Assembly (NCBI RefSeq): GCF_002159735.1
Contig: NZ_NFJF01000007.1
Coordinates: 1 to 64,000, forward strand
Reading direction: 5' to 3'
DNA: 64,000 nt
Origin: Olsenella sp. An270
GTDB lineage: Bacteria > Actinomycetota > Coriobacteriia > Coriobacteriales > Atopobiaceae
Made by a program: the position numbers and the translations under genes. Positions 1 through 64,000 of the stretch are shown one piece after another; within the stretch, counting starts at the first letter, position 1, and each line of letters begins with the position of its first letter. Below the pieces are notes generated by a model. It had not been told where the DNA came from. It did not search any database and worked only from the letters and a program-made list of their open reading frames with translations.

Positions 1-96
1 ACGCGCTCATGCAGGACGGGTAGGTGCTCAAAAACCACCGCTCAGGCCGCGAGCTCATACTGCTCAATTCCCGATGCACATTCTGCTCAAAACTAC

Positions 97-411
97 TTGA
101 CTAAACACATTATTACGCCGGAGTGCCTGACCCAGCTTGAACGCAATATTGTCGGGGCTCTGAGTGCGGCAACCATCAAGGCTTCTGACCTCACGGTTGA
201 CGGTGGCCTGACGTTACTGCACATCTGGAGAGGCTTGGACGAGGAGGGCTATGAGCGCCATGTCACGAACGGCGTCCTGCAAGAGCCCCTCGGCCATGCG
301 ATTTACGAGTCCAGTCGTCTAGGGACTTACGTATCCTCGAGAGAGTGTGGATTTACGTTCCCGAACGGCATTCCCGAGGAATGTTGGGTAGTGTCGCGAA
401 AAGTGGTGTAG
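97..411 (+). pseudogene. Unidentified ORF whose 3' end is supplied by an IS element
   Basis: I do not recognise the product. The frame is open to the left window edge, and TTG at 97 is only a possible start, so the gene may begin outside the window. The soluble-looking product has no membrane segment. Its last residues (SRKVV) and its TAG stop lie inside the left terminal repeat of the adjacent IS element, which starts near 391. The native C-terminus is therefore missing. Base composition is less GC-rich than in the rhamnose genes downstream. From its position it may have belonged to a surface polysaccharide locus, but that is inference only. Confidence 0.45.
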
Positions 412-414
412 GGG
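393..414 (+). repeat. Left terminal inverted repeat of the IS256-family element
   Basis: 22 bp that match the reverse complement of 1787-1808 at all but about two positions. The stop codon of the truncated upstream ORF (409-411) lies within it. Confidence 0.8.
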
Positions 415-444
415 CCTCCGCCCGGAATCCCTGGTGAGCCGAAC

Positions 445-1710
445 CTACGCCGCCATCGCCCCCTCGTCAATCCCCGAGAGCGCCGCGATTCTCGAGCGAG
501 CCCTCGCGACCCGCCCCTCGGTCGGCTCCGGGACGGGCGAGAGCTCGCGCTCCCACAGGCCCTCGATCGCGGACGGCTCCATGTGCCTGCGGCCGGACCA
601 GCCCTCGGACGCCTCGCAGCACACCGCCCCCACCAGGCGGACCAGCGCCCCCTCCGACGGGAAGCTCCGGACCACCCGCGCGCGGCGCCCTATCTCCCGG
701 TCGCGGCGCCCCTGCACGTCGTTGGTCCCGATGCGGCGGCGGTGGGCCTCGGGGAAGTCGAGGTGGGCCAGGGCGTCGGCCTTCGCCCCCTCCATGATCC
801 TCCCGGCGTCGGCCGACAGCGACGGGATGACGCCGCGCGCGGCCCGGTAGAGGGCCCGGGCCCCCGCCGGGCCGTCCCCGTCGAACACGGCGTGGAGCAC
901 CCTCCCGGCGGCGGCCCTCTTCGCGCGCGTCGGGCACGCGTCGATCACGTCCCGCTCGAGGTGGACGACGCAGCGCTGCCAGGCCGCGCCCGGGAAGGTC
1001 TCGCGCGCCGCCCGGGCGATGCCGCCGCGGGCGTCGGAGGTCACGCGCTGCACGCCGGAGAGCCCGCGCTCGCGGAGGCCGCGCAGGAAGCCCTCCCGGC
1101 TCGCGCAGGACCCCGCGCCGGCGCACGCCGGGCCGACGACCCTGCGCACGCCGTCCTCGCCGACGGCGATGGCCGCGACCACCGCGGCCGTGGCGCCGTG
1201 GCCGTTCCGGCGGCAGGGCACGTAGGTCGCGTCGACCCAGAGGCGGGGGAGTCGCATGGGCGGAAGCCGGCGCGGGCGCAGCCCCGCCACCTCGGCGTCG
1301 AGCGCCGCGCAGATGCGCGACACGGCGTCCCTGGACAGCCGGTCGGCGCCCATGCGCTCGAGGACCCTCCCCGCCTTTCTCGTCGAGGCGCCGAGCGCGC
1401 ACGTCTCGGCCGCCGCGCAGACCGCGGCGCGGTCGACCCCGCCCCACCTCTCGACCGGGCCGTCCGGGAAGTAGGTGCCCCGGCGCAGCCTCGGCATCCC
1501 GAGCGTGATGGTCCCGACCCGCGTCTCGAGACGCCTCTCCCGGAACCCGCTCCTCGTCGTGCCGGCCGCCTCGCGGGCGGCGTCGGCCCGGGCGGCCATC
1601 ATCTCGTCGACGCCCGCCTCGAGCGGGGCCCTGGCGAGGCCCGCGAGCCCCTCGCCGCCCTCCTCGGCGAGCCCGAGCGTCGCGAACGCGTCTTGCGGCA
1701 CAGCGTCCAT
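445..1710 (-). CDS. IS256/Mutator-family transposase, probably catalytically impaired
   Basis: The 421-residue product has the Mutator-type layout. The first catalytic Asp is in LWVDATYVPCRRNG and the second in VTSDARGGI, followed by the family's WQRCVVHLERD block. A C-terminal RREI-type segment ends in RARVVRSFPS. In this family the third acidic residue is the Glu of a TNxVQER-x-NREI-type motif. Here the segment reads TNDVQGRRDREIGRR, with Gly (codon GGG) where Glu is expected. One A-to-G change from GAG would explain this and should abolish DDE chemistry. The ATG at 1710 opens the frame just inside the right terminal repeat. Length is normal for IS256 transposases, so the copy is full length but may be immobile. 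Confidence 0.88.
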   Translation of the reverse strand: MDAVPQDAFATLGLAEEGGEGLAGLARAPLEAGVDEMMAARADAAREAAGTTRSGFRERRLETRVGTITLGMPRLRRGTYFPDGPVERWGGVDRAAVCAAAETCALGASTRKAGRVLERMGADRLSRDAVSRICAALDAEVAGLRPRRLPPMRLPRLWVDATYVPCRRNGHGATAAVVAAIAVGEDGVRRVVGPACAGAGSCASREGFLRGLRERGLSGVQRVTSDARGGIARAARETFPGAAWQRCVVHLERDVIDACPTRAKRAAAGRVLHAVFDGDGPAGARALYRAARGVIPSLSADAGRIMEGAKADALAHLDFPEAHRRRIGTNDVQGRRDREIGRRARVVRSFPSEGALVRLVGAVCCEASEGWSGRRHMEPSAIEGLWERELSPVPEPTEGRVARARSRIAALSGIDEGAMAA

Positions 1711-1786
1711 TGCGGTCTCCGTTCCCCCGAACCCCTCTCTTGGTCGAAAGAGACTCTAGGACGGGGGCCGTTCCTAATTCAGGTCT

Positions 1787-1808
1787 CCCTTACACCACAT
1801 TTCGCGAC
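1787..1808 (-). repeat. Right terminal inverted repeat of the IS256-family element
   Basis: Reverse complement of 393-414 with about two mismatches. It marks the end of the element on the promoter side of the transposase gene. Confidence 0.8.
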
Positions 1809-2240
1809 GCGATCCTTTACGTTATCCATGAGCACATTCAATATTCCTATTCATATCGGGGAATGCTAACCGGGAGGAATGCCTCCGAGCTTATTCTTGC
1901 GGAGGGCTGTGGCGCGACAGAGCGATTCGTGTGGTATGTCGTGGTCTTTACTGGGCTAGCGCTGTGTTTTGGGGCGATTTGCAGCCTCAGCTGCCGGCCA
2001 TTGGCGTGGTTTGGAAGACGATCGCTATCAATCTATGTGTTTCACTCTCCTATCTTAACCATATTAGGCAAAATGGGAGTGTTGAGCAGTTTGCGTGTGC
2101 TTCCTGGCGGGGTCCTCCTACTCGCGGGGCTTTCGGTCGCTGTTGGCTTTGCCTGTGCCGCCCCTCCGCTCTGTGCGTTTTTAAGGTGGTTCCAGCGAAC
2201 GTTCTCAAAGGTAAGCTTGCATAGCGCCGCGCGCCGCTAA
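1809..2240 (+). pseudogene. C-terminal fragment of a membrane acyltransferase (AT3-like)
   Basis: Directly after the IS right end an open frame runs to 2240 without a start of its own. It encodes three or four hydrophobic segments. One segment, WFGRRSLSIYVFHSPIL, resembles the C-terminal part of acyltransferase-3 membrane proteins that O-acylate surface polysaccharides and lipids. The N-terminal half of the usual 330-380 residues is missing, so the gene was cut by the IS or by a deletion that ended at it. Base composition is well below the window's usual GC. The family call rests on the SLSIYVFH-type motif and hydropathy. Confidence 0.6.
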
Positions 2241-2456
2241 TCTAGCTTGGGCTCGTGACACGATGCAAGGGATGTGGGTTGTTGCCCGATACTCTGGCAG
2301 GAAAAAAATGGGGCGGGCCTCTTTAGCAGAAGCAATGGGGGGCGGATGCAGCTGGTGGTAGGCCACGCTGTCGGTTTGTACTTTTGGCTGCAGATGGGCA
2401 CTGCCAAGGCCCAGAAATAATAATATGGGTGAATACTTGACGGGCACTTCGGTAAG

Positions 2457-3707
2457 CTACGAAAAGCTTGGAGGTTCGACGAACCCAGAGGAAGAGTCAA
2501 GTATCTCGATAAAATCATCTGGACCTAGGTTGCCACGCTCGCTTGCTTCGTAATATCGAAGAAGGGTCTCCGCGGACATGACTGCTACCCCATAGCGTGC
2601 GGCAATCTCAAGTTGTTTCTGTGGATAAGAGTCTTTCTCTGACGGCGGGACTTCTATCTGCGATGAAAAGATCAGGATGCCCTTAACCCTTTGGCTCGAA
2701 CACATCTCCTCCAGTTTATCAGCGCAGATTTGAACGTGATCCTCCGTCTTCGATACCTGTTCACGCTTTAGGCCTTTGACCGAACCCTTGATTTCGAAGA
2801 CATAGACGCAATCGTCCGTTTCATAGCGGAAGTCTTCCTCGCGAGCATCTTCGAAATCGCTGCTAACATCGAGAATCTTTGCGAGCATCTCCCTCACACG
2901 ATGTTCCAGATCGAAGTCCTTTGTGCAGAGAACGGCCTTCTTTTCGCGATACTCAGAGAGGCGCGTATCGATTTCTCCCTTCTCGTTTTCTAGTTGAGTC
3001 ATCTCATCAAGAATGGTCTGTCGGCGCTTGCGCAGACTCTTTTCGTCGAGGAAAGGAACCTCTTCGAGCCAAGAGGGAAAAGAGCGCCGCTCCGCGGGGA
3101 GAAGCTTCAGCCCTTGGCAGAGATCAATCAGGGCGGCAGAATCTTCGACGAGCAGGGTTGTCGCGGTAACCCGTTCTGAAATGGAGAAGCAGGTGATACC
3201 GCCCGCCTTCGATTCGGCAAACTCTTCGAATCCGCTGCTGGCCTCTTTCATGAGGTGAAAATCTGAGGAGAATTCTCTGCTCCCACATTTGGTTACAGAA
3301 CAGCCAAAGGCGAGAGGTAAATCTTCGTGCAGCAAGGGGAGAAGGAGCGCATGTCTCAGTGCTTCTAGCATATCTTTGAGCGGAGTGTGTTTGTAATATC
3401 CCGCACGGCTGTTGTAGCCACCCCCGCGATAGTCATAGTTAAATGTATAGTTCTGGGGCAGGAGTATGAGCACTTCGCTTGACTTCGAATCGCCAATCAT
3501 GCTCGCTAACGTGTCAAAATGTGCCATAGAGTCTATGGATTGACGGTTGTCCCTCGAGCATCTCCACAGATCTTTCTGCTGGAGGTTGACTACTACAAGG
3601 TCGAACATGTCAAACGCCTGGGCCCGGTCAAAAGGCATGACGACAATCTCATCGGTTGCTTTGATGGGACAGTCTCGTGGGTTTAAGCAGAGAACTTGAG
3701 TGGACAT
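2457..3707 (-). CDS. Coiled-coil protein with a PD-(D/E)XK nuclease-like C-terminal region
   Basis: Not a family I can name. The 416-residue reading starts at ATG 3707, behind AAAGGAG; a longer frame exists to 3782 but lacks a ribosome site. Residues 1-200 are soluble and of unknown fold. About 215-265 is a charged heptad-like coiled coil. About 285-330 has an acidic run ending in YVFEIKG, an Asp-(n)-Glu-X-Lys arrangement as in PD-(D/E)XK nucleases, with a hydrophobic beta-strand before the ExK. A second strand, RVKGILIFSS, follows. GC content is low and the gene lies on the damaged accessory edge, so transfer is likely. A defence role would be inference; a structural role cannot be excluded. 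Confidence 0.5.
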   Translation of the reverse strand: MSTQVLCLNPRDCPIKATDEIVVMPFDRAQAFDMFDLVVVNLQQKDLWRCSRDNRQSIDSMAHFDTLASMIGDSKSSEVLILLPQNYTFNYDYRGGGYNSRAGYYKHTPLKDMLEALRHALLLPLLHEDLPLAFGCSVTKCGSREFSSDFHLMKEASSGFEEFAESKAGGITCFSISERVTATTLLVEDSAALIDLCQGLKLLPAERRSFPSWLEEVPFLDEKSLRKRRQTILDEMTQLENEKGEIDTRLSEYREKKAVLCTKDFDLEHRVREMLAKILDVSSDFEDAREEDFRYETDDCVYVFEIKGSVKGLKREQVSKTEDHVQICADKLEEMCSSQRVKGILIFSSQIEVPPSEKDSYPQKQLEIAARYGVAVMSAETLLRYYEASERGNLGPDDFIEILDSSSGFVEPPSFS

Positions 3708-3921
3708 CGGCAACTCCTTTTGCGGGAGAGCTACGGGGCAGGAATGTCGCACGGCAGGACATCTGTTCATGATTATTCCCATTCTCAGGGAGTGGATGCC
3801 CGCGCGTCTGCGAAGAAGCTGAGACGAGTGTCCCAGTTTGATGACGGCATTGAAGCAGATACTATGACGTCCAGGCTCCGGCTATACTTGTCCCAACTGC
3901 GACCACGCGAAAGGACCGCGC

Positions 3922-4824
3922 ATGAAGGGCATCATCCTCGCCGGCGGATCCGGCACCCGCCTCTATCCGCTCACCCTCGTGACGAGCAAGCAGCTGCTGC
4001 CCGTCTACGACAAGCCGATGGTCTACTACCCGCTCTCGGTCCTCATGATGGCGGGCATCCGCGACATCCTGATCATCTCCACCCCCACCGACCTGCCCAA
4101 CTTCGAGCGGCTGCTCGGCGACGGCTCGCAGTTCGGCGTCAGCCTCTCCTACGCTGAGCAGCCCTCGCCCGACGGCCTCGCGCAGGCCTTCATCATCGGC
4201 GAGGAGTTCATCGCGGGCGAGCCCTGCGCGCTCGTCCTGGGCGACAACATCTTCTACGGCAACGGGCTCTCCCGCCACCTGCGCCGCGCCGTCGAGCACG
4301 CCGAGGCCGAGGGCGGCGCCACCGTCTTCGGCTATCACGTGGACGACCCGGAGCGCTTCGGCGTCGTGGAGTTCGACGCCGAGGGCCGCGCGCTCTCCAT
4401 CGAGGAGAAGCCCGAGCGCCCCAAGAGCTCCTACGCCGTGACCGGCCTCTACTTCTACGACTCCCGCGTCTGTGAGCTGGCCAAGCGGGTCAGGCCCTCC
4501 GCGCGTGGCGAGCTGGAGATCACCACGCTCAACCAGATGTACCTGGAGGACGGCTCGCTCAACGTGGTCACGCTCGGCCGCGGCTACGCGTGGCTGGACA
4601 CCGGCACCATGGAGAGCCTCTACGAGGCGAGCGAGTTCGTCCGCGCCGTCGAGCGCGCGCAGGACACGCCGGTGGCGGTGCTCGAGGAGATCGCGTTCGA
4701 GAACGGCTGGATCGGCGTCGACGCGCTGCTGTCCGCCGCGGACGCCTACGGCAAGAGCGTCTACGGCGCCCACCTGCGTCGCGTTGCCGAGGGCAAGGTA
4801 GTCCACCAGAAGAGGGAGTGGTAG
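3922..4824 (+). CDS. rmlA: Glucose-1-phosphate thymidylyltransferase
   Basis: Makes dTDP-glucose from dTTP and glucose 1-phosphate, the first step of dTDP-L-rhamnose synthesis for cell-wall glycans. The N-terminus [18 protein letters not shown] is the nucleotidyltransferase signature and [16 protein letters not shown] follows as in RmlA. EKP and WLDTGT motifs are present downstream. At 300 residues it is full length. The ATG at 3922 follows GAAAGGA. A TATACT hexamer at 3883-3888 is a possible -10 box. rmlC-rmlD and rmlB follow after an intruding ATPase gene, so the pathway is complete in this locus. Confidence 0.96.
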
Positions 4825-4876
4825 GGGGCCCGCTGACCAGCTGCTGAGCGCGCGACTCGAGGATGTTGGAGTAAAG

Positions 4877-4888
4877 GAACGTACGTTC
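4877..4888. promoter_or_regulatory. 12 bp perfect palindrome upstream of the ATPase gene
   Basis: GAACGTACGTTC lies just ahead of the tandem promoter-like repeats and 62 bp before the ATPase start. It is a plausible operator half-site pair, but the regulator is unknown. Confidence 0.4.
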
Positions 4889-4894
4889 GTATTT

Positions 4895-4934
4895 TCTGCT
4901 ATACTCTGCTATACTTCACTATACTTTGCTATAA
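4895..4934 (+). repeat. Four 10 bp tandem repeats carrying -10-like boxes
   Basis: The consecutive units are TCTGCTATAC, TCTGCTATAC, TTCACTATAC and TTTGCTATAA. Each contains a CTATAC/CTATAA core resembling a -10 hexamer. The 10 bp period puts all copies on the same face of the helix. The array ends 15 bp before the ATPase start codon, so changes in copy number could alter its expression. Confidence 0.6.
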
Positions 4935-4949
4935 ATTGGTGGAGGGGCA

Positions 4950-6059
4950 ATGATGCAGAATCCTTTCAAGCCAACGGCCGGCAAGAATCCGCCCACCCTT
5001 ATCGGCAGGGATTCCGTGATTGCGGAGTTCGCCGAGGGAATCGAAAACGGCCCTGGTGCCCCGGGCAGGCTCATGCGCATAACCGGGATGCGAGGCATGG
5101 GCAAAACGGTGATGCTCAACGAAATCGGGCTTCGCGCGCGAGAGATGGGCTGGTCCGTCATCGATGAGACGGCAAGTCCGGGCTTCTGCGACAGGATTCT
5201 TGCGTCCACCAAACCGGATGCGCGTGTCAGAAGCGTGACCGCGGGACCTTCCATTCTGGGCATGTCTCTGGGTAGCGTAGAGATCGAGCGTGCGGCCCTG
5301 TCCCTGCGCGAGGCACTCGAAAGCTTAACCTCAAAGAAGGGTGACGGGCTTCTCATCACGTTGGATGAGGTGCAGGATGCCTCCCTTGAGGAGGTTCAGG
5401 CCCTGGCCGTTGCGATTCAGCATGTGATTAGGGACGACGGGAATATCGCGTTTGTCTTTGCCGGTCTTCCGTCGATGATCGAGAGCGTGGTAAACGGCAA
5501 GACCCTCACGTTTCTCAGGCGCGCCGTTCCCATGGAGCTGGGGCCCGTCAGCGTGACGGAGGTAGCGCTCTCGCTTGGGAGAACCATGGCGGGTTCCGGC
5601 ATCGGGCTGCCTGCCAAGCTCGCGGCTCTTCTCGCCGACGCCACGCGAGGCTATCCGTTCATGATTCAGCTTGTGGGCTATCACGTATGGCAGATCGCCC
5701 ACAGGGCCGGCGCGGAGCTGATCGACGAGGCGATGGTGCGCGAGGGCATCGCGCTTGCGCGCGACCGCTTTGACCGGACGGTCATTGAGCCAGTCCTGCA
5801 ACGTCTTCCCGGCATGCTCATCGAGTATCTGCTTTGCATGGCGGAGGACGGCGGCGCACCGAGCGAGAGCGGGCGGGTCGCCGCTCGGATGGGGAAGACT
5901 CTGCAGCAGGTGAGCTCCTATCGCGCGCGTCTGATTCGCGAGGACGTGATTGAGGCAAGCGCGTGGGGCAAGGTGGAGTTCGCGATTCCCTATATGGCCG
6001 ACTACCTCGATGCTCATCGCTCTGAACTGAGCATGGAGACGGTTGCTCATTCCGGCTGA
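4950..6059 (+). CDS. AAA/STAND-like ATPase with C-terminal helical (winged-helix-like) region
   Basis: The 369-residue P-loop protein has Walker A GMRGMGKTVML near residue 50 and Walker B GLLITLDEVQD near 133. An arginine-rich sensor-like stretch precedes a C-terminal region that reads like a winged-helix domain (GRVAARMGKTLQQVSSYRARL). Such stand-alone ATPases are common in mobile and accessory regions; the substrate is unknown. It sits inside the rhamnose operon, between rmlA and rmlC-rmlD, behind its own repeat-type promoter. It is visibly less GC-rich than its neighbours, so it is probably an insertion. ATG occurs at both 4950 and 4953, with GGAGGGG just upstream; I chose the first. Confidence 0.75.
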   Translation: MMQNPFKPTAGKNPPTLIGRDSVIAEFAEGIENGPGAPGRLMRITGMRGMGKTVMLNEIGLRAREMGWSVIDETASPGFCDRILASTKPDARVRSVTAGPSILGMSLGSVEIERAALSLREALESLTSKKGDGLLITLDEVQDASLEEVQALAVAIQHVIRDDGNIAFVFAGLPSMIESVVNGKTLTFLRRAVPMELGPVSVTEVALSLGRTMAGSGIGLPAKLAALLADATRGYPFMIQLVGYHVWQIAHRAGAELIDEAMVREGIALARDRFDRTVIEPVLQRLPGMLIEYLLCMAEDGGAPSESGRVAARMGKTLQQVSSYRARLIREDVIEASAWGKVEFAIPYMADYLDAHRSELSMETVAHSG

Positions 6060-6130
6060 GCGGCCCGGACTGCTATAGCGCCGGGTATACTGCTAAGAAG
6101 GCAATCTAGTCGAAGGAGGGGCGCACCCCC

Positions 6131-8606
<2,476 letters not shown>

Positions 8607-8641
8607 CGCGGTTCTTCTCGGCAGGCATATCTGAGTGGAAT

Positions 8642-8671
8642 GGGCTCCGGATGTGATCCGGGGCCCCTTTT
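8642..8671 (+). terminator. Rho-independent terminator of the rml operon
   Basis: GGGCTCCGGAT, loop GTG, then ATCCGGGGCCC followed by CTTTT. The stem is 11 bp with one G-U pair. Confidence 0.85.
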
Positions 8672-8683
8672 CTTGGGGGTGCC

Positions 8684-8863
8684 TCAGAGCGCGTAGAGCT
8701 CTTCGAGCGTGACGAGGTGCACGTCAGCTCGGTGGGCACACTTCTCGGCGGTTGCTTCGGAGACGGCCCGCTTGGAGAACAGGTAGAGGTGCGAGGCATG
8801 GTATCCGCGCACCAGGTCGCGCTTAGCGATCTGTGCGCACCGCAGCCGAGTAAAACGCCTTTT
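8684..8863 (-). pseudogene. C-terminal remnant of an ATPase-like protein
   Basis: A 59-codon minus-strand open stretch without a credible start ends at TGA 8684. The peptide contains YHASHLYLFSKRAVSEATAE and ends in VHLVTLEELYAL. This resembles the end of DUF234-type AAA ATPases, where a nuclease-like tail finishes with a YLFSK...VTLEEL-type strand pattern. The stretch begins at the fic stop codon and happens to share its frame. I read it as a relic of a separate gene, not a Fic extension. Confidence 0.45.
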
Positions 8864-10102
8864 CTAAACGTCTCCGATGCCGAGCAATGTCTCGCCCTTC
8901 TCGGTGAGAGCAAAACGAAGAGGGCGCCCGCTGACCTTTTTGGCGAACCCCATCTCTTCAAGAGCTTTCACGTGCTTTCTCGTCATCTCACGGTGGAGGC
9001 CGAGATACTCCTCCATAACCTCAATTGGCACGTCGGGGAAGGCGCCGAATAGGTCAAACTGTGCGAGCATGAACAGGAGGTCACGCTGTTTGTCCGGAAT
9101 GGATGCTTGCTCGGACAGCCGTTCGAGGCCTCTCTGCACGATTTGGAATTGGCCGCTCCTAATCTCCAGGTCGCTGAGGATGCGCTGTTGGGCGACGTCA
9201 ACATATGTGAGCAACATGATGACGAATGGCGTGAGCTCGCCATGGTTGAGCGGGTGTTCGACCTCCCGGAACGCCTTGTAGTACGGGCTCCTGTTCTCTG
9301 CGATGACACGTGAGAGGGAGAGCGCCGTAAGCGTCGAGAGGGACTGGCTGAGATAGAGTGCCAGAAGGTAGCGACCCGTTCTGCCGTTGCCGTCGTAGAA
9401 CGGGTGCGTGTACTCGAAGATGAAGTGCGACGCTGCGGCACGATATGTTCCAGGAATGTCGGGAGAGGATGCAAGGCCGATCATCTGAGACAGCGCGGAG
9501 ATGATTCTGCTCTCGGGCGAGAGACCCTGATGTATCACTCGGCCGCCATCCCCGATGATGCTCACTTCCCCTTTCCGAAAGAGCGTCCCGTCCGGCGCAT
9601 CCTCGCCCAGCTCCTCTCCTGACATGATGCGGTCGTAAATGCTCCTGATGTCTTCTGGGGTCTGGGGAAGAACGCGTGCGTTGTCGCTCAGCTCGAGATA
9701 GAGTCGCGCCAGTTCCCTAAATCTCCTGTGGCTTAGCTTGCTCGAATCTATGGGCAAGGTCTCCAGGAGCTCATTGATTTGTCTTCTGGTGCTGTATACG
9801 CCTTCGAGCTCGTTCGAACAGACAACCTCATCGATGACGAGGCTGCGGATAAGGGCCCCACGGGCGATGGCGGGAAGATTGGAGAGGGCGACGGCGATTT
9901 CCCGTTCACGCCCCAGAATGGTCTCGTTAAGCAGGGAGAGCTCACGAGGCGTGGCCAGGAAGAGCTCCTCGCCACCGATTTCAAAGCTCGTCTTGAATGT
10001 GGATTCCGCCTCACGACGAGATGCGGCAAGAGAGACGTTGTTCTCAAAGCGCTCATTGCCGGCGTCCATATGGAAGAGCTTCTCGAGGGACTGATAAGGC
10101 AT
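8864..10102 (-). CDS. Fic family protein with C-terminal winged-helix domain
   Basis: Fic enzymes transfer AMP or related groups from nucleotides to protein hydroxyls. The core motif HPFYDGNGRTGR (near residue 233) is intact. The upstream inhibitory motif S-x3-E-G appears as SNELEG (about 96-101), so the protein is probably self-inhibited. The last ~60 residues (EYLGLHREMTRKHVKALEEMG) look like a winged helix, as in Fic proteins that bind their own promoter. The ATG at 10102 follows GGAGGTAACGGT. A TATAGT-type -10 at 10132-10137 and a 41 bp palindrome at 10151-10191 lie upstream. The 412-residue length is normal. GC is lower than in flanking housekeeping genes, suggesting acquisition. Confidence 0.92.
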   Translation of the reverse strand: MPYQSLEKLFHMDAGNERFENNVSLAASRREAESTFKTSFEIGGEELFLATPRELSLLNETILGREREIAVALSNLPAIARGALIRSLVIDEVVCSNELEGVYSTRRQINELLETLPIDSSKLSHRRFRELARLYLELSDNARVLPQTPEDIRSIYDRIMSGEELGEDAPDGTLFRKGEVSIIGDGGRVIHQGLSPESRIISALSQMIGLASSPDIPGTYRAAASHFIFEYTHPFYDGNGRTGRYLLALYLSQSLSTLTALSLSRVIAENRSPYYKAFREVEHPLNHGELTPFVIMLLTYVDVAQQRILSDLEIRSGQFQIVQRGLERLSEQASIPDKQRDLLFMLAQFDLFGAFPDVPIEVMEEYLGLHREMTRKHVKALEEMGFAKKVSGRPLRFALTEKGETLLGIGDV

Positions 10103-10150
10103 ACCGTTACCTCCGATGTCGAGAGAGTAGAACTATACCGCAAATCCGAT

Positions 10151-10191
10151 GCTCTTATTTCTACTATTTCGTAAATAGTAGAAATAAGAGC
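10151..10191. promoter_or_regulatory. 41 bp perfect palindrome in the fic promoter region
   Basis: Two 19 bp arms (left arm GCTCTTATTTCTACTATTT) separated by CGT. It is AT-rich and centred 69 bp upstream of the fic start. It overlaps the expected -35 zone of a minus-strand promoter whose -10 is TATAGT. Probably an operator, perhaps for the winged-helix part of Fic itself. Confidence 0.7.
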
Positions 10192-10314
10192 GACCGCGGA
10201 GGCCTTCAGATTGGATTGACCGCGTTTTTGGTGGCGCCTGAAAGCGCGGCCTTCTCGCCCCCGCGCGCATGTCATAATCTTACGAACGGATTCACCCGAT
10301 TGCAGGAGGTAGTC

Positions 10315-11358
10315 GTGGCAGAGGCGGTTCGGTGCGCCCGCGTGGGCGTCCTGGGGAGCGGCGCGTGGGGCCTCGCGCTCGCGCGGCTCTTCTCGAACGA
10401 GGGGCACGACGTGGTCGTGTGGTCCGAGTCTGAGCAGGTGGTCGAGCACCTGGAGGCCACGCGCACCATCCCGCTGCCCGGCGACCCGGACCTGCCTGCC
10501 AAGATCGCTCTCACCACCAGCGTGGAGGAGGCGGTGGCCGAGAAGGACGTGGTCGTCTTTGTGACGTCGTCGCGCTTCGTGCGCTCCATGGCGGCCGCCG
10601 CGGCGCCGTACCTGCGCCCCGACACCGTGCTCGTGTGCGCCACCAAGGGCCTCGAAGAGGGCACCTTCGACACGATGACCGAGGTCATCGCCGGTGAGGT
10701 CGCCCGCCTGCGCCCCGACGTCGAGCCCGTCACCGTTGCGCTCTCCGGTCCCAGCCACGCCGAGGAGGTCGCCTTCGACATGCCCACGTGCATCGTCGCG
10801 GCCAGCCACAGCGAGGAGGCGGCCCTTCTCGTCCAGCGGCTCTTCTCGGGCGACGTCCTGCGCGTCTACACCAGCGCCGACATCCACGGCGTCGAGCTCT
10901 GCGGCGCCATCAAGAACGTGATCGCCCTCGCGTGCGGCATCGCGCGCGGCCTGGGCTTTGGCGACAACTCCTCCGCCGCGCTCATCACCCGTGGCCTGGC
11001 CGAGATGCGCCGCCTGGGCACCGCGCTGGGCTGCGACCAGGAGACGTTCTTCGGCCTGGCCTGCACCGGCGACCTGGTGGTCACCGCCGGCAGCCTCCAC
11101 AGCCGCAACCTGCGCTGCGGCAGGATGCTCGGCGAGGGCGTGCCCGTCGACGAGGCGGTGGCCAAGGTCGGCGCCGTGGTGGAGGGCCTGAACGCGCTGC
11201 CCGCCGTGCTGGAGCTCGCCGCGCACTGCGGCGTCGAGATGCCCATCTGCGAGATGGTCGACCTGGTCGTCTCCGGCAAGATCGCGCCCGAGGAGGCGAC
11301 CGGCCTGCTCATGGGCCGTGAGCTCAAGCCCGAGGGCCCCGCCGCCTACGAGGCGTAG
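10315..11358 (+). CDS. gpsA: NAD(P)-dependent glycerol-3-phosphate dehydrogenase
   Basis: Reduces dihydroxyacetone phosphate to sn-glycerol 3-phosphate for phospholipid synthesis in the cytosol. The 347 residues open with a Rossmann GxGxWG motif (VGVLGSGAWGLALARLF). The catalytic region CGAIKNVIALACGIARGL contains the conserved Lys, and a GDLVVT segment follows as in GpsA. I chose GTG 10315 because GCAGGAGGT lies five bases upstream. The open frame extends further 5' but would run through the fic operator. A large hairpin follows the stop. Confidence 0.95.
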   Translation: MAEAVRCARVGVLGSGAWGLALARLFSNEGHDVVVWSESEQVVEHLEATRTIPLPGDPDLPAKIALTTSVEEAVAEKDVVVFVTSSRFVRSMAAAAAPYLRPDTVLVCATKGLEEGTFDTMTEVIAGEVARLRPDVEPVTVALSGPSHAEEVAFDMPTCIVAASHSEEAALLVQRLFSGDVLRVYTSADIHGVELCGAIKNVIALACGIARGLGFGDNSSAALITRGLAEMRRLGTALGCDQETFFGLACTGDLVVTAGSLHSRNLRCGRMLGEGVPVDEAVAKVGAVVEGLNALPAVLELAAHCGVEMPICEMVDLVVSGKIAPEEATGLLMGRELKPEGPAAYEA

Positions 11359-11384
11359 CGCGCCGGCGGACACACACGCCGAGA

Positions 11385-11440
11385 CAGAGAAACGGCACAG
11401 AATCGCGTCTCTTGGCGCCCGATTCTGTGCCGTTTCTCTG
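11385..11440. repeat. 21 bp perfect inverted repeat, family shared with 41045-41116
   Basis: The arms CAGAGAAACGGCACAGAATC(G) and their exact complement are separated by 14 bases. The hairpin would terminate or protect the gpsA transcript, but no U-tract follows. The same arms recur after clpB, so this is a dispersed repeat, not a private terminator. Confidence 0.8.
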
Positions 11441-11512
11441 TTTGGGCGGGCTTGTCCCCGGGGGCGGCGCGACAATGGCGAGAAGAACCGCGCGCTCGCA
11501 GGGGAGGTCGCC

Positions 11513-12913
11513 ATGTCCGTCGTCGCCGCGTTTGCCGTTCCGCACCCGCCGCTGATCGTGCCGGGGGTGGGCCATGGGCGCGAGAGGGACGTCGCCGCGA
11601 CCGTCGCCGCCTACGAGGAGGTCGCGCGGCGTGTGGCCGACCTCGCGCCGGACACGCTGGTGATCTCCAGCCCGCATACCACCTCCTACCTCGATTACCT
11701 GCACATCTCGCCGGGGCCCGGCGCGCGCGGCGACTTCGCGGACTTTGGTGACCGTGCGGACGGCTCCGAGGTCATCTACGACGAGGAGTTCGTCCGCGAG
11801 CTCGCGTCCGCGGCGGAGGCCGTCGGCATCCCGGCGGGGACTCGCGGCGAGCGCGACGCCCGGCTTGACTGGGGCGTGCTCGTGCCGCTCCACTTCATCC
11901 AGGCGCGCTGCCGAGGCTTCAGGGTGGTGCGCATGGGCCTTGCGGGCTTCTCGCCGCTCGAGCACTACCGGCTGGGCACCCTCGTGCAGCAGACTGCCGC
12001 AAGGCTGGGGCGACGCGTGGTCTACGTGGCCTCGGGCGACCTCTCCCACAAGCTCGCGGCGGACGGCCCCTACGGCTTCGTGCCCGACGGGCCGGTCTTT
12101 GACGAGGCGGTCTGCGACGCCCTCTCCACGGGCGACTTCCTGAGCCTGCTCGCGATGGACCCCGGCCTCTGCGAGCGCGCGGCGGAGTGCGGCCTGCGCT
12201 CGTTCCAGATCATGGCCGGCGCGCTCGACGGGACGCCCGTCCGCGCCGAGCTGCTCTCGCACGAGGGTCCCTTCGGCGTGGGCTACGGCGTGGCCGCGTT
12301 CACGCCCTGCGGGCCGGAGGGCTCCGACCCCGCGCGTCGCTTTGAGGCAGCGTACCGGGAGCTCCACGAACGCCAGCTGGCAGAGACCCGCTCGCGAGAG
12401 GACGCCTACGTACAACTGGCGCGCGCGTCGCTGGAGAGCCACGTGAGAGACGGCCGTCAGCTTGAGCTCCCCGCTGACCTGCCGCCCGAGCTCACCCGGC
12501 GGCGCGCCGGGGCGTTCGTCTCGCTCAAGAAGGACGGCCGCCTGCGCGGCTGCATCGGCACCATCGCGCCCACGCGCACGAGCCTCGCGGAGGAGATCGC
12601 GGCCAACGCGGTCTCCGCCGGGTGTCACGACCCGCGCTTCTCGCCCGTGACCGCAGACGAGCTGCCGGAGCTGGTCTACGACGTGGACGTCCTCGGCGAG
12701 CCGGAGCCCGTGGCGGACCGCTCCCAGCTGGACCCGGCGCGCTACGGCGTGATCGTGAGCACGCCCGACGGCCGGCGCGGCCTGCTGCTGCCGGCGCTCG
12801 ACGGCGTGGACACCGTGGACGAGCAGCTCCAGATCGCCGCACGCAAGGGAGGCATCTCGCTGGGCGAGAAGGACGTGCGCCTGGAGCGCTTCGAGGTGGT
12901 GCGTCACCTGTGA
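11513..12913 (+). CDS. AmmeMemoRadiSam proteins B and A fused (Memo-like dioxygenase fold + AMMECR1)
   Basis: The 466-residue fusion has two parts. The N-terminal ~260 residues follow the LigB/Memo class III dioxygenase-like fold (AVPHPPLIVPGVG, VISSPHTTSYLDY, YVASGDLSHKL with candidate metal-binding His). From about 285 the AMMECR1 domain contains KKDGRLRGCIGTIAPT and FSPVTADELPEL. Families with these two domains and a radical SAM enzyme form the computationally defined AmmeMemoRadiSam system, whose biochemical role is not settled. ATG 11513 follows GGGGAGG. The radical SAM gene overlaps its stop by GTGA, so the two are translationally coupled. Confidence 0.9.
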   Translation: MSVVAAFAVPHPPLIVPGVGHGRERDVAATVAAYEEVARRVADLAPDTLVISSPHTTSYLDYLHISPGPGARGDFADFGDRADGSEVIYDEEFVRELASAAEAVGIPAGTRGERDARLDWGVLVPLHFIQARCRGFRVVRMGLAGFSPLEHYRLGTLVQQTAARLGRRVVYVASGDLSHKLAADGPYGFVPDGPVFDEAVCDALSTGDFLSLLAMDPGLCERAAECGLRSFQIMAGALDGTPVRAELLSHEGPFGVGYGVAAFTPCGPEGSDPARRFEAAYRELHERQLAETRSREDAYVQLARASLESHVRDGRQLELPADLPPELTRRRAGAFVSLKKDGRLRGCIGTIAPTRTSLAEEIAANAVSAGCHDPRFSPVTADELPELVYDVDVLGEPEPVADRSQLDPARYGVIVSTPDGRRGLLLPALDGVDTVDEQLQIAARKGGISLGEKDVRLERFEVVRHL

Positions 12914-13764
12914 GCGGCCTGGCGACATGCGACGTGTGCCCGCGGCACTGCCACCTGGCTCCAGGCGCGCTCGGGGCCTGCCGCGCGCGGCGCAACGTGG
13001 ACGGTGCGGTGGTCCCCGAGGCCTACGGGCGCGTGACCTCGCTCGCGCTCGACCCGGTTGAGAAGAAGCCTCTCGCGCGCTTCCATCCGGGCTCCTATCT
13101 GCTGTCCGTTGGCGGCTACGGCTGTAACCTCGCGTGTCCGTTCTGCCAGAACCACCAGATCTCGCAGGCGGGCGAGAAGGACGTGGCGTGGCGCGAGCTC
13201 TCCCCGGAGGGCCTGGTCGCGCTCGCGGAGGACGCCCGCCGGCGCGACCCGCGCGTGATCGGCATCGCGCACACCTACAACGAGCCGCTCGTGGCGTGGG
13301 AGTACGTGGCGGACGCGGCGCGCCTTGCCCGCGAGCGCGGCCTCGTGACTGTGCTGGTCTCGAACGGCTGCGCTGAGCTGGGCGTCATTGACGAGCTGGC
13401 GCCGCTGCTCGACGCGGCGAACATCGACCTCAAGGGCTTCTCGCCCGCGTTCTACGAGGCGTGCGGCGGCGCGCAGGGCTCGCTCGACGCCGTGCGCGCC
13501 ACGGTGGAGCGCCTCGCCGCGGAGCCGGGCTGCCACCTCGAGGTCACGACGCTCGTGGTCCCCGGCAAGAACGACGCGGAGGACGAGGTCGACGCCATTG
13601 CGCGCTGGCTGGCGATCCTGCCCGGCGACGTCGTCTACCACGTGACGCGCTACTTCCCGCACTGGCGCATGGCGGACGTCCCCGCCACGCCCGTGGCCAC
13701 CGTGCGCCGCCTCGCCGACGTCGCCCGCCGCCACCTCGCCCACGTCTACGTTGGCAACTGCTGA
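12910..13764 (+). CDS. amrS: AmmeMemoRadiSam system radical SAM enzyme
   Basis: The 284-residue radical SAM protein has its [4Fe-4S] motif in GYGCNLACPFCQNHQ (Cx3Cx2C). An extra Cys-rich N-terminus (CDVCPRHCHL, then CRAR) is characteristic of PflA-like/AmrS proteins. HTYNEPLVAWEY is the glycyl-radical-activase-like segment. GTG 12910 overlaps the TGA of the Memo-AMMECR1 gene. The substrate is unknown. Coupling to the preceding gene implies the products act together. The next gene is convergent. Confidence 0.92.
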   Translation: MSGLATCDVCPRHCHLAPGALGACRARRNVDGAVVPEAYGRVTSLALDPVEKKPLARFHPGSYLLSVGGYGCNLACPFCQNHQISQAGEKDVAWRELSPEGLVALAEDARRRDPRVIGIAHTYNEPLVAWEYVADAARLARERGLVTVLVSNGCAELGVIDELAPLLDAANIDLKGFSPAFYEACGGAQGSLDAVRATVERLAAEPGCHLEVTTLVVPGKNDAEDEVDAIARWLAILPGDVVYHVTRYFPHWRMADVPATPVATVRRLADVARRHLAHVYVGNC

Positions 13765-13799
13765 GCGCGAGGGCCTGCCGCGCACGAGGCGCCGCGCCC

Positions 13800-15848
13800 C
13801 TACGCGCGACGGACCTCGTCGAGGTAGCTCGGCCGCTCCACGAGGGCGCCGCGCGCCTCGTCCACGGCCAGGCGCAGCTCGCCGGCCCGGTCCACGTACT
13901 GCTGCAGCACGTAGCGCACGTCCTCGTCGGCAAGGCCCATGACCAGCGGCTCCGCCTCGTCGACGCCCGTCCCAAAGCGCTCCGGGTCGCAGCGCGACTC
14001 CGCTAGGTCGATCACGCGCCCAAACAGCGCGCGCTCCTCCGGCCGCACGGCGCCCAGCCGCACCAGCAGCTCGAGCTGCTCCAGCTCGCAGCCGATCTCC
14101 CACAGGCAGAAGAGCATCCGGTCCGCCGCGTCGCGGTAGCGCGCGACCTCCGCGATCTCGGCGTTCTTGTCGCCCGCCGCAGAGATCGAGTCGAGCAGCG
14201 CGTTCGCCTGCGTGTGCAGCATCTGGAAGTGGAGCAGCCGCTCGGAGGAGACCACCGTGTCCACGCGCTCGTCGAGCGTGGTGCGCACCAGCGACCACAC
14301 CTGTCGAACCATCGCGAAGAGCTGGCGCACGTCCGCCGCGAAGAGCCGCCGGTCGGAGGTGGGCAGCACCAGCCGGTTGACCAGCGCCACGGTGACGACC
14401 GCCAGCGCGAGCGAGCCCAGGCGCATGGCCGTGGCGTAGCCGTCGTCGATGGAGACCGACGCCATCGTGACCGCGTACGCCGTCGCAAAGAACGCCGAGG
14501 TCACGGTACCCGGCCGCGCGGCGTAGAGCGGCGCCACGAGCACCATGCCCAGAACCATCACGCCGGCCCAGCCCAGGTTGAGGAGCGCCACCGCGTGCAC
14601 GAACACGCAGCCCAGCGCCGTGCCGGCCATGCGGGTGCGCATGCGGCGCGAGCTCTCGTCGGGGAAGGGCTGCAGCAGCAGGTAGGCGTGCAGCACGTAC
14701 CAGTAGAGGTGGTCCACGGGCAGCAGCAGGTTGACGCTGCAGCTCACTGCCAGCACGATGCCACAGCGCACCGAGAAGCGCATCTCAAAGGAGTCGAGCG
14801 TGGGGCGCTTGCGGAAGAGCGCCGTACCGGCGGCGTCGCGCGCAGACATGTGCCAGACGCGCTGCTGCGGGTCGTCGGCAGTGCGCAAGATAAGGAGCAG
14901 CATGTTGAGATACCCGCGGCAGAAGATCCGGAAGCGCGGCTCGTCCACTGACAGGCCGGCGAGAAGGGCCCGCGTGCGGTTGGCGAGCACGGCGCGCCGG
15001 CCCGAGCTCGCACTGGCGTCCACCACGGCGTCGAGCTCGCGCGTGAGGTGCGCCAGCTGGCCGAGAAGCGCCGCGTGCTGCTCGCGGTGGCGGTCGCTCC
15101 AGTCAAAGTTGCCGGTCAGGTAGGCCGTGCGCTGCGCGAGCGTGGCCATCATGTCGAGCAGGTTCACGGTGCGCGGCGGCGCGGTCGAGTCCTCGCGCGC
15201 GGAGTAGGCGAGGGCCGCGAACTCCCGGCGCAGGGCGAGCAGCTCGGCGCGCAGCGGCTCGTCGATGCCGCCCGCCGCGGCGCGCTCGAGGTCGTCTGCC
15301 AGGCGGCGCACGCAGTCGTGCAGGCGCAGGCGCGCCTCGCGCCCGCGGTGCCGGACCGCGCCCGCCACGAGCAGACCCGCGCTCAGCACGACGCAGCAGG
15401 CCGCGAGCACCGCCGCCTGCGTGCCAAACGACGCCACGAGGTTGCCGGGGCGCAGCTGCAGGAACGCGAAGAGCATGGTGTAGGGGAAGTAGCGGCGCGG
15501 GTTGAGCTGCGACGAGCGCATGAACACCAGCACGAACGGCATGGCCAGGTTCACGGCCACGCACAGGATGACGTTTGTCACCGCCACGCGCGCGCCCACG
15601 AGCGCCAGCGCGCTCACCAGGAAGAACCGGGCGTACTGCGACGGCGGGTTGTACTTCGTGAGCCGCGTCTCAAAGAGCGTGGTGAACGGCGAGACCGCAA
15701 GCAGGTACTGGTCGCCAAAGCCAAGCTGGACGACCCAGAACAGGGCGATGAAGAACACGATGACGGGTAGCGTGCCCACGAGCTGGGCGCGTCGGTCGCA
15801 CGTCCACCGTATGATCTTCTCGCGCGTCATGCCCCCATTGTCACACAC
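13800..15848 (-). CDS. FUSC-family integral membrane protein
   Basis: The 682-residue protein has two blocks of hydrophobic segments (about residues 20-160 and 380-500), each followed by a long helical cytoplasmic stretch. This is the doubled arrangement of FUSC/aromatic-acid-exporter-like proteins. The conserved-looking region before the second block reads SFEMRFSVRCGIVLAVSCS. It is a likely inner-membrane efflux component; the substrate is unknown. The GTG at 15848 overlaps the stop of the Mg transporter upstream, while ATG 15830 (MTREKI) is an alternative start. Tight coupling to two Mg-related genes suggests co-expression. Confidence 0.8.
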   Translation of the reverse strand: MCDNGGMTREKIIRWTCDRRAQLVGTLPVIVFFIALFWVVQLGFGDQYLLAVSPFTTLFETRLTKYNPPSQYARFFLVSALALVGARVAVTNVILCVAVNLAMPFVLVFMRSSQLNPRRYFPYTMLFAFLQLRPGNLVASFGTQAAVLAACCVVLSAGLLVAGAVRHRGREARLRLHDCVRRLADDLERAAAGGIDEPLRAELLALRREFAALAYSAREDSTAPPRTVNLLDMMATLAQRTAYLTGNFDWSDRHREQHAALLGQLAHLTRELDAVVDASASSGRRAVLANRTRALLAGLSVDEPRFRIFCRGYLNMLLLILRTADDPQQRVWHMSARDAAGTALFRKRPTLDSFEMRFSVRCGIVLAVSCSVNLLLPVDHLYWYVLHAYLLLQPFPDESSRRMRTRMAGTALGCVFVHAVALLNLGWAGVMVLGMVLVAPLYAARPGTVTSAFFATAYAVTMASVSIDDGYATAMRLGSLALAVVTVALVNRLVLPTSDRRLFAADVRQLFAMVRQVWSLVRTTLDERVDTVVSSERLLHFQMLHTQANALLDSISAAGDKNAEIAEVARYRDAADRMLFCLWEIGCELEQLELLVRLGAVRPEERALFGRVIDLAESRCDPERFGTGVDEAEPLVMGLADEDVRYVLQQYVDRAGELRLAVDEARGALVERPSYLDEVRRA

Positions 15849-17091
15849 CCATCGCCTGCATGACGAACATGATGGCGGTGAGCACGGTCACGGCCACGAT
15901 CGTGAACCAGGTGAGCGCGTTCCAGAGGCGGCCGTTGGCAAAGCGGCCCATCACGTGACGGTCGCTCGCGATGAGCACCATGAAGACGAGCAGCACGGGC
16001 AGCAACACGCCGTTGATGACCTGGGCGACCATCATGATGCCAAAGAGGTTCACGTTGGGCAGCATGACCACCACGGCAGAGATCGCGATGACGGCGGTGA
16101 TGATGCCGCGATACACCGGCGCCTCGGCCCAGCTGCGGTCGGCGCCGCGCTCCCAGCCAAAGGCCTCGCAAATCGCGCTCGACGTGATGCCCGGCAGGAC
16201 GCACGCCGCGAGTAGCGACGCCCCGGCCAGGCCCGCGCCAAAGAGCAGCTCGGCGTAGTCGCCCACGAGCGGCGCCAGCGCGGCGGCCGCGTCCTCGGCC
16301 CCGCTCACCTCAACGCCGGCGGGGTGCAGCACGGCGCCCGTGGTGAGGATGATGAACCACGAGATGACGCTTGCCGCCACGGCGCCCGTCACGGTGTCGA
16401 CGCGCTGGTAGGGGAGGTCCTCGGCGTGCGCGTTCTTCTCGACCACGTTGGACTGCGCCAGGAAGAGCATCCAGGGTGCGATGGCCGTGCCCACGCTCGC
16501 CACCAAGAGCGACAGGTAACGCGGCGTGGCCTCCACGTGCGGGACCACGGTGTGCAGGAGGGCGTCGCCCCAGTTGGGGCCCACCATGACGCCGGCCACG
16601 ATGTAGGTCACGAAGACGCACGCGATGGCGAGAAGGACCTTCTCGATGCGGCGGTACGACCCGCTCATCGTGAGCAGCCAGATGGCCAGCGCCGCAACCG
16701 GCACGCTCACGTGGACCGGTACGCCAAAGAGCGCGAGCGCCGACGCGATGCCCGCGAACTCCGAGAGCGTGACCGTGGTGTTGGAGACGAGAAGAGCCGC
16801 CATGGCCAGCGCGGAGAGCCGCACGCCAAACTGCTCGCGGATGAGCGACGCGAGGCCCTTGCCCGTGACGCAGCCCATGCGCGCCGCGGTCTCCTGCGCC
16901 ACGATCAGCAGGAAGCACATCACCGGCACGGTCCAGAGCTGCATGAAGCCAAAGAGCGCGCCCGCGTTGGAGTAGGTCGCCACGCCGCCGGCGTCCGCTC
17001 CCGCGAGCGCGGCCACCATGCCGGGGCCCATGGCCGCGAGGATGCGGCGCGGCTCAAGCCGCGTGCGCGCGTTCTTCTCGCCCTGCGACAT
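15841..17091 (-). CDS. Nramp-related Mg2+ transporter (NRMT type)
   Basis: The 416-residue SLC11/Nramp-fold protein has about 11 membrane segments. The canonical TM1 DPGN motif reads DAGG (Asp33 kept, Asn replaced by Gly). The canonical TM6 M-P-H reads A-P-W (IAPWMLFLAQ), so the soft-metal Met ligand is absent. As I recall the literature, these changes mark the Nramp-related Mg transporter clade, characterised from the coriobacterium Eggerthella lenta. The gene starts immediately after the stop of an MgtE_N/CBS protein (TAGATG) and overlaps the FUSC gene, supporting a role in Mg homeostasis. No separate ribosome site is visible, so translation is probably coupled. Confidence 0.87.
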   Translation of the reverse strand: MSQGEKNARTRLEPRRILAAMGPGMVAALAGADAGGVATYSNAGALFGFMQLWTVPVMCFLLIVAQETAARMGCVTGKGLASLIREQFGVRLSALAMAALLVSNTTVTLSEFAGIASALALFGVPVHVSVPVAALAIWLLTMSGSYRRIEKVLLAIACVFVTYIVAGVMVGPNWGDALLHTVVPHVEATPRYLSLLVASVGTAIAPWMLFLAQSNVVEKNAHAEDLPYQRVDTVTGAVAASVISWFIILTTGAVLHPAGVEVSGAEDAAAALAPLVGDYAELLFGAGLAGASLLAACVLPGITSSAICEAFGWERGADRSWAEAPVYRGIITAVIAISAVVVMLPNVNLFGIMMVAQVINGVLLPVLLVFMVLIASDRHVMGRFANGRLWNALTWFTIVAVTVLTAIMFVMQAMGV

Positions 17092-18966
17092 CTAGAATCC
17101 CGACCCCACCATGCCGCCGGGGCCGGCGAGCGCGATCGCCGCGCCCGTGAAGACCGCGACGGCCACGACCATGGCGACGACGGACAGCGTGAAGCCCGAC
17201 GTCTCCTTGTTGGCCTCGTCGCGCGCGCGAAGGACGCCCAGGTAGACCGGGGTGAGCGCAAAGGACACGAAGATGCTCGCCGCCGCGGCGAAGCCGCCGG
17301 TCACGAGGGAGTCGCCAAGGCTGCCCTCGAAGAACCCCGCCGTCGAGACCGCGGGCGACATGATCACGTTCATGAGCGCGATCACGATCAGGGCGAGAAG
17401 GACCGCCAGCGCCGCCCCCATGCCCACGCCCTTGAACGTGAAGCCCAGCATGGAGGGGGAGTCCTCGTCGTCGGGGTCGTTCTCCAGGAAGAAGTTGGTC
17501 ACGTAGGAGATGGAGTCGTCCGCGAGCACGAGGGCCACGGCGAGCGGGATCGCTATGGTGAGCGTCTCGGCCAGCGTGAGGTGGCCGTCCACGGCCAGCG
17601 CCAGCGCCACCACGCCGAGCGCCCACAGGACCACCCACACGTTGCGGCGCACGAGCCAGATGAGCGTGCTCGCGTGGCCGGAGTCCTCGCCGTCTGCGGA
17701 GCCGCCGGCGACGCGCAGGTCCTCGGCGTGCTCCTCCTCCAGGACGTCGAGCGCGTCGTCGACGGTGACGATGCCCAAGAGGCGCCCCTCGTCGTTCACG
17801 ACGGGCATGGCCAGCAGGTTGTACTTGGCGATGTCCTCGGCCACGTCCTCCTGGTCGTCCTCGGGGCTCGCGGTCACGAGGTCGGCGGTGGCGAGCTCGG
17901 CCAGGCGCGTCTCGGGCGCGGCCACGATCAGCGCGTTCAGCGTGACGACGCCGGTGAGCCTGCGCTCCTCGTCCACGAGGTAGACGTAGCGCACGGACTC
18001 GAAGTCCTCGTCCAGGCCGCGCAGCATCTCCACGGCGTCGGCCACGGTGGCGTCCTCGGCGACGGTCGCCACCTCGGAGGTCATGATGCGGCCTGCGGTG
18101 TTCTCGCGGTAGCCGAGCAGCTGGCGGATCGCGCGCTGCTCCTGGACGCCCATCAGGCGCAGGAGCTTCTCGGCCTTGTCGTAGTCCAGCTCGCTGACCA
18201 GCTCGGCCGCGTCGTCCGGGTCCATCTCGGAGAGGATGCGCGAGGCGTCGGTCTCGGTGAGGTTGCCCATGAGCTCGGCGGCCATCGCGTCGTCGTCGAA
18301 CTCGGCCATCGCGCCGGCGCGCTGCTCGTCGTCGAGCTGCGCGAAGACCTGGCCGCGCAGGCGCGGGTCCAGCCGCTCGATGATGTCGGCGATGTCGGCG
18401 GGGTGCATGTCGTCGAGCGTCTTGTGGGAGACGGAGAGCTTGACGTTGGAGAGGTCGCGCTCAACCAGGTCCATGTAGCTCCACGCGATGATCTTCTCGG
18501 GCAGGGGGTGGCCAAAGGTGCGGCACACGCGCAGCGCCACGCGCTCGAGGGCGGGGTGGAGGCTGCGCAAGAGACCGCGCGCGCCCACCTCCGCGCCCAG
18601 CAGGCGCAGCTGGGTGGAGCTCGTGTCCGAGAGCTTGAGGTCGTTCACGCGCACGACGCGCATGCCGTGGGTGTCCACGATCTGCTTGTTGAGGATGTCG
18701 CGGGCGAGAAGGACCTCGTCCGGCTGGAGGTACGAGAAGCGCAGGTCGGTGGCCGTGACCTTGAGGCGGACCTCGGACTCGTCGTAGGTGTCCACGAACT
18801 TGCGCCAGGAGATCATGATGGGCGTGCGGCCGGGGCCCATGAAGGCCAGGCTCGTGATGCGGGGGAAGACCTCGCCCGTGGCGATGCCCAGGTCGGAGAC
18901 CGTGCCGACCTTCTCGCCGTCGGCGTCAAGAACGGGGTTGCCCAGGAGTTGGGACAGGTAGATCAT
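17092..18966 (-). CDS. PRC-barrel / MgtE_N / CBS protein with a non-MgtE membrane domain
   Basis: The 624-residue protein has a PRC-barrel-like N-terminus (VLDADGEKVGTVSDLGIATG). An MgtE N-type superhelix lies at about 190-290 (DDMHPADIADIIERLDP). Two CBS domains follow at about 300-430 (GRIMTSEVATVAEDATVADA, then YNLLAMPVVNDEG). The C-terminal ~180 residues form about five membrane segments that lack the MgtE pore signature. The cytosolic half probably senses Mg2+ and adenine nucleotides as in MgtE. It may gate or regulate the Nramp-type transporter encoded next. The ATG at 18966 follows AAGGAG, and a leader ORF plus SD-blocking pairing precede it. Confidence 0.82.
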   Translation of the reverse strand: MIYLSQLLGNPVLDADGEKVGTVSDLGIATGEVFPRITSLAFMGPGRTPIMISWRKFVDTYDESEVRLKVTATDLRFSYLQPDEVLLARDILNKQIVDTHGMRVVRVNDLKLSDTSSTQLRLLGAEVGARGLLRSLHPALERVALRVCRTFGHPLPEKIIAWSYMDLVERDLSNVKLSVSHKTLDDMHPADIADIIERLDPRLRGQVFAQLDDEQRAGAMAEFDDDAMAAELMGNLTETDASRILSEMDPDDAAELVSELDYDKAEKLLRLMGVQEQRAIRQLLGYRENTAGRIMTSEVATVAEDATVADAVEMLRGLDEDFESVRYVYLVDEERRLTGVVTLNALIVAAPETRLAELATADLVTASPEDDQEDVAEDIAKYNLLAMPVVNDEGRLLGIVTVDDALDVLEEEHAEDLRVAGGSADGEDSGHASTLIWLVRRNVWVVLWALGVVALALAVDGHLTLAETLTIAIPLAVALVLADDSISYVTNFFLENDPDDEDSPSMLGFTFKGVGMGAALAVLLALIVIALMNVIMSPAVSTAGFFEGSLGDSLVTGGFAAAASIFVSFALTPVYLGVLRARDEANKETSGFTLSVVAMVVAVAVFTGAAIALAGPGGMVGSGF

Positions 18967-18967
18967 T

Positions 18968-19015
18968 CGTGCTCCTTACGTGCGTCGCGTTGGCGCGCCC
19001 GCTCGCGGGAGCACG
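18968..19015 (-). promoter_or_regulatory. Predicted SD-sequestering stem upstream of the Mg transport operon
   Basis: On the minus strand, CGTGCTCC (19015-19008) is exactly complementary to GGAGCACG (18975-18968), which contains the ribosome site of the PRC/MgtE_N gene. An internal hairpin CCCGC-GA-GCGGG sits in the loop. The 5' strand of the stem begins seven bases after the stop of a short leader ORF, so ribosomes on the leader could open or block the stem. Confidence 0.6.
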
Positions 19016-19022
19016 CCGCAGG

Positions 19023-19049
19023 TCATCGACTGTGAGGTCGAGGTTTCAT
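19023..19049 (-). CDS. Eight-codon leader peptide MKPRPHSR of the Mg transport operon
   Basis: ATG 19049 to TGA 19023 encodes MKPRPHSR. It is preceded by a strong ribosome site (AGGAGAAAGG, then TCCGC). A TACAAT -10-like hexamer lies about 34 bases upstream of the leader start. Two of eight codons are Pro, and proline-containing leaders are known to control mgtA expression in enteric bacteria. Its position just ahead of an SD-sequestering stem suggests a translational switch. No homologue is known to me; the call rests on ribosome site, position and structure. Confidence 0.6.
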   Translation of the reverse strand: MKPRPHSR

Positions 19050-19126
19050 GCGGACCTTTCTCCTAGGTGGATTTGTCGACTGTATTGTAGCCCAAGCGCG
19101 CGGCGCGCGGGCGAGAGGAACGTGCG

Positions 19127-19696
19127 CTAGAACCTCGCCCAGGGGAGCTCGCGGTCGGTATCGCCGCGGCCACGGCGCGCCCGGACGCTCATGCGCGGGC
19201 GGTAGCGCATCCCGCCGATCTTGTTGCCGGGAAAGCTGGTGACCAGGACGTTGTAGCCGCGGACCTCCTCGTCGTAGGCGCGGCGCGCCTGCTCGAGGTC
19301 CTTCTCGGCCTGGGCGATCTGGCCCATGAGCGCCACGAGGTCGGGGTTGGTCATAAGCGCCGTCGAGCGCTCGGCCATGGCAAAGACCTCGCGCAGCGTC
19401 TGGGTGAGGGCCTGCGAGGCGACGATCTTGTCGGCCGGCTGCTCCGTCGCGTCCACGGCGGCGCGCCCCCTCGAGAGCGCGTCCAGCATCTCGCGTCCGT
19501 GCTCGCCCCGGTCCGCCATGGCCGCCTCGAGCGAGGCCACGAGCTCGCCGCGGCGCGCGAGGGCATCATCGAGGACCTTCCAGGTGGTGCGGCACTTCTC
19601 GTCCGCGCCCATGATGTTGAGGTAGGTGCGGGTGTACACCATGACGACCGCGATGAGCGCCAGGCCCACGACCATGATCACGACGATGGGATCCAC
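19127..19696 (-). CDS. lemA: LemA family protein
   Basis: The 189-residue protein has a single N-terminal membrane segment (IVVIMVVGLALIAVVMVY). A helical bundle follows, with the LemA-like start YLNIMGADEKCRTTWKVLDD and the family's late YNVLVTSFPGNKIGGM motif. It is anchored with its bulk outside or along the membrane; function is not well defined. I chose GTG 19696, preceded by AAAAGGAG. The frame stays open upstream through the tRNA-Ser gene, which rules out earlier starts. It lies on the same strand as the Mg operon, 77 bp from the leader ORF. Confidence 0.85.
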   Translation of the reverse strand: MDPIVVIMVVGLALIAVVMVYTRTYLNIMGADEKCRTTWKVLDDALARRGELVASLEAAMADRGEHGREMLDALSRGRAAVDATEQPADKIVASQALTQTLREVFAMAERSTALMTNPDLVALMGQIAQAEKDLEQARRAYDEEVRGYNVLVTSFPGNKIGGMRYRPRMSVRARRGRGDTDRELPWARF

Positions 19697-19732
19697 CTGC
19701 GCTCCTTTTCTGTAGGGGAGGGCGCGCGATGG

Positions 19733-19822
19733 CGGAGGAGGAGGGATTCGAACCCTCGGAACGGGGGTTGCCCGCTCGACGGTTTTCAAGACCGCTGCAA
19801 TCAACCACTCTGCCACTCCTCC
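19733..19822 (-). tRNA. tRNA-Ser (anticodon UGA)
   Basis: The minus strand gives a 90-base class II tRNA. GGAGGAG pairs with CTCCTCC in the acceptor. The anticodon loop is CTTGAAA, giving anticodon UGA. A long variable arm (GAGCGGGCAACCCCCGTTC) and GGGTTCGAATCCC T-arm follow. CCA is not encoded. Confidence 0.95.
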
Positions 19823-19882
19823 GAGCGCGCGAGCACTAGTATCCTACCCCATGTGGGACGTTGCCGAGCGCGGGAGGCGCAC

Positions 19883-20344
19883 GTGGGCGAGAGGGACGAC
19901 GAGCGGTACATGCGCATGGCGCTCGAGGAGGCGCGCGCCGCGGCCGAGGAGGGCGAGGTGCCCATCGGCGCGGTGGTGGTCTGCGACGGGCGCGTGGTCG
20001 CGCGGGCGCACAACCGGCGCGAGAACGACGCCGACCCGTCGGCGCATGCGGAGTTCACGGCCATGGTGGCTGCCGCGCGCGAGCTGGGGCGCTGGCGACT
20101 CACGGGCTGCACGGTCTACGTGACGCTGGAGCCGTGCCTCATGTGCGCGGGCCTCATGGTCAACGCGCGCGTGGACCGCTGCGTGTACGGCGCGGCCGAC
20201 CCCAAGGGAGGCGCGGTGGGCACGCTCTTCGACGTGAGCCACGACGAGCGGCTCAACCACGAGTTCGAGGTCACGCCCGGTGTGCTCGCCGACGAGGCGG
20301 CGGGGCTCCTGCGCGCGTTCTTCCGCGCGCGCCGGCGACGCTAG
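19883..20344 (+). CDS. tadA: tRNA-specific adenosine deaminase
   Basis: Deaminates A34 of tRNA-Arg(ACG) to inosine. The 153-residue product carries the zinc-dependent deaminase signature: SAHAEF (His ligand and catalytic Glu), then LEPCLMCAG (two Cys ligands). VPIGAVVV precedes as in TadA. I chose GTG 19883, with GGGAGGC upstream. It is divergent from the adjacent tRNA-Ser gene. Confidence 0.95.
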   Translation: MGERDDERYMRMALEEARAAAEEGEVPIGAVVVCDGRVVARAHNRRENDADPSAHAEFTAMVAAARELGRWRLTGCTVYVTLEPCLMCAGLMVNARVDRCVYGAADPKGGAVGTLFDVSHDERLNHEFEVTPGVLADEAAGLLRAFFRARRRR

Positions 20345-20370
20345 GGCGCGGAGCCCCTCCGTTCTTCTCG

Positions 20371-20500
20371 CCGCACAATAACACGCAGAATTACCTTTCA
20401 TTACATATATTCCCAGTTGGGATTTTGGGAAAAGTCCGATTCTGCGTGTTATTTCGTGCCGAGAAGCGCACACCGAGAAGCGCACACCGAGAAGCGCGTG
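20371..20500. repeat. Inverted-repeat element plus three 14 bp direct repeats
   Basis: Arms AATAACACGCAGAAT at 20377-20391 and its exact complement at 20439-20453 enclose about 47 AT-richer bases with a small TCCCA/TGGGA hairpin (20411-20430). Right after it, CGAGAAGCGCACAC is repeated about three times (20460-20500, last copy degenerate). No coding potential is evident. It fills the gap between convergent tadA and the lactate permease gene. Confidence 0.7.
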
Positions 20501-20506
20501 CCGCCG

Positions 20507-22063
20507 CTATAGAACGAGCGACCCGGCGTAGACGATGACCGCCATCACCACGGCGAACCCGAACGCGTACTTGGCGATCCGGCCCAGGATCTCGCCGTCC
20601 TTGCCGGTGAGCCCGCAGGCGGCGCAGCCGATCGCGATGTTCTGCGGGCTGAGCATCTTGCCGGCCGAGACGCCGAGCGAGTTGGACGCGACGAGCCAGG
20701 TCTCGTTGGCACCGATGGACTGCGCGGCGTGGAGCTGGACGTTGCCAAAGAGGACCTCGCTGGAGGTGCCCGAGCCGGTCACGAAGGTGCCAAGCGCGCC
20801 CAGCAGCGGCGCGACCAGCGGATAGAAGCCGCCGAGCGCTGCCACAAAGAAGTCCGAGATGCTCGCGATCATGCCGGAGTAGCCCATGATCTTGGCGCAG
20901 GCCAGCACGCCCAGCATCGTCACGATGGTCTTGCTCATCTGCTTGCACGTGGCGCCCAGCACGCCGAGCATCTCGCGCGGCGGGCAGTGCTGGATGAGGC
21001 CGCCCACGATGCCGCAGATGAAGATCAGCACGCCGGGCGTGTTCACCCACGAGAAGGTCAGCGTGGCCGTGGGGTCGCCGGCGTAGATGTTGACCGTGCT
21101 CTTGATGGCCGAGAGCGGGCCGTTCACAAACGGCACGAGCTTGCTCGTGGCGAGAAGGACCACGAAGATCAGGGCGAACGGCGCCCAGGCGCGCAGCTTG
21201 TCGGCTACGGACTCGTTGGGGGCGTCGCCGTCGCCGGCGGTCTGCAGGCGGTACTCCTCGGGGACCTCGACGCCGGCCCTGTGCATGCGCAGCGCGAAGG
21301 CGAAGGTGAGAACGAGCGAGACCACGGAGGCCACCACGTCGGGCAGCTCGCCGCCGATGAAGTGGCCGGCGAGCAGCAGGCACACGGCGAACGAGCCGCC
21401 GGAGACGAGCGCGATGGGCAGCATGCCCCTGAGCGCCTTGCGGCCATGGCCCACGAGGGCGACCATGAGGATCGGGCAGGCCACGACGAACGGGAAGACC
21501 TGGATGGCCTGGACCGTGGAGAGCTCGACCACGTCGATGCTCGTGATGGAGGCGAGCGTGGTGGTGGGGATGCCGATGGAGCCAAACATCGTGGGCACGC
21601 CGTTGGCGATGAGGCAGGCCAGGATGGCCGTCACGGGGCTGATGCCCAGGGCCATGAGCATGCTCGCGGGGATGGCCACGGCGGTGCCAAAGCCGGCCAT
21701 GCCCTCGAGGAAGCCGCCGAAGCACCAGCCGATGAGCAGCGTGAGGACGCGGCGGTCGGCCGAGACCGAGCAGAGCATGCGCTTGATCGTCTCCATGGCG
21801 CCGGTGTGCACGGTGAGGTTGTAGGTGAAGACCGCGGCGATGATCACGATCACGATGGGCCAGAGCGCCATCGCAAAGCCCTCGAGCGCGGCCGTGGCCA
21901 TGTTGACGGGCGTCATCGCCCAGCCGAGCGCGGCGCAGACGGCGGCCACGACGAGCGCGCCGAGGCTCGCGAGGTAGGCCTCCATGTGCAGGCCGCACAG
22001 GGCGATGACGAGCCAGATGATGGGGGCGAGGGCGAGGACGAACATGCCAAAGAGCTCAAGCAT
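20507..22063 (-). CDS. lctP: L-lactate permease family transporter
   Basis: The 518-residue hydrophobic protein has about 12-14 membrane segments. It shows LctP/GlcA-family blocks such as GWCFGGFLEGMAGFGTAVAI and IGIPTTTLASI. It imports lactate or glycolate with protons. I chose ATG 22063 (MLELFG), with GGGAG nine bases upstream. A longer TTG frame from 22096 has no ribosome site. It follows fic on the same strand after about 100 bases containing the hairpin CGCACCG-ACG-CGGTGCG (22144-22160). No lactate dehydrogenase gene is adjacent. Confidence 0.9.
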   Translation of the reverse strand: MLELFGMFVLALAPIIWLVIALCGLHMEAYLASLGALVVAAVCAALGWAMTPVNMATAALEGFAMALWPIVIVIIAAVFTYNLTVHTGAMETIKRMLCSVSADRRVLTLLIGWCFGGFLEGMAGFGTAVAIPASMLMALGISPVTAILACLIANGVPTMFGSIGIPTTTLASITSIDVVELSTVQAIQVFPFVVACPILMVALVGHGRKALRGMLPIALVSGGSFAVCLLLAGHFIGGELPDVVASVVSLVLTFAFALRMHRAGVEVPEEYRLQTAGDGDAPNESVADKLRAWAPFALIFVVLLATSKLVPFVNGPLSAIKSTVNIYAGDPTATLTFSWVNTPGVLIFICGIVGGLIQHCPPREMLGVLGATCKQMSKTIVTMLGVLACAKIMGYSGMIASISDFFVAALGGFYPLVAPLLGALGTFVTGSGTSSEVLFGNVQLHAAQSIGANETWLVASNSLGVSAGKMLSPQNIAIGCAACGLTGKDGEILGRIAKYAFGFAVVMAVIVYAGSLVL

Positions 22064-22160
22064 TGCGATGACTCCCGAGGTCGTGCGGTCAATCAAGCAC
22101 TAAATCTATCACTCGGGAGGGCGCCGTCGGGCGAGAAACCCGGCGCACCGACGCGGTGCG

Positions 22161-23336
22161 TTACCGCAGGGGCTCGCTACCCGACCTGAGAATCCTGAGA
22201 TAGGGCTCGTAGGTAAAGATCCTATAGCGCTTCTTTGAGCTGTCACGCTGTACGAGCACTCCCAGCTCTGTCATCGCTCGAATGAGGGAGTTTGCCCCCG
22301 AGGCACTGAGCCCCAGACGCTCTGCAACGTACGATGTGTCCACAATGGGGCTGCCCTCCAGAAGCTCTAGGAGGCGCAGCGCGTTTGCTGACCCACGACC
22401 CATCGACGAGAGCACAAGGCGCTCCGTTGAAGCGTGAAGCTCCGCAAGCGCCCGCATAGAGTCGCGCGCGTCAAGGGCGCTTTCGAGTAGGCAGTCGCAG
22501 AAGAAAGCAATCCATCCTTCGTAGTCGCCCGTCTCGCGCACACTGGTCAGACGGTCGTAGTACTCCGAGCGACGGCGCTTGAGCTCGTAGGAGGGATAGA
22601 GCACGGGCAGCTCAAGAATGCCATCGTTCATGAGGGAAAGCGTAATGAGAAGCCTACCGATTCTGCCGTTGCCGTCAAGGAAGGGGTGGATGGTCTCAAA
22701 CTGATAGTGGGCGAGCCCTGCCTTGACGATGGGGTCGAGAGTATGTTCCTCGTTGAGAAAAACCTCGAGGTCAGACAGGGCGTCTCTCATATCGTCAACA
22801 TTCGGGGGCACGTAGGCGGCCTCGTTGAGGGTGCATCCGTTTGGCCCGATCCAGTTCTGCGAGGTGCGGAGCTCGCCGGGGTGCTTCTCGGATCCGCGGA
22901 CGCCCTCGAGCAGGGTCTCATGCACCGCCCGCAGAAGACGGGTGCATAGCGGCATGGAGCCCATGAGCTCAACAGCTCGCTCTGTTGCCGAGACATAGTT
23001 GATTACATCCTCGAGGTCCCTGCTTGCGTTCTTCTCGTTCTCTGGGTCGAGAACATCATCAAAGGTGCACTGGGTTCCCTCAATCTGGGAGGAGAGGAGC
23101 GCCTCTTTTCTTACGTACATGGTGAGATACATGCCCACGTTTGGGATGAAACGCGCCATGCCCTGCATCTCGCCGAGAAGAGCACGGCAATCAGAGACCG
23201 CGCGCTGAGTGCCGTCGCTCAGGGATAGGGGCAGGCAGCCCTGAAGGCTGGAGGGGAGAAAAGATAGATAGGCAAGCTCCCCGGAGAGATTGCGGCGAAG
23301 GCTTCCCTGCCTCCCGGGGCGGATGGCATCGAGCAT
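22161..23336 (-). CDS. Fic family protein with C-terminal winged-helix domain
   Basis: The second Fic protein of the window, 391 residues. The active-site motif HPFLDGNGRIGR (near 215) is intact and the inhibitory S-x3-E-G motif appears as SSQIEG (about 82-87). The N-terminal ~60 residues are typical of the large Fic-DUF4172/HTH group. The last ~70 residues (YVAERLGLSASGANSLIRAM) form a winged helix. It is probably a self-inhibited AMP-transferase that may repress its own gene, because three related palindromes cover the promoter region upstream. GC is lower than in neighbours. It is only distantly similar to the Fic protein at 8864-10102. Confidence 0.92.
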   Translation of the reverse strand: MLDAIRPGRQGSLRRNLSGELAYLSFLPSSLQGCLPLSLSDGTQRAVSDCRALLGEMQGMARFIPNVGMYLTMYVRKEALLSSQIEGTQCTFDDVLDPENEKNASRDLEDVINYVSATERAVELMGSMPLCTRLLRAVHETLLEGVRGSEKHPGELRTSQNWIGPNGCTLNEAAYVPPNVDDMRDALSDLEVFLNEEHTLDPIVKAGLAHYQFETIHPFLDGNGRIGRLLITLSLMNDGILELPVLYPSYELKRRRSEYYDRLTSVRETGDYEGWIAFFCDCLLESALDARDSMRALAELHASTERLVLSSMGRGSANALRLLELLEGSPIVDTSYVAERLGLSASGANSLIRAMTELGVLVQRDSSKKRYRIFTYEPYLRILRSGSEPLR

Positions 23337-23344
23337 GGATTCTC

Positions 23345-23471
23345 CTAAGAGCGAATTAATGGATTAAAACGTTCTTAGAATATAACTCGCGCTGCTAAGA
23401 ACACGTTCGTGTTCTTAGCAGGCTCACAGAATCTCTAAGAACGAATTAAGCGATTAATTCGTTCTTAGAGA
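23345..23471. promoter_or_regulatory. Three palindromic operators with 45 bp centre-to-centre spacing
   Basis: Palindromes at 23345-23378 (imperfect), 23392-23421 (14 bp arms, CTGCTAAGAACACG) and 23432-23471 (18 bp arms, TCTCTAAGAACGAATTAA) share the core CTAAGAACG. Their centres are at 23361.5, 23406.5 and 23451.5, exactly 45 bp apart. A minus-strand -10 (TATATT, 23379-23384) lies between the first and second. They probably form a cooperative repression site for the fic gene. Confidence 0.75.
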
Positions 23472-23486
23472 ATAACACCGGCGCGG

Positions 23487-24749
23487 CTAGACCACCTGGA
23501 AGACGAAGAAGTCCAGGTAGTGGCTCTCGGGGAAGCCCCAGAGGATGGGGTGGTCGGGGGCCTGCTGGCGCTCCTCGACCTGCTTGAGCTGCACGTTGGC
23601 CTGGTGCGCGGCCTCGGCGATCGCCTTGGCGAGAAGGTCGCGCGTCATGAAGTGCGAGCAGCTGCAGGTGGCCAGGTAGCCGCCGCGAGGCAGCAGTCGC
23701 AGCGCCTGGTAGTTGATCTCGCGGTAGCCGCGCGCGGCGTGGGATACGGTGCCGCGGCTCTTGGTGAAGGCGGGCGGGTCCAGCACGATGAGGTCGAACG
23801 GGCCGCCCTCCTCGCGCAGGCGGGCGCGGTCGCGGGCGAGCTCGGGCAGGTAGTCGAGGACGTTCGCGCAGGTGAAGCCCATGCGGTCGTCCAGGCCGTT
23901 GAGGCGGGCGTTCTCACGCGCGAGCTCGATGGCGGTGTCGCTCACGTCGACGCAGCGCACGAACTCGGCGCCACCTGCGGCCGCGTTCAGGCCGAAGGGG
24001 CCCACGTGGCAGAAGCAGTCGAGCACGCGACGGCCGCCCGCGATCTCGCGCACGGCGCGGCGGTTGTACTTCTGGTCGAGGAAGAAGCCGGTCTTCTGGC
24101 TGTTCTCGAGGTCGAGGTCAAAGCGCAGACCGTTCTCGCGCACCACGAGGCGCGCGGTCTTTGGCGCGGGCAGGCCGTCCCACCAGCCCTTGTACTGCGG
24201 CAGGCCCTCCTTGGCGCGCGAGGCTCCGTCGTTTCGCTCGTAGATGGCGTCGATCTTCTCGCCGTCCGCAGCGAGCGCGTCCACGAGTGCGCGATACACG
24301 ACGGGACGCAGGTGCTCCATACCCACGGTGCCAACCTGCGTGACCAGCACGTTCTCGTAGCGGTCGGCCACAAGGCCCGGCAGGCCGTCGGCCTCGGAGA
24401 AGACCACGCGGCAGCAGGTGGTGTCCGGCTCGGCACCGGGCAGGCCGCGACTGCCCATCGCGACGCGGCGGTGCTGCCAGGCCCACGCGACGCGGCGCGA
24501 CCAGAAGGCGTCGTCAAAGCGGTCGTTGGCGTTGCGGCTCACCACGCGGACGCGGATTTTGGACTCCTGCGAGAGCAGGCCTGCGCCCTGCCAGGTGCCG
24601 TTCTCCTCGAAGACGTCCACGATTGCGCCGTTCTCGGCGGGCTCGGCGGAAATGATCTCGCCCTCGAAGACCCACGGGTGTCCGCCGGCCAGCGAGCGCG
24701 CGGCCTTGCGGGTTACCGTCACACGGGGATAGGGGCGTGCCTGCTTCAC
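23487..24749 (-). CDS. rlmI: Class I SAM-dependent 23S rRNA methyltransferase, RlmI type
   Basis: The 420-residue protein has an N-terminal PUA-like RNA-binding domain (RVTVTRKAARSLAGGHPWVFEGE). A Rossmann methyltransferase follows, with motif I RVLDCFCHVGPFGLNAA and catalytic-loop LIVLDPPAFTKS. This is the RlmI group that methylates C5 of a 23S rRNA cytosine (C1962 in E. coli). The start is GTG 24749; a GGCGAGAAG repeat lies just upstream and no strong ribosome site is visible. It follows the helicase gene by 16 bases and is probably co-transcribed with it. Confidence 0.88.
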   Translation of the reverse strand: MKQARPYPRVTVTRKAARSLAGGHPWVFEGEIISAEPAENGAIVDVFEENGTWQGAGLLSQESKIRVRVVSRNANDRFDDAFWSRRVAWAWQHRRVAMGSRGLPGAEPDTTCCRVVFSEADGLPGLVADRYENVLVTQVGTVGMEHLRPVVYRALVDALAADGEKIDAIYERNDGASRAKEGLPQYKGWWDGLPAPKTARLVVRENGLRFDLDLENSQKTGFFLDQKYNRRAVREIAGGRRVLDCFCHVGPFGLNAAAGGAEFVRCVDVSDTAIELARENARLNGLDDRMGFTCANVLDYLPELARDRARLREEGGPFDLIVLDPPAFTKSRGTVSHAARGYREINYQALRLLPRGGYLATCSCSHFMTRDLLAKAIAEAAHQANVQLKQVEERQQAPDHPILWGFPESHYLDFFVFQVV

Positions 24750-24765
24750 GTTCTTCTCGCCGGCC

Positions 24766-26028
24766 CTAGTAGTGGCGGCCGTAGCGACCGCCGGCGATGC
24801 CGCGTCCGCGGCTGCGCGAGCCGGCGAACATGGTGCGCGTGGAGCGCTTGGTCGGGCGGTCGGCCTGCGGCACGATGCGGCCGGAGTCGTAGGCGAAGCC
24901 GTCGAGGTCCCACACGGGCACGAGCTTCTTGGTGAAGTACTCGATCTCGCGCAGGGGGCTGATCTCGTCCGGCGCCACGAAGGTGTAGGCGTGGCCGGTC
25001 GCGCCCGCGCGCCCCGTGCGGCCGATGCGGTGCACGTAGTCCTCGGGGTCCATGGGGACGTCGAAGTTGACTACGGCGTCGATGCCGGAGACGTCGATGC
25101 CGCGGCTCATGACGTCGGTGGCCACGAGGACCTGGACCTTGCCCTCGCGGAACTTATCGAGCGCGCGCTCGCGCGCCTTCTGCGGGCGGTCGGCGTGCAT
25201 CACGTCAACGCGCACGCCCGCGTTCTTGAGCGTCTTGGAGACGTCGTCCACGCGGTGCTTGGTACGGCAGAAGACCAGCACGCGCTCGGGCTTCTCGCCC
25301 GCGGCGCCGCCGGTGGCGAGAAGCGCGCGCAGAAGCTCGGTCTTCTGTCCCTGGGTGACGGGACAGAGGTGCTCCTCCACGGTGTCGGCGGTCTCGCCCA
25401 CGCGGGCAATCTCCACGGTGGCGGGGTCGGTGAGCAGCGCGTCGATCGTGGACTTGATCGACGGCGGGATGGTGGCCGAGAAGAGCAGCGTCTGGTGCTT
25501 AGCCGGCAGCGCATGCATGATGCGGCGGACGCTGGGCCAGAAGCCCATGTCCAGCATGCGGTCGGCCTCGTCGAGCACGAGCACCTTGACCTGCGCGAGG
25601 CTCACGTGGTTGTGCTCCATGAGGTCGATCAGGCGGCCCGGGGTGGCCACGAGCAGGTCGCAGCCGCGCTCGAGCTCCTTGATCTGGCGGTCGAACTTGG
25701 TGCCGCCCATGACGATGACCGCGCGCTGGCCGGTCTTCTCGCAGACCACGGAGACGACCTTCTCGATCTGCGCCGCGAGCTCGCGCGTGGGCGTGACCAC
25801 GAGCGCGTGCGGGCCCTTGCCCTTGGCGCCGGCCACGAGCTGCAGCGCGGGCAGCGCGAAGGCAGCGGTCTTGCCCGTGCCCGTCTGCGCGGATGCCACG
25901 ATGTCGCGGCCCGTGAGGACCACGGGGATGGCCTGCTCCTGGACGGGGGTCGGGGTGGTGAAGCCGAGGGCGTCCACCCCGGCGAGAATCTGCTCGTTAA
26001 GCCCGAGCTCGGCAAATGTAATAGTCAT
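24766..26028 (-). CDS. DEAD-box RNA helicase (RhlE/CshA type)
   Basis: An ATP-dependent RNA helicase for ribosome assembly or RNA turnover. The 420 residues carry the Q motif (FTTPTPVQEQAIP), motif I ASAQTGTGKT, PTRELAAQ, DEAD (VLVLDEADRMLDMGF), SAT, and the C-terminal ARPDKARER-like and HRIGRTGRAG motifs. A short basic Gly/Arg-rich tail ends in SRSRGRGIAGGRYGRHY, typical of RhlE-like enzymes that bind rRNA. The ATG is at 26028. The gene lies just upstream of rlmI, so a joint role in rRNA maturation is likely. Confidence 0.93.
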   Translation of the reverse strand: MTITFAELGLNEQILAGVDALGFTTPTPVQEQAIPVVLTGRDIVASAQTGTGKTAAFALPALQLVAGAKGKGPHALVVTPTRELAAQIEKVVSVVCEKTGQRAVIVMGGTKFDRQIKELERGCDLLVATPGRLIDLMEHNHVSLAQVKVLVLDEADRMLDMGFWPSVRRIMHALPAKHQTLLFSATIPPSIKSTIDALLTDPATVEIARVGETADTVEEHLCPVTQGQKTELLRALLATGGAAGEKPERVLVFCRTKHRVDDVSKTLKNAGVRVDVMHADRPQKARERALDKFREGKVQVLVATDVMSRGIDVSGIDAVVNFDVPMDPEDYVHRIGRTGRAGATGHAYTFVAPDEISPLREIEYFTKKLVPVWDLDGFAYDSGRIVPQADRPTKRSTRTMFAGSRSRGRGIAGGRYGRHY

Positions 26029-26087
26029 GGGGCTAAGTATAGAGCATGTGACGTCGCCGGCGCCTTTGTCGGCTTACTGCCCGATTT

Positions 26088-26215
26088 CATTGTCTGGGTA
26101 CTTTTTCGCAGACGTTCAAAGTACGACTCAATTGATAGCATTTATCTACCTGCGGAAACCCAACATGATACGTTCTCTCTACTTGGGGATGCTCCAAAAA
26201 AGTACCCAGACAATG
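26088..26215. repeat. 128 bp element with 19 bp perfect terminal inverted repeats
   Basis: CATTGTCTGGGTACTTTTT at 26088-26106 and its exact complement at 26197-26215 bracket about 90 AT-richer bases containing a CGCAG/CTGCG pair. No ORF fits inside. It lies between the divergent helicase and metA genes. It could be a MITE-like insertion or a large regulatory hairpin. Confidence 0.7.
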
Positions 26216-26286
26216 TCGACGCCCCCGAATTGCCCGCCGCGCGCCGTATACTGGACGGGTTAAGCCGCAGAAACGGAGACCAGAGC

Positions 26287-27261
26287 ATGCCCATCAACAT
26301 CCCCGACGGCCTGCCCGCCAAGACCATCCTCCAGCAGGAGCGCATCTTCGCACTGGAGGAGGAGGTGGCCAGCCACCAGGAGATTCGCCCCCTGCGCGTG
26401 GCGATCCTCAACCTCATGCCCACCAAGATCGAGACCGAGACCCAGATCCTGCGCCTCATCTCCAAGTCCCCGCTGCAGGTGAGCTGCGACTTCATGCGCG
26501 TCTCCACCCACGAGTCCACGCACGTCTCGCAGGACCACCTGGTCAAGTTCTACGACACGTTCGACTCCTTCCGCGACAAGAACTACGACGGCCTGATCAT
26601 CACCGGCGCGCCCGTCGAGCACCTCGAGTACGAGGACGTGGACTACTGGGACGAGTTCTGCGAGATCGTGGACTGGAGCCAGGAGCACGTGTTCTCGACG
26701 ATGTTCCTCTGTTGGGGCGCGCTGGGCGCCCTCTGGCACCTCTACCAGATTCCCAAGCGCCAGCTTGGAGCCAAGCTCTTTGGCGTGTTCAAGCAGCGCC
26801 TCTGTGACGAGTACAGCTTCCTCACCAACGGCTTCGACGAGGTGCACTACATGCCGCACAGCCGCCACGCCGCGATCGACACCGGCGAGCTGGCCAAGCA
26901 CCCCGAGCTCTGCACGCTCTCCGAGGGCTTTACGAGCGGCCCGTCGCTTCTCGCCACGCGCGACTTCCACGAGGTCTACGTGACCGGCCACTTTGAGTAC
27001 GGCCGCGACACCTTGGCCGACGAGTTCTGGCGCGACTTCCACAAGGGCCTGCCCATCCGCGTGCCCGAGAACTACTTCCCCGACGACGACCCCGAGCGGC
27101 AGCCGCTCTTCACCTGGCGCGCGCACGCCAACCTGCTGTACCGCAACTGGCTCAACTGGGTCTACCAGATGACTCCGTACGACCTGGACGAGATCCCGGC
27201 CGCAATTGCGGACCTGCGCGCGCGGGCCACCGCGGCCACCGGCCACGTGGACAAGTTCTAG
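26287..27261 (+). CDS. metA: Homoserine O-acyltransferase (MetA family)
   Basis: Acylates homoserine at the entry to methionine synthesis. The 324 residues match the MetA family throughout: LRVAILNLMPTKIETETQIL, LIITGAPVEHLEYEDVDYW, the nucleophilic Cys in TMFLCWGALGALWHLY, and the His of VTGHFEYGRDTL. MetA proteins use succinyl- or acetyl-CoA depending on one active-site residue; I cannot assign the donor by eye. ATG 26287 follows GGAGACCAGAGC, and a TATACT hexamer lies about 40 bases upstream. No other methionine gene is near. Confidence 0.95.
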   Translation: MPINIPDGLPAKTILQQERIFALEEEVASHQEIRPLRVAILNLMPTKIETETQILRLISKSPLQVSCDFMRVSTHESTHVSQDHLVKFYDTFDSFRDKNYDGLIITGAPVEHLEYEDVDYWDEFCEIVDWSQEHVFSTMFLCWGALGALWHLYQIPKRQLGAKLFGVFKQRLCDEYSFLTNGFDEVHYMPHSRHAAIDTGELAKHPELCTLSEGFTSGPSLLATRDFHEVYVTGHFEYGRDTLADEFWRDFHKGLPIRVPENYFPDDDPERQPLFTWRAHANLLYRNWLNWVYQMTPYDLDEIPAAIADLRARATAATGHVDKF

Positions 27262-27440
27262 GCGAGAAGGACGCGCGTAACTCCGGATTACCAGCAATCC
27301 CTACTTACGTACGCCGAGAAGCGCGCGTAAGTAGGGATTGTCGGCAAAAGGGACACGTTTCCCTACTTGCGCGATCTTCTCGGCTGCTTGCAGCGCGCGC
27401 AATCCCGGATTACCGGTAATCCCCGTTTGCGCGCGCCGTC
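27262..27440. repeat. Complex inverted/direct repeat region after metA
   Basis: CAATCCCTACTTACG (27295-27309) pairs with its exact complement at 27326-27340. CCGGATTACC recurs near 27283 and 27406, the latter inside a perfect 16 bp palindrome GGATTACCGGTAATCC (27407-27422). GGCGAGAAG-type 9-mers occur at both edges and in the hairpin loop. No coding potential is visible between metA and the nitroreductase gene. Confidence 0.7.
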
Positions 27441-27548
27441 AGACGCTAAGATGTGAGGGTCCCCTGCCCATCCTCAAGGAAGCTCTTTTTCGCCCGGCCC
27501 GGCGTATCATTGCCCCAACAGCCGCCCCGCCGCAGACAGGAGCCCGCC

Positions 27549-28064
27549 ATGGAGTTCAGAGACGTCGTTTCCAAGCGCTACTCGTGCAAGAAGTACGACG
27601 AGTCCCGCCAGGTGGAGCCCGAGGCCCTCGAGCGCATCCTCGAGGCCGGCCGACTCGCCCCCACCGCCAAGAACCTGCAGGAGCAGCACGTCTACGTGCT
27701 GCAGAGCGCGGAGTCGCTCGCGATTGTGGACGAGCTCACGCCCTGCCGCTACGGCGCGCCCACGGTCCTGGCCGTCGCCTTCGACACCTCGAACGTCTAC
27801 ACCTACCCCGGCGACGCGCGCGACTCCGGCATCGAGGACGCCTCGATCGTGGCCACGCACATGCTCCTGGCCGCCTGCGACGCGCGCGTCGACAGCTGCT
27901 GGCTCAACCGCTTCGACCCCGATCTCGCCAAGGAGCGCCTCGGCCTGCCCGAGAACGAGGAGCTTATCATGCTTCTCGACCTGGGCTACGCCGCCGAGGG
28001 CGCGGGCCCGTTGCCCAACCACGAGAGCCGCAAGCCGCTCTCGGAGACCGTGACGTATCGCTAG
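27549..28064 (+). CDS. Nitroreductase family protein
   Basis: The 171-residue FMN-dependent oxidoreductase fold begins MEFRDVVSKRYSCKKYDES. RLAPTAKNLQEQ, the FMN-phosphate-binding region of nitroreductases, follows. DASIVATHMLLAACDARVDSC and LDLGYAAEGAGP appear later, as in small anaerobe nitroreductases. The physiological substrate is unknown. ATG 27549 follows CAGGAGCCCGCC. It is convergent with the downstream fusion gene, with a shared hairpin terminator between them. Confidence 0.9.
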   Translation: MEFRDVVSKRYSCKKYDESRQVEPEALERILEAGRLAPTAKNLQEQHVYVLQSAESLAIVDELTPCRYGAPTVLAVAFDTSNVYTYPGDARDSGIEDASIVATHMLLAACDARVDSCWLNRFDPDLAKERLGLPENEELIMLLDLGYAAEGAGPLPNHESRKPLSETVTYR

Positions 28065-28111
28065 GCTCCCCGGCCGCGCGCCCCGCGCGCCCATGATCCG
28101 CCGACAAGAAC

Positions 28112-28144
28112 GGGCGGGCCCGGACACCGTGTCCGAGCTCGCCC
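28112..28144. terminator. Hairpin between convergent nitroreductase and fusion genes
   Basis: A long stem (GGGCGGGCCCGGACA, loop CCG, TGTCCGAGCTCGCCC) with a few mismatches. It is symmetrical, so it can serve both convergent transcripts. Confidence 0.65.
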
Positions 28145-28172
28145 GATTGCTGTGTTCTTCTCGCCCGCCGTC

Positions 28173-30752
28173 CTAGCAGGTGGCGCCGCCGATGACGGTC
28201 TTGCCGAGGATGGCCTCCTTGTCGATCGGCGCGGTCAGCAGCTTCTCCTGCACGTAGTCAAAGCCGAGGCGCGCCACGGTGTCGGCGAAGCGCTCGCCGC
28301 TCTGCCCCTCGTCGCGGAAGAAGAGAATCGCGCGCTCCACGAGGTCCATGACCTCGTCCTCGCTGGTGAAGATCTTGTCCAGCGCGCGGCCGTGCGCGAC
28401 CTTCTTGCCCCAGCGCCCGCCGATGTAGACCTTGTAGCCCGCAAGTCCCTCGGTCACGGCGCCGAACGGGCACGCGCGCTCGCAGCGCCCGCAGTGGTTG
28501 CACGCGGAGCCGTCGATCGTGATCTTGCCGTCCGGCCCGATCTGCGCGTCGCCCATCGGGCACGCCTTCACGACCTGGCAGACCTTGCACGCGCGGCACT
28601 TCTCGAGGTCAATCTGCGGCACGCGCTGGCCAACGATGCCCAGGTCGTTGAGGTCGGGCTTGACGCACATGTTGGGGCAGCCGCCCACGGCGATCTTGAA
28701 CTTGTGCGGCAGGTCCACGCCGTGATAGCCCACGTAGAAGCGCTCGTGCAGCTTCTCGGAGAGGTCGAAGGTGTCGATGAGGCCGTACTGGCAGGTGGTG
28801 CCCTTGCAGCTCACGACCGGGCGCACCTTGGAGCCGGTGCCGCCGGCGTCCAGGCCGTGGTCCTGGAGAAACGCGATGCACTCGTCGATCTTCTCGTACC
28901 TCACGCCCTGAATCTCCAGCGTGAGGCGCGTGGTCATCGTGACCTCGCCGGAGCCAAAGCGCTCGGCGGCCTCGGCCACGGCGCGCTGCTCGTCCACCGT
29001 GATCTTGCCGTTGCGCGTGATCACGCGGATGTTGAAGACGTCGTCAAAGCGCTTGTCCTGCAGGCAGCCAAGGCCCTTGAGGCGCTTGACCTCGGCCGCG
29101 GGCAGCTTCTTGCCCGTCGGGCGCGGCACGCGGACCTCGTTGAACGTCACGCCTCCCTCGAGCACGCGCGTCTGCGTGTAGCCCGCGGCCTTGAGGCGGT
29201 TCTGCGCAAAGTAGCCGCGCTTGCCCTTGGCGCACACCAGCAGGAGCTTCTCGTCCTTCTTGTGACCGGGCAGCCCGTCCGGGCCGATCTTGGTGAGGTC
29301 GACCCACTCCGCTCCGGGAATCGTGGGGGCGGGCAGCACGTCGATGACGCGGTAGTCCGCGGCGGCGCCGGCGGCGTACTCGGCCGGCGTGAAGCTCTCG
29401 AGCTCGCCCGCGAGCTTGTTCTCCAGGATGTATGCCGTCGTGACCAGCGGGTGGATGGCGGTCGAGAAGGGCGGTGCGTAGGAGAGGTCCATCAGGTCGA
29501 GGTCCTCCATGCGTGCCTTCTGGTAGAGCGCGGTTACGACGACGTCAGTGACCTTGTCCACGGCGCCGGCGCCCAGGACCTGCACGCCGAGCAGCTGGTG
29601 CGAGCTGCGGTCTGCGATGAGCTTCACGAAGAAGCTCGAGGAACCGGGGTAGTAGTGGGCCTTGTCGTCCACCACGGAGACCACGCTCACCGGGTCGAAG
29701 CCCGCCTCGCGCGCCGCCGCCTCGGTGAGGCCGGTGCGGCCGCCGTTCAGCGTGGGCAGCAGGCGCACCACGCCGGTGCCGAGCGCGCCGGGGTAGGGCG
29801 TCGGCGTGCCCGTGAGCGTGCGGGCGATAGCGCGGCCGGCGATGTTGGCCGTCGAGCCCATGGCGCTCCACATCGGCTTGCCGGTGAGGGCGTTCGTGAC
29901 CTCGGCGCAGTCGCCGGCGGCGTAGACGTCCGGCAGGTTGGTGGCACCGAGCTCGTTCACGACAACGCAGCCGCGGTCGAGCTCCACGCCGGAGCCCTCG
30001 AGCCACGCGGTGTTGGGGCGGATGCCGATGGAGAGGATCACGAGGTCGGCCGGAAGCGTGCCCGCGCCGGTCTCCACGCCCTCGACCTTGTCGCCGCCCT
30101 TGATGGCCGCCAGCGGGCACGATGTCATGACGCGCATGCCAGCGGCCTTGAGCTGGCGCTGCGCGAAGCCGGCCATCTCGGGGTCAAAGACGTTGGGCAG
30201 GATCTGCGGCATGGCGTCGATCACGGTGACGGAGAGGCCGCGTGCGAGCAGGTTCTCGGCCACCTCAAGGCCGATGAAGCCGGCGCCCACCACCACGGCG
30301 CGGCGCGCGCCCGCGTCGGCATAGTCGCGGATGGCCTCGGCGTCATCGGGCGTGCGCACGGTGAAGACGCCGGGCAGATCGGTGCCGGGGATGCTCGCGG
30401 GCACGAGCGGCGACGCGCCGGTGGCGATGACCAGCCTGTCGTAGGCCTCGACGTACTCGGAGCCGTCCTTTCCGCGTACGGTGACCTCGTGTGCGGCGGC
30501 GTCGAGCGCGACGGCCTCCGTGCCCGTGCGCACCTCCACGCCGGTGAGGCCCTCGTAGGCGGCCGGCGTGTTGACGATGAGCTGGTCGCGCGTCTGGATG
30601 TCGCCGCCGATGTAGTAGGGCAGGCCGCACCCGGCGTAGCTGATGTCCTCGCTCTTGGTCACGACGACGACCTCGGCCGAGCGGTCGCAGCGCTTGAGCT
30701 TGGCCGCGACCTTGGTTCCGGCGGCCACGCCGCCGACGATCAGGTACCTCAT
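28173..30752 (-). CDS. Multidomain FAD oxidoreductase / rhodanese / siroheme-type reductase / 2x[4Fe-4S] fusion
   Basis: An 859-residue cytosolic redox protein. Residues 1-450 match CoA-disulfide/NADH polysulfide reductases: LIVGGVAAGTKVAAKLKR, active Cys42 in ISYAGCGLPYY, and VVVGAGFIGLEVAENL. About 460-560 is a rhodanese-like domain (LLLVCAKGKRG). About 590-745 matches a half nitrite/sulfite reductase: a ferredoxin-like part, then Cx4C in VVSCKGTTCQYG and Cx3C in VGGCPNMC, the siroheme-[4Fe-4S] ligand pattern. About 755-815 carries two ferredoxin clusters (CRACKVCQVVKACP, CNHCGRCERACP). It may pass electrons from NADH to sulfur or sulfite species. ATG 30752 follows GAAGGAGAGG. The gene stands alone. 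Confidence 0.8.
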   Translation of the reverse strand: MRYLIVGGVAAGTKVAAKLKRCDRSAEVVVVTKSEDISYAGCGLPYYIGGDIQTRDQLIVNTPAAYEGLTGVEVRTGTEAVALDAAAHEVTVRGKDGSEYVEAYDRLVIATGASPLVPASIPGTDLPGVFTVRTPDDAEAIRDYADAGARRAVVVGAGFIGLEVAENLLARGLSVTVIDAMPQILPNVFDPEMAGFAQRQLKAAGMRVMTSCPLAAIKGGDKVEGVETGAGTLPADLVILSIGIRPNTAWLEGSGVELDRGCVVVNELGATNLPDVYAAGDCAEVTNALTGKPMWSAMGSTANIAGRAIARTLTGTPTPYPGALGTGVVRLLPTLNGGRTGLTEAAAREAGFDPVSVVSVVDDKAHYYPGSSSFFVKLIADRSSHQLLGVQVLGAGAVDKVTDVVVTALYQKARMEDLDLMDLSYAPPFSTAIHPLVTTAYILENKLAGELESFTPAEYAAGAAADYRVIDVLPAPTIPGAEWVDLTKIGPDGLPGHKKDEKLLLVCAKGKRGYFAQNRLKAAGYTQTRVLEGGVTFNEVRVPRPTGKKLPAAEVKRLKGLGCLQDKRFDDVFNIRVITRNGKITVDEQRAVAEAAERFGSGEVTMTTRLTLEIQGVRYEKIDECIAFLQDHGLDAGGTGSKVRPVVSCKGTTCQYGLIDTFDLSEKLHERFYVGYHGVDLPHKFKIAVGGCPNMCVKPDLNDLGIVGQRVPQIDLEKCRACKVCQVVKACPMGDAQIGPDGKITIDGSACNHCGRCERACPFGAVTEGLAGYKVYIGGRWGKKVAHGRALDKIFTSEDEVMDLVERAILFFRDEGQSGERFADTVARLGFDYVQEKLLTAPIDKEAILGKTVIGGATC

Positions 30753-30855
30753 GGCGCCCCTCTCCTTCTTTGCCGCCTCGTGCGGCGCCCGTTGTCATAC
30801 ATGGTATTCCTTCGGTGGCATATCATGGGCGCAGGCAGGAAGAACGGGGGACCAC

Positions 30856-31680
30856 ATGCCCAGGACGGCGATCTTCAGCGACATCGACGGAACGCTGCTC
30901 GACTCCGCGCATCAGGTCACGCCGCGCACGCGGGCGGCGATCGATGCGGTGCAGCGGGTGGGCGTCCCCTTCGTCATCGTGACGGCCCGCGGCATCTCCG
31001 GGACGTATCCGCTCCTCGAGCAGCAGGGCATCACCTGTACCGTGGTCACCTACAGCGGCGGCGTCATCCTCGACGAGGCGCGCAACGTGATTCACCATCA
31101 CGGCCTCACGCGCGCCCAGGCGCAGGAGGTCGTGGACTTTGCCGAGGCCGAGCACCTGCCCATGACCTGGAGCGCCTACTCCTTCGAGGACTGGGTGGCA
31201 CCCGACGCGAGCGACCCGCGTCTCATCGCGGAGGAGCGCATCGTCATGGCGGAGGCTCGCGAGGGGACCATCGCCTCGATTGAGCGCGACGAGGTGCAGA
31301 AGATCCTCTGCCTCTGCACGCAGGGGGAGACCGCCATGGTCGAGCGTCGCCTCAAGGAGCGCTTCCCTGAGTTTGCCATCGCCGTCTCGTCGGAGACGCT
31401 CATCGAGGTCATGCCTGCGGGATCGAGCAAGGCCGGCGCGGTGCGCACCCTCTGCGAGCTCTGGGACCTTGACCCCGCCGATGCCATCGCGTTCGGGGAC
31501 AACTACAACGACCTGCCTATGCTCGAGGCCGTGGGTCGCGGCTACCTCATGGGCAACGCCCCTGTTGAGCTGCTCGCCGCCGCGTCGCTCGTCGCGCCCG
31601 ACAACGATCACGACGGCGTGGCGCGCGTTCTCGAGAGCCTCGGGCTTGCCCCTGGTACCGATGGAGCGGGCAGTATATAG
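30856..31680 (+). CDS. Cof-type HAD phosphatase
   Basis: The 274-residue haloacid-dehalogenase hydrolase of the Cof/type IIB subfamily carries motif I FSDIDGTLLDS near the N-terminus. A type II cap occupies the middle, the conserved Lys is in EVMPAGSSKAGAV, and the acidic motif is IAFGDNYNDLPMLE. These enzymes dephosphorylate sugar phosphates, flavin or pyridoxal phosphates; the substrate cannot be told. ATG 30856 follows a weak GGGGGA. It is divergent from the fusion gene across about 100 bases. Confidence 0.9.
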   Translation: MPRTAIFSDIDGTLLDSAHQVTPRTRAAIDAVQRVGVPFVIVTARGISGTYPLLEQQGITCTVVTYSGGVILDEARNVIHHHGLTRAQAQEVVDFAEAEHLPMTWSAYSFEDWVAPDASDPRLIAEERIVMAEAREGTIASIERDEVQKILCLCTQGETAMVERRLKERFPEFAIAVSSETLIEVMPAGSSKAGAVRTLCELWDLDPADAIAFGDNYNDLPMLEAVGRGYLMGNAPVELLAAASLVAPDNDHDGVARVLESLGLAPGTDGAGSI

Positions 31681-31728
31681 ACATTTGAATGGATTGCGAT
31701 GCCGGTCGGGGCGCGTGAGTCCAAAATC

Positions 31729-31956
31729 GTGCATAAAACACTCGCTCGTGCAGCATTAGCGCGCCGCGCTGCATAAAAAGCCCGTTCGTGTAGCACGGTT
31801 TTTGGCCAGCAAGCGGATTCAGTTCCGCACGTAGCGACGAACGCCCAGTTGCACATTAACCACCGGGCCCCTGGGGTTAAATAATGCGCTGCACGAGCCG
31901 GCGTTTTATGCGTGGGACCACCTCTAACGCTACACGAAGGCGACTTTTATGCAGCA
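31729..31956. repeat. Four-unit palindromic intergenic array (copy A)
   Basis: Two forward units of about 26 bp start at 31729 and 31769 (GTGCATAAAACACTCGCTCG, CTGCATAAAAAGCCCGTTCG). Two reverse units start at 31888 and 31929 (GCTGCACGAGCCGGCGTTTT, GCTACACGAAGGCGACTTTT). The spacing is 40 and 41 bp. The 373-base spacer between the HAD and NifX-like genes contains nothing else I can recognise. The same layout recurs at 46663 and 60506. Confidence 0.85.
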
Positions 31957-32054
31957 GGGGCGCCGGGGGGGCGCAACATCCGCTTGTCCGTCCCCGCTTG
32001 TGCAAGAATGGCAGCGTCAGACAACGGGCGCGAGCCCGACGAGAGGAGATCCCC

Positions 32055-32417
32055 ATGAAGGTTGCCATCCCGACCCTCGGCAGCGGAGGCCTGGACTGCG
32101 AGCGGTCCGGCCACTTTGGCCACTGCGACTGCTTCACGGTCGTCGACGTGGAGAACGGCGAGGTCGGTGCCGTTAGCATCATCGACAACCCTCCCCACGA
32201 GGAGGGTGGCTGCATGCGCCCCGTCGCGCTGCTTGCCCAGAACGGCATCGATGCGATCGTGGCCGCCGGCATGGGCATGCGCCCGATGATGGGCTTCGCC
32301 CAGGCCGGCATCACCGTCTACTTTGAGAACCAGACCCCCAACGTGGGCGAGGTCGCGCAGATGGCCGCCGCCGGAACGCTCCCCGTCATGGGCGAGGAGC
32401 ACGCCTGCCACCACTAG
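32055..32417 (+). CDS. NifX/NafY-family (dinitrogenase Fe-Mo cofactor-type) protein
   Basis: The 120-residue single-domain protein has the fold of NifB C-terminal/NifX/NafY cofactor-binding proteins: MKVAIPTLGSGGLDCERSGH, FTVVDVENGEV, and GIDAIVAAGMGMRPMMGFAQ. The C-terminus EEHACHH and an internal Cys could bind metal. No nitrogenase genes are visible. In anaerobes such stand-alone proteins are thought to carry Fe-S or other metal clusters. ATG 32055 follows GAGAGGAG. A chelatase-like gene starts one base after the stop, pointing to metal-cofactor work. Confidence 0.85.
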   Translation: MKVAIPTLGSGGLDCERSGHFGHCDCFTVVDVENGEVGAVSIIDNPPHEEGGCMRPVALLAQNGIDAIVAAGMGMRPMMGFAQAGITVYFENQTPNVGEVAQMAAAGTLPVMGEEHACHH

Positions 32418-32418
32418 C

Positions 32419-33108
32419 GTGCTCGACGCCCTGGTCATAGCGGGCTGTCTCTCCGGCGAGGAGGGCGACGCGGGCGTCGCGGCGCTCGCGCGCGAGCTCT
32501 CGGCCGCCGTGGGCGCGAGCGCCACGCTGCGCGCCCGCACGGGTGGCCGCCCCGTGGGCGCGCCGCTGCACGAGGTGCTGGGCGAGCTACGAGGGCGCGG
32601 CGCGCGCCGCGCCCTCGTGGTGACGACGCACGTGGCCGACGGACGACTCCAGCGTGTAGCCGCAGCGGCGGTCAGCGCCGCGGCCCCCGGCTTCGAGGAG
32701 CTCCGGATTGCGTCGCCGCTGCTCGCGAGCGAGGGGGACTTTGCCGCGACTGCCGCCGCTCTCGACGAGGCGCTGCCTGAACAACCCGATCGCGTCGTCG
32801 CGCTCGCGGGCCATCGCGGCTCGGAGTGCGAGGCGGCGTTCGCCCGGCTCGAGCGCGCGCTGCGCGACCGTGGCCGCCGCGACGTCCTCGTGGACTCGCC
32901 GGACCGACTCCCCGAGCGGCTGCTCGACCACTCCCACCGCGAGGCGCTCGTCGTCCCGCTCCTGATGTCGCTCGGCCATCACGCCCGCCACGACGTGCTC
33001 GAAGACCTCGCCCGAACCCTCTCTGCGCAGACCTGGCCGCACTCCCTCGCCGAGCTGCCCGCGATTCGCGCCCTCGTCGTCGACCATGCGAGAAAGGAAC
33101 TCCCATGA
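32419..33108 (+). CDS. CbiK-like (class II) chelatase-family protein
   Basis: The 229-residue protein has two similar alpha/beta halves, as in sirohydrochlorin cobaltochelatase CbiK. The second half contains VVPLLMSLGHHARHDVLEDL, which parallels the metal-binding VPLMLVAGDHA-type segment of CbiK. The N-terminal half is shortened, and the usual first-half His motif is not obvious. It may insert Fe or Co into sirohydrochlorin; siroheme would be needed by the fusion protein at 28173-30752. GTG 32419 starts one base after the NifX-like stop. The TGA overlaps the next ATG. Confidence 0.6.
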   Translation: MLDALVIAGCLSGEEGDAGVAALARELSAAVGASATLRARTGGRPVGAPLHEVLGELRGRGARRALVVTTHVADGRLQRVAAAAVSAAAPGFEELRIASPLLASEGDFAATAAALDEALPEQPDRVVALAGHRGSECEAAFARLERALRDRGRRDVLVDSPDRLPERLLDHSHREALVVPLLMSLGHHARHDVLEDLARTLSAQTWPHSLAELPAIRALVVDHARKELP

Positions 33109-33644
33109 AGCTCGTCATCGCCTCGGACATTCACGGCGCCGCCGACGCCTGCGCCCGCCTCATGACCGCCGTCGAGACGGAGTCGCCGGACCGGATCGTC
33201 CTTTTGGGCGACCTGCTCTACCACGGCCCGCGCAACGACCTTCCCGCCGACTACGCGCCCAAGCGCGTGATAGAGATGCTCAACTCCGTGGCCGACCGCG
33301 TGATCGCCGTCCGCGGCAACTGCGAGGCCGAGGTCGACCAGATGGTCCTCGCCTTCCCCTGCATGGCCGGCTACAACGTCCTGCTGGACCCCGAAGCCAA
33401 CATGACGCTCTTCCTCACGCACGGCCACGTCTACGGACCCGGCTACCACAACAGCGTGGACGCCTGGCCCGCGCTGCCGCCCAGCTCGGCGCTGGTCTAC
33501 GGCCACACCCACATCAAGGTCAACGAGAAGAGCGCCGAGCATGACGTCTGGGTCTTCAACCCCGGCTCCGTGGGCATCCCCAAGGACGGCTCGGCCAGCT
33601 ACGGCGTCTACGAGGACGGTCGCTTCGAGCATCGGCTGCTGTAG
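33105..33644 (+). CDS. yfcE: YfcE-type metallophosphoesterase
   Basis: The 179-residue calcineurin-like phosphodiesterase has the metal-ligand motifs SDIHG (residues 7-11), LLGDLLYHGPRND, GNCE, LTHGH and YGHTH in order, matching E. coli YfcE. It hydrolyses phosphodiesters; the natural substrate is unclear. The ATG overlaps the preceding stop (ATGA), and AGAAAGGA lies upstream. It completes a three-gene unit with the NifX-like and chelatase-like genes. Confidence 0.92.
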   Translation: MKLVIASDIHGAADACARLMTAVETESPDRIVLLGDLLYHGPRNDLPADYAPKRVIEMLNSVADRVIAVRGNCEAEVDQMVLAFPCMAGYNVLLDPEANMTLFLTHGHVYGPGYHNSVDAWPALPPSSALVYGHTHIKVNEKSAEHDVWVFNPGSVGIPKDGSASYGVYEDGRFEHRLL

Positions 33645-33686
33645 CACCCCGCGCTCTGAACTCTCCCTAAAATCTGCGCTTCAAGA

Positions 33687-33711
33687 AATCTCATGTGTAG
33701 AGACTTAGATT
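33687..33711 (+). promoter_or_regulatory. HspR-type operator upstream of dnaK
   Basis: AATCT-N12-CTTAGATT (25 bp). The right half is identical to copies upstream of clpB and hsp20, and the spacing is the same. It differs from the classical HAIR box CTTGAGT-N7-ACTCAAG but has the same inverted design. A TATAGA hexamer at 33715-33720 follows, so a bound repressor would block the promoter. Confidence 0.8.
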
Positions 33712-33813
33712 ATGTATAGAATCGTCACGCACAGGGGATAAACTCAACCGTACACACGGATACAAGCGAGCGGGTCGGCACGCGCCGCCCCACGCAGGAA
33801 AGGAAGAGCAACC

Positions 33814-35715
<1,902 letters not shown>

Positions 35716-35716
35716 C

Positions 35717-35778
35717 CCCAGGTAGGCCGTACCTGGTTCAAGGGATTCGGAGGCGGCCACGGCTTCGCGGCCGCCTCC
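35717..35778 (+). promoter_or_regulatory. Two hairpins between dnaK and grpE
   Basis: A small stem CCAGGTA/TACCTGG (35718-35736) is followed by a strong stem GGAGGCGGCC/GGCCGCCTCC (35749-35778). GTTCGGATTT follows rather than a U-run. It may act as a partial terminator or an mRNA-stabilising end that leaves dnaK more abundant than grpE. Confidence 0.6.
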
Positions 35779-35803
35779 GTTCGGATTTGTCGAGGAGGGT
35801 GAC

Positions 35804-36589
35804 GTGAGAGTGCCCGTCGAAGTTGAGGACGAGAAGAACGAGGCCGTGGAGCCCGACGAGGTCGAGGCCCAGGAGGTCGCCGAGGCCGACGAGGGGAACG
35901 ACGCCCCCGAGCAGGAGGCCGACGAGGACGCCGAGGAGCGCGCCCGCGTGGAGGCCGCCATCCGGGCCGGCGAGGAGGCCGCCGAGCGCGAGCTCGCGGC
36001 GGACGCCGGCAAGCTCCGCGAGGAGCGCGACGAGCTGCAGAAGAAGCTCTCGGACGTGGAGGACCAGATCGAGGCCGCAAAGAAGGAGGCCTCCGAGGCC
36101 ACGGACCGCATGCTGCGCCTTCAGGCTGACTGGGAGAACTACCGCCGCCGCACGGCAGCGGAGCGCCTGGCCGAGAAGGAGCGTGCCGCCGAGGACCTGG
36201 TCACCAACCTGCTGCCCGTGATCGACGACATCGAGCGCGCCATCGAGCACGCCGGCGCCGCCGAGGACGACTCCCAGCTCAAGCAGTTCGTCGACGGCGT
36301 CTCGGCGGTGCACGCCAAGATGCTCGGCGTGCTCGCCAAGGAGGGCGTCGAGCCCATCGACCCCGCCGGCGAGGCATTCGACCCGCTGGCCCACCAGGCC
36401 GTGGGCCGCGTCGAGGACGCCGAGGCCTACGACGAGACGGTGGCCCAGGTCTACCAGAAGGGCTACCGCATGGGGGACAGGGTCATCCGCACCGCCATGG
36501 TGACGGTGACCTACGGCGGCCCCAAGCGTCCCGCCGAGCAGGCGGACGACGCAGACGCAAACGCCGACGCCGAGAAGGACGAGTCCTAG
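35804..36589 (+). CDS. grpE: Nucleotide exchange factor GrpE
   Basis: Releases ADP from DnaK. The 261 residues begin with about 65 very acidic residues, then a long coiled coil (about 65-125). The GrpE core contains RLQADWENYRRRTAAE, LLPVIDDIERAIEHA and the C-terminal GYRMGDRVIRTAMVTV. It is longer than the usual ~200 residues because of the acidic head. The start is GTG 35804 after GAGGAGGGTGAC. A copy of the GTTCTTCTCGCC repeat lies after the stop. Confidence 0.95.
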   Translation: MRVPVEVEDEKNEAVEPDEVEAQEVAEADEGNDAPEQEADEDAEERARVEAAIRAGEEAAERELAADAGKLREERDELQKKLSDVEDQIEAAKKEASEATDRMLRLQADWENYRRRTAAERLAEKERAAEDLVTNLLPVIDDIERAIEHAGAAEDDSQLKQFVDGVSAVHAKMLGVLAKEGVEPIDPAGEAFDPLAHQAVGRVEDAEAYDETVAQVYQKGYRMGDRVIRTAMVTVTYGGPKRPAEQADDADANADAEKDES

Positions 36590-36640
36590 CAGACCGTTCT
36601 TCTCGCCAGCACCTGAGACGCGAAAGGAGGCGCGTGTGAC

Positions 36641-37606
36641 ATGGCAACCAACAAGAGCTACTACGACATCCTGGGCGTGAAGCGCGACGCTTCCGACGAC
36701 GACATCAAGAAGGCGTTCCGCAAGCTCGCCGCGAAGTACCACCCCGACGCAGGCGGCGACGAGCAGAAGTTCAAGGAGGTCAGCGAGGCGTACACCACGC
36801 TCTCCGACCCCAAGAAGCGTCGCGAGTACGACCAGATGCTCATGTTTGGCGGCATCCCCGGGGCCGACTTTGGCGGCTCCGGCGGTCGTGGCCGCTACAC
36901 CTACACCACCAACGTGGGCGGCGACTGGTCCGACATCTTCAACAGCGTGCGCGGCGGGGACGGCGGATTCGGCGGGTTTGACTTCTCGTCGATCTTTGGC
37001 GGGGCCGGCGGCGCCCGCGCCGCGAACCGCCCGACCAAGGGCTCAGACCTCACGATGTCCGTCGACGTCAGCGCCGAGGAGGCCTTCCGCGGCGCCACGC
37101 GCAAGGCGACCTACCGCGTGCCGTCCACGGGCGAGGAGCAGACGCTCACGATCAAGATCCCGGCCGGCGCCGTGGATGGTGGCAAGCTCCGCTACCGCGG
37201 CCGCGGCGAGTACGGAACCAACGGCGGCGATCGCGGCGACCTCGTGATCACCACCCACGTCGCCGAGCACCCCGTCTTCAAGCGCGACGGCGCCGACGTG
37301 CGCATGGAGCTGCCGCTCAGCATCTTCGAGGCGACGCTCGGCGCCACGGTGGACGTCCCCACGCCCGACGGCACGGAGGTCCGCCTCAAGGTGCCCGCAG
37401 GCACCCAGGACGGCAAGACCTTCCGCTTCCGCGACCTGGGCGCGCCCAACGTGAAGCGCAAGGGGTCGCGCGGCGCGCTGTTCGTGACCGTGCGCGTGAA
37501 GGTTCCGACGATGCTCTCCAAGAAGGAGCGCGACGCCCTCTCCGCGCTGCGCGACGCGGACACGAGGGACTACCGCGAGGAGGTCATGCGCTATGCCACG
37601 AAGTGA
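36641..37606 (+). CDS. dnaJ: DnaJ-family co-chaperone without the zinc finger (type II)
   Basis: Stimulates the DnaK ATPase. The 321 residues have the J-domain ([20 protein letters not shown]) with HPD in KYHPDAGG. A Gly/Phe-rich linker (about 70-125) is followed directly by the two C-terminal beta-barrel domains. No CxxCxGxG repeats are present, so this is a CbpA-like type II protein, although operon-encoded DnaJ proteins usually carry the zinc finger. ATG 36641 follows GAAAGGAGG. hspR overlaps the 3' end by 14 bases. Confidence 0.95.
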
Positions 37607-38051
37607 CGGCGACGCCCGGGACCGCGGGCGCGACCGCGACAAGCCGCTCTACATGATCAGCGTTGCCGCCGAGCTCACGGGCATGCACCCGCAGACCCTG
37701 CGCGTCTACGAGCAGAAGGGCCTGGTCACGCCCGGGCGCTCGCGCGGCAACACGCGCCTCTACAGCCAGGCCGACATCGAGCGGCTGAACCTCATCTCCA
37801 AGCTCACCGACGAGGGCATCAACCTCGCCGGCGTGGTGCGCATCCTCGACATGCGCGAGCGGATGCTCGAGCGCGAGGCCGAGCTCGACGAGCTGCGCGC
37901 CCGCGTCCGCGACCTCGAGGACGAGGTCCACGAGTACAAGATGCAGGAGAAGATCACCGCGCTCGCCCGCTACGACGCCTCGAGCTCGCCGGAGCAGGTC
38001 ATGCGCCGGCTGCTCCTGAACGGCGCGTCGGACGAGAAGGACGGCGAGTAG
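37593..38051 (+). CDS. hspR: Heat-shock repressor HspR (MerR family)
   Basis: The 152-residue MerR-type regulator has the DNA-binding helix-turn-helix and wing in [20 protein letters not shown] and [18 protein letters not shown] coiled coil at about 90-130 serves for dimerisation. In Actinobacteria HspR represses dnaK, clpB and hsp20 genes and needs DnaK as co-repressor. The three matching 25 bp operators in this window fit that regulon. The start inside dnaJ (ATG 37593) gives translational coupling. The first ~18 residues are highly charged and could be outside the true start. Confidence 0.93.
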
Positions 38052-38086
38052 GGCCGCCGCGCCCTTCTCGCCCGCGCGGTGCGGTC

Positions 38087-38207
38087 CGTCCTGAAAATCG
38101 AAGCTGCGGCATGTCCGGTGTGCCGCAGCTTCGTTTTTAAGGACGCCGGACGGAAAATCCGCAGGTCGCCCTGAGGCCCGCGTGCCGCAGGCTCGATTTT
38201 CAGGACG
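38087..38207. terminator. hspR terminator nested in a larger inverted repeat
   Basis: CGAAGCTGCGGCA (38099-38111) and its exact complement (38121-38133), followed by TTTTT, form a strong terminator for the dnaK operon. A second copy of the arm, TGCCGCAGGCTCGATTTTCAGG (38183-38204), can pair with the whole 5' arm from 38087 (CGTCCTGAAAATCGAAGCTG). Two alternative folds are therefore possible. Confidence 0.8.
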
Positions 38208-38249
38208 CCGCGGAGGTGGGCGAGAAGAACGCCCGCCCGCGCTGAAAGA

Positions 38250-38274
38250 AATCTACTATGTAGACACTTAGATT
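38250..38274 (+). promoter_or_regulatory. HspR-type operator upstream of clpB
   Basis: AATCT-N12-CTTAGATT, same spacing and right half as at dnaK and hsp20. It lies 69 bp upstream of the clpB start codon. Confidence 0.8.
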
Positions 38275-38343
38275 TGTGAATACGCCCCTGTTCACGCGGG
38301 AACAATACTCTCTGACTAACCACGAACCCAGAAGGGGGCAACC

Positions 38344-41010
<2,667 letters not shown>

Positions 41011-41044
41011 CGGCGGCACGTCCTTCTCGCCTGCTGTCCAACCC

Positions 41045-41116
41045 CGCCGAGACAGAGAAACGGCACAGAATCGCCCCTCCAGACACCCGATTCTGTGCAG
41101 AATCTCTGTCTCGGCG
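41045..41116. repeat. 29 bp-arm hairpin of the 11385-11440 family
   Basis: CGCCGAGACAGAGAAACGGC... (41045-41073) pairs with 41088-41116 except for a four-base internal mismatch. The core GCACAGAATCG...CGATTCTGTGC and the 14-base loop length match the copy after gpsA. It lies downstream of clpB. Confidence 0.8.
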
Positions 41117-41169
41117 CTGTTGTCGGGCGCTACCATGAAGGTGACGCAACGACCGGTTGAGGAGGCGAG

Positions 41170-42735
41170 ATGGGCGAGAAGGACGACCGTACGGTGCGCA
41201 TGCGGCCCGAGGACCTGCCCGGCGTCGACCCGGACGCCACGCGCCTCGCGGGCCCGGACCCCGACGAGACCCGCGTCGACGCCACGCGCGTGGTGCGTCG
41301 CGTCCCGCCCGTGGACGCCGAGCCGACCACGCTCCTGACCGGTCGCGACGGCATCGACGCGCTGTCCGACCCGTACTTCTCGCCCGCCGCGCCCGAGGAC
41401 CTCACGACCGCGCGCCCCGTCGTGGCCATCGAGTCGCCGGTCGAGAGCCTGCCCAAGCGCAAGCGCCGCATGCCGCGCTGGGCCGTGGCCCTTCTCGTCG
41501 TGCTGGCCGTCGCCGCGGCGGCGGGCGCCGCCTACCTCACCTATGCGAACGAGCTCTGGGGCGGCAGGACCGTGCCGCAGGTCGTGGGCATGGCCGAGGA
41601 GGACGCCCGCGCGGAACTCGAGCGCGCGGGCTTTGCCGTGGAGGTCGAGTACCGCGCCGGCGACGGCGACTACGGGACCGTCCTCTCGTGCGACCCCGCC
41701 GAGGGCCAGCGCGCGGACCCGTCGGCCGGCGTCACGCTGGTCGTGGCGGGGGAGCGCACGGTGCCCGCCGTCGTGGGCCTGTCCGAGGAGGGGGCCACGC
41801 AGGCGCTCTATGACGCGGGCGCCGCCAACGTGCAGGTCACGCGCCTGAACTCGGACGAGCCGGCGGGCACGGTGCTCGCCGTGGACCCCGCGGAGGGCTC
41901 GGCCTTCGTCTCGGCCGACCCGATCACGCTCACCGTGGCACAGCCCTTCTCGGTGCCCGACCTCGAGGGCATGGCCGCCGACGAGGCGCTCGCCGCGCTG
42001 GAGGAGGCCGGCCTCACCGGCACCGTCTCCTACGTGGAGTCCGACGCCCAGAAGAACACCGTCGTGGGCTCCGACCCCGCACCCGGCACCGAGGTCGCCG
42101 GCGGCGCGAGCGTCACCCTGAGCGTCGCGAGCCCCTACCCGAGCGCGCCCATGCGGCTGCTCGAGTACTTTGACCTGGAGCCCGAGGCGCTGGCGAGCTA
42201 CCTCGCCGAGGAGGGCTTCACGCTGCGCTACGGCGCGACCTACCCCTCGAGCGGCAACGCCTACGCCATCTTCGCCGGGCCGCAGGGCGAGTCCCTGCAG
42301 ATCGGCGACTACCCGGAGTCGGCCTCGGGCGGCCGCGACGACGGCTCCGGCGGCGCCAACATGCTGGAGCAGGGTGCCGGCGTGGGCGGTGTGCGCTACG
42401 CGTTCTCCACGGCCACGCTACCGTCCGGCGGCGGCTCGGAGAGCGAGGCGGGCGTGCGCGCCGTGATGGAGGCATGCGGGTTCGAGGGCCTTCTCGATAT
42501 CTGCACGCAGGACGAGGTCATGGCGCGCGTGGGCGCGACCGGCGACTGGCACTTCGTCTGCGGCTACGGCGAGCAGGACGGCTACACGTGGGTGGTGCGC
42601 ATCGGCGGCCACGGGTCCACCACGGGCGTCGTGGCCATGGTGGCGCCGACCTCCCACTTCTCAGGGCAGGACCTCTCCAAGTTCGACGGCAGCGTCTGCG
42701 AGTTCGCGGCGTACGTCGACCTGTTCACGGGGTGA
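41170..42735 (+). CDS. Membrane-anchored PASTA-domain protein
   Basis: The 521-residue protein has a ~100-residue cytoplasmic head rich in D-x-T-R motifs (DATRLAG, DETRVDATRVV) that look like kinase or FHA target sites. A basic stop-transfer and one membrane segment follow at about 98-125 (RWAVALLVVLAVAAAAGAAY). Three PASTA repeats at about 135-335 (starting VPQVVGMAEEDA, VPAVVGLSEEGA, VPDLEGMAADEA) bind muropeptides or glycan in related proteins. The C-terminal ~180 residues are an unrecognised domain. It is probably a cell-wall sensor without its own kinase. ATG 41170 follows TTGAGGAGGCGAG. A small acidic protein gene follows after 4 bases. Confidence 0.85.
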   Translation: MGEKDDRTVRMRPEDLPGVDPDATRLAGPDPDETRVDATRVVRRVPPVDAEPTTLLTGRDGIDALSDPYFSPAAPEDLTTARPVVAIESPVESLPKRKRRMPRWAVALLVVLAVAAAAGAAYLTYANELWGGRTVPQVVGMAEEDARAELERAGFAVEVEYRAGDGDYGTVLSCDPAEGQRADPSAGVTLVVAGERTVPAVVGLSEEGATQALYDAGAANVQVTRLNSDEPAGTVLAVDPAEGSAFVSADPITLTVAQPFSVPDLEGMAADEALAALEEAGLTGTVSYVESDAQKNTVVGSDPAPGTEVAGGASVTLSVASPYPSAPMRLLEYFDLEPEALASYLAEEGFTLRYGATYPSSGNAYAIFAGPQGESLQIGDYPESASGGRDDGSGGANMLEQGAGVGGVRYAFSTATLPSGGGSESEAGVRAVMEACGFEGLLDICTQDEVMARVGATGDWHFVCGYGEQDGYTWVVRIGGHGSTTGVVAMVAPTSHFSGQDLSKFDGSVCEFAAYVDLFTG

Positions 42736-42739
42736 TCAC

Positions 42740-42874
42740 ATGGACGACAAGGACAAGCAGGCCGAGAAGGACGAGTTTCGCCGCGCGGAGAACGAGGACG
42801 ACGACGGGTACGACCCGTACTCGGACCGCCGCCCGGACCCCGAGCCGCTCTTCCAGCCCGACCCCTGGGCGTGA
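42740..42874 (+). CDS. Small acidic hypothetical protein (44 aa)
   Basis: ATG 42740 to TGA 42874 encodes 44 residues, very rich in Asp, Glu, Lys and Arg, with a C-terminal PDPEPLFQPDPWA tail. It begins four bases after the PASTA-protein stop. Third codon positions are almost all G or C, as in real genes here. Function is unknown. A role as a partner of the PASTA protein is suggested only by position. Ends six bases before the convergent membrane-protein gene. Confidence 0.55.
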   Translation: MDDKDKQAEKDEFRRAENEDDDGYDPYSDRRPDPEPLFQPDPWA

Positions 42875-42880
42875 CGTCGC

Positions 42881-43285
42881 CTAGCGGGCGGTTGAGCCCC
42901 AGTTGGTCTGCATGTACTCCCAGACTAAGAAGACCACGACGGCGAGCACGGCCAGCACCACGAAGAGGGCGATCGCGGTCTTGATGCGCGTGCGGCGCTC
43001 GCGCGAGGCGAAGATGTCGCGGCGGCCCTTGGGGATCTCCAGGTACTGACCGTACTGGAGGTCGCGGCGCAGCTGAGCGCCCTCGGCGCGGGAGCGGCGG
43101 TACGCACGGCCCGAGATCATCCCGCCGGGCGCGACGTAGTCGGACTCGTGCGCGACATAGCCGGACTCGTCCGGCTCCTGGGCGAGGTCGTCGATCGGCT
43201 CCACGCTGCGGTGCGCCGGGCGCTGACGCACATAGGGCGCGGCATGCCTGCCCGCGGCACCGCTGTTGGGCTCGCTGCTGCTCAT
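42881..43285 (-). CDS. Single-pass membrane protein of unknown function
   Basis: The 134-residue protein has a long polar N-terminal region with Ser, Asp, Tyr and Arg-rich stretches. One membrane segment lies near the C-terminus (AIALFVVLAVLAVVVFLVW), followed by a short tail, so it is probably tail-anchored with the N-terminus in the cytosol. I chose ATG 43285 (MSSSEPNSG) because CCGGAGGTCCC precedes it. The longer frame would run through the hsp20 operator region. No family recognised. It is divergent from hsp20. Confidence 0.7.
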   Translation of the reverse strand: MSSSEPNSGAAGRHAAPYVRQRPAHRSVEPIDDLAQEPDESGYVAHESDYVAPGGMISGRAYRRSRAEGAQLRRDLQYGQYLEIPKGRRDIFASRERRTRIKTAIALFVVLAVLAVVVFLVWEYMQTNWGSTAR

Positions 43286-43344
43286 GGGACCTCCGGCTCT
43301 CTTCTCGGTTTGCGACATTATGCAACAGCTTGTCTCCTGTTCAA

Positions 43345-43369
43345 AATCTAAGTTGGTGACGCTTAGATA
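43345..43369 (+). promoter_or_regulatory. HspR-type operator upstream of hsp20
   Basis: AATCTAAG-N9-CTTAGATA, the most symmetric of the three copies (8 bp arms). It sits in the divergent gap between hsp20 and the single-pass membrane protein, and could in principle affect both. Confidence 0.8.
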
Positions 43370-43495
43370 TGATGAGTATGTGTCGCTGAGAATTTCTCGC
43401 CCGCACCGCATATTCCGCCCGCGTCGGGGAATAAGTACCAACGAGCGACAGGGTGCCCAAGGAGGCGCCCACCACAGATAGAAGGAGTGATCACC

Positions 43496-43927
43496 ATGGC
43501 AAGCATGATTCCGTACGACCGTTACACGAGGGCTCTCCGCAGCTGGCCGTTTGACGAGTTCGACCGCATCTTCGACGCGCCGTTCGCCGCGCTCTCCACG
43601 GGCAACGCCGGCTTCAAGATGAACGTCGAGGACGCCGGCACCGCCTACGTCGTGACCGCCGAGCTCCCGGGCGTCACGCGCGACCAGATCGACGTCGAGC
43701 TCAACGAGGGTCGCCTGTCCGTCTCCGTCGAGAAGAAGGAGTCCGACGAGGAGAAGGGCAAGAACTACCTCTACAAGGAGTCCGGCGAGTGGAGCGCCAC
43801 GCGCGGCGTCTTCCTCAAGGACGCGGCCACGGCCGGTCTCACCGCCAAGCTCGAGGGCGGCATCCTCACGGTGAACGTCCCCAAGCAGGACGAGAAGGCC
43901 AACGTCACCAAGATTACGATCGACTAA
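43496..43927 (+). CDS. hsp20: Hsp20/alpha-crystallin small heat-shock protein
   Basis: The 143-residue holdase has the alpha-crystallin domain at about 40-135: FKMNVEDAGTAYVVTAELPG, then the conserved LEGGILTVNVPK near the end and a short tail without an obvious I-x-I. I chose ATG 43496 (MASMIPYDRY), with GAAGGAG eight bases upstream. Expression is probably repressed by HspR at the operator 43345-43369. A strong terminator follows. Confidence 0.95.
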   Translation: MASMIPYDRYTRALRSWPFDEFDRIFDAPFAALSTGNAGFKMNVEDAGTAYVVTAELPGVTRDQIDVELNEGRLSVSVEKKESDEEKGKNYLYKESGEWSATRGVFLKDAATAGLTAKLEGGILTVNVPKQDEKANVTKITID

Positions 43928-43950
43928 CGTCGGGAAACGCAGCGATTCGG

Positions 43951-43985
43951 CGGGTCGGGACCCACGGGTTCCGGCCCGTTTTTTG
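43951..43985 (+). terminator. Rho-independent terminator of hsp20
   Basis: CGGGTCGGGACC, loop, GGTTCCGGCCCG followed by TTTTTT. The 12 bp stem has two G-U pairs. Confidence 0.9.
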
Positions 43986-43994
43986 CTTTGGCCC

Positions 43995-44210
43995 AGGAAT
44001 TGCAGCCCTTGTCCGGGCCTCGTCTAGAAATCGCCGTCCTTGTCCGCCGCCACTCTAAGAATCGCCGCCGTTGTACGGGCGTTATCCCCTCTCGCGGTAC
44101 AAGGCCCCAAGTTTCTAGAGCCCCTCAGGACAAGAGCGCCTTTTACTAGATTAGCTAGCGACAAGAACCGCGTTTTCTAGAACGGCCAATGACAAGGGCG
44201 GCGATTTCTC
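43995..44210. repeat. Seven-unit palindromic intergenic array
   Basis: Degenerate ~22 bp units with consensus CTAGAAATCGCCGTCCTTGTCC occur three times forward (about 43996, 44024, 44054) and four times reversed (about 44097, 44127, 44159, 44188), with a period near 30 bp. The 316-base spacer between hsp20 and the MBL gene holds only the terminator and this array. Different sequence from copies A-C, but the same forward-then-reverse design. Confidence 0.8.
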
Positions 44211-44243
44211 TCACGAACGCCCGCCCTTCTCGTCCGTCCCCTG

Positions 44244-45056
44244 CTAGAAGACGGAGAGCGGCCAGTCCTGCGCGGCGCAGCAGATCGTGAGGCGGCCGTC
44301 GGGCGTGCGGGCCTCCGGGCGACCGTCCTCCCCGGGGGCGACCTCGGCCCTGACCGCCGCCGCCAGCTCCCGCGCGCAGAGGCTCGGGCGGTTGTTCTCC
44401 TGCGAGAGGTGCATGGCGACCACGGTCTCGGTGTCCGGCCCCACCAGGCGTCCGAGCGCGGCCGCCGCCTGGGCGTTGGAGAGGTGGCCGCACGGCCCGC
44501 CCACACGGGCCTTGAGGTAGGCGGGATAGGTGCCCGTCGCGAGCATGCGCTCGTCGTGGTTGGACTCGAGCGCCAGGATGCGCGTTCCCGCCAGGGCCTC
44601 GAGCGCCTCGTCGCCCAGCTCGCCGGTGTCGGTGCAGAAGCCGAGCGCGTCGTCGTCCGTGGAGAAGCGCAGGCCGATGGGATCGGCCACGTCGTGCGAG
44701 GTGGGGAAGGTCCGCACGCGCATGCCGGCGACCTCCAGCTCGTCGGAGTGGCCAACGAGCGTGAACGGCAGCTCGGCGAGGTAGCGGCGCGCGGCAATGG
44801 TGCCGGCGGTCGCGAGGAGCAGCCCGTCGAAGCGGTTGCAGAACACGGTGAGCCCGCCCACGTGGTCGGAGTGCTCGTGGGTGAGGATCACGGCGACCAC
44901 GCGACCCATGTCCACGCCCAGCTCGTCCGCCCGGCCGAGGAGCGCCCGCCGCGAGATGCCGCAGTCGACGAGCACCGAGCCCCCGGGGCCCTCGACCACG
45001 GCGGCGTTGCCCTTGGAGCCGCTGGCCAGCACGTGCAGGTGGATTTCGGGGGTCAT
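44244..45056 (-). CDS. MBL-fold metallohydrolase (WalJ/YycJ-like)
   Basis: The 270-residue metallo-beta-lactamase-fold hydrolase begins LHVLASGSKGNAAVVEG. The metal motif VILTHEHSDHVGGL (HxHxDH) and later TSHDVADPIGLRF, LESNHDERML and HLSQENN match the WalJ/YycJ group of small nucleases or hydrolases. I chose ATG 45056, with GAGAGGACCCCC upstream; a longer frame would overlap the divergent tilS promoter. The substrate is unknown. Confidence 0.9.
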   Translation of the reverse strand: MTPEIHLHVLASGSKGNAAVVEGPGGSVLVDCGISRRALLGRADELGVDMGRVVAVILTHEHSDHVGGLTVFCNRFDGLLLATAGTIAARRYLAELPFTLVGHSDELEVAGMRVRTFPTSHDVADPIGLRFSTDDDALGFCTDTGELGDEALEALAGTRILALESNHDERMLATGTYPAYLKARVGGPCGHLSNAQAAAALGRLVGPDTETVVAMHLSQENNRPSLCARELAAAVRAEVAPGEDGRPEARTPDGRLTICCAAQDWPLSVF

Positions 45057-45137
45057 GGGGGTCCTCTCGCTGTCGTACACTTCTGGTGGCGGGCATGGCG
45101 TCCCGCAGTAGTACAGGGTACCCGTTGGGGGTGACAC

Positions 45138-46643
45138 ATGCCGAGCGTCTCTCGCAGATTTGGTGCCTCGGGCGAGCGCTTCGAGCGCCCGAGCGGCCAG
45201 GTCGACCCGGCGCTCGCCGCGCCCGTGGTCCTCATGGTCTCGGGCGGCGCGGACTCCACGGCGCTGCTCGTGCTGGCCGCCACCTCCGCACTGGACATCG
45301 ACGACGGACGCGGCCGCGCGCGCATCGCCCGCGAGCGACTCCACGTGCTGCACGTCAACCACGGTCTGCGCGGCCTGGACGCCGAGGAGGACGAGGAATT
45401 TGTTCGCGACCTCGCCGCCCGCTACGGCATGCCCTGCACGATCAGGCGTGCCGACGTGGCGGCGCTTGCCGCCGGCGCGGGGGACAACGTGGAGAACGCG
45501 GGCCGCGAGCTGCGCTACGCCGAGGCGACCCGCCTAGCCAACGAGCTCTCCGAACGCGCGGGCACGCCGCGCTCTGCCGCGCGCATCCTCACCGCCCACA
45601 CCGCCGACGACCGCGCGGAGACCTTCTTCATGAACGCGATCCGCGGCACCGGGGCGGCGGGGCTCTCGTCGATTCCGCGACGCCGGAACCACATCGTCCG
45701 GCCGCTTTTGGACCGAACGCACGAGGAGCTCTGCGACCTGCTGCGCATGCGCGGCATCGTCTGGCGCGAGGACGACACCAACGCCGACACCCGCTACCTG
45801 CGCGCCTACGTCCGCCACGAGGTCATGCCCGTGGTGCGGGAGCGAAACCCGCGTATTGTGGCCAACCTTGCCGCCACCTGCGACATCCTCTCCGACGAGG
45901 ATGCCTATCTCACCTCCGTTGCTGGTCGCGCCCTGCGCGACCTCACGCGCCGCGAGGCCGAGGGGCTCGTCGTGCTGGACGCGGCCCGCCTGGCCGCACT
46001 CGAGGTCGCCGTCGCGCGCCGCGTGGTGCGCGCCGCGCTCCTCGCCGTCTGCCCGGGCGCCCGGCTCGAGGCCCGCCACGTCGCGGGCATCCTGCGCGCC
46101 GTCGCCGCAGGAGAGGGGTCGCTCACCATACCGATGGGTGTCTCCGCTCGCGTGGAGCATGGCCTGCTCGTGCTGCGCGCCCGGTCGGGCGTCCCCTCGC
46201 CCTCCGCCGCCTGGCTCGAGGTCCCCGGGCGGCTCGAGCTCGCGGACGGTCGCGTGCTCGTCGCGCGCCTCGTCGAGGTCGCGCCTGGCACGGACCCCGC
46301 GGCACGCGCCCGCGCGCACGCGCTGGAGTGGGACGGTGAGTCGGTCCTCCTCGACGCCGTCGCCGCTGGCGTGGACCCCGCTCGTGGCGGGCGGCTGTGG
46401 GTCGATGCGCCCCGGCCCGGTGACGTCCTGTGCCCCCTCGGCATGCACGGCCAGTCCAAGAAGGTGTCCGACCTGCTCGGCGAGGCGGGCGTCCCCCTCG
46501 ACGACCGGGCGGCGGTGCCCGTGGTGCGCACCTCGCCCACCGGCGCGGTGGTCTGGGTCGCCCCCGTCCGGCCCGATGAGCGCGCCCGCTGCGCTGCCGC
46601 GACCAGGTGGCTGCTCGAGCTCGCCCTCCTCAGGGAGGCGTAG
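45138..46643 (+). CDS. tilS: tRNA(Ile)-lysidine synthase
   Basis: Modifies C34 of tRNA-Ile(CAU) to lysidine so it reads AUA; essential. The 501 residues have the PP-loop VLMVSGGADSTALL, HVNHGLRG and the catalytic region LTAHTADDRAETFFMN. The C-terminal part carries the TilS substrate-binding domains (RPGDVLCPLGMHGQSKKVSDLLGEA). ATG 45138 follows TTGGGGGTGACAC. It is followed by a palindromic array and hpt-ftsH, the conserved tilS-hpt-ftsH order. Confidence 0.95.
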   Translation: MPSVSRRFGASGERFERPSGQVDPALAAPVVLMVSGGADSTALLVLAATSALDIDDGRGRARIARERLHVLHVNHGLRGLDAEEDEEFVRDLAARYGMPCTIRRADVAALAAGAGDNVENAGRELRYAEATRLANELSERAGTPRSAARILTAHTADDRAETFFMNAIRGTGAAGLSSIPRRRNHIVRPLLDRTHEELCDLLRMRGIVWREDDTNADTRYLRAYVRHEVMPVVRERNPRIVANLAATCDILSDEDAYLTSVAGRALRDLTRREAEGLVVLDAARLAALEVAVARRVVRAALLAVCPGARLEARHVAGILRAVAAGEGSLTIPMGVSARVEHGLLVLRARSGVPSPSAAWLEVPGRLELADGRVLVARLVEVAPGTDPAARARAHALEWDGESVLLDAVAAGVDPARGGRLWVDAPRPGDVLCPLGMHGQSKKVSDLLGEAGVPLDDRAAVPVVRTSPTGAVVWVAPVRPDERARCAAATRWLLELALLREA

Positions 46644-46662
46644 GCGCGCTCCGCGGCGTGCC

Positions 46663-46898
46663 GTGCATAAAACCCGCGCTCGTGCTACATTCGCGCGCTT
46701 TTCAAAACAAAACGTCGACTCGTGTAGCGTGATTTCGCCGCAAAATCGAAAATTGATTCTAAATCTGATTCTGAATCCAGCGACTTTGCAAGCGCGCCCG
46801 CTTCAAAGTCGTCTCAGGGGCAAAAAAGACGTTACACGAATCGCGGTTTTATGCACGGGAAGGTGCCTAGTGCTGCACGAGTGGACGTTTTATGCAGC
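46663..46898. repeat. Four-unit palindromic intergenic array (copy B)
   Basis: Forward units start at 46663 and 46703 (GTGCATAAAACCCGCGCTCG, CAAAACAAAACGTCGACTCG). Reverse units start at 46831 and 46872 (GTTACACGAATCGCGGTTTT, GCTGCACGAGTGGACGTTTT). Spacings are again 40 and 41 bp. A CGACTTTG/CAAAGTCG hairpin lies between. The remainder of the 381-base tilS-hpt gap (46899-47024) contains only the hpt leader; no ORF. Confidence 0.85.
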
Positions 46899-47024
46899 AA
46901 GCTCCCGACAGGGCGCCGGCGGTCCCGCCGCCGTCGCTTTGCGCTCGAGTGCGCACACGCCCTCTGTCCTGCGGTATGCTTGCATAAGCAACATGGCACC
47001 GCATGCCAGAGGAAGGGGAGAGCC

Positions 47025-47573
47025 ATGGAGTCACTGCATCCTGACGTCAAGGAGGTCCTGCTTTCCGAGGAGGACATCCGCGGCATCGTGAGTCGTATGG
47101 GCGAGCAGATCACCCGCGACTATGCCGACAAGAATCCGCTGGTCGTGGCCGTGCTGCGCGGCGCCGTGGTCTTCACGGCAGACCTCATGCGCGCCATCGA
47201 CTGCCCGATGTCGGTGGACTTCATGGCGGTCTCCAGCTACGGCGAGGCGGCCAAGAGCTCCGGCGTGGTCCGCATCGTCAAGGACCTCGACACCAAGATC
47301 GAAGGTCGCAACGTGCTCATCGTCGAGGACATCCTCGACTCCGGCCTCACGCTCTCCTACCTCATCGACCTGCTCAAGGGCCGCGGCCCGGCCTCGGTCG
47401 AGGTAGCGGCGTTCCTCGTGAAGGACGTCGCCGGCAAGCGTCCGGCCATCGAGCCGCGCTACGTGGGAACCCACGTGCCCGACGAGTTCATCGTCGGTTA
47501 CGGCCTTGACTTCGCGGAGCGCTATCGCAACCTGCCCTACATCGGCATCCTCAAGCCCGAGGTCTATCAGTAA
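47025..47573 (+). CDS. hpt: Hypoxanthine phosphoribosyltransferase
   Basis: Purine salvage: hypoxanthine or guanine plus PRPP to IMP or GMP. The 182-residue product has LVVAVLRGAVVFTADL and the PRPP-binding signature VLIVEDILDSGLTLSYL. The C-terminal YVGTHVPDEFIVGYGLDFAE segment is the base-binding region. ATG 47025 follows AGGAAGGGGAGAGCC. ftsH starts 13 bases after the stop. Confidence 0.96.
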   Translation: MESLHPDVKEVLLSEEDIRGIVSRMGEQITRDYADKNPLVVAVLRGAVVFTADLMRAIDCPMSVDFMAVSSYGEAAKSSGVVRIVKDLDTKIEGRNVLIVEDILDSGLTLSYLIDLLKGRGPASVEVAAFLVKDVAGKRPAIEPRYVGTHVPDEFIVGYGLDFAERYRNLPYIGILKPEVYQ

Positions 47574-47585
47574 GCGAGGACGCGC

Positions 47586-49553
47586 GTGCCAGATCCAAAC
47601 AACAGCGGGGACAGAGACGGACAGAACAGCGGTGGGTCCCCGGGCCTGCCGGGCGGCCCCTCCCGCTCCGGCACCATCACGGGGCTGCTCGTCCTTGCCA
47701 TCGTGGTCTACCTGGCCTACTCGATGGGCTCCGCGCTCTCCGGGCGCGACCGCTCCGCAGACGTGCTGCCCACCAACCAGTTCGTGACCGCCGTCGAGCA
47801 GGGGCGCGTCGCCGAGGTCACCTACAAGACCTCCGACGGCAGCGTCGCCGGCACGTACTGGACCAGCGCGGAGGACCGCGGCGACGACTCCAAGCTCGTC
47901 GAGTATCAGAGCGTCTACGTGGGATCCGACTCGCTGGCAGAGCTCATGGCCGAGCACCCGCGCGTCACCTACCGGATCGACACGAGCTCCGGCGACCTGC
48001 TGGAGACGATCATCGTCTCGGTTGTCCCCACGCTGCTGCTCGTGGGCGTCTTCGTCTTCTACATGAGCCGCATGTCCCAGCAGCAGGACAAGACCATGTC
48101 CTTCTCCAAGACCAAGGCGCTCACCCTGGAGGGCGAGCGACCCAAGGTCACCTTTGCCGACGTCGCGGGCATCGACGAGGCGGTCGAGGAGCTCCAGGAG
48201 GTCCGCGACTTCCTCGCCGACCCCGAGCGCTACCACAAGATGGGCGCCCGCATCCCGCGCGGCCTTTTGCTCGTGGGCCCGCCGGGCACCGGCAAGACGC
48301 TGCTCGCCAAGGCCGTGGCCGGCGAGGCGGGCGTCCCCTTCTTCTCCATCTCCGGCTCCGACTTCGTCGAGATGTTCGTGGGCGTGGGCGCCTCCCGCGT
48401 GCGCGACCTCTTCAAGCAGGCCAAGGAGGCCGCCCCCTGCATCGTCTTCATCGATGAGATCGACGCCGTCGGCCGCCAGCGCGGCGCCGGCCTCGGCGGC
48501 GGGCACGACGAGCGCGAGCAGACCCTCAACCAGCTGCTCGTCGAGATGGACGGCTTCGAGGACAACTCCTCGGTCATCCTGATCGCCGCCACCAACCGCC
48601 CCGACATCCTCGACCCGGCGCTGCTGCGCCCCGGCCGCTTCGACCGCCGCGTGACGGTCGACCGTCCCGACGTGGGCGGCCGCGAGAAGATTCTGACCGT
48701 GCACGCCAAGGGCAAGCCCGTCGCCGCCGACGTCGACCTCGCGCGCCTGGCCAAGGTGACGCCGGGCTTCACGGGCGCCGACCTCGCCAACCTCATGAAC
48801 GAGGCGGCGCTGCTCGCCGCCCGCCGGCGCAAGGAGACGATCGGCGCCGACGAGGTCGAGGAGGCCATGGAGCGCGTCATGGCCGGCCCCGAGCGCAAGA
48901 GCCGCGTCATCACCGAGCGCGAGCGTCGCGTGATCGCCTACCACGAGTCCGGCCACGCCCTCGTGGGCCACGTCCTGGCGCACTCCGACCCCATCCACAA
49001 GATCAGCATCGTGAGCCGCGGCCAGGCGCTCGGCTACACCATGCAGATCCCCGAGGAGGACCACTTCCTGGAGACTCGCGACGGCATGCTCGACCAGATC
49101 GCGGTGCTGCTCGCGGGCCGCACGGCCGAGGAGCTCTTCTGCGACGACGTCACAACCGGCGCGAGCAACGACCTCGAGCGGGCGACCAAGCTCGCGCGCA
49201 CGATGGTCACGCGCTACGGCATGAGCGACGAGCTGGGCGCGCAGGTCTTCGGCGAGGCGCAGCACGAGGTCTTCCTGGGGCGCGACTACGCCAACCACCA
49301 GGACTACTCCGCCGAGACGGCCAAGCGCATCGACGACGAGGTCGAGCGCATCATGCGCACCGGCCACGCCCGCGCCCGCGAGGCGCTGGACGCCCGGCGC
49401 GACCAGATGGACACCATGGCACGCGTGCTCCTGGAGCGCGAGACCGTGGAGGGTGCCGCGGTTGACGCCCTTCTCGACGACCGCTGGGACGAGTACGTCG
49501 CGACCGAGAAGAACGACGGGGCGGCGGACGCCGCCGGAGGGGAGCAGCAGTGA
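47586..49553 (+). CDS. ftsH: ATP-dependent zinc metalloprotease FtsH
   Basis: Membrane quality-control protease, 655 residues. Two membrane segments flank an extracytoplasmic loop ([20 protein letters not shown] near 25-45, and about 135-160). The AAA domain has Walker [31 protein letters not shown] and the SRH region. The zinc site is HESGH in [14 protein letters not shown]. The start is GTG 47586. The start of the next gene overlaps its stop (GTGA). Confidence 0.97.
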
Positions 49554-50734
49554 GCATCAACGAGAAGAGCCGCGCGTACGGCGCACAGAAGTCCTCCATC
49601 CGAGAGATTTCCGCGTACGCGAACGCCCGCAAGGCCGAGATCGGCGCCGAGAACGTCTTTGACTTCTCGCTGGGCAACCCCTCGATCCCCGCGCCCGACG
49701 CCGTGCGCGCCTCGATCGAGCGCAGCCTCGCGCTGCCGGCGACGCAGCTCCACGGCTACACGCCCGCCAACGGCCTGCCCGCCGCCCGCGAGGCGGTGGC
49801 GGCGAGCCTCTCCCGCCGCTTTGGCGACGGCGCCGCCTCCGCCGGTGACCTCTACCTCACCTGCGGCGCGGCGGCCTCGCTCTCCATCACGTTCCACGCG
49901 ACCGTGAACCCCGGCGACGAGGTCATCGTGATCGCGCCGTACTTCCCCGAGTACCGCGTCTGGATCGAGACCGCGGGCGCCGCGTGCGTGGAGGTCATGG
50001 CCGATCCCGCCACGTTCCAGGTGGACGTGGCCGCCGTTGCCGCCGCGATCACGCCGCGCACCAAGGCCGTGGTGATCAACTCGCCCAACAACCCCGTGGG
50101 CTCTGTCTACTCCCGCGAGAACCTGGCCGCACTCGCCTCCGCGCTCCGCGAGGCCGAGGAGCGCCTTGGCACCGCGATCTACCTCGTCGCCGACGAGCCC
50201 TACCGCGAGATCACCTACGGCGCCGAGGTGCCGTGGGTGCCGTCCGTCTACGACCGCTCGATCGTGTGCTACAGCTACTCCAAGAGCCTCTCGCTGCCGG
50301 GCGAGCGCATCGGCTGGGTGCTGGTGCCGCCCACCAACCCCGACCACGACGACCTCGTGCTCGCGGTGGCCGGCGCTGGTCGCAAGCTGGGCTTCGTCTG
50401 CGCCCCGGCGCTCTTCCAGCGCGTGCTGATCGACTGCGTGGACTGCCCGAGCGACGTCGAGGCCTATGCCGAGAACCGCCGCGCGCTCACTGAGGGCCTC
50501 TCGCGTCTGGGCTACGAGTTCATCGAGCCCGAGGGGGCGTTCTACCTGTGGGTCAAGGCGCTCGAGCCGGACGCCGAGAAGTTCTTCGAGCGCTGCCGCG
50601 ACCTCGAGCTGCTGCCCGTCCCCTCCGACTCCTTCGGCTGCCCGGGCTGGGTGCGCGTGGGCTACTGCGTCTCGCGCGAGACCATCGTGAACTCCATGCC
50701 CGCCTGGGAGAAGCTCGCCGCCAGCTACCGCTAG
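49550..50734 (+). CDS. PLP-dependent class I/II aminotransferase
   Basis: The 394-residue fold-type I enzyme has SPNNPVGSVYSREN, ADEPYREITYG, and the PLP Lys in CYSYSKSLSLPGERIGW. It lines up with aspartate-like aminotransferases that start with KSSIREISAYANARK, a group common in anaerobes whose amino acid substrate is not assigned by sequence. GTG 49550 overlaps the ftsH stop. A PHP phosphatase gene follows after nine bases. Confidence 0.92.
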   Translation: MSINEKSRAYGAQKSSIREISAYANARKAEIGAENVFDFSLGNPSIPAPDAVRASIERSLALPATQLHGYTPANGLPAAREAVAASLSRRFGDGAASAGDLYLTCGAAASLSITFHATVNPGDEVIVIAPYFPEYRVWIETAGAACVEVMADPATFQVDVAAVAAAITPRTKAVVINSPNNPVGSVYSRENLAALASALREAEERLGTAIYLVADEPYREITYGAEVPWVPSVYDRSIVCYSYSKSLSLPGERIGWVLVPPTNPDHDDLVLAVAGAGRKLGFVCAPALFQRVLIDCVDCPSDVEAYAENRRALTEGLSRLGYEFIEPEGAFYLWVKALEPDAEKFFERCRDLELLPVPSDSFGCPGWVRVGYCVSRETIVNSMPAWEKLAASYR

Positions 50735-50743
50735 GGGAGTTCC

Positions 50744-51571
50744 ATGCTGCAGAACCGCTGCGACGTCCACACCCACACGCTCTTCTCGCGCCACGCCTAC
50801 TCCACGGTGCGCGAGAACGTGCTCGCTGCCCGCGACGCGGGGCTCGAGTTGCTGGGCGTAACGGATCACTTCTCCGACATGCTCTTCCCCGGAGCCGACC
50901 TCACCCACGCCGACCTGCGAGATTACCAGTACTTCATTAACACGACGACCTGGCCGCGGACGTTGGAGGGCGTGAGGCTGCTCCACGGCGCCGAGGCGGA
51001 CATCCGCACGCTCGACGGACGCCTCTTCGGGCAGGACGTCGCCGTCGCCGAGGACATCACCGGAGGACCGCTGCGCTCCGTGACCACGCTCTACGACCGC
51101 GTGGTTGCGAGCTGCGACTACGTCATCGCGAGCGTCCACTACCGCGAGTTCGCCCGCGAGGCCACCGTCTCCCAGGGGACCGAGATGTACCTCGGCGCCC
51201 TCGCTCAGCCCAAGGTGCTCGCGCTCGGGCATGCGGGTCGGGCCGGCGTGCCGTTCGACGTCCGCGAGGTCGTCGGCGAGGCCGCGCGCCTGGGCAAGCT
51301 CATGGAGATCAACAACCACAGCCTGGAGGCGCGCCGCCGCGAGGGGCGCACCTGGCAGAGCTGCCGCTCGATAGCCGAGGCCTGCGCCGAGCTGGGGTGC
51401 CGCGTCATCGTGAGCAGCGACGCCCACGTCTGCACCGACGTGGGCCGTGTCCCCGCCGCGCTGGAGCTCCTGGAGGGGATTGGCTTCCCGCAGGAGCTCG
51501 TCGCCACGCGCTGCGCCGCGGCGTTCCTCGACGCGATGTCCGAAGCCGGCCTCACGGTCCCAGCCCTCTAG
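50744..51571 (+). CDS. PHP-domain phosphatase (YcdX-like)
   Basis: The 275-residue polymerase-and-histidinol-phosphatase-fold hydrolase has the N-terminal metal motif DVHTHTLFSRHAYST, GVTDHFSDM, the Glu in LLHGAEADIRT, ASVHYREF, LGHAGRAG and the final SSDAHVCTDVG. This is a trinuclear-metal phosphoesterase similar to YcdX; the substrate is unknown. ATG 50744 follows AGGGGAGTTCC. It is convergent with exoA. Confidence 0.9.
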   Translation: MLQNRCDVHTHTLFSRHAYSTVRENVLAARDAGLELLGVTDHFSDMLFPGADLTHADLRDYQYFINTTTWPRTLEGVRLLHGAEADIRTLDGRLFGQDVAVAEDITGGPLRSVTTLYDRVVASCDYVIASVHYREFAREATVSQGTEMYLGALAQPKVLALGHAGRAGVPFDVREVVGEAARLGKLMEINNHSLEARRREGRTWQSCRSIAEACAELGCRVIVSSDAHVCTDVGRVPAALELLEGIGFPQELVATRCAAAFLDAMSEAGLTVPAL

Positions 51572-51587
51572 TTGCGCCCGGCGCCGC

Positions 51588-52361
51588 CTACAGCTCGATT
51601 GTGAGCTCCACGGGGCAGTGGTCGGACCCGTAGACCTCGGAGAGGATCGACGCGCCCCTCACGCGGTCGGCGATGTCGTTGGACACGAGGAAGTAGTCGA
51701 TGCGCCAGCCGGCGTTGTTCTTGCGCGCGTTGAAGCGATAGCTCCACCAGCTGTAGGCGCCGGCGAGGTCGGGGTGGCGCGCGCGGAAGGTGTCGGTGAA
51801 GCCGGCGTCGAGCAGGCGCGTGAAGCTCTCGCGCTCCTCGTCGGAGAAGCCGGCGTTGCCGCGGTTGGGACCGGGGTTCTTGAGGTCGATCTCGTTGTGG
51901 GCCACGTTGAAGTCCCCGCAGGTCACCACGGGCTTCTCGGCGGCGAGGCCGCACAGGAACTCGCGGTAGGCGCTGTCCCAGGCCAGGCGCGTGTCGATGC
52001 GCGCCAGCTCGTTCTGCGCGTTGGGCGTGTAGACGTCCACGAACCAGTAGCTCGGGAACTCGAGCGCGCAGACGCGGCCCTCGTCGTCGGCCGCCGGGGC
52101 ACCGATGTGGTTGATCACCCGCAGCGGCTCCTCGCGGGAGAAGACGGCCGTGCCGGAGTAGCCCTTGCGCTCGGCGTAGCTCCAGGTCTGGTGGTATCCG
52201 GGCAGGTCGAGCTCGATCTGGCCCTCCTGCAGCTTGGTCTCCTGGATGGCAAAGACGTCGGCGCCGGTGGCCTCGACCACGTCGACGAAGCTCGGGTCCT
52301 TCTTCATGACGGCACGCAGGCCGTTGACGTTCCAGGAGACGAGGCGCAGCTCGCGGGGCAT
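51588..52361 (-). CDS. xth: Exodeoxyribonuclease III family endonuclease
   Basis: AP endonuclease/3'-exonuclease for base-excision repair, 257 residues. Motifs in order: LVSWNVNGLRAV, AIQETKLQEGQI, YTPNAQNEL, CGDFNVAHNEID, WWSYRFNARKNNAGWRIDYF and GSDHCPVEL. These include the conserved Glu, Asn, Asp and His of the EEP nuclease fold. ATG 52361; AGGAC lies upstream. It is convergent with the PHP gene. Confidence 0.95.
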   Translation of the reverse strand: MPRELRLVSWNVNGLRAVMKKDPSFVDVVEATGADVFAIQETKLQEGQIELDLPGYHQTWSYAERKGYSGTAVFSREEPLRVINHIGAPAADDEGRVCALEFPSYWFVDVYTPNAQNELARIDTRLAWDSAYREFLCGLAAEKPVVTCGDFNVAHNEIDLKNPGPNRGNAGFSDEERESFTRLLDAGFTDTFRARHPDLAGAYSWWSYRFNARKNNAGWRIDYFLVSNDIADRVRGASILSEVYGSDHCPVELTIEL

Positions 52362-52415
52362 AGGAGTCCTCTCGACGGGGGTCTGGCTGGAACCAGTGTA
52401 GCCGTTCGCCCCGCG

Positions 52416-53153
52416 CTAGAAGTCGAAGGCCGCCGCGATGTCGCAGGCGCACACGAGGTCGGCGGCGCCGTCCTGCGGCGTCCGCTCGCGATTGACGATC
52501 ACGAGGTCGTCCCCGCGGAAGTAGTTCACGAGCCCCGCCGCGGGGTACACCACGAGCGACGTGCCCCCAATGACCAGCAGGTCCGCCTCCTCGATCGCCC
52601 TCACGCTGGCGAGAAGAACGCGCTCGTCGAGCTGCTCTCCGTACAGCACGACGTCGGGCTTCACGAGGCCGCCGCACCTCTCGCAGTGCGGCACGCCCTC
52701 GGTCGCGAGCACCCACTCGGCGGAGTAGGTCTCGCCGCAGCGCGTGCAGACGTTGCGGTGGACCGAGCCGTGCAGCTCGTGCACCGTCCGCGAGCCGGCA
52801 GCCTGGTGCAGGCCGTCGATGTTCTGCGTGACCACGGCCGCGAGGTGACCCTCGGCCTCGAGCTCCGCGAGCTTCATGTGCGCGCGGTTGGGTCGCGCCC
52901 CGAGGCAGATCATGCGCTCGCGGTAGAACTCGTAGAACTCCTCGGTGTGCGTCACGAAGAAGTCGTGCCCGAGCATCTCCTCGGGCGGATAGGCAAAGTG
53001 CTGGTGGTAGAGCCCGTCGGCGCTGCGGAAGTCGGGGATGCCGCTCGCCGTGGAGACGCCGGCACCGCCAAAGAACACCGCCCTTCTCGCCCGCGAGAAG
53101 AGGCTCCTGAGCTCGGCCGCCGCCTCGGCGGCATCGGTGATCGCACGTCCCAT
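52416..53153 (-). CDS. cobB: NAD-dependent protein deacylase (sirtuin)
   Basis: Removes acyl groups from lysines using NAD+. The 245 residues have FFGGAGVSTASGIPDFRS, TQNIDGLHQAAGS, the catalytic His in HELHGSVH, a four-Cys zinc ribbon (CTRCGETY, CERCGG) and VIGGTSLVVYPAAGLV. It is a full-length class sirtuin. ATG 53153 follows GAAGGAGG. The gene is monocistronic and divergent from the patatin gene. Confidence 0.95.
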   Translation of the reverse strand: MGRAITDAAEAAAELRSLFSRARRAVFFGGAGVSTASGIPDFRSADGLYHQHFAYPPEEMLGHDFFVTHTEEFYEFYRERMICLGARPNRAHMKLAELEAEGHLAAVVTQNIDGLHQAAGSRTVHELHGSVHRNVCTRCGETYSAEWVLATEGVPHCERCGGLVKPDVVLYGEQLDERVLLASVRAIEEADLLVIGGTSLVVYPAAGLVNYFRGDDLVIVNRERTPQDGAADLVCACDIAAAFDF

Positions 53154-53260
53154 GCGCCCTCCTTCGGAAGACCTCCTATCATGGTAATCCTGCGGAGGCG
53201 TCTGCGCGCCCGCTCAGTTGGGAACAAGGTAGCTTATGTCAGGCAAGAGGGAGGCGTCAC

Positions 53261-54196
53261 ATGGAGGCCCTGCGAAACAACGTCCTTGACTGCGCGCTCG
53301 TCTTCGAGGGCGGCGGCTACCGCGCGGCGTACACCTGCGCGTTCGCGAACGTCCTGCTCGAGCAGGGCATCTACTTCGACTACGTCTGCGGCCTCTCCGC
53401 CGGCGCCAGCAACTCCGTCAACTACCTCTCGCGCGACCGCAAGCGCGTGCGCGAGGCCTTCATGACCGACGGCGTGGCCAAGGGCCTGGTGGGCCTGCGT
53501 TCGCTGCTGCGCGGGCGCGGCTACTTCGACGCCGACTCGCTCTACGAGGGCGCGCTGCGTGACGGCACGCTCGTCTTTGACTGGGACACCTTCTCGGCCA
53601 ACCCCGCGCGCCTGCGCATCCAGGCCTTCGAGCGTGACACCGGGCGCACGGTGCGCTTTGGCCGCGAGGACATGACCGACCCCATGCGCATGATCGACCT
53701 CGTGCGCGCCAGCTCCACGCTTCCGGGCATGATGAAGCCCATCGAGGTCGACGGCCGCGTCCTCATGGACGGCGGCCTGGGCACGGGCGCCGGCATCCCG
53801 CTCTGCATGGCCGAGGACGACGGCTTCGAGCGCTTCGTCTTCGTGGCCACCCGCCCGCGCGGCTACCGCAAGAAGGAGCCCGGCGCGCGTGACAACCAAA
53901 TGTTCAAGGCCGTGGCGCGCGACTACCCGTATCTCAGAAAGGCGCTGCTCACGCGCTGGGAGCGCTACAACGCGGCGCTCGACCACGTGGAGGAGCTGGA
54001 GAGGGACGGCCGGGCGCTCGTCATCTACCCCGACGAGATGCCCGTCGAGAACGCCACCGTCAGCCCGCGTCGCCTGAACGCCGCCTACGAGGCCGGACAC
54101 GCCCAGTACCTGCGCGAGGTCCTCTTCGGCTCGGCCGACGGCGGGCCCCAGCCCGACGACCCCGATCAGGGCACCGGCTACATCACGTTGGGCTAG
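53261..54196 (+). CDS. Patatin-like phospholipase
   Basis: The 311-residue serine hydrolase has the oxyanion motif FEGGGYRAAYTCAF, the nucleophile in CGLSAGASNSVNYL (GxSxG) and the catalytic Asp in LMDGGLGTG. These form a Ser-Asp dyad as in bacterial patatins of the YjjU/RssA group. It acts on lipid acyl esters; the true substrate is unknown and no signal peptide is seen, so it is cytosolic. ATG 53261 follows GGAGGCGTCAC. Confidence 0.9.
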   Translation: MEALRNNVLDCALVFEGGGYRAAYTCAFANVLLEQGIYFDYVCGLSAGASNSVNYLSRDRKRVREAFMTDGVAKGLVGLRSLLRGRGYFDADSLYEGALRDGTLVFDWDTFSANPARLRIQAFERDTGRTVRFGREDMTDPMRMIDLVRASSTLPGMMKPIEVDGRVLMDGGLGTGAGIPLCMAEDDGFERFVFVATRPRGYRKKEPGARDNQMFKAVARDYPYLRKALLTRWERYNAALDHVEELERDGRALVIYPDEMPVENATVSPRRLNAAYEAGHAQYLREVLFGSADGGPQPDDPDQGTGYITLG

Positions 54197-54287
54197 GCGC
54201 CTCCGCGCCGCGTGCGCGTCCTTCTCGCCCGCCGGCGCGCCCCGTGGGTACAATGGGACGAGAAGAGCCCGCCCCGAGGAGGACAGC

Positions 54288-55757
54288 ATGCTCAGAGAAA
54301 ACTACGCAACCTGGCGCTGCGGCGCGCACGAGATCTCCCTCGCGCGACCGCGCATCATGGGCATCCTCAACGTGACGCCCGACTCCTTCTCGGACGGCGG
54401 GGAGAACCTCAGCCTCGACGCGGCCGTCGCGCGCGGCCTGGCCATGCTCGACGAGGGTGCCGACATCATCGACGTGGGCGGCGAGTCCACGCGCCCCGGG
54501 CACACGCCCGTGAGCTCCGAGGAGGAGGCCGGGCGCGTGGTGCCGGTGGTGCGGGCACTCGTGGAGGCGGGCGCCGTGGTGTCCGTCGACACGCGCCACG
54601 CCGACGTCGCGCGCATGTGCGTGCGCCTGGGCGCCTCCATCGTCAACGACGTCAGCGGCTTCACCGACCCCGAGATGGTGCAGGTGGCGGCCGACACCGA
54701 CTGCGGCTGCGTCGTCATGCACTGGAACCAGGGCGGCCTCGGCACGCATGCCACGCGCCGTCAGGTCCTGCTCGACGAGTCGCGCCCGAGCGGCTCCGCC
54801 CAGCCGCGCCCCGTGGCGTCCCAGCATCGCTTCACCCTGCCCGACCAGGCGCCGATCATGCGCCAGGTCATGGGCTTTCTGGGCGACCAGGCGCGCACCC
54901 TCATGCGCGCCGGCGTCTCGCGCGACCGCATCTGCATGGACCCGGGCGCGGGCTTCGACAAGTACGCCGACGAGGACGTGGTCATCCAGCGCGCCACGCG
55001 CTCCATGGCGTCGATGGGCTACCCGCTCATGTGCGCCGTCTCGCGCAAGCGCTTCGTGGGCGCGCTCGGCGGCGAGGCCGACCCTGCGGCGCGCGACGCG
55101 GCCACGGCGGGCGTGTGCATCTCCGCGATCGAGAACGGCGCCCGGATCCTGCGCGTCCACAACGTCGCCGAGGTCGCGCAGGCCGTGAACGCCTACTGGG
55201 CCGTCTCGCACAAGGACGCGCGCCAGGGCTTTGTGAGCCTGGGCTCCAACGTGGGCAACCGCGTGGCCAACCTCGCGCGCGCCGCCCAGCTCATCGATGA
55301 GATCCCGCTCACCTGCGTGGTCAGCGTGAGCCACGCCTACGAGACCGAGCCCGCCTACGGCATCGCCACGCCGGTGGCCAACGCCGTGGCAGAGATCCGC
55401 ACTGAGCTGCACCCGCTTGTGCTCATGGGCAAGCTGCTCGAGGTGGAGGACCAGCTCGGGCGCATCCGTCCCAAGGGCGAGAAGGACGACGCCTCCCGCG
55501 CCGGCGCCAAGAAGCCGGGCAGCGGCCCGCGCACCATCGACTGCGACCTCGTCTGGGTCGACGGGGAGTCCCATGCCGGCGCCCGCCTCACGCTGCCGCA
55601 CCCCCGCCTCGGCGAGCGCGACTACGTGATCGTGCCGATGGAGGACCTCATGCACGACCCGGAGCGCTTCCTCACGCACGCCGGCGTGGCCGTGACCCCG
55701 CGCGAGGAGCGCGTGGGCCAGGTGACGGCCGACCTGGGGGAGGTCGCGTGGGAGTAG
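54288..55757 (+). CDS. folPK: Fused dihydropteroate synthase / HPPK (FolP-FolK)
   Basis: Two consecutive folate-pathway enzymes in one 489-residue chain. Residues 1-300 are dihydropteroate synthase (MGILNVTPDSFSDGGENLS, IIDVGGESTRPGHTPV, ICMDPGAGFDKY, SRKRFVGALGG). From about 310 is 6-hydroxymethyl-dihydropterin pyrophosphokinase (GFVSLGSNVGNRVANLARA, GPRTIDCDLVWVDG, LPHPRLGERDYVIVPM). The order FolP-FolK is the reverse of the pathway order. No folB lies alongside. ATG 54288 follows CGAGGAGGACAGC. The next gene overlaps the 3' end by ten bases. Confidence 0.93.
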   Translation: MLRENYATWRCGAHEISLARPRIMGILNVTPDSFSDGGENLSLDAAVARGLAMLDEGADIIDVGGESTRPGHTPVSSEEEAGRVVPVVRALVEAGAVVSVDTRHADVARMCVRLGASIVNDVSGFTDPEMVQVAADTDCGCVVMHWNQGGLGTHATRRQVLLDESRPSGSAQPRPVASQHRFTLPDQAPIMRQVMGFLGDQARTLMRAGVSRDRICMDPGAGFDKYADEDVVIQRATRSMASMGYPLMCAVSRKRFVGALGGEADPAARDAATAGVCISAIENGARILRVHNVAEVAQAVNAYWAVSHKDARQGFVSLGSNVGNRVANLARAAQLIDEIPLTCVVSVSHAYETEPAYGIATPVANAVAEIRTELHPLVLMGKLLEVEDQLGRIRPKGEKDDASRAGAKKPGSGPRTIDCDLVWVDGESHAGARLTLPHPRLGERDYVIVPMEDLMHDPERFLTHAGVAVTPREERVGQVTADLGEVAWE

Positions 55758-56269
55758 GGACGTCGTTCGCGCTGCGCCCGGCGGTGCCTATGGGCCACGT
55801 GACGGGCGTGCCGCACGTGTGTGCGCTCGGCGTCGCCCGCGAGCTGGGCGCCCGCGTGCGCTGGCCGCACGAGGTGGTCACGGCGAGCGGGGAGCCGCTC
55901 GTGAGCGTCGACGCCCGCGCCGGCTACGACGACGAGGGCGTCTTCGTCCGCTGCGACCTTGCATGGGACGCGGAGCGGGGCTTCGACGCCGCCGTGCTCG
56001 AGCGCGCCGCCAGCGAGGCCGTCGGCGCATGGGCGCAGGGCGTCGCGGAGGGCCGTGCCGCGGCCGGGCCGCTCGCGCCGGTGCTCTCCGACTACTTTGA
56101 CGCCCTTCTCGGCACGGGCGAGCAGGTCGAGGTCCTGCGCGGCGACCGCGTGATCGGCGAGGGCACGCTCGTGGCCGTGGACGTGTGGGGGCGCGCCACG
56201 GTGCGTCTGGCGAACGGCACCCAGGAGCTCGAGGTCGCCCCCGAGCAGGCGCGCCTGCGCTACGTCTGA
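55748..56269 (+). CDS. Truncated biotin-protein-ligase-like protein lacking the catalytic loop
   Basis: The 173 residues resemble the back half of BirA. SFALRPAVP and RVRWPHEVVTASGE parallel the SLLLRP and KWPNDV segments. The end (LRGDRVIGEGTLVAVDVWGR) matches the small C-terminal BPL domain. The GRGRxGR biotinyl-AMP loop and everything N-terminal to it are absent, so ligase activity is unlikely. GTG 55748 overlaps the folPK stop, giving translational coupling. coaX lies convergently downstream; birA and coaX are often neighbours or fused. It may be a binding-only or regulatory derivative. Confidence 0.6.
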   Translation: MGVGTSFALRPAVPMGHVTGVPHVCALGVARELGARVRWPHEVVTASGEPLVSVDARAGYDDEGVFVRCDLAWDAERGFDAAVLERAASEAVGAWAQGVAEGRAAAGPLAPVLSDYFDALLGTGEQVEVLRGDRVIGEGTLVAVDVWGRATVRLANGTQELEVAPEQARLRYV

Positions 56270-56281
56270 ACGACCCCTTTC

Positions 56282-56399
56282 CGAGGTTTGGGTTCACCGT
56301 TTTGCCAAACGGTGGGCACCCATTTTGCGGCATGGCCATTTACGTGCGCATTCGCAAATTGTCGGCATCCTGCCTCCCAGCGGGCGAACCCAAACCTCG
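56282..56399. repeat. Inverted-repeat element between BPL-like gene and coaX
   Basis: CGAGGTTTGGGTTC (56282-56295) and its exact complement at 56386-56399 enclose 90 bases with a hairpin ACCGTTT-TGCC-AAACGGT (56296-56313). It lies between convergent genes and may serve as a shared terminator. No U-tract. Confidence 0.7.
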
Positions 56400-56405
56400 C
56401 GCTCG

Positions 56406-57185
56406 CTATGCGCGGTCGCGCTCGCGGAGCCAGATCTCGCGGATGCCGCGCAGGGTGAGGTCGGGGTCGATCGCGTCGAAGAGGTCCGTCGCCCGCGCGA
56501 CGGTGCGCGCGAGCCCACCCGTCCCCACGACGGTGGCACCCGGCGCGCCGAGCTCCGCGCGGATGCGCGCCACGAGCCCCTCCGCCTGCGCCGCCGCACC
56601 GATCACGAGGCCCGACTGCAGCGCCGCCTCGGTGCTGTCGCCGAGCGCCCGCCCCGGCGCCTCCACGGGGATGCTCGCGAGCTTGGCCGCGCGCGAGAAG
56701 AGCGCGTTCGCCGAGAGCATGAGGCCCGGCGAGATGGCGCCGCCACGGTAGGCGCCCGTCGCGTCAACCACGTCGATGTTCGTCGCGGTCCCAAAGTCCA
56801 CCACGATGACCGGCGCGCCATACGTGCTGCGCGCCGCGATGGCGTTGGCGATGCGGTCGGCGCCGACCTGGCGCGGGTCGGGCATGGCGACCTCCATGCC
56901 GTAGTCGCGCCCGGCGCTCACGACGAGCGGGTCGTGCCCGAGGTGCGTCTCCAGGCAGCGCCGCCACGCGCGCTCGAGCGCGGGCACCACGCTGGCCACG
57001 CCCGCATCGGTGACGGCGGCGAGGTCGAGGCCGTCCTTGCCGAAGTAGCCCCAGAGGCGCGAGTGCAGCATGTCGGAGGTGTCCGTGGCGTTGGTGGACA
57101 TGCGCCATCCGCGCACGAGCCGGCCGTCCTCGTCAAAGAGGCCGAGCGTGGACTGCGTGTTGCCGACGTCTATGGCGAGGAACAT
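56406..57185 (-). CDS. coaX: Type III pantothenate kinase
   Basis: First step of coenzyme A synthesis. The 259 residues of the ASKHA fold carry FLAIDVGNTQSTLGLF (phosphate 1), DPRQVGADRIANAIAA, VVDFGTATNIDVVD and GGAISPGLMLSANAL. These match CoaX throughout. ATG 57185, with CGGAGGTGACCC upstream. It is convergent with the BPL-like gene and divergent from rpmE. Confidence 0.96.
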   Translation of the reverse strand: MFLAIDVGNTQSTLGLFDEDGRLVRGWRMSTNATDTSDMLHSRLWGYFGKDGLDLAAVTDAGVASVVPALERAWRRCLETHLGHDPLVVSAGRDYGMEVAMPDPRQVGADRIANAIAARSTYGAPVIVVDFGTATNIDVVDATGAYRGGAISPGLMLSANALFSRAAKLASIPVEAPGRALGDSTEAALQSGLVIGAAAQAEGLVARIRAELGAPGATVVGTGGLARTVARATDLFDAIDPDLTLRGIREIWLRERDRA

Positions 57186-57271
57186 GGGTCACCTCCGGTC
57201 CGCGGTTCTTCTCGCCCATCTTAGCGCGCGGCGGACGGGAAATCTCCACAGACGCGTCACGGACGTTCTGA

Positions 57272-57339
57272 TATAGTCATACGGCTATTGTGTCTTGGTC
57301 GGAACCAAGACGAACCCCTGCCCTGGTCGGAAACCAGGG
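57272..57339 (+). promoter_or_regulatory. Promoter and twin-hairpin L31 leader upstream of rpmE
   Basis: TATAGT at 57272-57277 is a probable -10. It is followed by two stem-loops with the same loop: CTTGGT-CGGA-ACCAAG (57294-57309) and CCCTGGT-CGGAA-ACCAGGG (57321-57339), then AAGAAGAGGAG and the start codon. Ribosomal-protein leaders for L31, including one in Coriobacteria, have been described. The repeated GGTCGGAACC fits an L31-binding site. Confidence 0.75.
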
Positions 57340-57360
57340 CCGAAGAAGAGGAGTCCTGCC

Positions 57361-57783
57361 ATGAAGCAAGGTATCCACCCCGAGTACGTGGAGTGCAACG
57401 TTCGCTGCTCCTGCGGCAACACCTGGACCACCCGCTCCACCAAGAGCGAGATGCGCGTCGACCTCTGCGACAAGTGCCACCCGTTCTACACCGGCACCCA
57501 GAAGCTCGTTGACACCGGCGGCCGCGTCCAGCGCTTCGCCGACAAGTTTGGTGGCGCCGCTGCCGCCCAGCTGAAGAAGGCCGAGGAGGCCAAGGCTGCC
57601 AAGGCTGCCAAGGCTGCCGAGGAGGCCGCCGCCAAGAAGGCCGCCAAGGAGGCCAAGGCCGCCGAGAAGGCCAAGCGTGCCGCCGAGTACGCCAAGAAGG
57701 CCGAGGCCGAGGCTGCCGCCGCTCCCGCCGAGGAGCCCGCTGCCGAGGCTGTCGCCGAGGAGACCGCCGAGGTCGCCGAGTAG
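57361..57783 (+). CDS. rpmE: 50S ribosomal protein L31 with long Ala/Lys/Glu tail
   Basis: Residues 1-72 are a standard zinc-containing L31 ([20 protein letters not shown]), with Cys16, Cys18, Cys36 and Cys39 as probable ligands. The remaining ~68 residues are a low-complexity helical tail, first Lys/Ala-rich and then Glu/Ala-rich, doubling the usual length. ATG 57361 lies after AGAGGAG. It is probably autoregulated through the twin-hairpin leader. A terminator follows at 57806. Confidence 0.95.
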
Positions 57784-57805
57784 CGCCAGACCCAGCGAAC
57801 CTGGG

Positions 57806-57842
57806 AGCGCCCCGCGGGCACGTCGCCTGCGGGGCGCTTTTT
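57806..57842 (+). terminator. Rho-independent terminator of rpmE
   Basis: AGCGCCCCGCGGGC, loop ACGTC, GCCTGCGGGGCGCT followed by TTTT. A long GC-rich stem with one mismatch. Confidence 0.92.
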
Positions 57843-57867
57843 CATGCGTCGGGGGTCCGCCTGGCGC

Positions 57868-59331
57868 CTACTCGGCCTCGGCGCGCAGCAGCGTGAACGA
57901 GTCGACGTAGGTCGCCGTCCGCTCGTAGGGGATGAACAGGATCGCGTCGTCGTAGGTGAACTCGGAGCGCACCTCCGCCACGGCGGCCGACGGGTCCTCG
58001 GGCGTGCCAAAGCGCAGCGTGAGGGAGGCGTCGCCGCCCACGTCCTCCGGCAGCTCGGCGACAAACACGAGCCCCTCGTCCTCCGACTCGAGCCGTGCGG
58101 TGAAGTGCACCTCGCCGAGCGCGACGTCGCCCTTGCACGAGGCCGCGTCGTCCGCGGGATTGGCGTGGTAGTGCGCGACGCCGCTCACGTAGCCCGAGAG
58201 CATGACGGCATCCTCGCCGACGCTCACGCCCAGCACCTCCACGGTGAGCCCTCCCTCGCGCGCGGCCAGGCACTTCCCGCCGTCGGTCTGCTGGCTCCTA
58301 AACTCGCCGGACCAGGTGCCCAGGAGCGCCTCGAGGTTGCGCTCGCGCGCGGTGCCCGACGCCTCCACCTGCGAGACGCCCCACTGGCCGGTGGTCTGGC
58401 TGAAGGAGAAGGTCACGGTCAGGAGGCACTCGTAGGTCTCGAACGCCTCGGTCCGGACGCAGGAGACCTCGAGCGTGTCGGTCTGGGCCTCCTCGTCGAA
58501 GGACTCGCTCTCGATCGCCATGGCCGCGTTCGCGTAGAGCTCGGCGAGCGGCGGCTCGCCGGCGTCCGCGGCGTCTACGCGCTCGAGCAGCAGATGGACG
58601 TTGCTCAGCACCTTGCTCTGATCCACGCCGGCCGTCGCGTGCCAGGTGACGCCCTCGTTGGTCGCGCCGGGCAGGATTGTCCACGTCCCGTCGACGAGCG
58701 CGTAGGAGAGCGTCGCCCCCTGGTCGGCGGTCACGCCCTGGCCGGCATAGCTCGCCACGACCTCGGCCGTGGCGTAGCCGGCGGCGCCAAACTGGGGGCT
58801 CGTCCCCTCGGGGGCCGTCTGGGAGCGCGAGACCGAGCGCACGTCCACGCCCTTCGTCACGAGCGTGGCGTCCGTCCCGTAGGTGCCGCCCGAGCACTCG
58901 GGCGTGGACAGGGTGGCGCGGGCGTCCGCCTCGACCGTTGCGGCGTCGGGCACCGCGAGGGCGCGGAAGAGCGCCACGCCGAGAAGGGCCGCCGCGACGC
59001 AGGCGATGAGCGCGAGCGCGACGGTCGCGCCGCGGTGCCGTCGGACGAGCCCGGAGAGCACTCGGGCCCTGCCGCGCAGGTAGCCCATGACGGTGCCGCC
59101 CACGTCGCGCAGGCGCGTCTCCTCGCCCGCGGGTGCGGCCGGTCGCGGGGCGGTGGCGTCGACGGGCGGTCGGCGCTCGGTCGGGGCCTCGTCGGCGGGC
59201 GTCTCGGGCCCCGCGGTGCCGAGCTCCGCCGTGGGCTCGGCGGGCGCGGCGTCGGCCATCTCCGCGGTGGCCTCTGCCCCTGTGTCCCTCTCGACCTCTT
59301 CGTCCCTTCCGACCTGCTCGGGCTCAGACAT
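57868..59331 (-). CDS. Membrane-anchored extracytoplasmic protein of unknown function
   Basis: The 487-residue protein has an N-terminal ~90 residues that are acidic, Pro/Ala/Thr-rich and likely disordered in the cytosol. One membrane segment follows at about 100-125 (VALALIACVAAALLGVALF), then a ~360-residue exterior domain. That part has spaced Cys residues (TPECSGG, VSCVRTE, YECLLT, GGKCLAA, ASCKGD) that could form disulfides, and many beta-rich stretches. No family recognised. Related-looking anchored proteins of Coriobacteria often start with a zinc ribbon, absent here. ATG 59331, GGGAGG upstream. It is convergent with rpmE. Confidence 0.75.
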   Translation of the reverse strand: MSEPEQVGRDEEVERDTGAEATAEMADAAPAEPTAELGTAGPETPADEAPTERRPPVDATAPRPAAPAGEETRLRDVGGTVMGYLRGRARVLSGLVRRHRGATVALALIACVAAALLGVALFRALAVPDAATVEADARATLSTPECSGGTYGTDATLVTKGVDVRSVSRSQTAPEGTSPQFGAAGYATAEVVASYAGQGVTADQGATLSYALVDGTWTILPGATNEGVTWHATAGVDQSKVLSNVHLLLERVDAADAGEPPLAELYANAAMAIESESFDEEAQTDTLEVSCVRTEAFETYECLLTVTFSFSQTTGQWGVSQVEASGTARERNLEALLGTWSGEFRSQQTDGGKCLAAREGGLTVEVLGVSVGEDAVMLSGYVSGVAHYHANPADDAASCKGDVALGEVHFTARLESEDEGLVFVAELPEDVGGDASLTLRFGTPEDPSAAVAEVRSEFTYDDAILFIPYERTATYVDSFTLLRAEAE

Positions 59332-59419
59332 GGTGCCTCCCTGGATTCGCGTGCCCCCAGTGTCTCACACCGCGTCCTCGGGTATGATGGAAAGGCTGAA
59401 GACAACGCAGGGAGTGAAC

Positions 59420-60484
59420 ATGCGAGACAAGCTGCTCAAGATCATCCAGGCATACGAGGAGCTCGAGAAGCGCCTCATGGACCCGGCCGTGGTCTCCGAC
59501 CCCAAGGAGTACGCGCGCCTGGCCAAGGAGCACGCCGGCCAGACCGAGCTCGTGACGCGCGCCCGGGAGTACCTCGGCGCGCTCGACGACATCGAGGCCG
59601 CCAAGGAGATGCTCCACGAGGCCGACGCCGACGAGAAGGCCATGCTCCAGGAGGACATCGCCGCCAACGAGGCCAAGCTTCCCGCCCTGGAGGAGGACAT
59701 CAAGTTCCTGCTCATCCCCGCCGACCCCAACGACGACAAGGACACGATCGTCGAGATCCGCGCCGGCGTGGGCGGCGACGAGGCCGCCATCTTCGCGGGC
59801 GACCTGTTCAAGATGTACGAGCGCTTCTGTGAGCACCGCGGCTGGAAGGTCGAGGTGCTCTCGTCGAGTCCGTCCGAGGCCGGCGGCTTCAAGACCATCG
59901 AGTTCAAGGTCTCCGGCGACAAGGTCTACTCCGTGCTCAAGTTCGAGTCGGGCGTCCACCGCGTCCAGCGCGTGCCCAAGACCGAGAGCCAGGGCCGCAT
60001 CCAGACCTCCACGGCCACGGTGGCGGTGCTGCCCGAGGCCGACGAGATCGACATCCAGATCGACCAGAACGACCTGCGCATCGACACCTACTGCGCGTCC
60101 GGCCCCGGCGGCCAGTGCGTCAACACCACCTACTCGGCGGTGCGCATCACCCACCTGCCCACCAACACCGTGGTGCAGTCCCAGGACCAGCGCTCGCAGA
60201 TCCAGAACCGCGAGGTCTGCATGCAGATGCTGCGCGCCCGCCTCTACGAGATGGAGCTGGAGAAGCAGCAGGCCGAGCAGGGCGCCGACCGCCTCTCCCA
60301 GATCGGCCACGGCAGCCGCGCCGAGAAGATTCGCACCTACAACCAGCCGCAGGACCGCGTGACCGACCACCGCATCGGCTTCAACGGCACCTACAACGGC
60401 GTGCTTTTGGGCGACACGCTTTCGAGCGTGATCGAGGCGCTGGCCGCTGCCGAGCGCGCCGAGAAGCTCTCCCAGGTGGCGTAG
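59420..60484 (+). CDS. prfA: Peptide chain release factor 1
   Basis: Recognises UAA and UAG and triggers peptide release. The 354 residues have GGQ in YCASGPGGQCVNTTYSAVRI and the PxT-type anticodon-like region in domain 2 (RVPKTESQGRIQTSTATVAV). GSRAEKIRTYNQPQDRVTDHR is the conserved tail. I chose ATG 59420, after GCAGGGAGTGAAC. It is followed by palindromic array C and then prmC, which methylates this GGQ. Confidence 0.97.
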   Translation: MRDKLLKIIQAYEELEKRLMDPAVVSDPKEYARLAKEHAGQTELVTRAREYLGALDDIEAAKEMLHEADADEKAMLQEDIAANEAKLPALEEDIKFLLIPADPNDDKDTIVEIRAGVGGDEAAIFAGDLFKMYERFCEHRGWKVEVLSSSPSEAGGFKTIEFKVSGDKVYSVLKFESGVHRVQRVPKTESQGRIQTSTATVAVLPEADEIDIQIDQNDLRIDTYCASGPGGQCVNTTYSAVRITHLPTNTVVQSQDQRSQIQNREVCMQMLRARLYEMELEKQQAEQGADRLSQIGHGSRAEKIRTYNQPQDRVTDHRIGFNGTYNGVLLGDTLSSVIEALAAAERAEKLSQVA

Positions 60485-60505
60485 GCGAGCGGAGCGGGCG
60501 CGAAC

Positions 60506-60741
60506 GTGCATAAAAGCGTCCTTCGTGCTACGTTACGCGCGTTTTGAAATCAAAAACGCCGTTCGTGTAGCGTAAATCTCGTCGATTTTCGAGATGAGAT
60601 TCAAACAGTTATGTCGTTTCCTGCGGTTTTGCCTGCGGGTGCGTCGGCAGGGACCGCCTCGGGGCCACCTGAGCGCTGCACGAACGACGGTTTTGTGTTC
60701 CGGAAGCGGTCTGATGCAGCACGAGTGGAGGTTTTGCCCAA
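60506..60741. repeat. Four-unit palindromic intergenic array (copy C)
   Basis: Forward units start at 60506 and 60546 (GTGCATAAAAGCGTCCTTCG, then GAAATCAAAAACGCCGTTCG). Reverse units start at 60675 and 60716 (GCTGCACGAACGACGGTTTT, GCAGCACGAGTGGAGGTTTT). Spacings of 40 and 41 bp match copies A and B. The 325-base gap between prfA and prmC contains nothing else except the prmC ribosome site. Confidence 0.85.
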
Positions 60742-60809
60742 GACGAGGGCCCGGCGGCGGCCGACAGCGGGGCTATGATGCTGTGACCGGACCGAGACGG
60801 GAGGCGAAC

Positions 60810-61700
60810 ATGCCGGACCAAGGCACCTGGACCATCAAGCGCGTCCTCGACTGGACGTGCGGCTACCTCGAGCGCAAGGGCGACGAGCACCCGCGCCTCT
60901 CGGCGGAGTGGCTGCTCGCCGCCGTGACGGGGCTCTCGCGCGTCGAGCTCTACACGAACTTCGACCGGCCGCTCCAGCCGGGGGAGCTCGACGAGATGCA
61001 TGCCGCCATCGAGCGCCGTGCGGCGGGGGAGCCGCTGCAGTACGTGACCGGAGAGATGCCCTTCCGTCACATCGTCCTTCGCTGCGAGCGGGGCGTGCTC
61101 ATCCCGCGTCCCGAGACGGAGATCCTGGTGGACGTCGCCCTCGAGGGCGTGGACCGGGCGGCGGCGGAGGGCGGCGCCCGCGTGCTCGAGGTGGGCACGG
61201 GGACCGGCTGCGTCGCGCTCTCAATCGCCTCGGAGCGCCCGGGAACGCTGGTCACAGCAACCGACCTCTCCCCGCGCGCGGTCGAGCTGGCAAACCGCAA
61301 CCGCGACGCGCTGGGTCTCGAGGACGTCGTCGACGTCGTGGAGTGCGACCTCGCTGCGGGGGTGGACCCCGAGCTCATGGGCTCGTTCGCCGTGCTCGTC
61401 TCCAACCCGCCCTACATCCCCACGCGCGTGCTCGCCGAGGAGGTCCCCGCCGAGGTCCGCGACTTCGAGCCGGAACTCGCGCTCGACGGCGGCGCGGACG
61501 GGCTCGACGTGTTCCGCCGCCTGCTCGACCTCGCGCCCGTCGCACTCGCGCCGGGCGGGACGCTCGCCGTGGAGCTCTTCGAGGGTGCGCTCGACGCGGC
61601 GGCAGACCTGGTCCGCGCCCGGGACGGCTGGGAGACGGTCGAGGTCCGCGAGGACCTCACGCACCGTCCCCGCGTCCTCGTGGCCGTGAGGGAGGGATAG
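60810..61700 (+). CDS. prmC: Release factor glutamine methyltransferase
   Basis: N5-methylates the GGQ glutamine of release factors; its substrate gene prfA is adjacent. The 296 residues have an N-terminal helical domain (RLSAEWLLAAVTGLSR). The Rossmann methyltransferase has VLEVGTGTGCVALSIA (SAM binding) and the catalytic NPPY in VLVSNPPYIPT. ATG 60810 follows GGGAGGCGAAC. tsaC begins two bases after its stop. Confidence 0.96.
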   Translation: MPDQGTWTIKRVLDWTCGYLERKGDEHPRLSAEWLLAAVTGLSRVELYTNFDRPLQPGELDEMHAAIERRAAGEPLQYVTGEMPFRHIVLRCERGVLIPRPETEILVDVALEGVDRAAAEGGARVLEVGTGTGCVALSIASERPGTLVTATDLSPRAVELANRNRDALGLEDVVDVVECDLAAGVDPELMGSFAVLVSNPPYIPTRVLAEEVPAEVRDFEPELALDGGADGLDVFRRLLDLAPVALAPGGTLAVELFEGALDAAADLVRARDGWETVEVREDLTHRPRVLVAVREG

Positions 61701-61702
61701 CC

Positions 61703-62350
61703 ATGGGCTCCGTTCTCGTTTCCAGCCAGACCGACCCCAGCCCCGAGGTGGTGGACCGCGTCGCCGAGGCGCTCCGCGACGGCGGCGTCGCCGTGCTGCC
61801 CACCGACTCCGTCTACGGCATCTGCTGCGCCGCGACGCCCGGCAACCCAGGTCACGCGCGCATCTTCGACGTCAAGCGCCGTGAGCGGACGCAGACGCTG
61901 CCGTGGTTCGTCGCCGACGCCAGCGACCTCGCCCGCTACGGCCGCGACGTCCCCGCCTGGGCGCTTCGCCTCGCCGAGCGCCACTGGCCCGGCGCCCTCA
62001 CGATCGTGGTCCGCGCCTCCGACGAGGTCCCGCCCGAGTACGCCCAGCCCTGCCCCGCGGGACCCACGATCGCCCTGCGCGTGCCGGACTCCGAGCTCGA
62101 CCGCGCCGTCGTGCGCGCCGCGGGCGTGCCCCTCGCGCAGACGAGCGCCAACACGCACGGCGCCCCGGCGGCGACATCGGGCTCCGGCCTGGAGCCAGGC
62201 ATCGTCGAGGCTGTCGACCTCGTCGTGGACGCCGGCCCGGCGCCGGTCGGCGTTGCCTCAACGATCGTGGACGCCACCGGCCCTGAGCTGCGAATCCTGC
62301 GACTGGGCGCGCTCACCGAGGACGAGGTCCTTCTCGCCGCCCGGCGGTGA
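61703..62350 (+). CDS. tsaC: L-threonylcarbamoyladenylate synthase (Sua5/YrdC family)
   Basis: Makes threonylcarbamoyl-AMP for t6A37 tRNA modification. The 215 residues have VAVLPTDSVYGICCAA, IFDVKRRERTQTLPWFVAD, WPGALTIVV, TIALRVPDSE and PLAQTSANTHGAPA, all Sua5/YrdC motifs. There is no C-terminal Sua5 domain. ATG 61703 follows GGGAGGGATAGCC, two bases after prmC. It is co-transcribed with prmC and probably rpiB. Confidence 0.95.
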   Translation: MGSVLVSSQTDPSPEVVDRVAEALRDGGVAVLPTDSVYGICCAATPGNPGHARIFDVKRRERTQTLPWFVADASDLARYGRDVPAWALRLAERHWPGALTIVVRASDEVPPEYAQPCPAGPTIALRVPDSELDRAVVRAAGVPLAQTSANTHGAPAATSGSGLEPGIVEAVDLVVDAGPAPVGVASTIVDATGPELRILRLGALTEDEVLLAARR

Positions 62351-62412
62351 CGCCGCCCACGCACGTGGTACCCTAGAAGAAGTGCCACCGTCGTCGACCC
62401 GGGGAGGCTCCC

Positions 62413-62886
62413 ATGCGCATCGCCATCGCGTCCGACCATGCCGGCTTCGTCCAGAAGGACCCGCTCGCGGACTATCTGCGCTCCCATGGTCACGAGGTGG
62501 TTGACTGCGGCCCCGCGACCGACGCGCGCTGCGACTACCCCGACTTCGCGGACAAGGTCGCCCGCCTCGTCGCGCGCGGGGAGGTCGAGCGCGGCGTGAT
62601 CATCTGCGGCACCGGCCTGGGCGTCGCCCTCACGGCCGACAAGGTTGCCGGCGTGCGCGCCCTGCCCATCCAGACGGTCGAATTTGCCCGCCTCGCCCGC
62701 GAGCACAACGACGCCAACGTCATCTGCCTCTCGGGCCGCTTCGTCTCCCTCGAGGACAACGAGGCGATTCTCGACACCTTTCTCACCACCGAGTTCGCGG
62801 GCGGCCGCCATGCCGTGCGCGTTGAGAAGATCATGCGCGAGGACGACCCCGACTTCCCGGGCGTCCCCATGGACTTTGGAATGTAG
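62413..62886 (+). CDS. rpiB: Ribose-5-phosphate isomerase B
   Basis: Interconverts ribose 5-phosphate and ribulose 5-phosphate. The 157 residues include MRIAIASDHAGFVQKDPLAD, a GVIICGTGLGVALTADKVAG phosphate/active-site region and EHNDANVICLSGRFV, matching RpiB/LacAB. It is typical in length. ATG 62413 follows GGGGAGGCTCCC. glyA follows after 39 bases. Confidence 0.96.
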   Translation: MRIAIASDHAGFVQKDPLADYLRSHGHEVVDCGPATDARCDYPDFADKVARLVARGEVERGVIICGTGLGVALTADKVAGVRALPIQTVEFARLAREHNDANVICLSGRFVSLEDNEAILDTFLTTEFAGGRHAVRVEKIMREDDPDFPGVPMDFGM

Positions 62887-62925
62887 CGCCGCCCGCGCCC
62901 GCGGGCGCCACGAGAAGGAGGTCAC

Positions 62926-64000
62926 ATGACCTACGAGCACCTGAGCGCGTCCGACCCCGAGGTCTTTGCCGCGGTCGGCAACGAGCTCCGTCGCCAGCGC
63001 TCCTCGATCGAGCTCATCGCGTCGGAGAACTTCGTGTCCCTCGCGGTGATGGAGGCCGTGGGGTCCCCGCTCACCAACAAGTACGCCGAGGGCCTGCCCG
63101 GCAAGCGCTACTACGGCGGCTGCTGGGCGGTCGACGTCGTGGAGGACCTCGCCCGCGAGCGCGCCAAGGCCCTCTTCGGCGCGGGCTTCGCCAACGTGCA
63201 GCCCCACTCCGGCGCCCAGGCCAACTACGCCGCCCTCGCGGCGCTCGCCCAGCCCGGCGACACGATCCTCGGCATGGCGCTCGACAACGGCGGCCACCTC
63301 ACGCACGGCTCGCCCGCCAACTTCTCCGGCAAGCTCTACAACGTCGTCTCCTACGGCGTGGACGAGAAGACCGAGCGGATCGACATGGACGCCGTCGAGG
63401 CGCTCGCCCGCGAGCACCGCCCGCGCGTGATCATCGCCGGCGCCTCGGCCTACCCGCGCATCATCGACTTCGAGCGCTTCGCCGAGATCGCGCACTCCGT
63501 GGGCGCTGCGCTCATGGTCGACATGGCCCACATCGCCGGCCTCGTGGCCACCGGGCGCCACCCCTCGCCCGTGCCCTTCGCCGACGTCACCACCACGACC
63601 ACGCACAAGACCCTGCGCGGCCCGCGCGGCGGCCTCATCCTCTCGAACGACCCCGACCTCGCCAAGAAGGTCGACTCCGCCGTCTTCCCCGGCAGCCAGG
63701 GCGGCCCGCTCGAGCACGTCATCGCCGGAAAGGCGGTGGCATTCGGCGAGGCGCTCGCGCCGGAGTTTGCCACCTACACCGACGGCATCCTCGCCAACGC
63801 CCGCGCGCTCGGGCGCGGCATGGAGTCGCGCGGCCTGCGCCTGGTCTCGGGCGGCACGGACAACCACCTGCTGCTCGTCGACCTCACGGCGGCCGGTGAC
63901 GTCACCGGCAAGGACGCCGAGCGCGCCCTCGACGGCGTGGGCATCACCGTCAACAAGAACACGATCCCCGGCGAGAGGCGCTCGCCGTTCGTCACGAGCG
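62926..64000 (+). CDS. glyA: Serine hydroxymethyltransferase (5' part, runs off the window)
   Basis: Interconverts serine and glycine with tetrahydrofolate. The visible 358 codons include [37 protein letters not shown], the PLP Lys in [15 protein letters not shown] and [20 protein letters not shown]. About 60 residues of the usual ~415 lie beyond the right edge. ATG 62926 follows AGAAGGAGGTCAC. It closes the prfA-prmC-tsaC-rpiB-glyA block. Confidence 0.96.

Follow-up and report, generated by a model that had tools for sequence, protein, structure and literature searches.

The window analysed here is a stretch of 64,000 nucleotides from Olsenella sp. An270 (contig NZ_NFJF01000007.1, positions 1 to 64,000). 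In one of its convergent gaps, between an hsp20 gene and a gene for a hydrolase of the metallo-beta-lactamase fold, which we take to be walJ/yycJ-like, lies an array of three forward and four reversed 23-bp repeats (43992-44212), read directly from the letters. The first-pass annotation had given the same composition, placed the array after the hsp20 terminator and set its limits at 43995-44210. All three statements hold, the limits within a few bases and the terminator as a terminator-like hairpin at 43949-43980. The features of the locus are:

43505..43927, plus strand: hsp20 gene, upstream neighbour (Pfam PF00011, E 5.8e-13)
43949..43980, plus strand: intrinsic-terminator-like hairpin 3' of hsp20 (search for terminator-like sites)
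43992..44014, plus strand: forward repeat 1, outermost, CCCAGGAAT..TTGTCC; motif 1 departs from TCTAGRAAT; TTGTC at 44009
44023..44045, plus strand: forward repeat 2, TCTAGAAATCGCCGTCCTTGTCC, near-consensus
44054..44076, plus strand: forward repeat 3, innermost; TTGTAC variant
44077..44096, no strand: centre, 20 bp; mirror axis at 44086.5
44097..44119, minus strand: reverse repeat 1, innermost, GTACAA..TCTAGA
44128..44150, minus strand: reverse repeat 2 (from the sequence)
44159..44181, minus strand: reverse repeat 3 (from the sequence)
44190..44212, minus strand: reverse repeat 4, outermost; motif 1 degenerate
44244..45056, minus strand: metallo-beta-lactamase-fold hydrolase, convergent neighbour (Pfam PF00753, E 9.6e-18)

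The repeat has the consensus TCTAGRAATCGCCGCCCTTGTCC, derived from 152 units of the window's own genome, and is followed by eight variable base pairs. Its TTGTC sites start at 44009, 44040 and 44071 on the plus strand and have their first base at 44102, 44133, 44164 and 44195 on the minus strand. All seven are placed on one exact 31-bp grid, which continues unbroken through the mirror axis at 44086.5. The spacing is regular, as had been noticed, and the period, first given as about 30 bp, is exactly 31. The sites of the two innermost repeats, forward 3 and reverse 1, read TTGTAC, and motif 1 is degenerate in the outermost repeats on both sides.

The 22-mer, allowed up to three mismatches, matches once in the window and never in 100 shuffles. 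The raw window count of a loose spaced pattern (up to three mismatches) is not above chance, with 14 matches against 20.7 expected; what exceeds chance instead is the clustering of the units and their count in the whole genome. In that genome (G000; 2.01 Mb, 14 contigs, 98.6% complete) the pattern of this family, called A (TTGTCC-N8-TCTAGA, up to two mismatches), has 214 matches, 107 forward and 107 reverse, compared with 25 (14 and 11) for the reversed pattern used as control. A genome search had been proposed for the unit, and it turned out to be anything but confined to the window site. The 100 matches listed of these 214 group into 46 clusters. Among them, 35 of 36 same-strand pairs closer than 320 bp are spaced by 31, 62 or 93 bp (the other by 72 bp), and all 50 opposite-strand pairs within the same distance run forward-then-reverse. 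With the help of the grid and on fetched stretches, 46 arrays were resolved in G000 and, in related genomes, 31 in G003, at least 21 in G024, at least 15 in G030 (both lower bounds drawn from part of the matches) and two in G008. Most arrays hold more than two units.

Arrays of family A are intergenic: none of 115 overlaps a gene predicted by a simple codon-score caller by more than 80 bp. The 46 arrays of G000 are located in 12 convergent, 25 tandem and 3 divergent gaps and at 6 contig edges, while the 50 gene junctions of the window itself comprise 8 convergent, 33 tandem and 9 divergent ones. Eighty-two flanking genes yielded 133 Pfam families. Among the 25 of these shown, ABC transporters come first with seven members and the rest are mostly single enzymes, plus two MarR-type regulators; no binding protein was found there. 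The idea that two arrays enclose a gene as a cassette was dropped, as the neighbours look ordinary.

Two further observations concern the surroundings of the arrays. Five contig ends of G000 (C1, both ends of C7, C9 and C10; loci L031, L032, L041, L049 and L054) lie just past A arrays, which are cut at the TCTAGA motif or beside it. A sequence of 108 bp is common to two of these ends and one of 106-109 bp to three; the two sequences have the look of termini, one from either end of a multi-copy insertion element that contains GATATGAG and seems to use A arrays as its target. The word GCGAGAAGRNC occurs 314-1,345 times per genome in all 31 genomes of the genus compared, against 77-182 for its reversed control, and GGCGAGAAGRNC, with up to one mismatch, matches the window 81 times where 6.1 matches would be expected. 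Examples in the window are at 11477, 20361, 28154, 36596 and 38219. Several copies fall in gaps and array centres, and in-frame codons (GEKD) probably raise the count.

Among the 31 genomes, family A is abundant only in G000, G003, G024 and G030. In a scan of 84,980, from which the window's own species may have been omitted, the two-motif pattern appeared in only three species. No array matches were found in phages, plasmids or viral contigs. G027, which by one flanking gene (93%) is the nearest relative, has only background counts for A and for the families C and D introduced below, which makes the distribution patchy; sampling comprised one genome per species, mostly unclosed. In G008, otherwise devoid of family A, two arrays are situated 6.7 kb apart (C3:335406-342475, L061). 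One flank there is 98% identical to G000 and the hydrolase protein 81%, which suggests recent DNA exchange. G008 and G028 have few arrays, and the open reading frames lying between these code for parts of PTS and ABC transporters, for enzymes and for two regulators, one GntR-like and one MarR-like; judged by eye, none of them stands out as a candidate cognate gene.

Three elements of another family, B, are present in the window. They are the four-unit arrays which the first-pass annotation had noted at 31.7, 46.7 and 60.5 kb, and each of them does consist of two forward and two reverse units:

31730..31953, no strand: family B element, two forward and two reverse units (from the sequence)
46664..46896, no strand: family B element (from the sequence)
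60507..60740, no strand: family B element; three of its four units with 3-5 mismatches

The unit of family B is TGCATAAAA-N7-TCGTG, with a step of 40-41 bp and some units carrying 3-5 mismatches. A variant, TGCGCAAAA-N7-TCGTG, occurs mainly in G022, G025 and G010, often with about 203 bp between its outer units. Families C (three species) and D (two species) display the same mirror architecture as A, with other words and on 41-bp grids. In the 31 genomes, C counts 97 in G019, 118 in G023, 55 in G026, 5 in G022 and at most one elsewhere, and D counts 56 in G004, 47 in G015, 7 in G028, 6 in G030 and at most two elsewhere. A, C and D hardly co-occur in any one genome. Common to the three are the direction relative to the axis, the 17-bp consensus offset between the two motifs and the helix-locked spacing, and on these grounds the earlier impression of distinct families sharing one architecture is confirmed for them. 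A and D moreover have the core word GGAATCGCCG in common. At four A-array loci (one in G000, one in G003 and two in G030) the outermost units are hybrids, combining a D-like motif 1 (TCCCGGAAT or TCCGGGAAT) with the exact A motif 2, TTGTC. The likeness of C is looser: its consensus, from 26 exact listed units, is GCTTAGGGAttGcCgCggTTGGAGGG, and RATCGCCG occurs in 4 of the 26.

Different families also occupy the same loci in part. For 8 of 23 D clusters (20 fetched stretches of G004) an A genome has an A array with the same flank on either side, a minority of the clusters and yet more than scattered insertion would lead one to expect, the 2-3 expected being our own estimate and not a computed control. 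At the hydrolase site beside hsp20, compared by eye in the 29 relatives with a match (in a few of them the next gene is not hsp20), G019, G023 and G026 carry a 41-bp C array, G013 a 19-bp mirror array, and many others short inverted repeats or little. On the 3' side of an M16 peptidase gene there are A arrays in G000, G003, G024 and G030, a 41-bp D array in G004 and G015, and a 19-bp array in G019, G023 and G026. The mirror arrays on a 19-bp grid (GGTTACGTACAC or GGTTATGTACA) were seen at L073 (G013) and L227-L229 (G023, G026 and G019).

In 94 of 111 two-armed A arrays the facing TTGTC sites on either side of the axis stand an exact multiple of 31 bp apart; of the remainder, five are off by 1, nine by 9-12 bp, about one turn, and three are interleaved. 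In family D the centres measure 25, 35, 46, 56, 66, 76, 77, 87, 107, 118, 128 and 169 bp. These 12 distinct distances, a set in which weak same-strand matches had been added by grid steps, fit a period of 10.35 bp with R 0.97, a value reached by none of 20,000 random sets. Raw matches, to which no grid filter was applied, gave similar periods when scanned from 6 to 20 bp: 10.25 bp for D in G004 (R 0.997, 30 opposite-strand pairs), 10.3 bp for D in G015 (R 0.955, 22 pairs) and 10.25 bp for C in G019 (R 0.938, 101 pairs). Every opposite-strand pair of D in both genomes is forward-then-reverse, as are 91 of the 101 C pairs; the ten reverse-then-forward ones probably span neighbouring arrays. The cross-axis period of 10.25-10.3 bp found in A, C and D corresponds to one turn of B-DNA, and spacing of sites in whole helix turns holds for these three families on their 31- and 41-bp grids. 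The fit is weaker for B (best period 8.15 bp with R 0.863; R 0.779 at 10.3 bp), whose elements are of near-fixed length, their centres measuring about 122, 131-132 or 141 bp. The 19-bp-step type of mirror array is a counterexample, its step not amounting to whole turns of the helix.

Because the helix phase is the telling sign, duplex DNA is favoured over RNA. An element acting at the RNA level, as a bidirectional 3'-end hairpin or terminator for transcripts from either side, would make use of the pairing between forward and reverse repeats, and the window array has a strong RNA fold (z -4.74), something to be expected of every inverted repeat. Raw counts also show convergent gaps to be somewhat commoner around arrays (12 of 40 outside contig edges) than among the window's junctions (8 of 50). 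Compensating changes between opposing arms are nevertheless missing: in 28 arrays compared with shuffled ones, neither the spacers (p 0.66, 0.26 and 0.10 for three units) nor the GC block (p 0.90 and 0.39) co-vary, and only in the apical part do two positions agree above expectation, with p 0.08 overall. The lock at the B-DNA repeat would be meaningless for a hairpin loop; 25 of the 40 arrays occupy tandem and 3 divergent gaps; hsp20 already ends in a normal terminator-like hairpin, to which both terminator-like sites belong and not to the array; and an Rfam search with the array returned no match up to E = 1. An all-against-all comparison of the units did not favour a hairpin either. We regard an RNA-level role as very improbable.

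Arrays were further compared between species. For 41 pairs of arrays both flanks are shared between G000 and a relative, and these pairs cover 30 of the 46 G000 arrays. Identity within them reaches 92% for TTGTC (1023/1107), 80% for TCTAG and 78% for RAAT, but 66% for the GC block and 59% for the spacer (1120/1903), with 84% in the flanks. This conservation of sites over spacers favours selection on the sites, a contrast which is partly ascertained since the arrays were found by the same motifs. Within G000, adjacent units are slightly more alike (0.40) than units of different arrays (0.335), and arrays therefore probably grow in part by duplication of 31-bp units. Such local duplication of whole units is the only hint as to growth, and the common generating mechanism suggested at first pass did not emerge. 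The possibility that arrays act as recombination breakpoints was prompted by flanks of 99% and 82% identity at one locus and was rejected: across the 41 pairs identity jumps on average by 5.3 points over arrays and by 4.4 points within one side (72 comparisons; p 0.29).

The main rival to a host function is a selfish element with multi-site ends, that is a nonautonomous mobile repeat (MITE- or REPIN-like) with several transposase sites at each end, from which the host gains nothing and whose phasing would reflect a transposase complex on the DNA ends. Multi-site mirror ends are typical of elements of the MuA/TnsB/IstA type. Family B does resemble such an element, being a nearly fixed 2+2 structure with outer units TGCATAAAA..TTTTATGCA in most copies; the families are lineage-restricted, and the two A arrays of G008 stand in a genome otherwise without them. 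Recent copies should betray mobility, yet no near-identical arrays at unrelated loci occur among the top-ranked pairs listed, where a 230-bp or so copy with 95% identity would fall, and the most alike non-orthologous pairs of one genome listed there (L025/L026, L045/L046 and two arrays of L133) are neighbours. Against mobility speak also the 30 of 46 G000 arrays with an orthologous array in a relative, and the 25 of 133 flanking-gene families shown, which include no mobile-element family. Orthologous gaps without an array exist, and their flanks are too diverged for target-site duplications to be read. The Mu-type C-terminal domain PF09299 had no match in the 31 genomes, which is weak evidence because the control was silent too. 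All in all, we consider a purely mobile origin unlikely.

A particular form of mobility, and one for which the first-pass annotation had suggested looking, is generation of the arrays as a REP/BIME family by a RAYT (Y1) transposase. Y1 genes are plentiful in the genus (Y1_Tnp matches in 28 of 31 genomes), and the arrays are intergenic, species-specific and present in both orientations. The association itself failed to appear. G000, although richest in A matches, has no Y1_Tnp match in its assembly, which is 98.6% complete and could in principle miss such a gene in a gap, and the A unit (up to one mismatch) is absent from all 20 fetched loci around Y1 genes of relatives. The RAYT-type genes listed, among them one in G003, two in G024 and one in G030, adjoin other repeats, which are palindromic. 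The A unit is non-palindromic and its orientations come in blocks instead of alternating. Generation by a RAYT is hardly credible on these counts. The borders of the listed RAYT-type genes of the relatives (L162-L180) carry short palindromes, for example TGCCTAAAAGGGGTCTGACCCCTTTTAGGCA; these are apparently classical REP systems, of which the genus holds several kinds.

We propose that the array is probably a cis-acting platform for a sequence-specific candidate protein on double-stranded DNA. Each 23-bp repeat would present one two-part site, made of motif 1 (TCTAGRAAT), about 8 bp of GC-rich sequence and motif 2 (TTGTC). Sites recurring every 31 bp would be three helix turns apart, and all copies would therefore come to lie on one face of the DNA. 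The forward and reverse arms would point at each other over a centre changing in length almost only by whole helix turns; as the arms face each other, bound molecules could meet across it. Dozens of such platforms would be distributed over the non-coding gaps of the chromosome. A one-face protein lined up from both sides of the axis is the simplest explanation, and from the observed geometry, genome-wide spread, helix-phase lock, conservation pattern and lineage-specific words of the arrays we infer that protein binds at their sites. Of the two explanations offered at first pass for families sharing one architecture, a family of binding proteins appears the best, judging by the shared direction, 17-bp offset and helix lock and by the core word and hybrids of A and D. 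Related proteins would act on A and D and, with less certainty, on C and B as well. The platforms presumably serve the host by organising or insulating its chromosome rather than being purely selfish. BIME-2 of E. coli binds DNA gyrase (PMC2817692), and because of this analogy our first guess is that the arrays may play a role in local DNA topology or in insulation between genes. Tandem-repeat DNA-binding proteins described in another paper (PMC11417379) are a possible lead, with no link to the arrays made.

More tentatively, the families may be one clade-specific system, in which a single fast-evolving candidate DNA-binding protein assembles face-locked complexes of mirror symmetry on some tens of platforms in each genome, while its specificity shifts between sister species together with its whole set of sites. 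The words of A and D, perhaps also of C, would then be successive solutions at partly the same loci and the A/D hybrids intermediates; this is possible, if still somewhat doubtful, and the shared-core comparison that bears on it is strong for A and D and loose for C. Should it be right, the sister species of this small genus would form a natural series of protein-site co-evolution, which could be followed from sequence alone thanks to the physical signature of the 10.3-bp phase. Olsenella-group actinobacteria would possess a chromosome-scale array system that is neither REP nor CRISPR nor origin, and it would allow a test of the idea that dispersed repeats in bacteria can be platforms which the host maintains, as opposed to selfish DNA.

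Searches of the open-access literature listed no account of arrays of this kind for Olsenella, Atopobium or Collinsella. Several known systems invite comparison. CRISPR arrays have one-directional repeats, unique spacers of 25-40 bp and adjoining cas genes; the mirror orientation, the 8-bp spacers and the hsp20 and hydrolase neighbours rule out such an array here. In plasmid iterons, repeats a few helix turns long stand in tandem and are bound along a single face of the DNA. Iterons run in one direction and sit at replication origins, in contrast to the present mirror arrays, dozens of which are scattered along the chromosome. The ends of Mu, Tn7 and IS21-type transposons contain two-part sites of about 22 bp, direct within an end and inverted between ends. 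Our arrays share the two-part sites, direct within each arm and inverted between arms, and family B mostly starts with TG and ends with CA as such elements do; unlike them, the arrays have a 20-bp centre with no transposase or cargo between the arms, vary in unit number and keep orthologous positions between species.

Closer in genomic habit are the REP-derived repeats. REPINs, doublets of REPs forming hairpins, likewise present a mirror pair around a less conserved spacer (PMC3116915), and their populations are said to persist for millions of years (PMC8049555). The arrays differ from them in mostly having more than two units, in lacking a pairing constraint between arms and in that no RAYT cognate was found. 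Like the REPs in BIMEs (PMC2817692), family A is intergenic, species-specific, multi-copy, regularly spaced and present in both orientations. It departs from REPs and BIMEs in a host genome without Y1 match, in a non-palindromic unit (consensus as above, n=152), in orientations arranged in blocks and not alternating, and in the helix-phase lock carried through the mirror axis.
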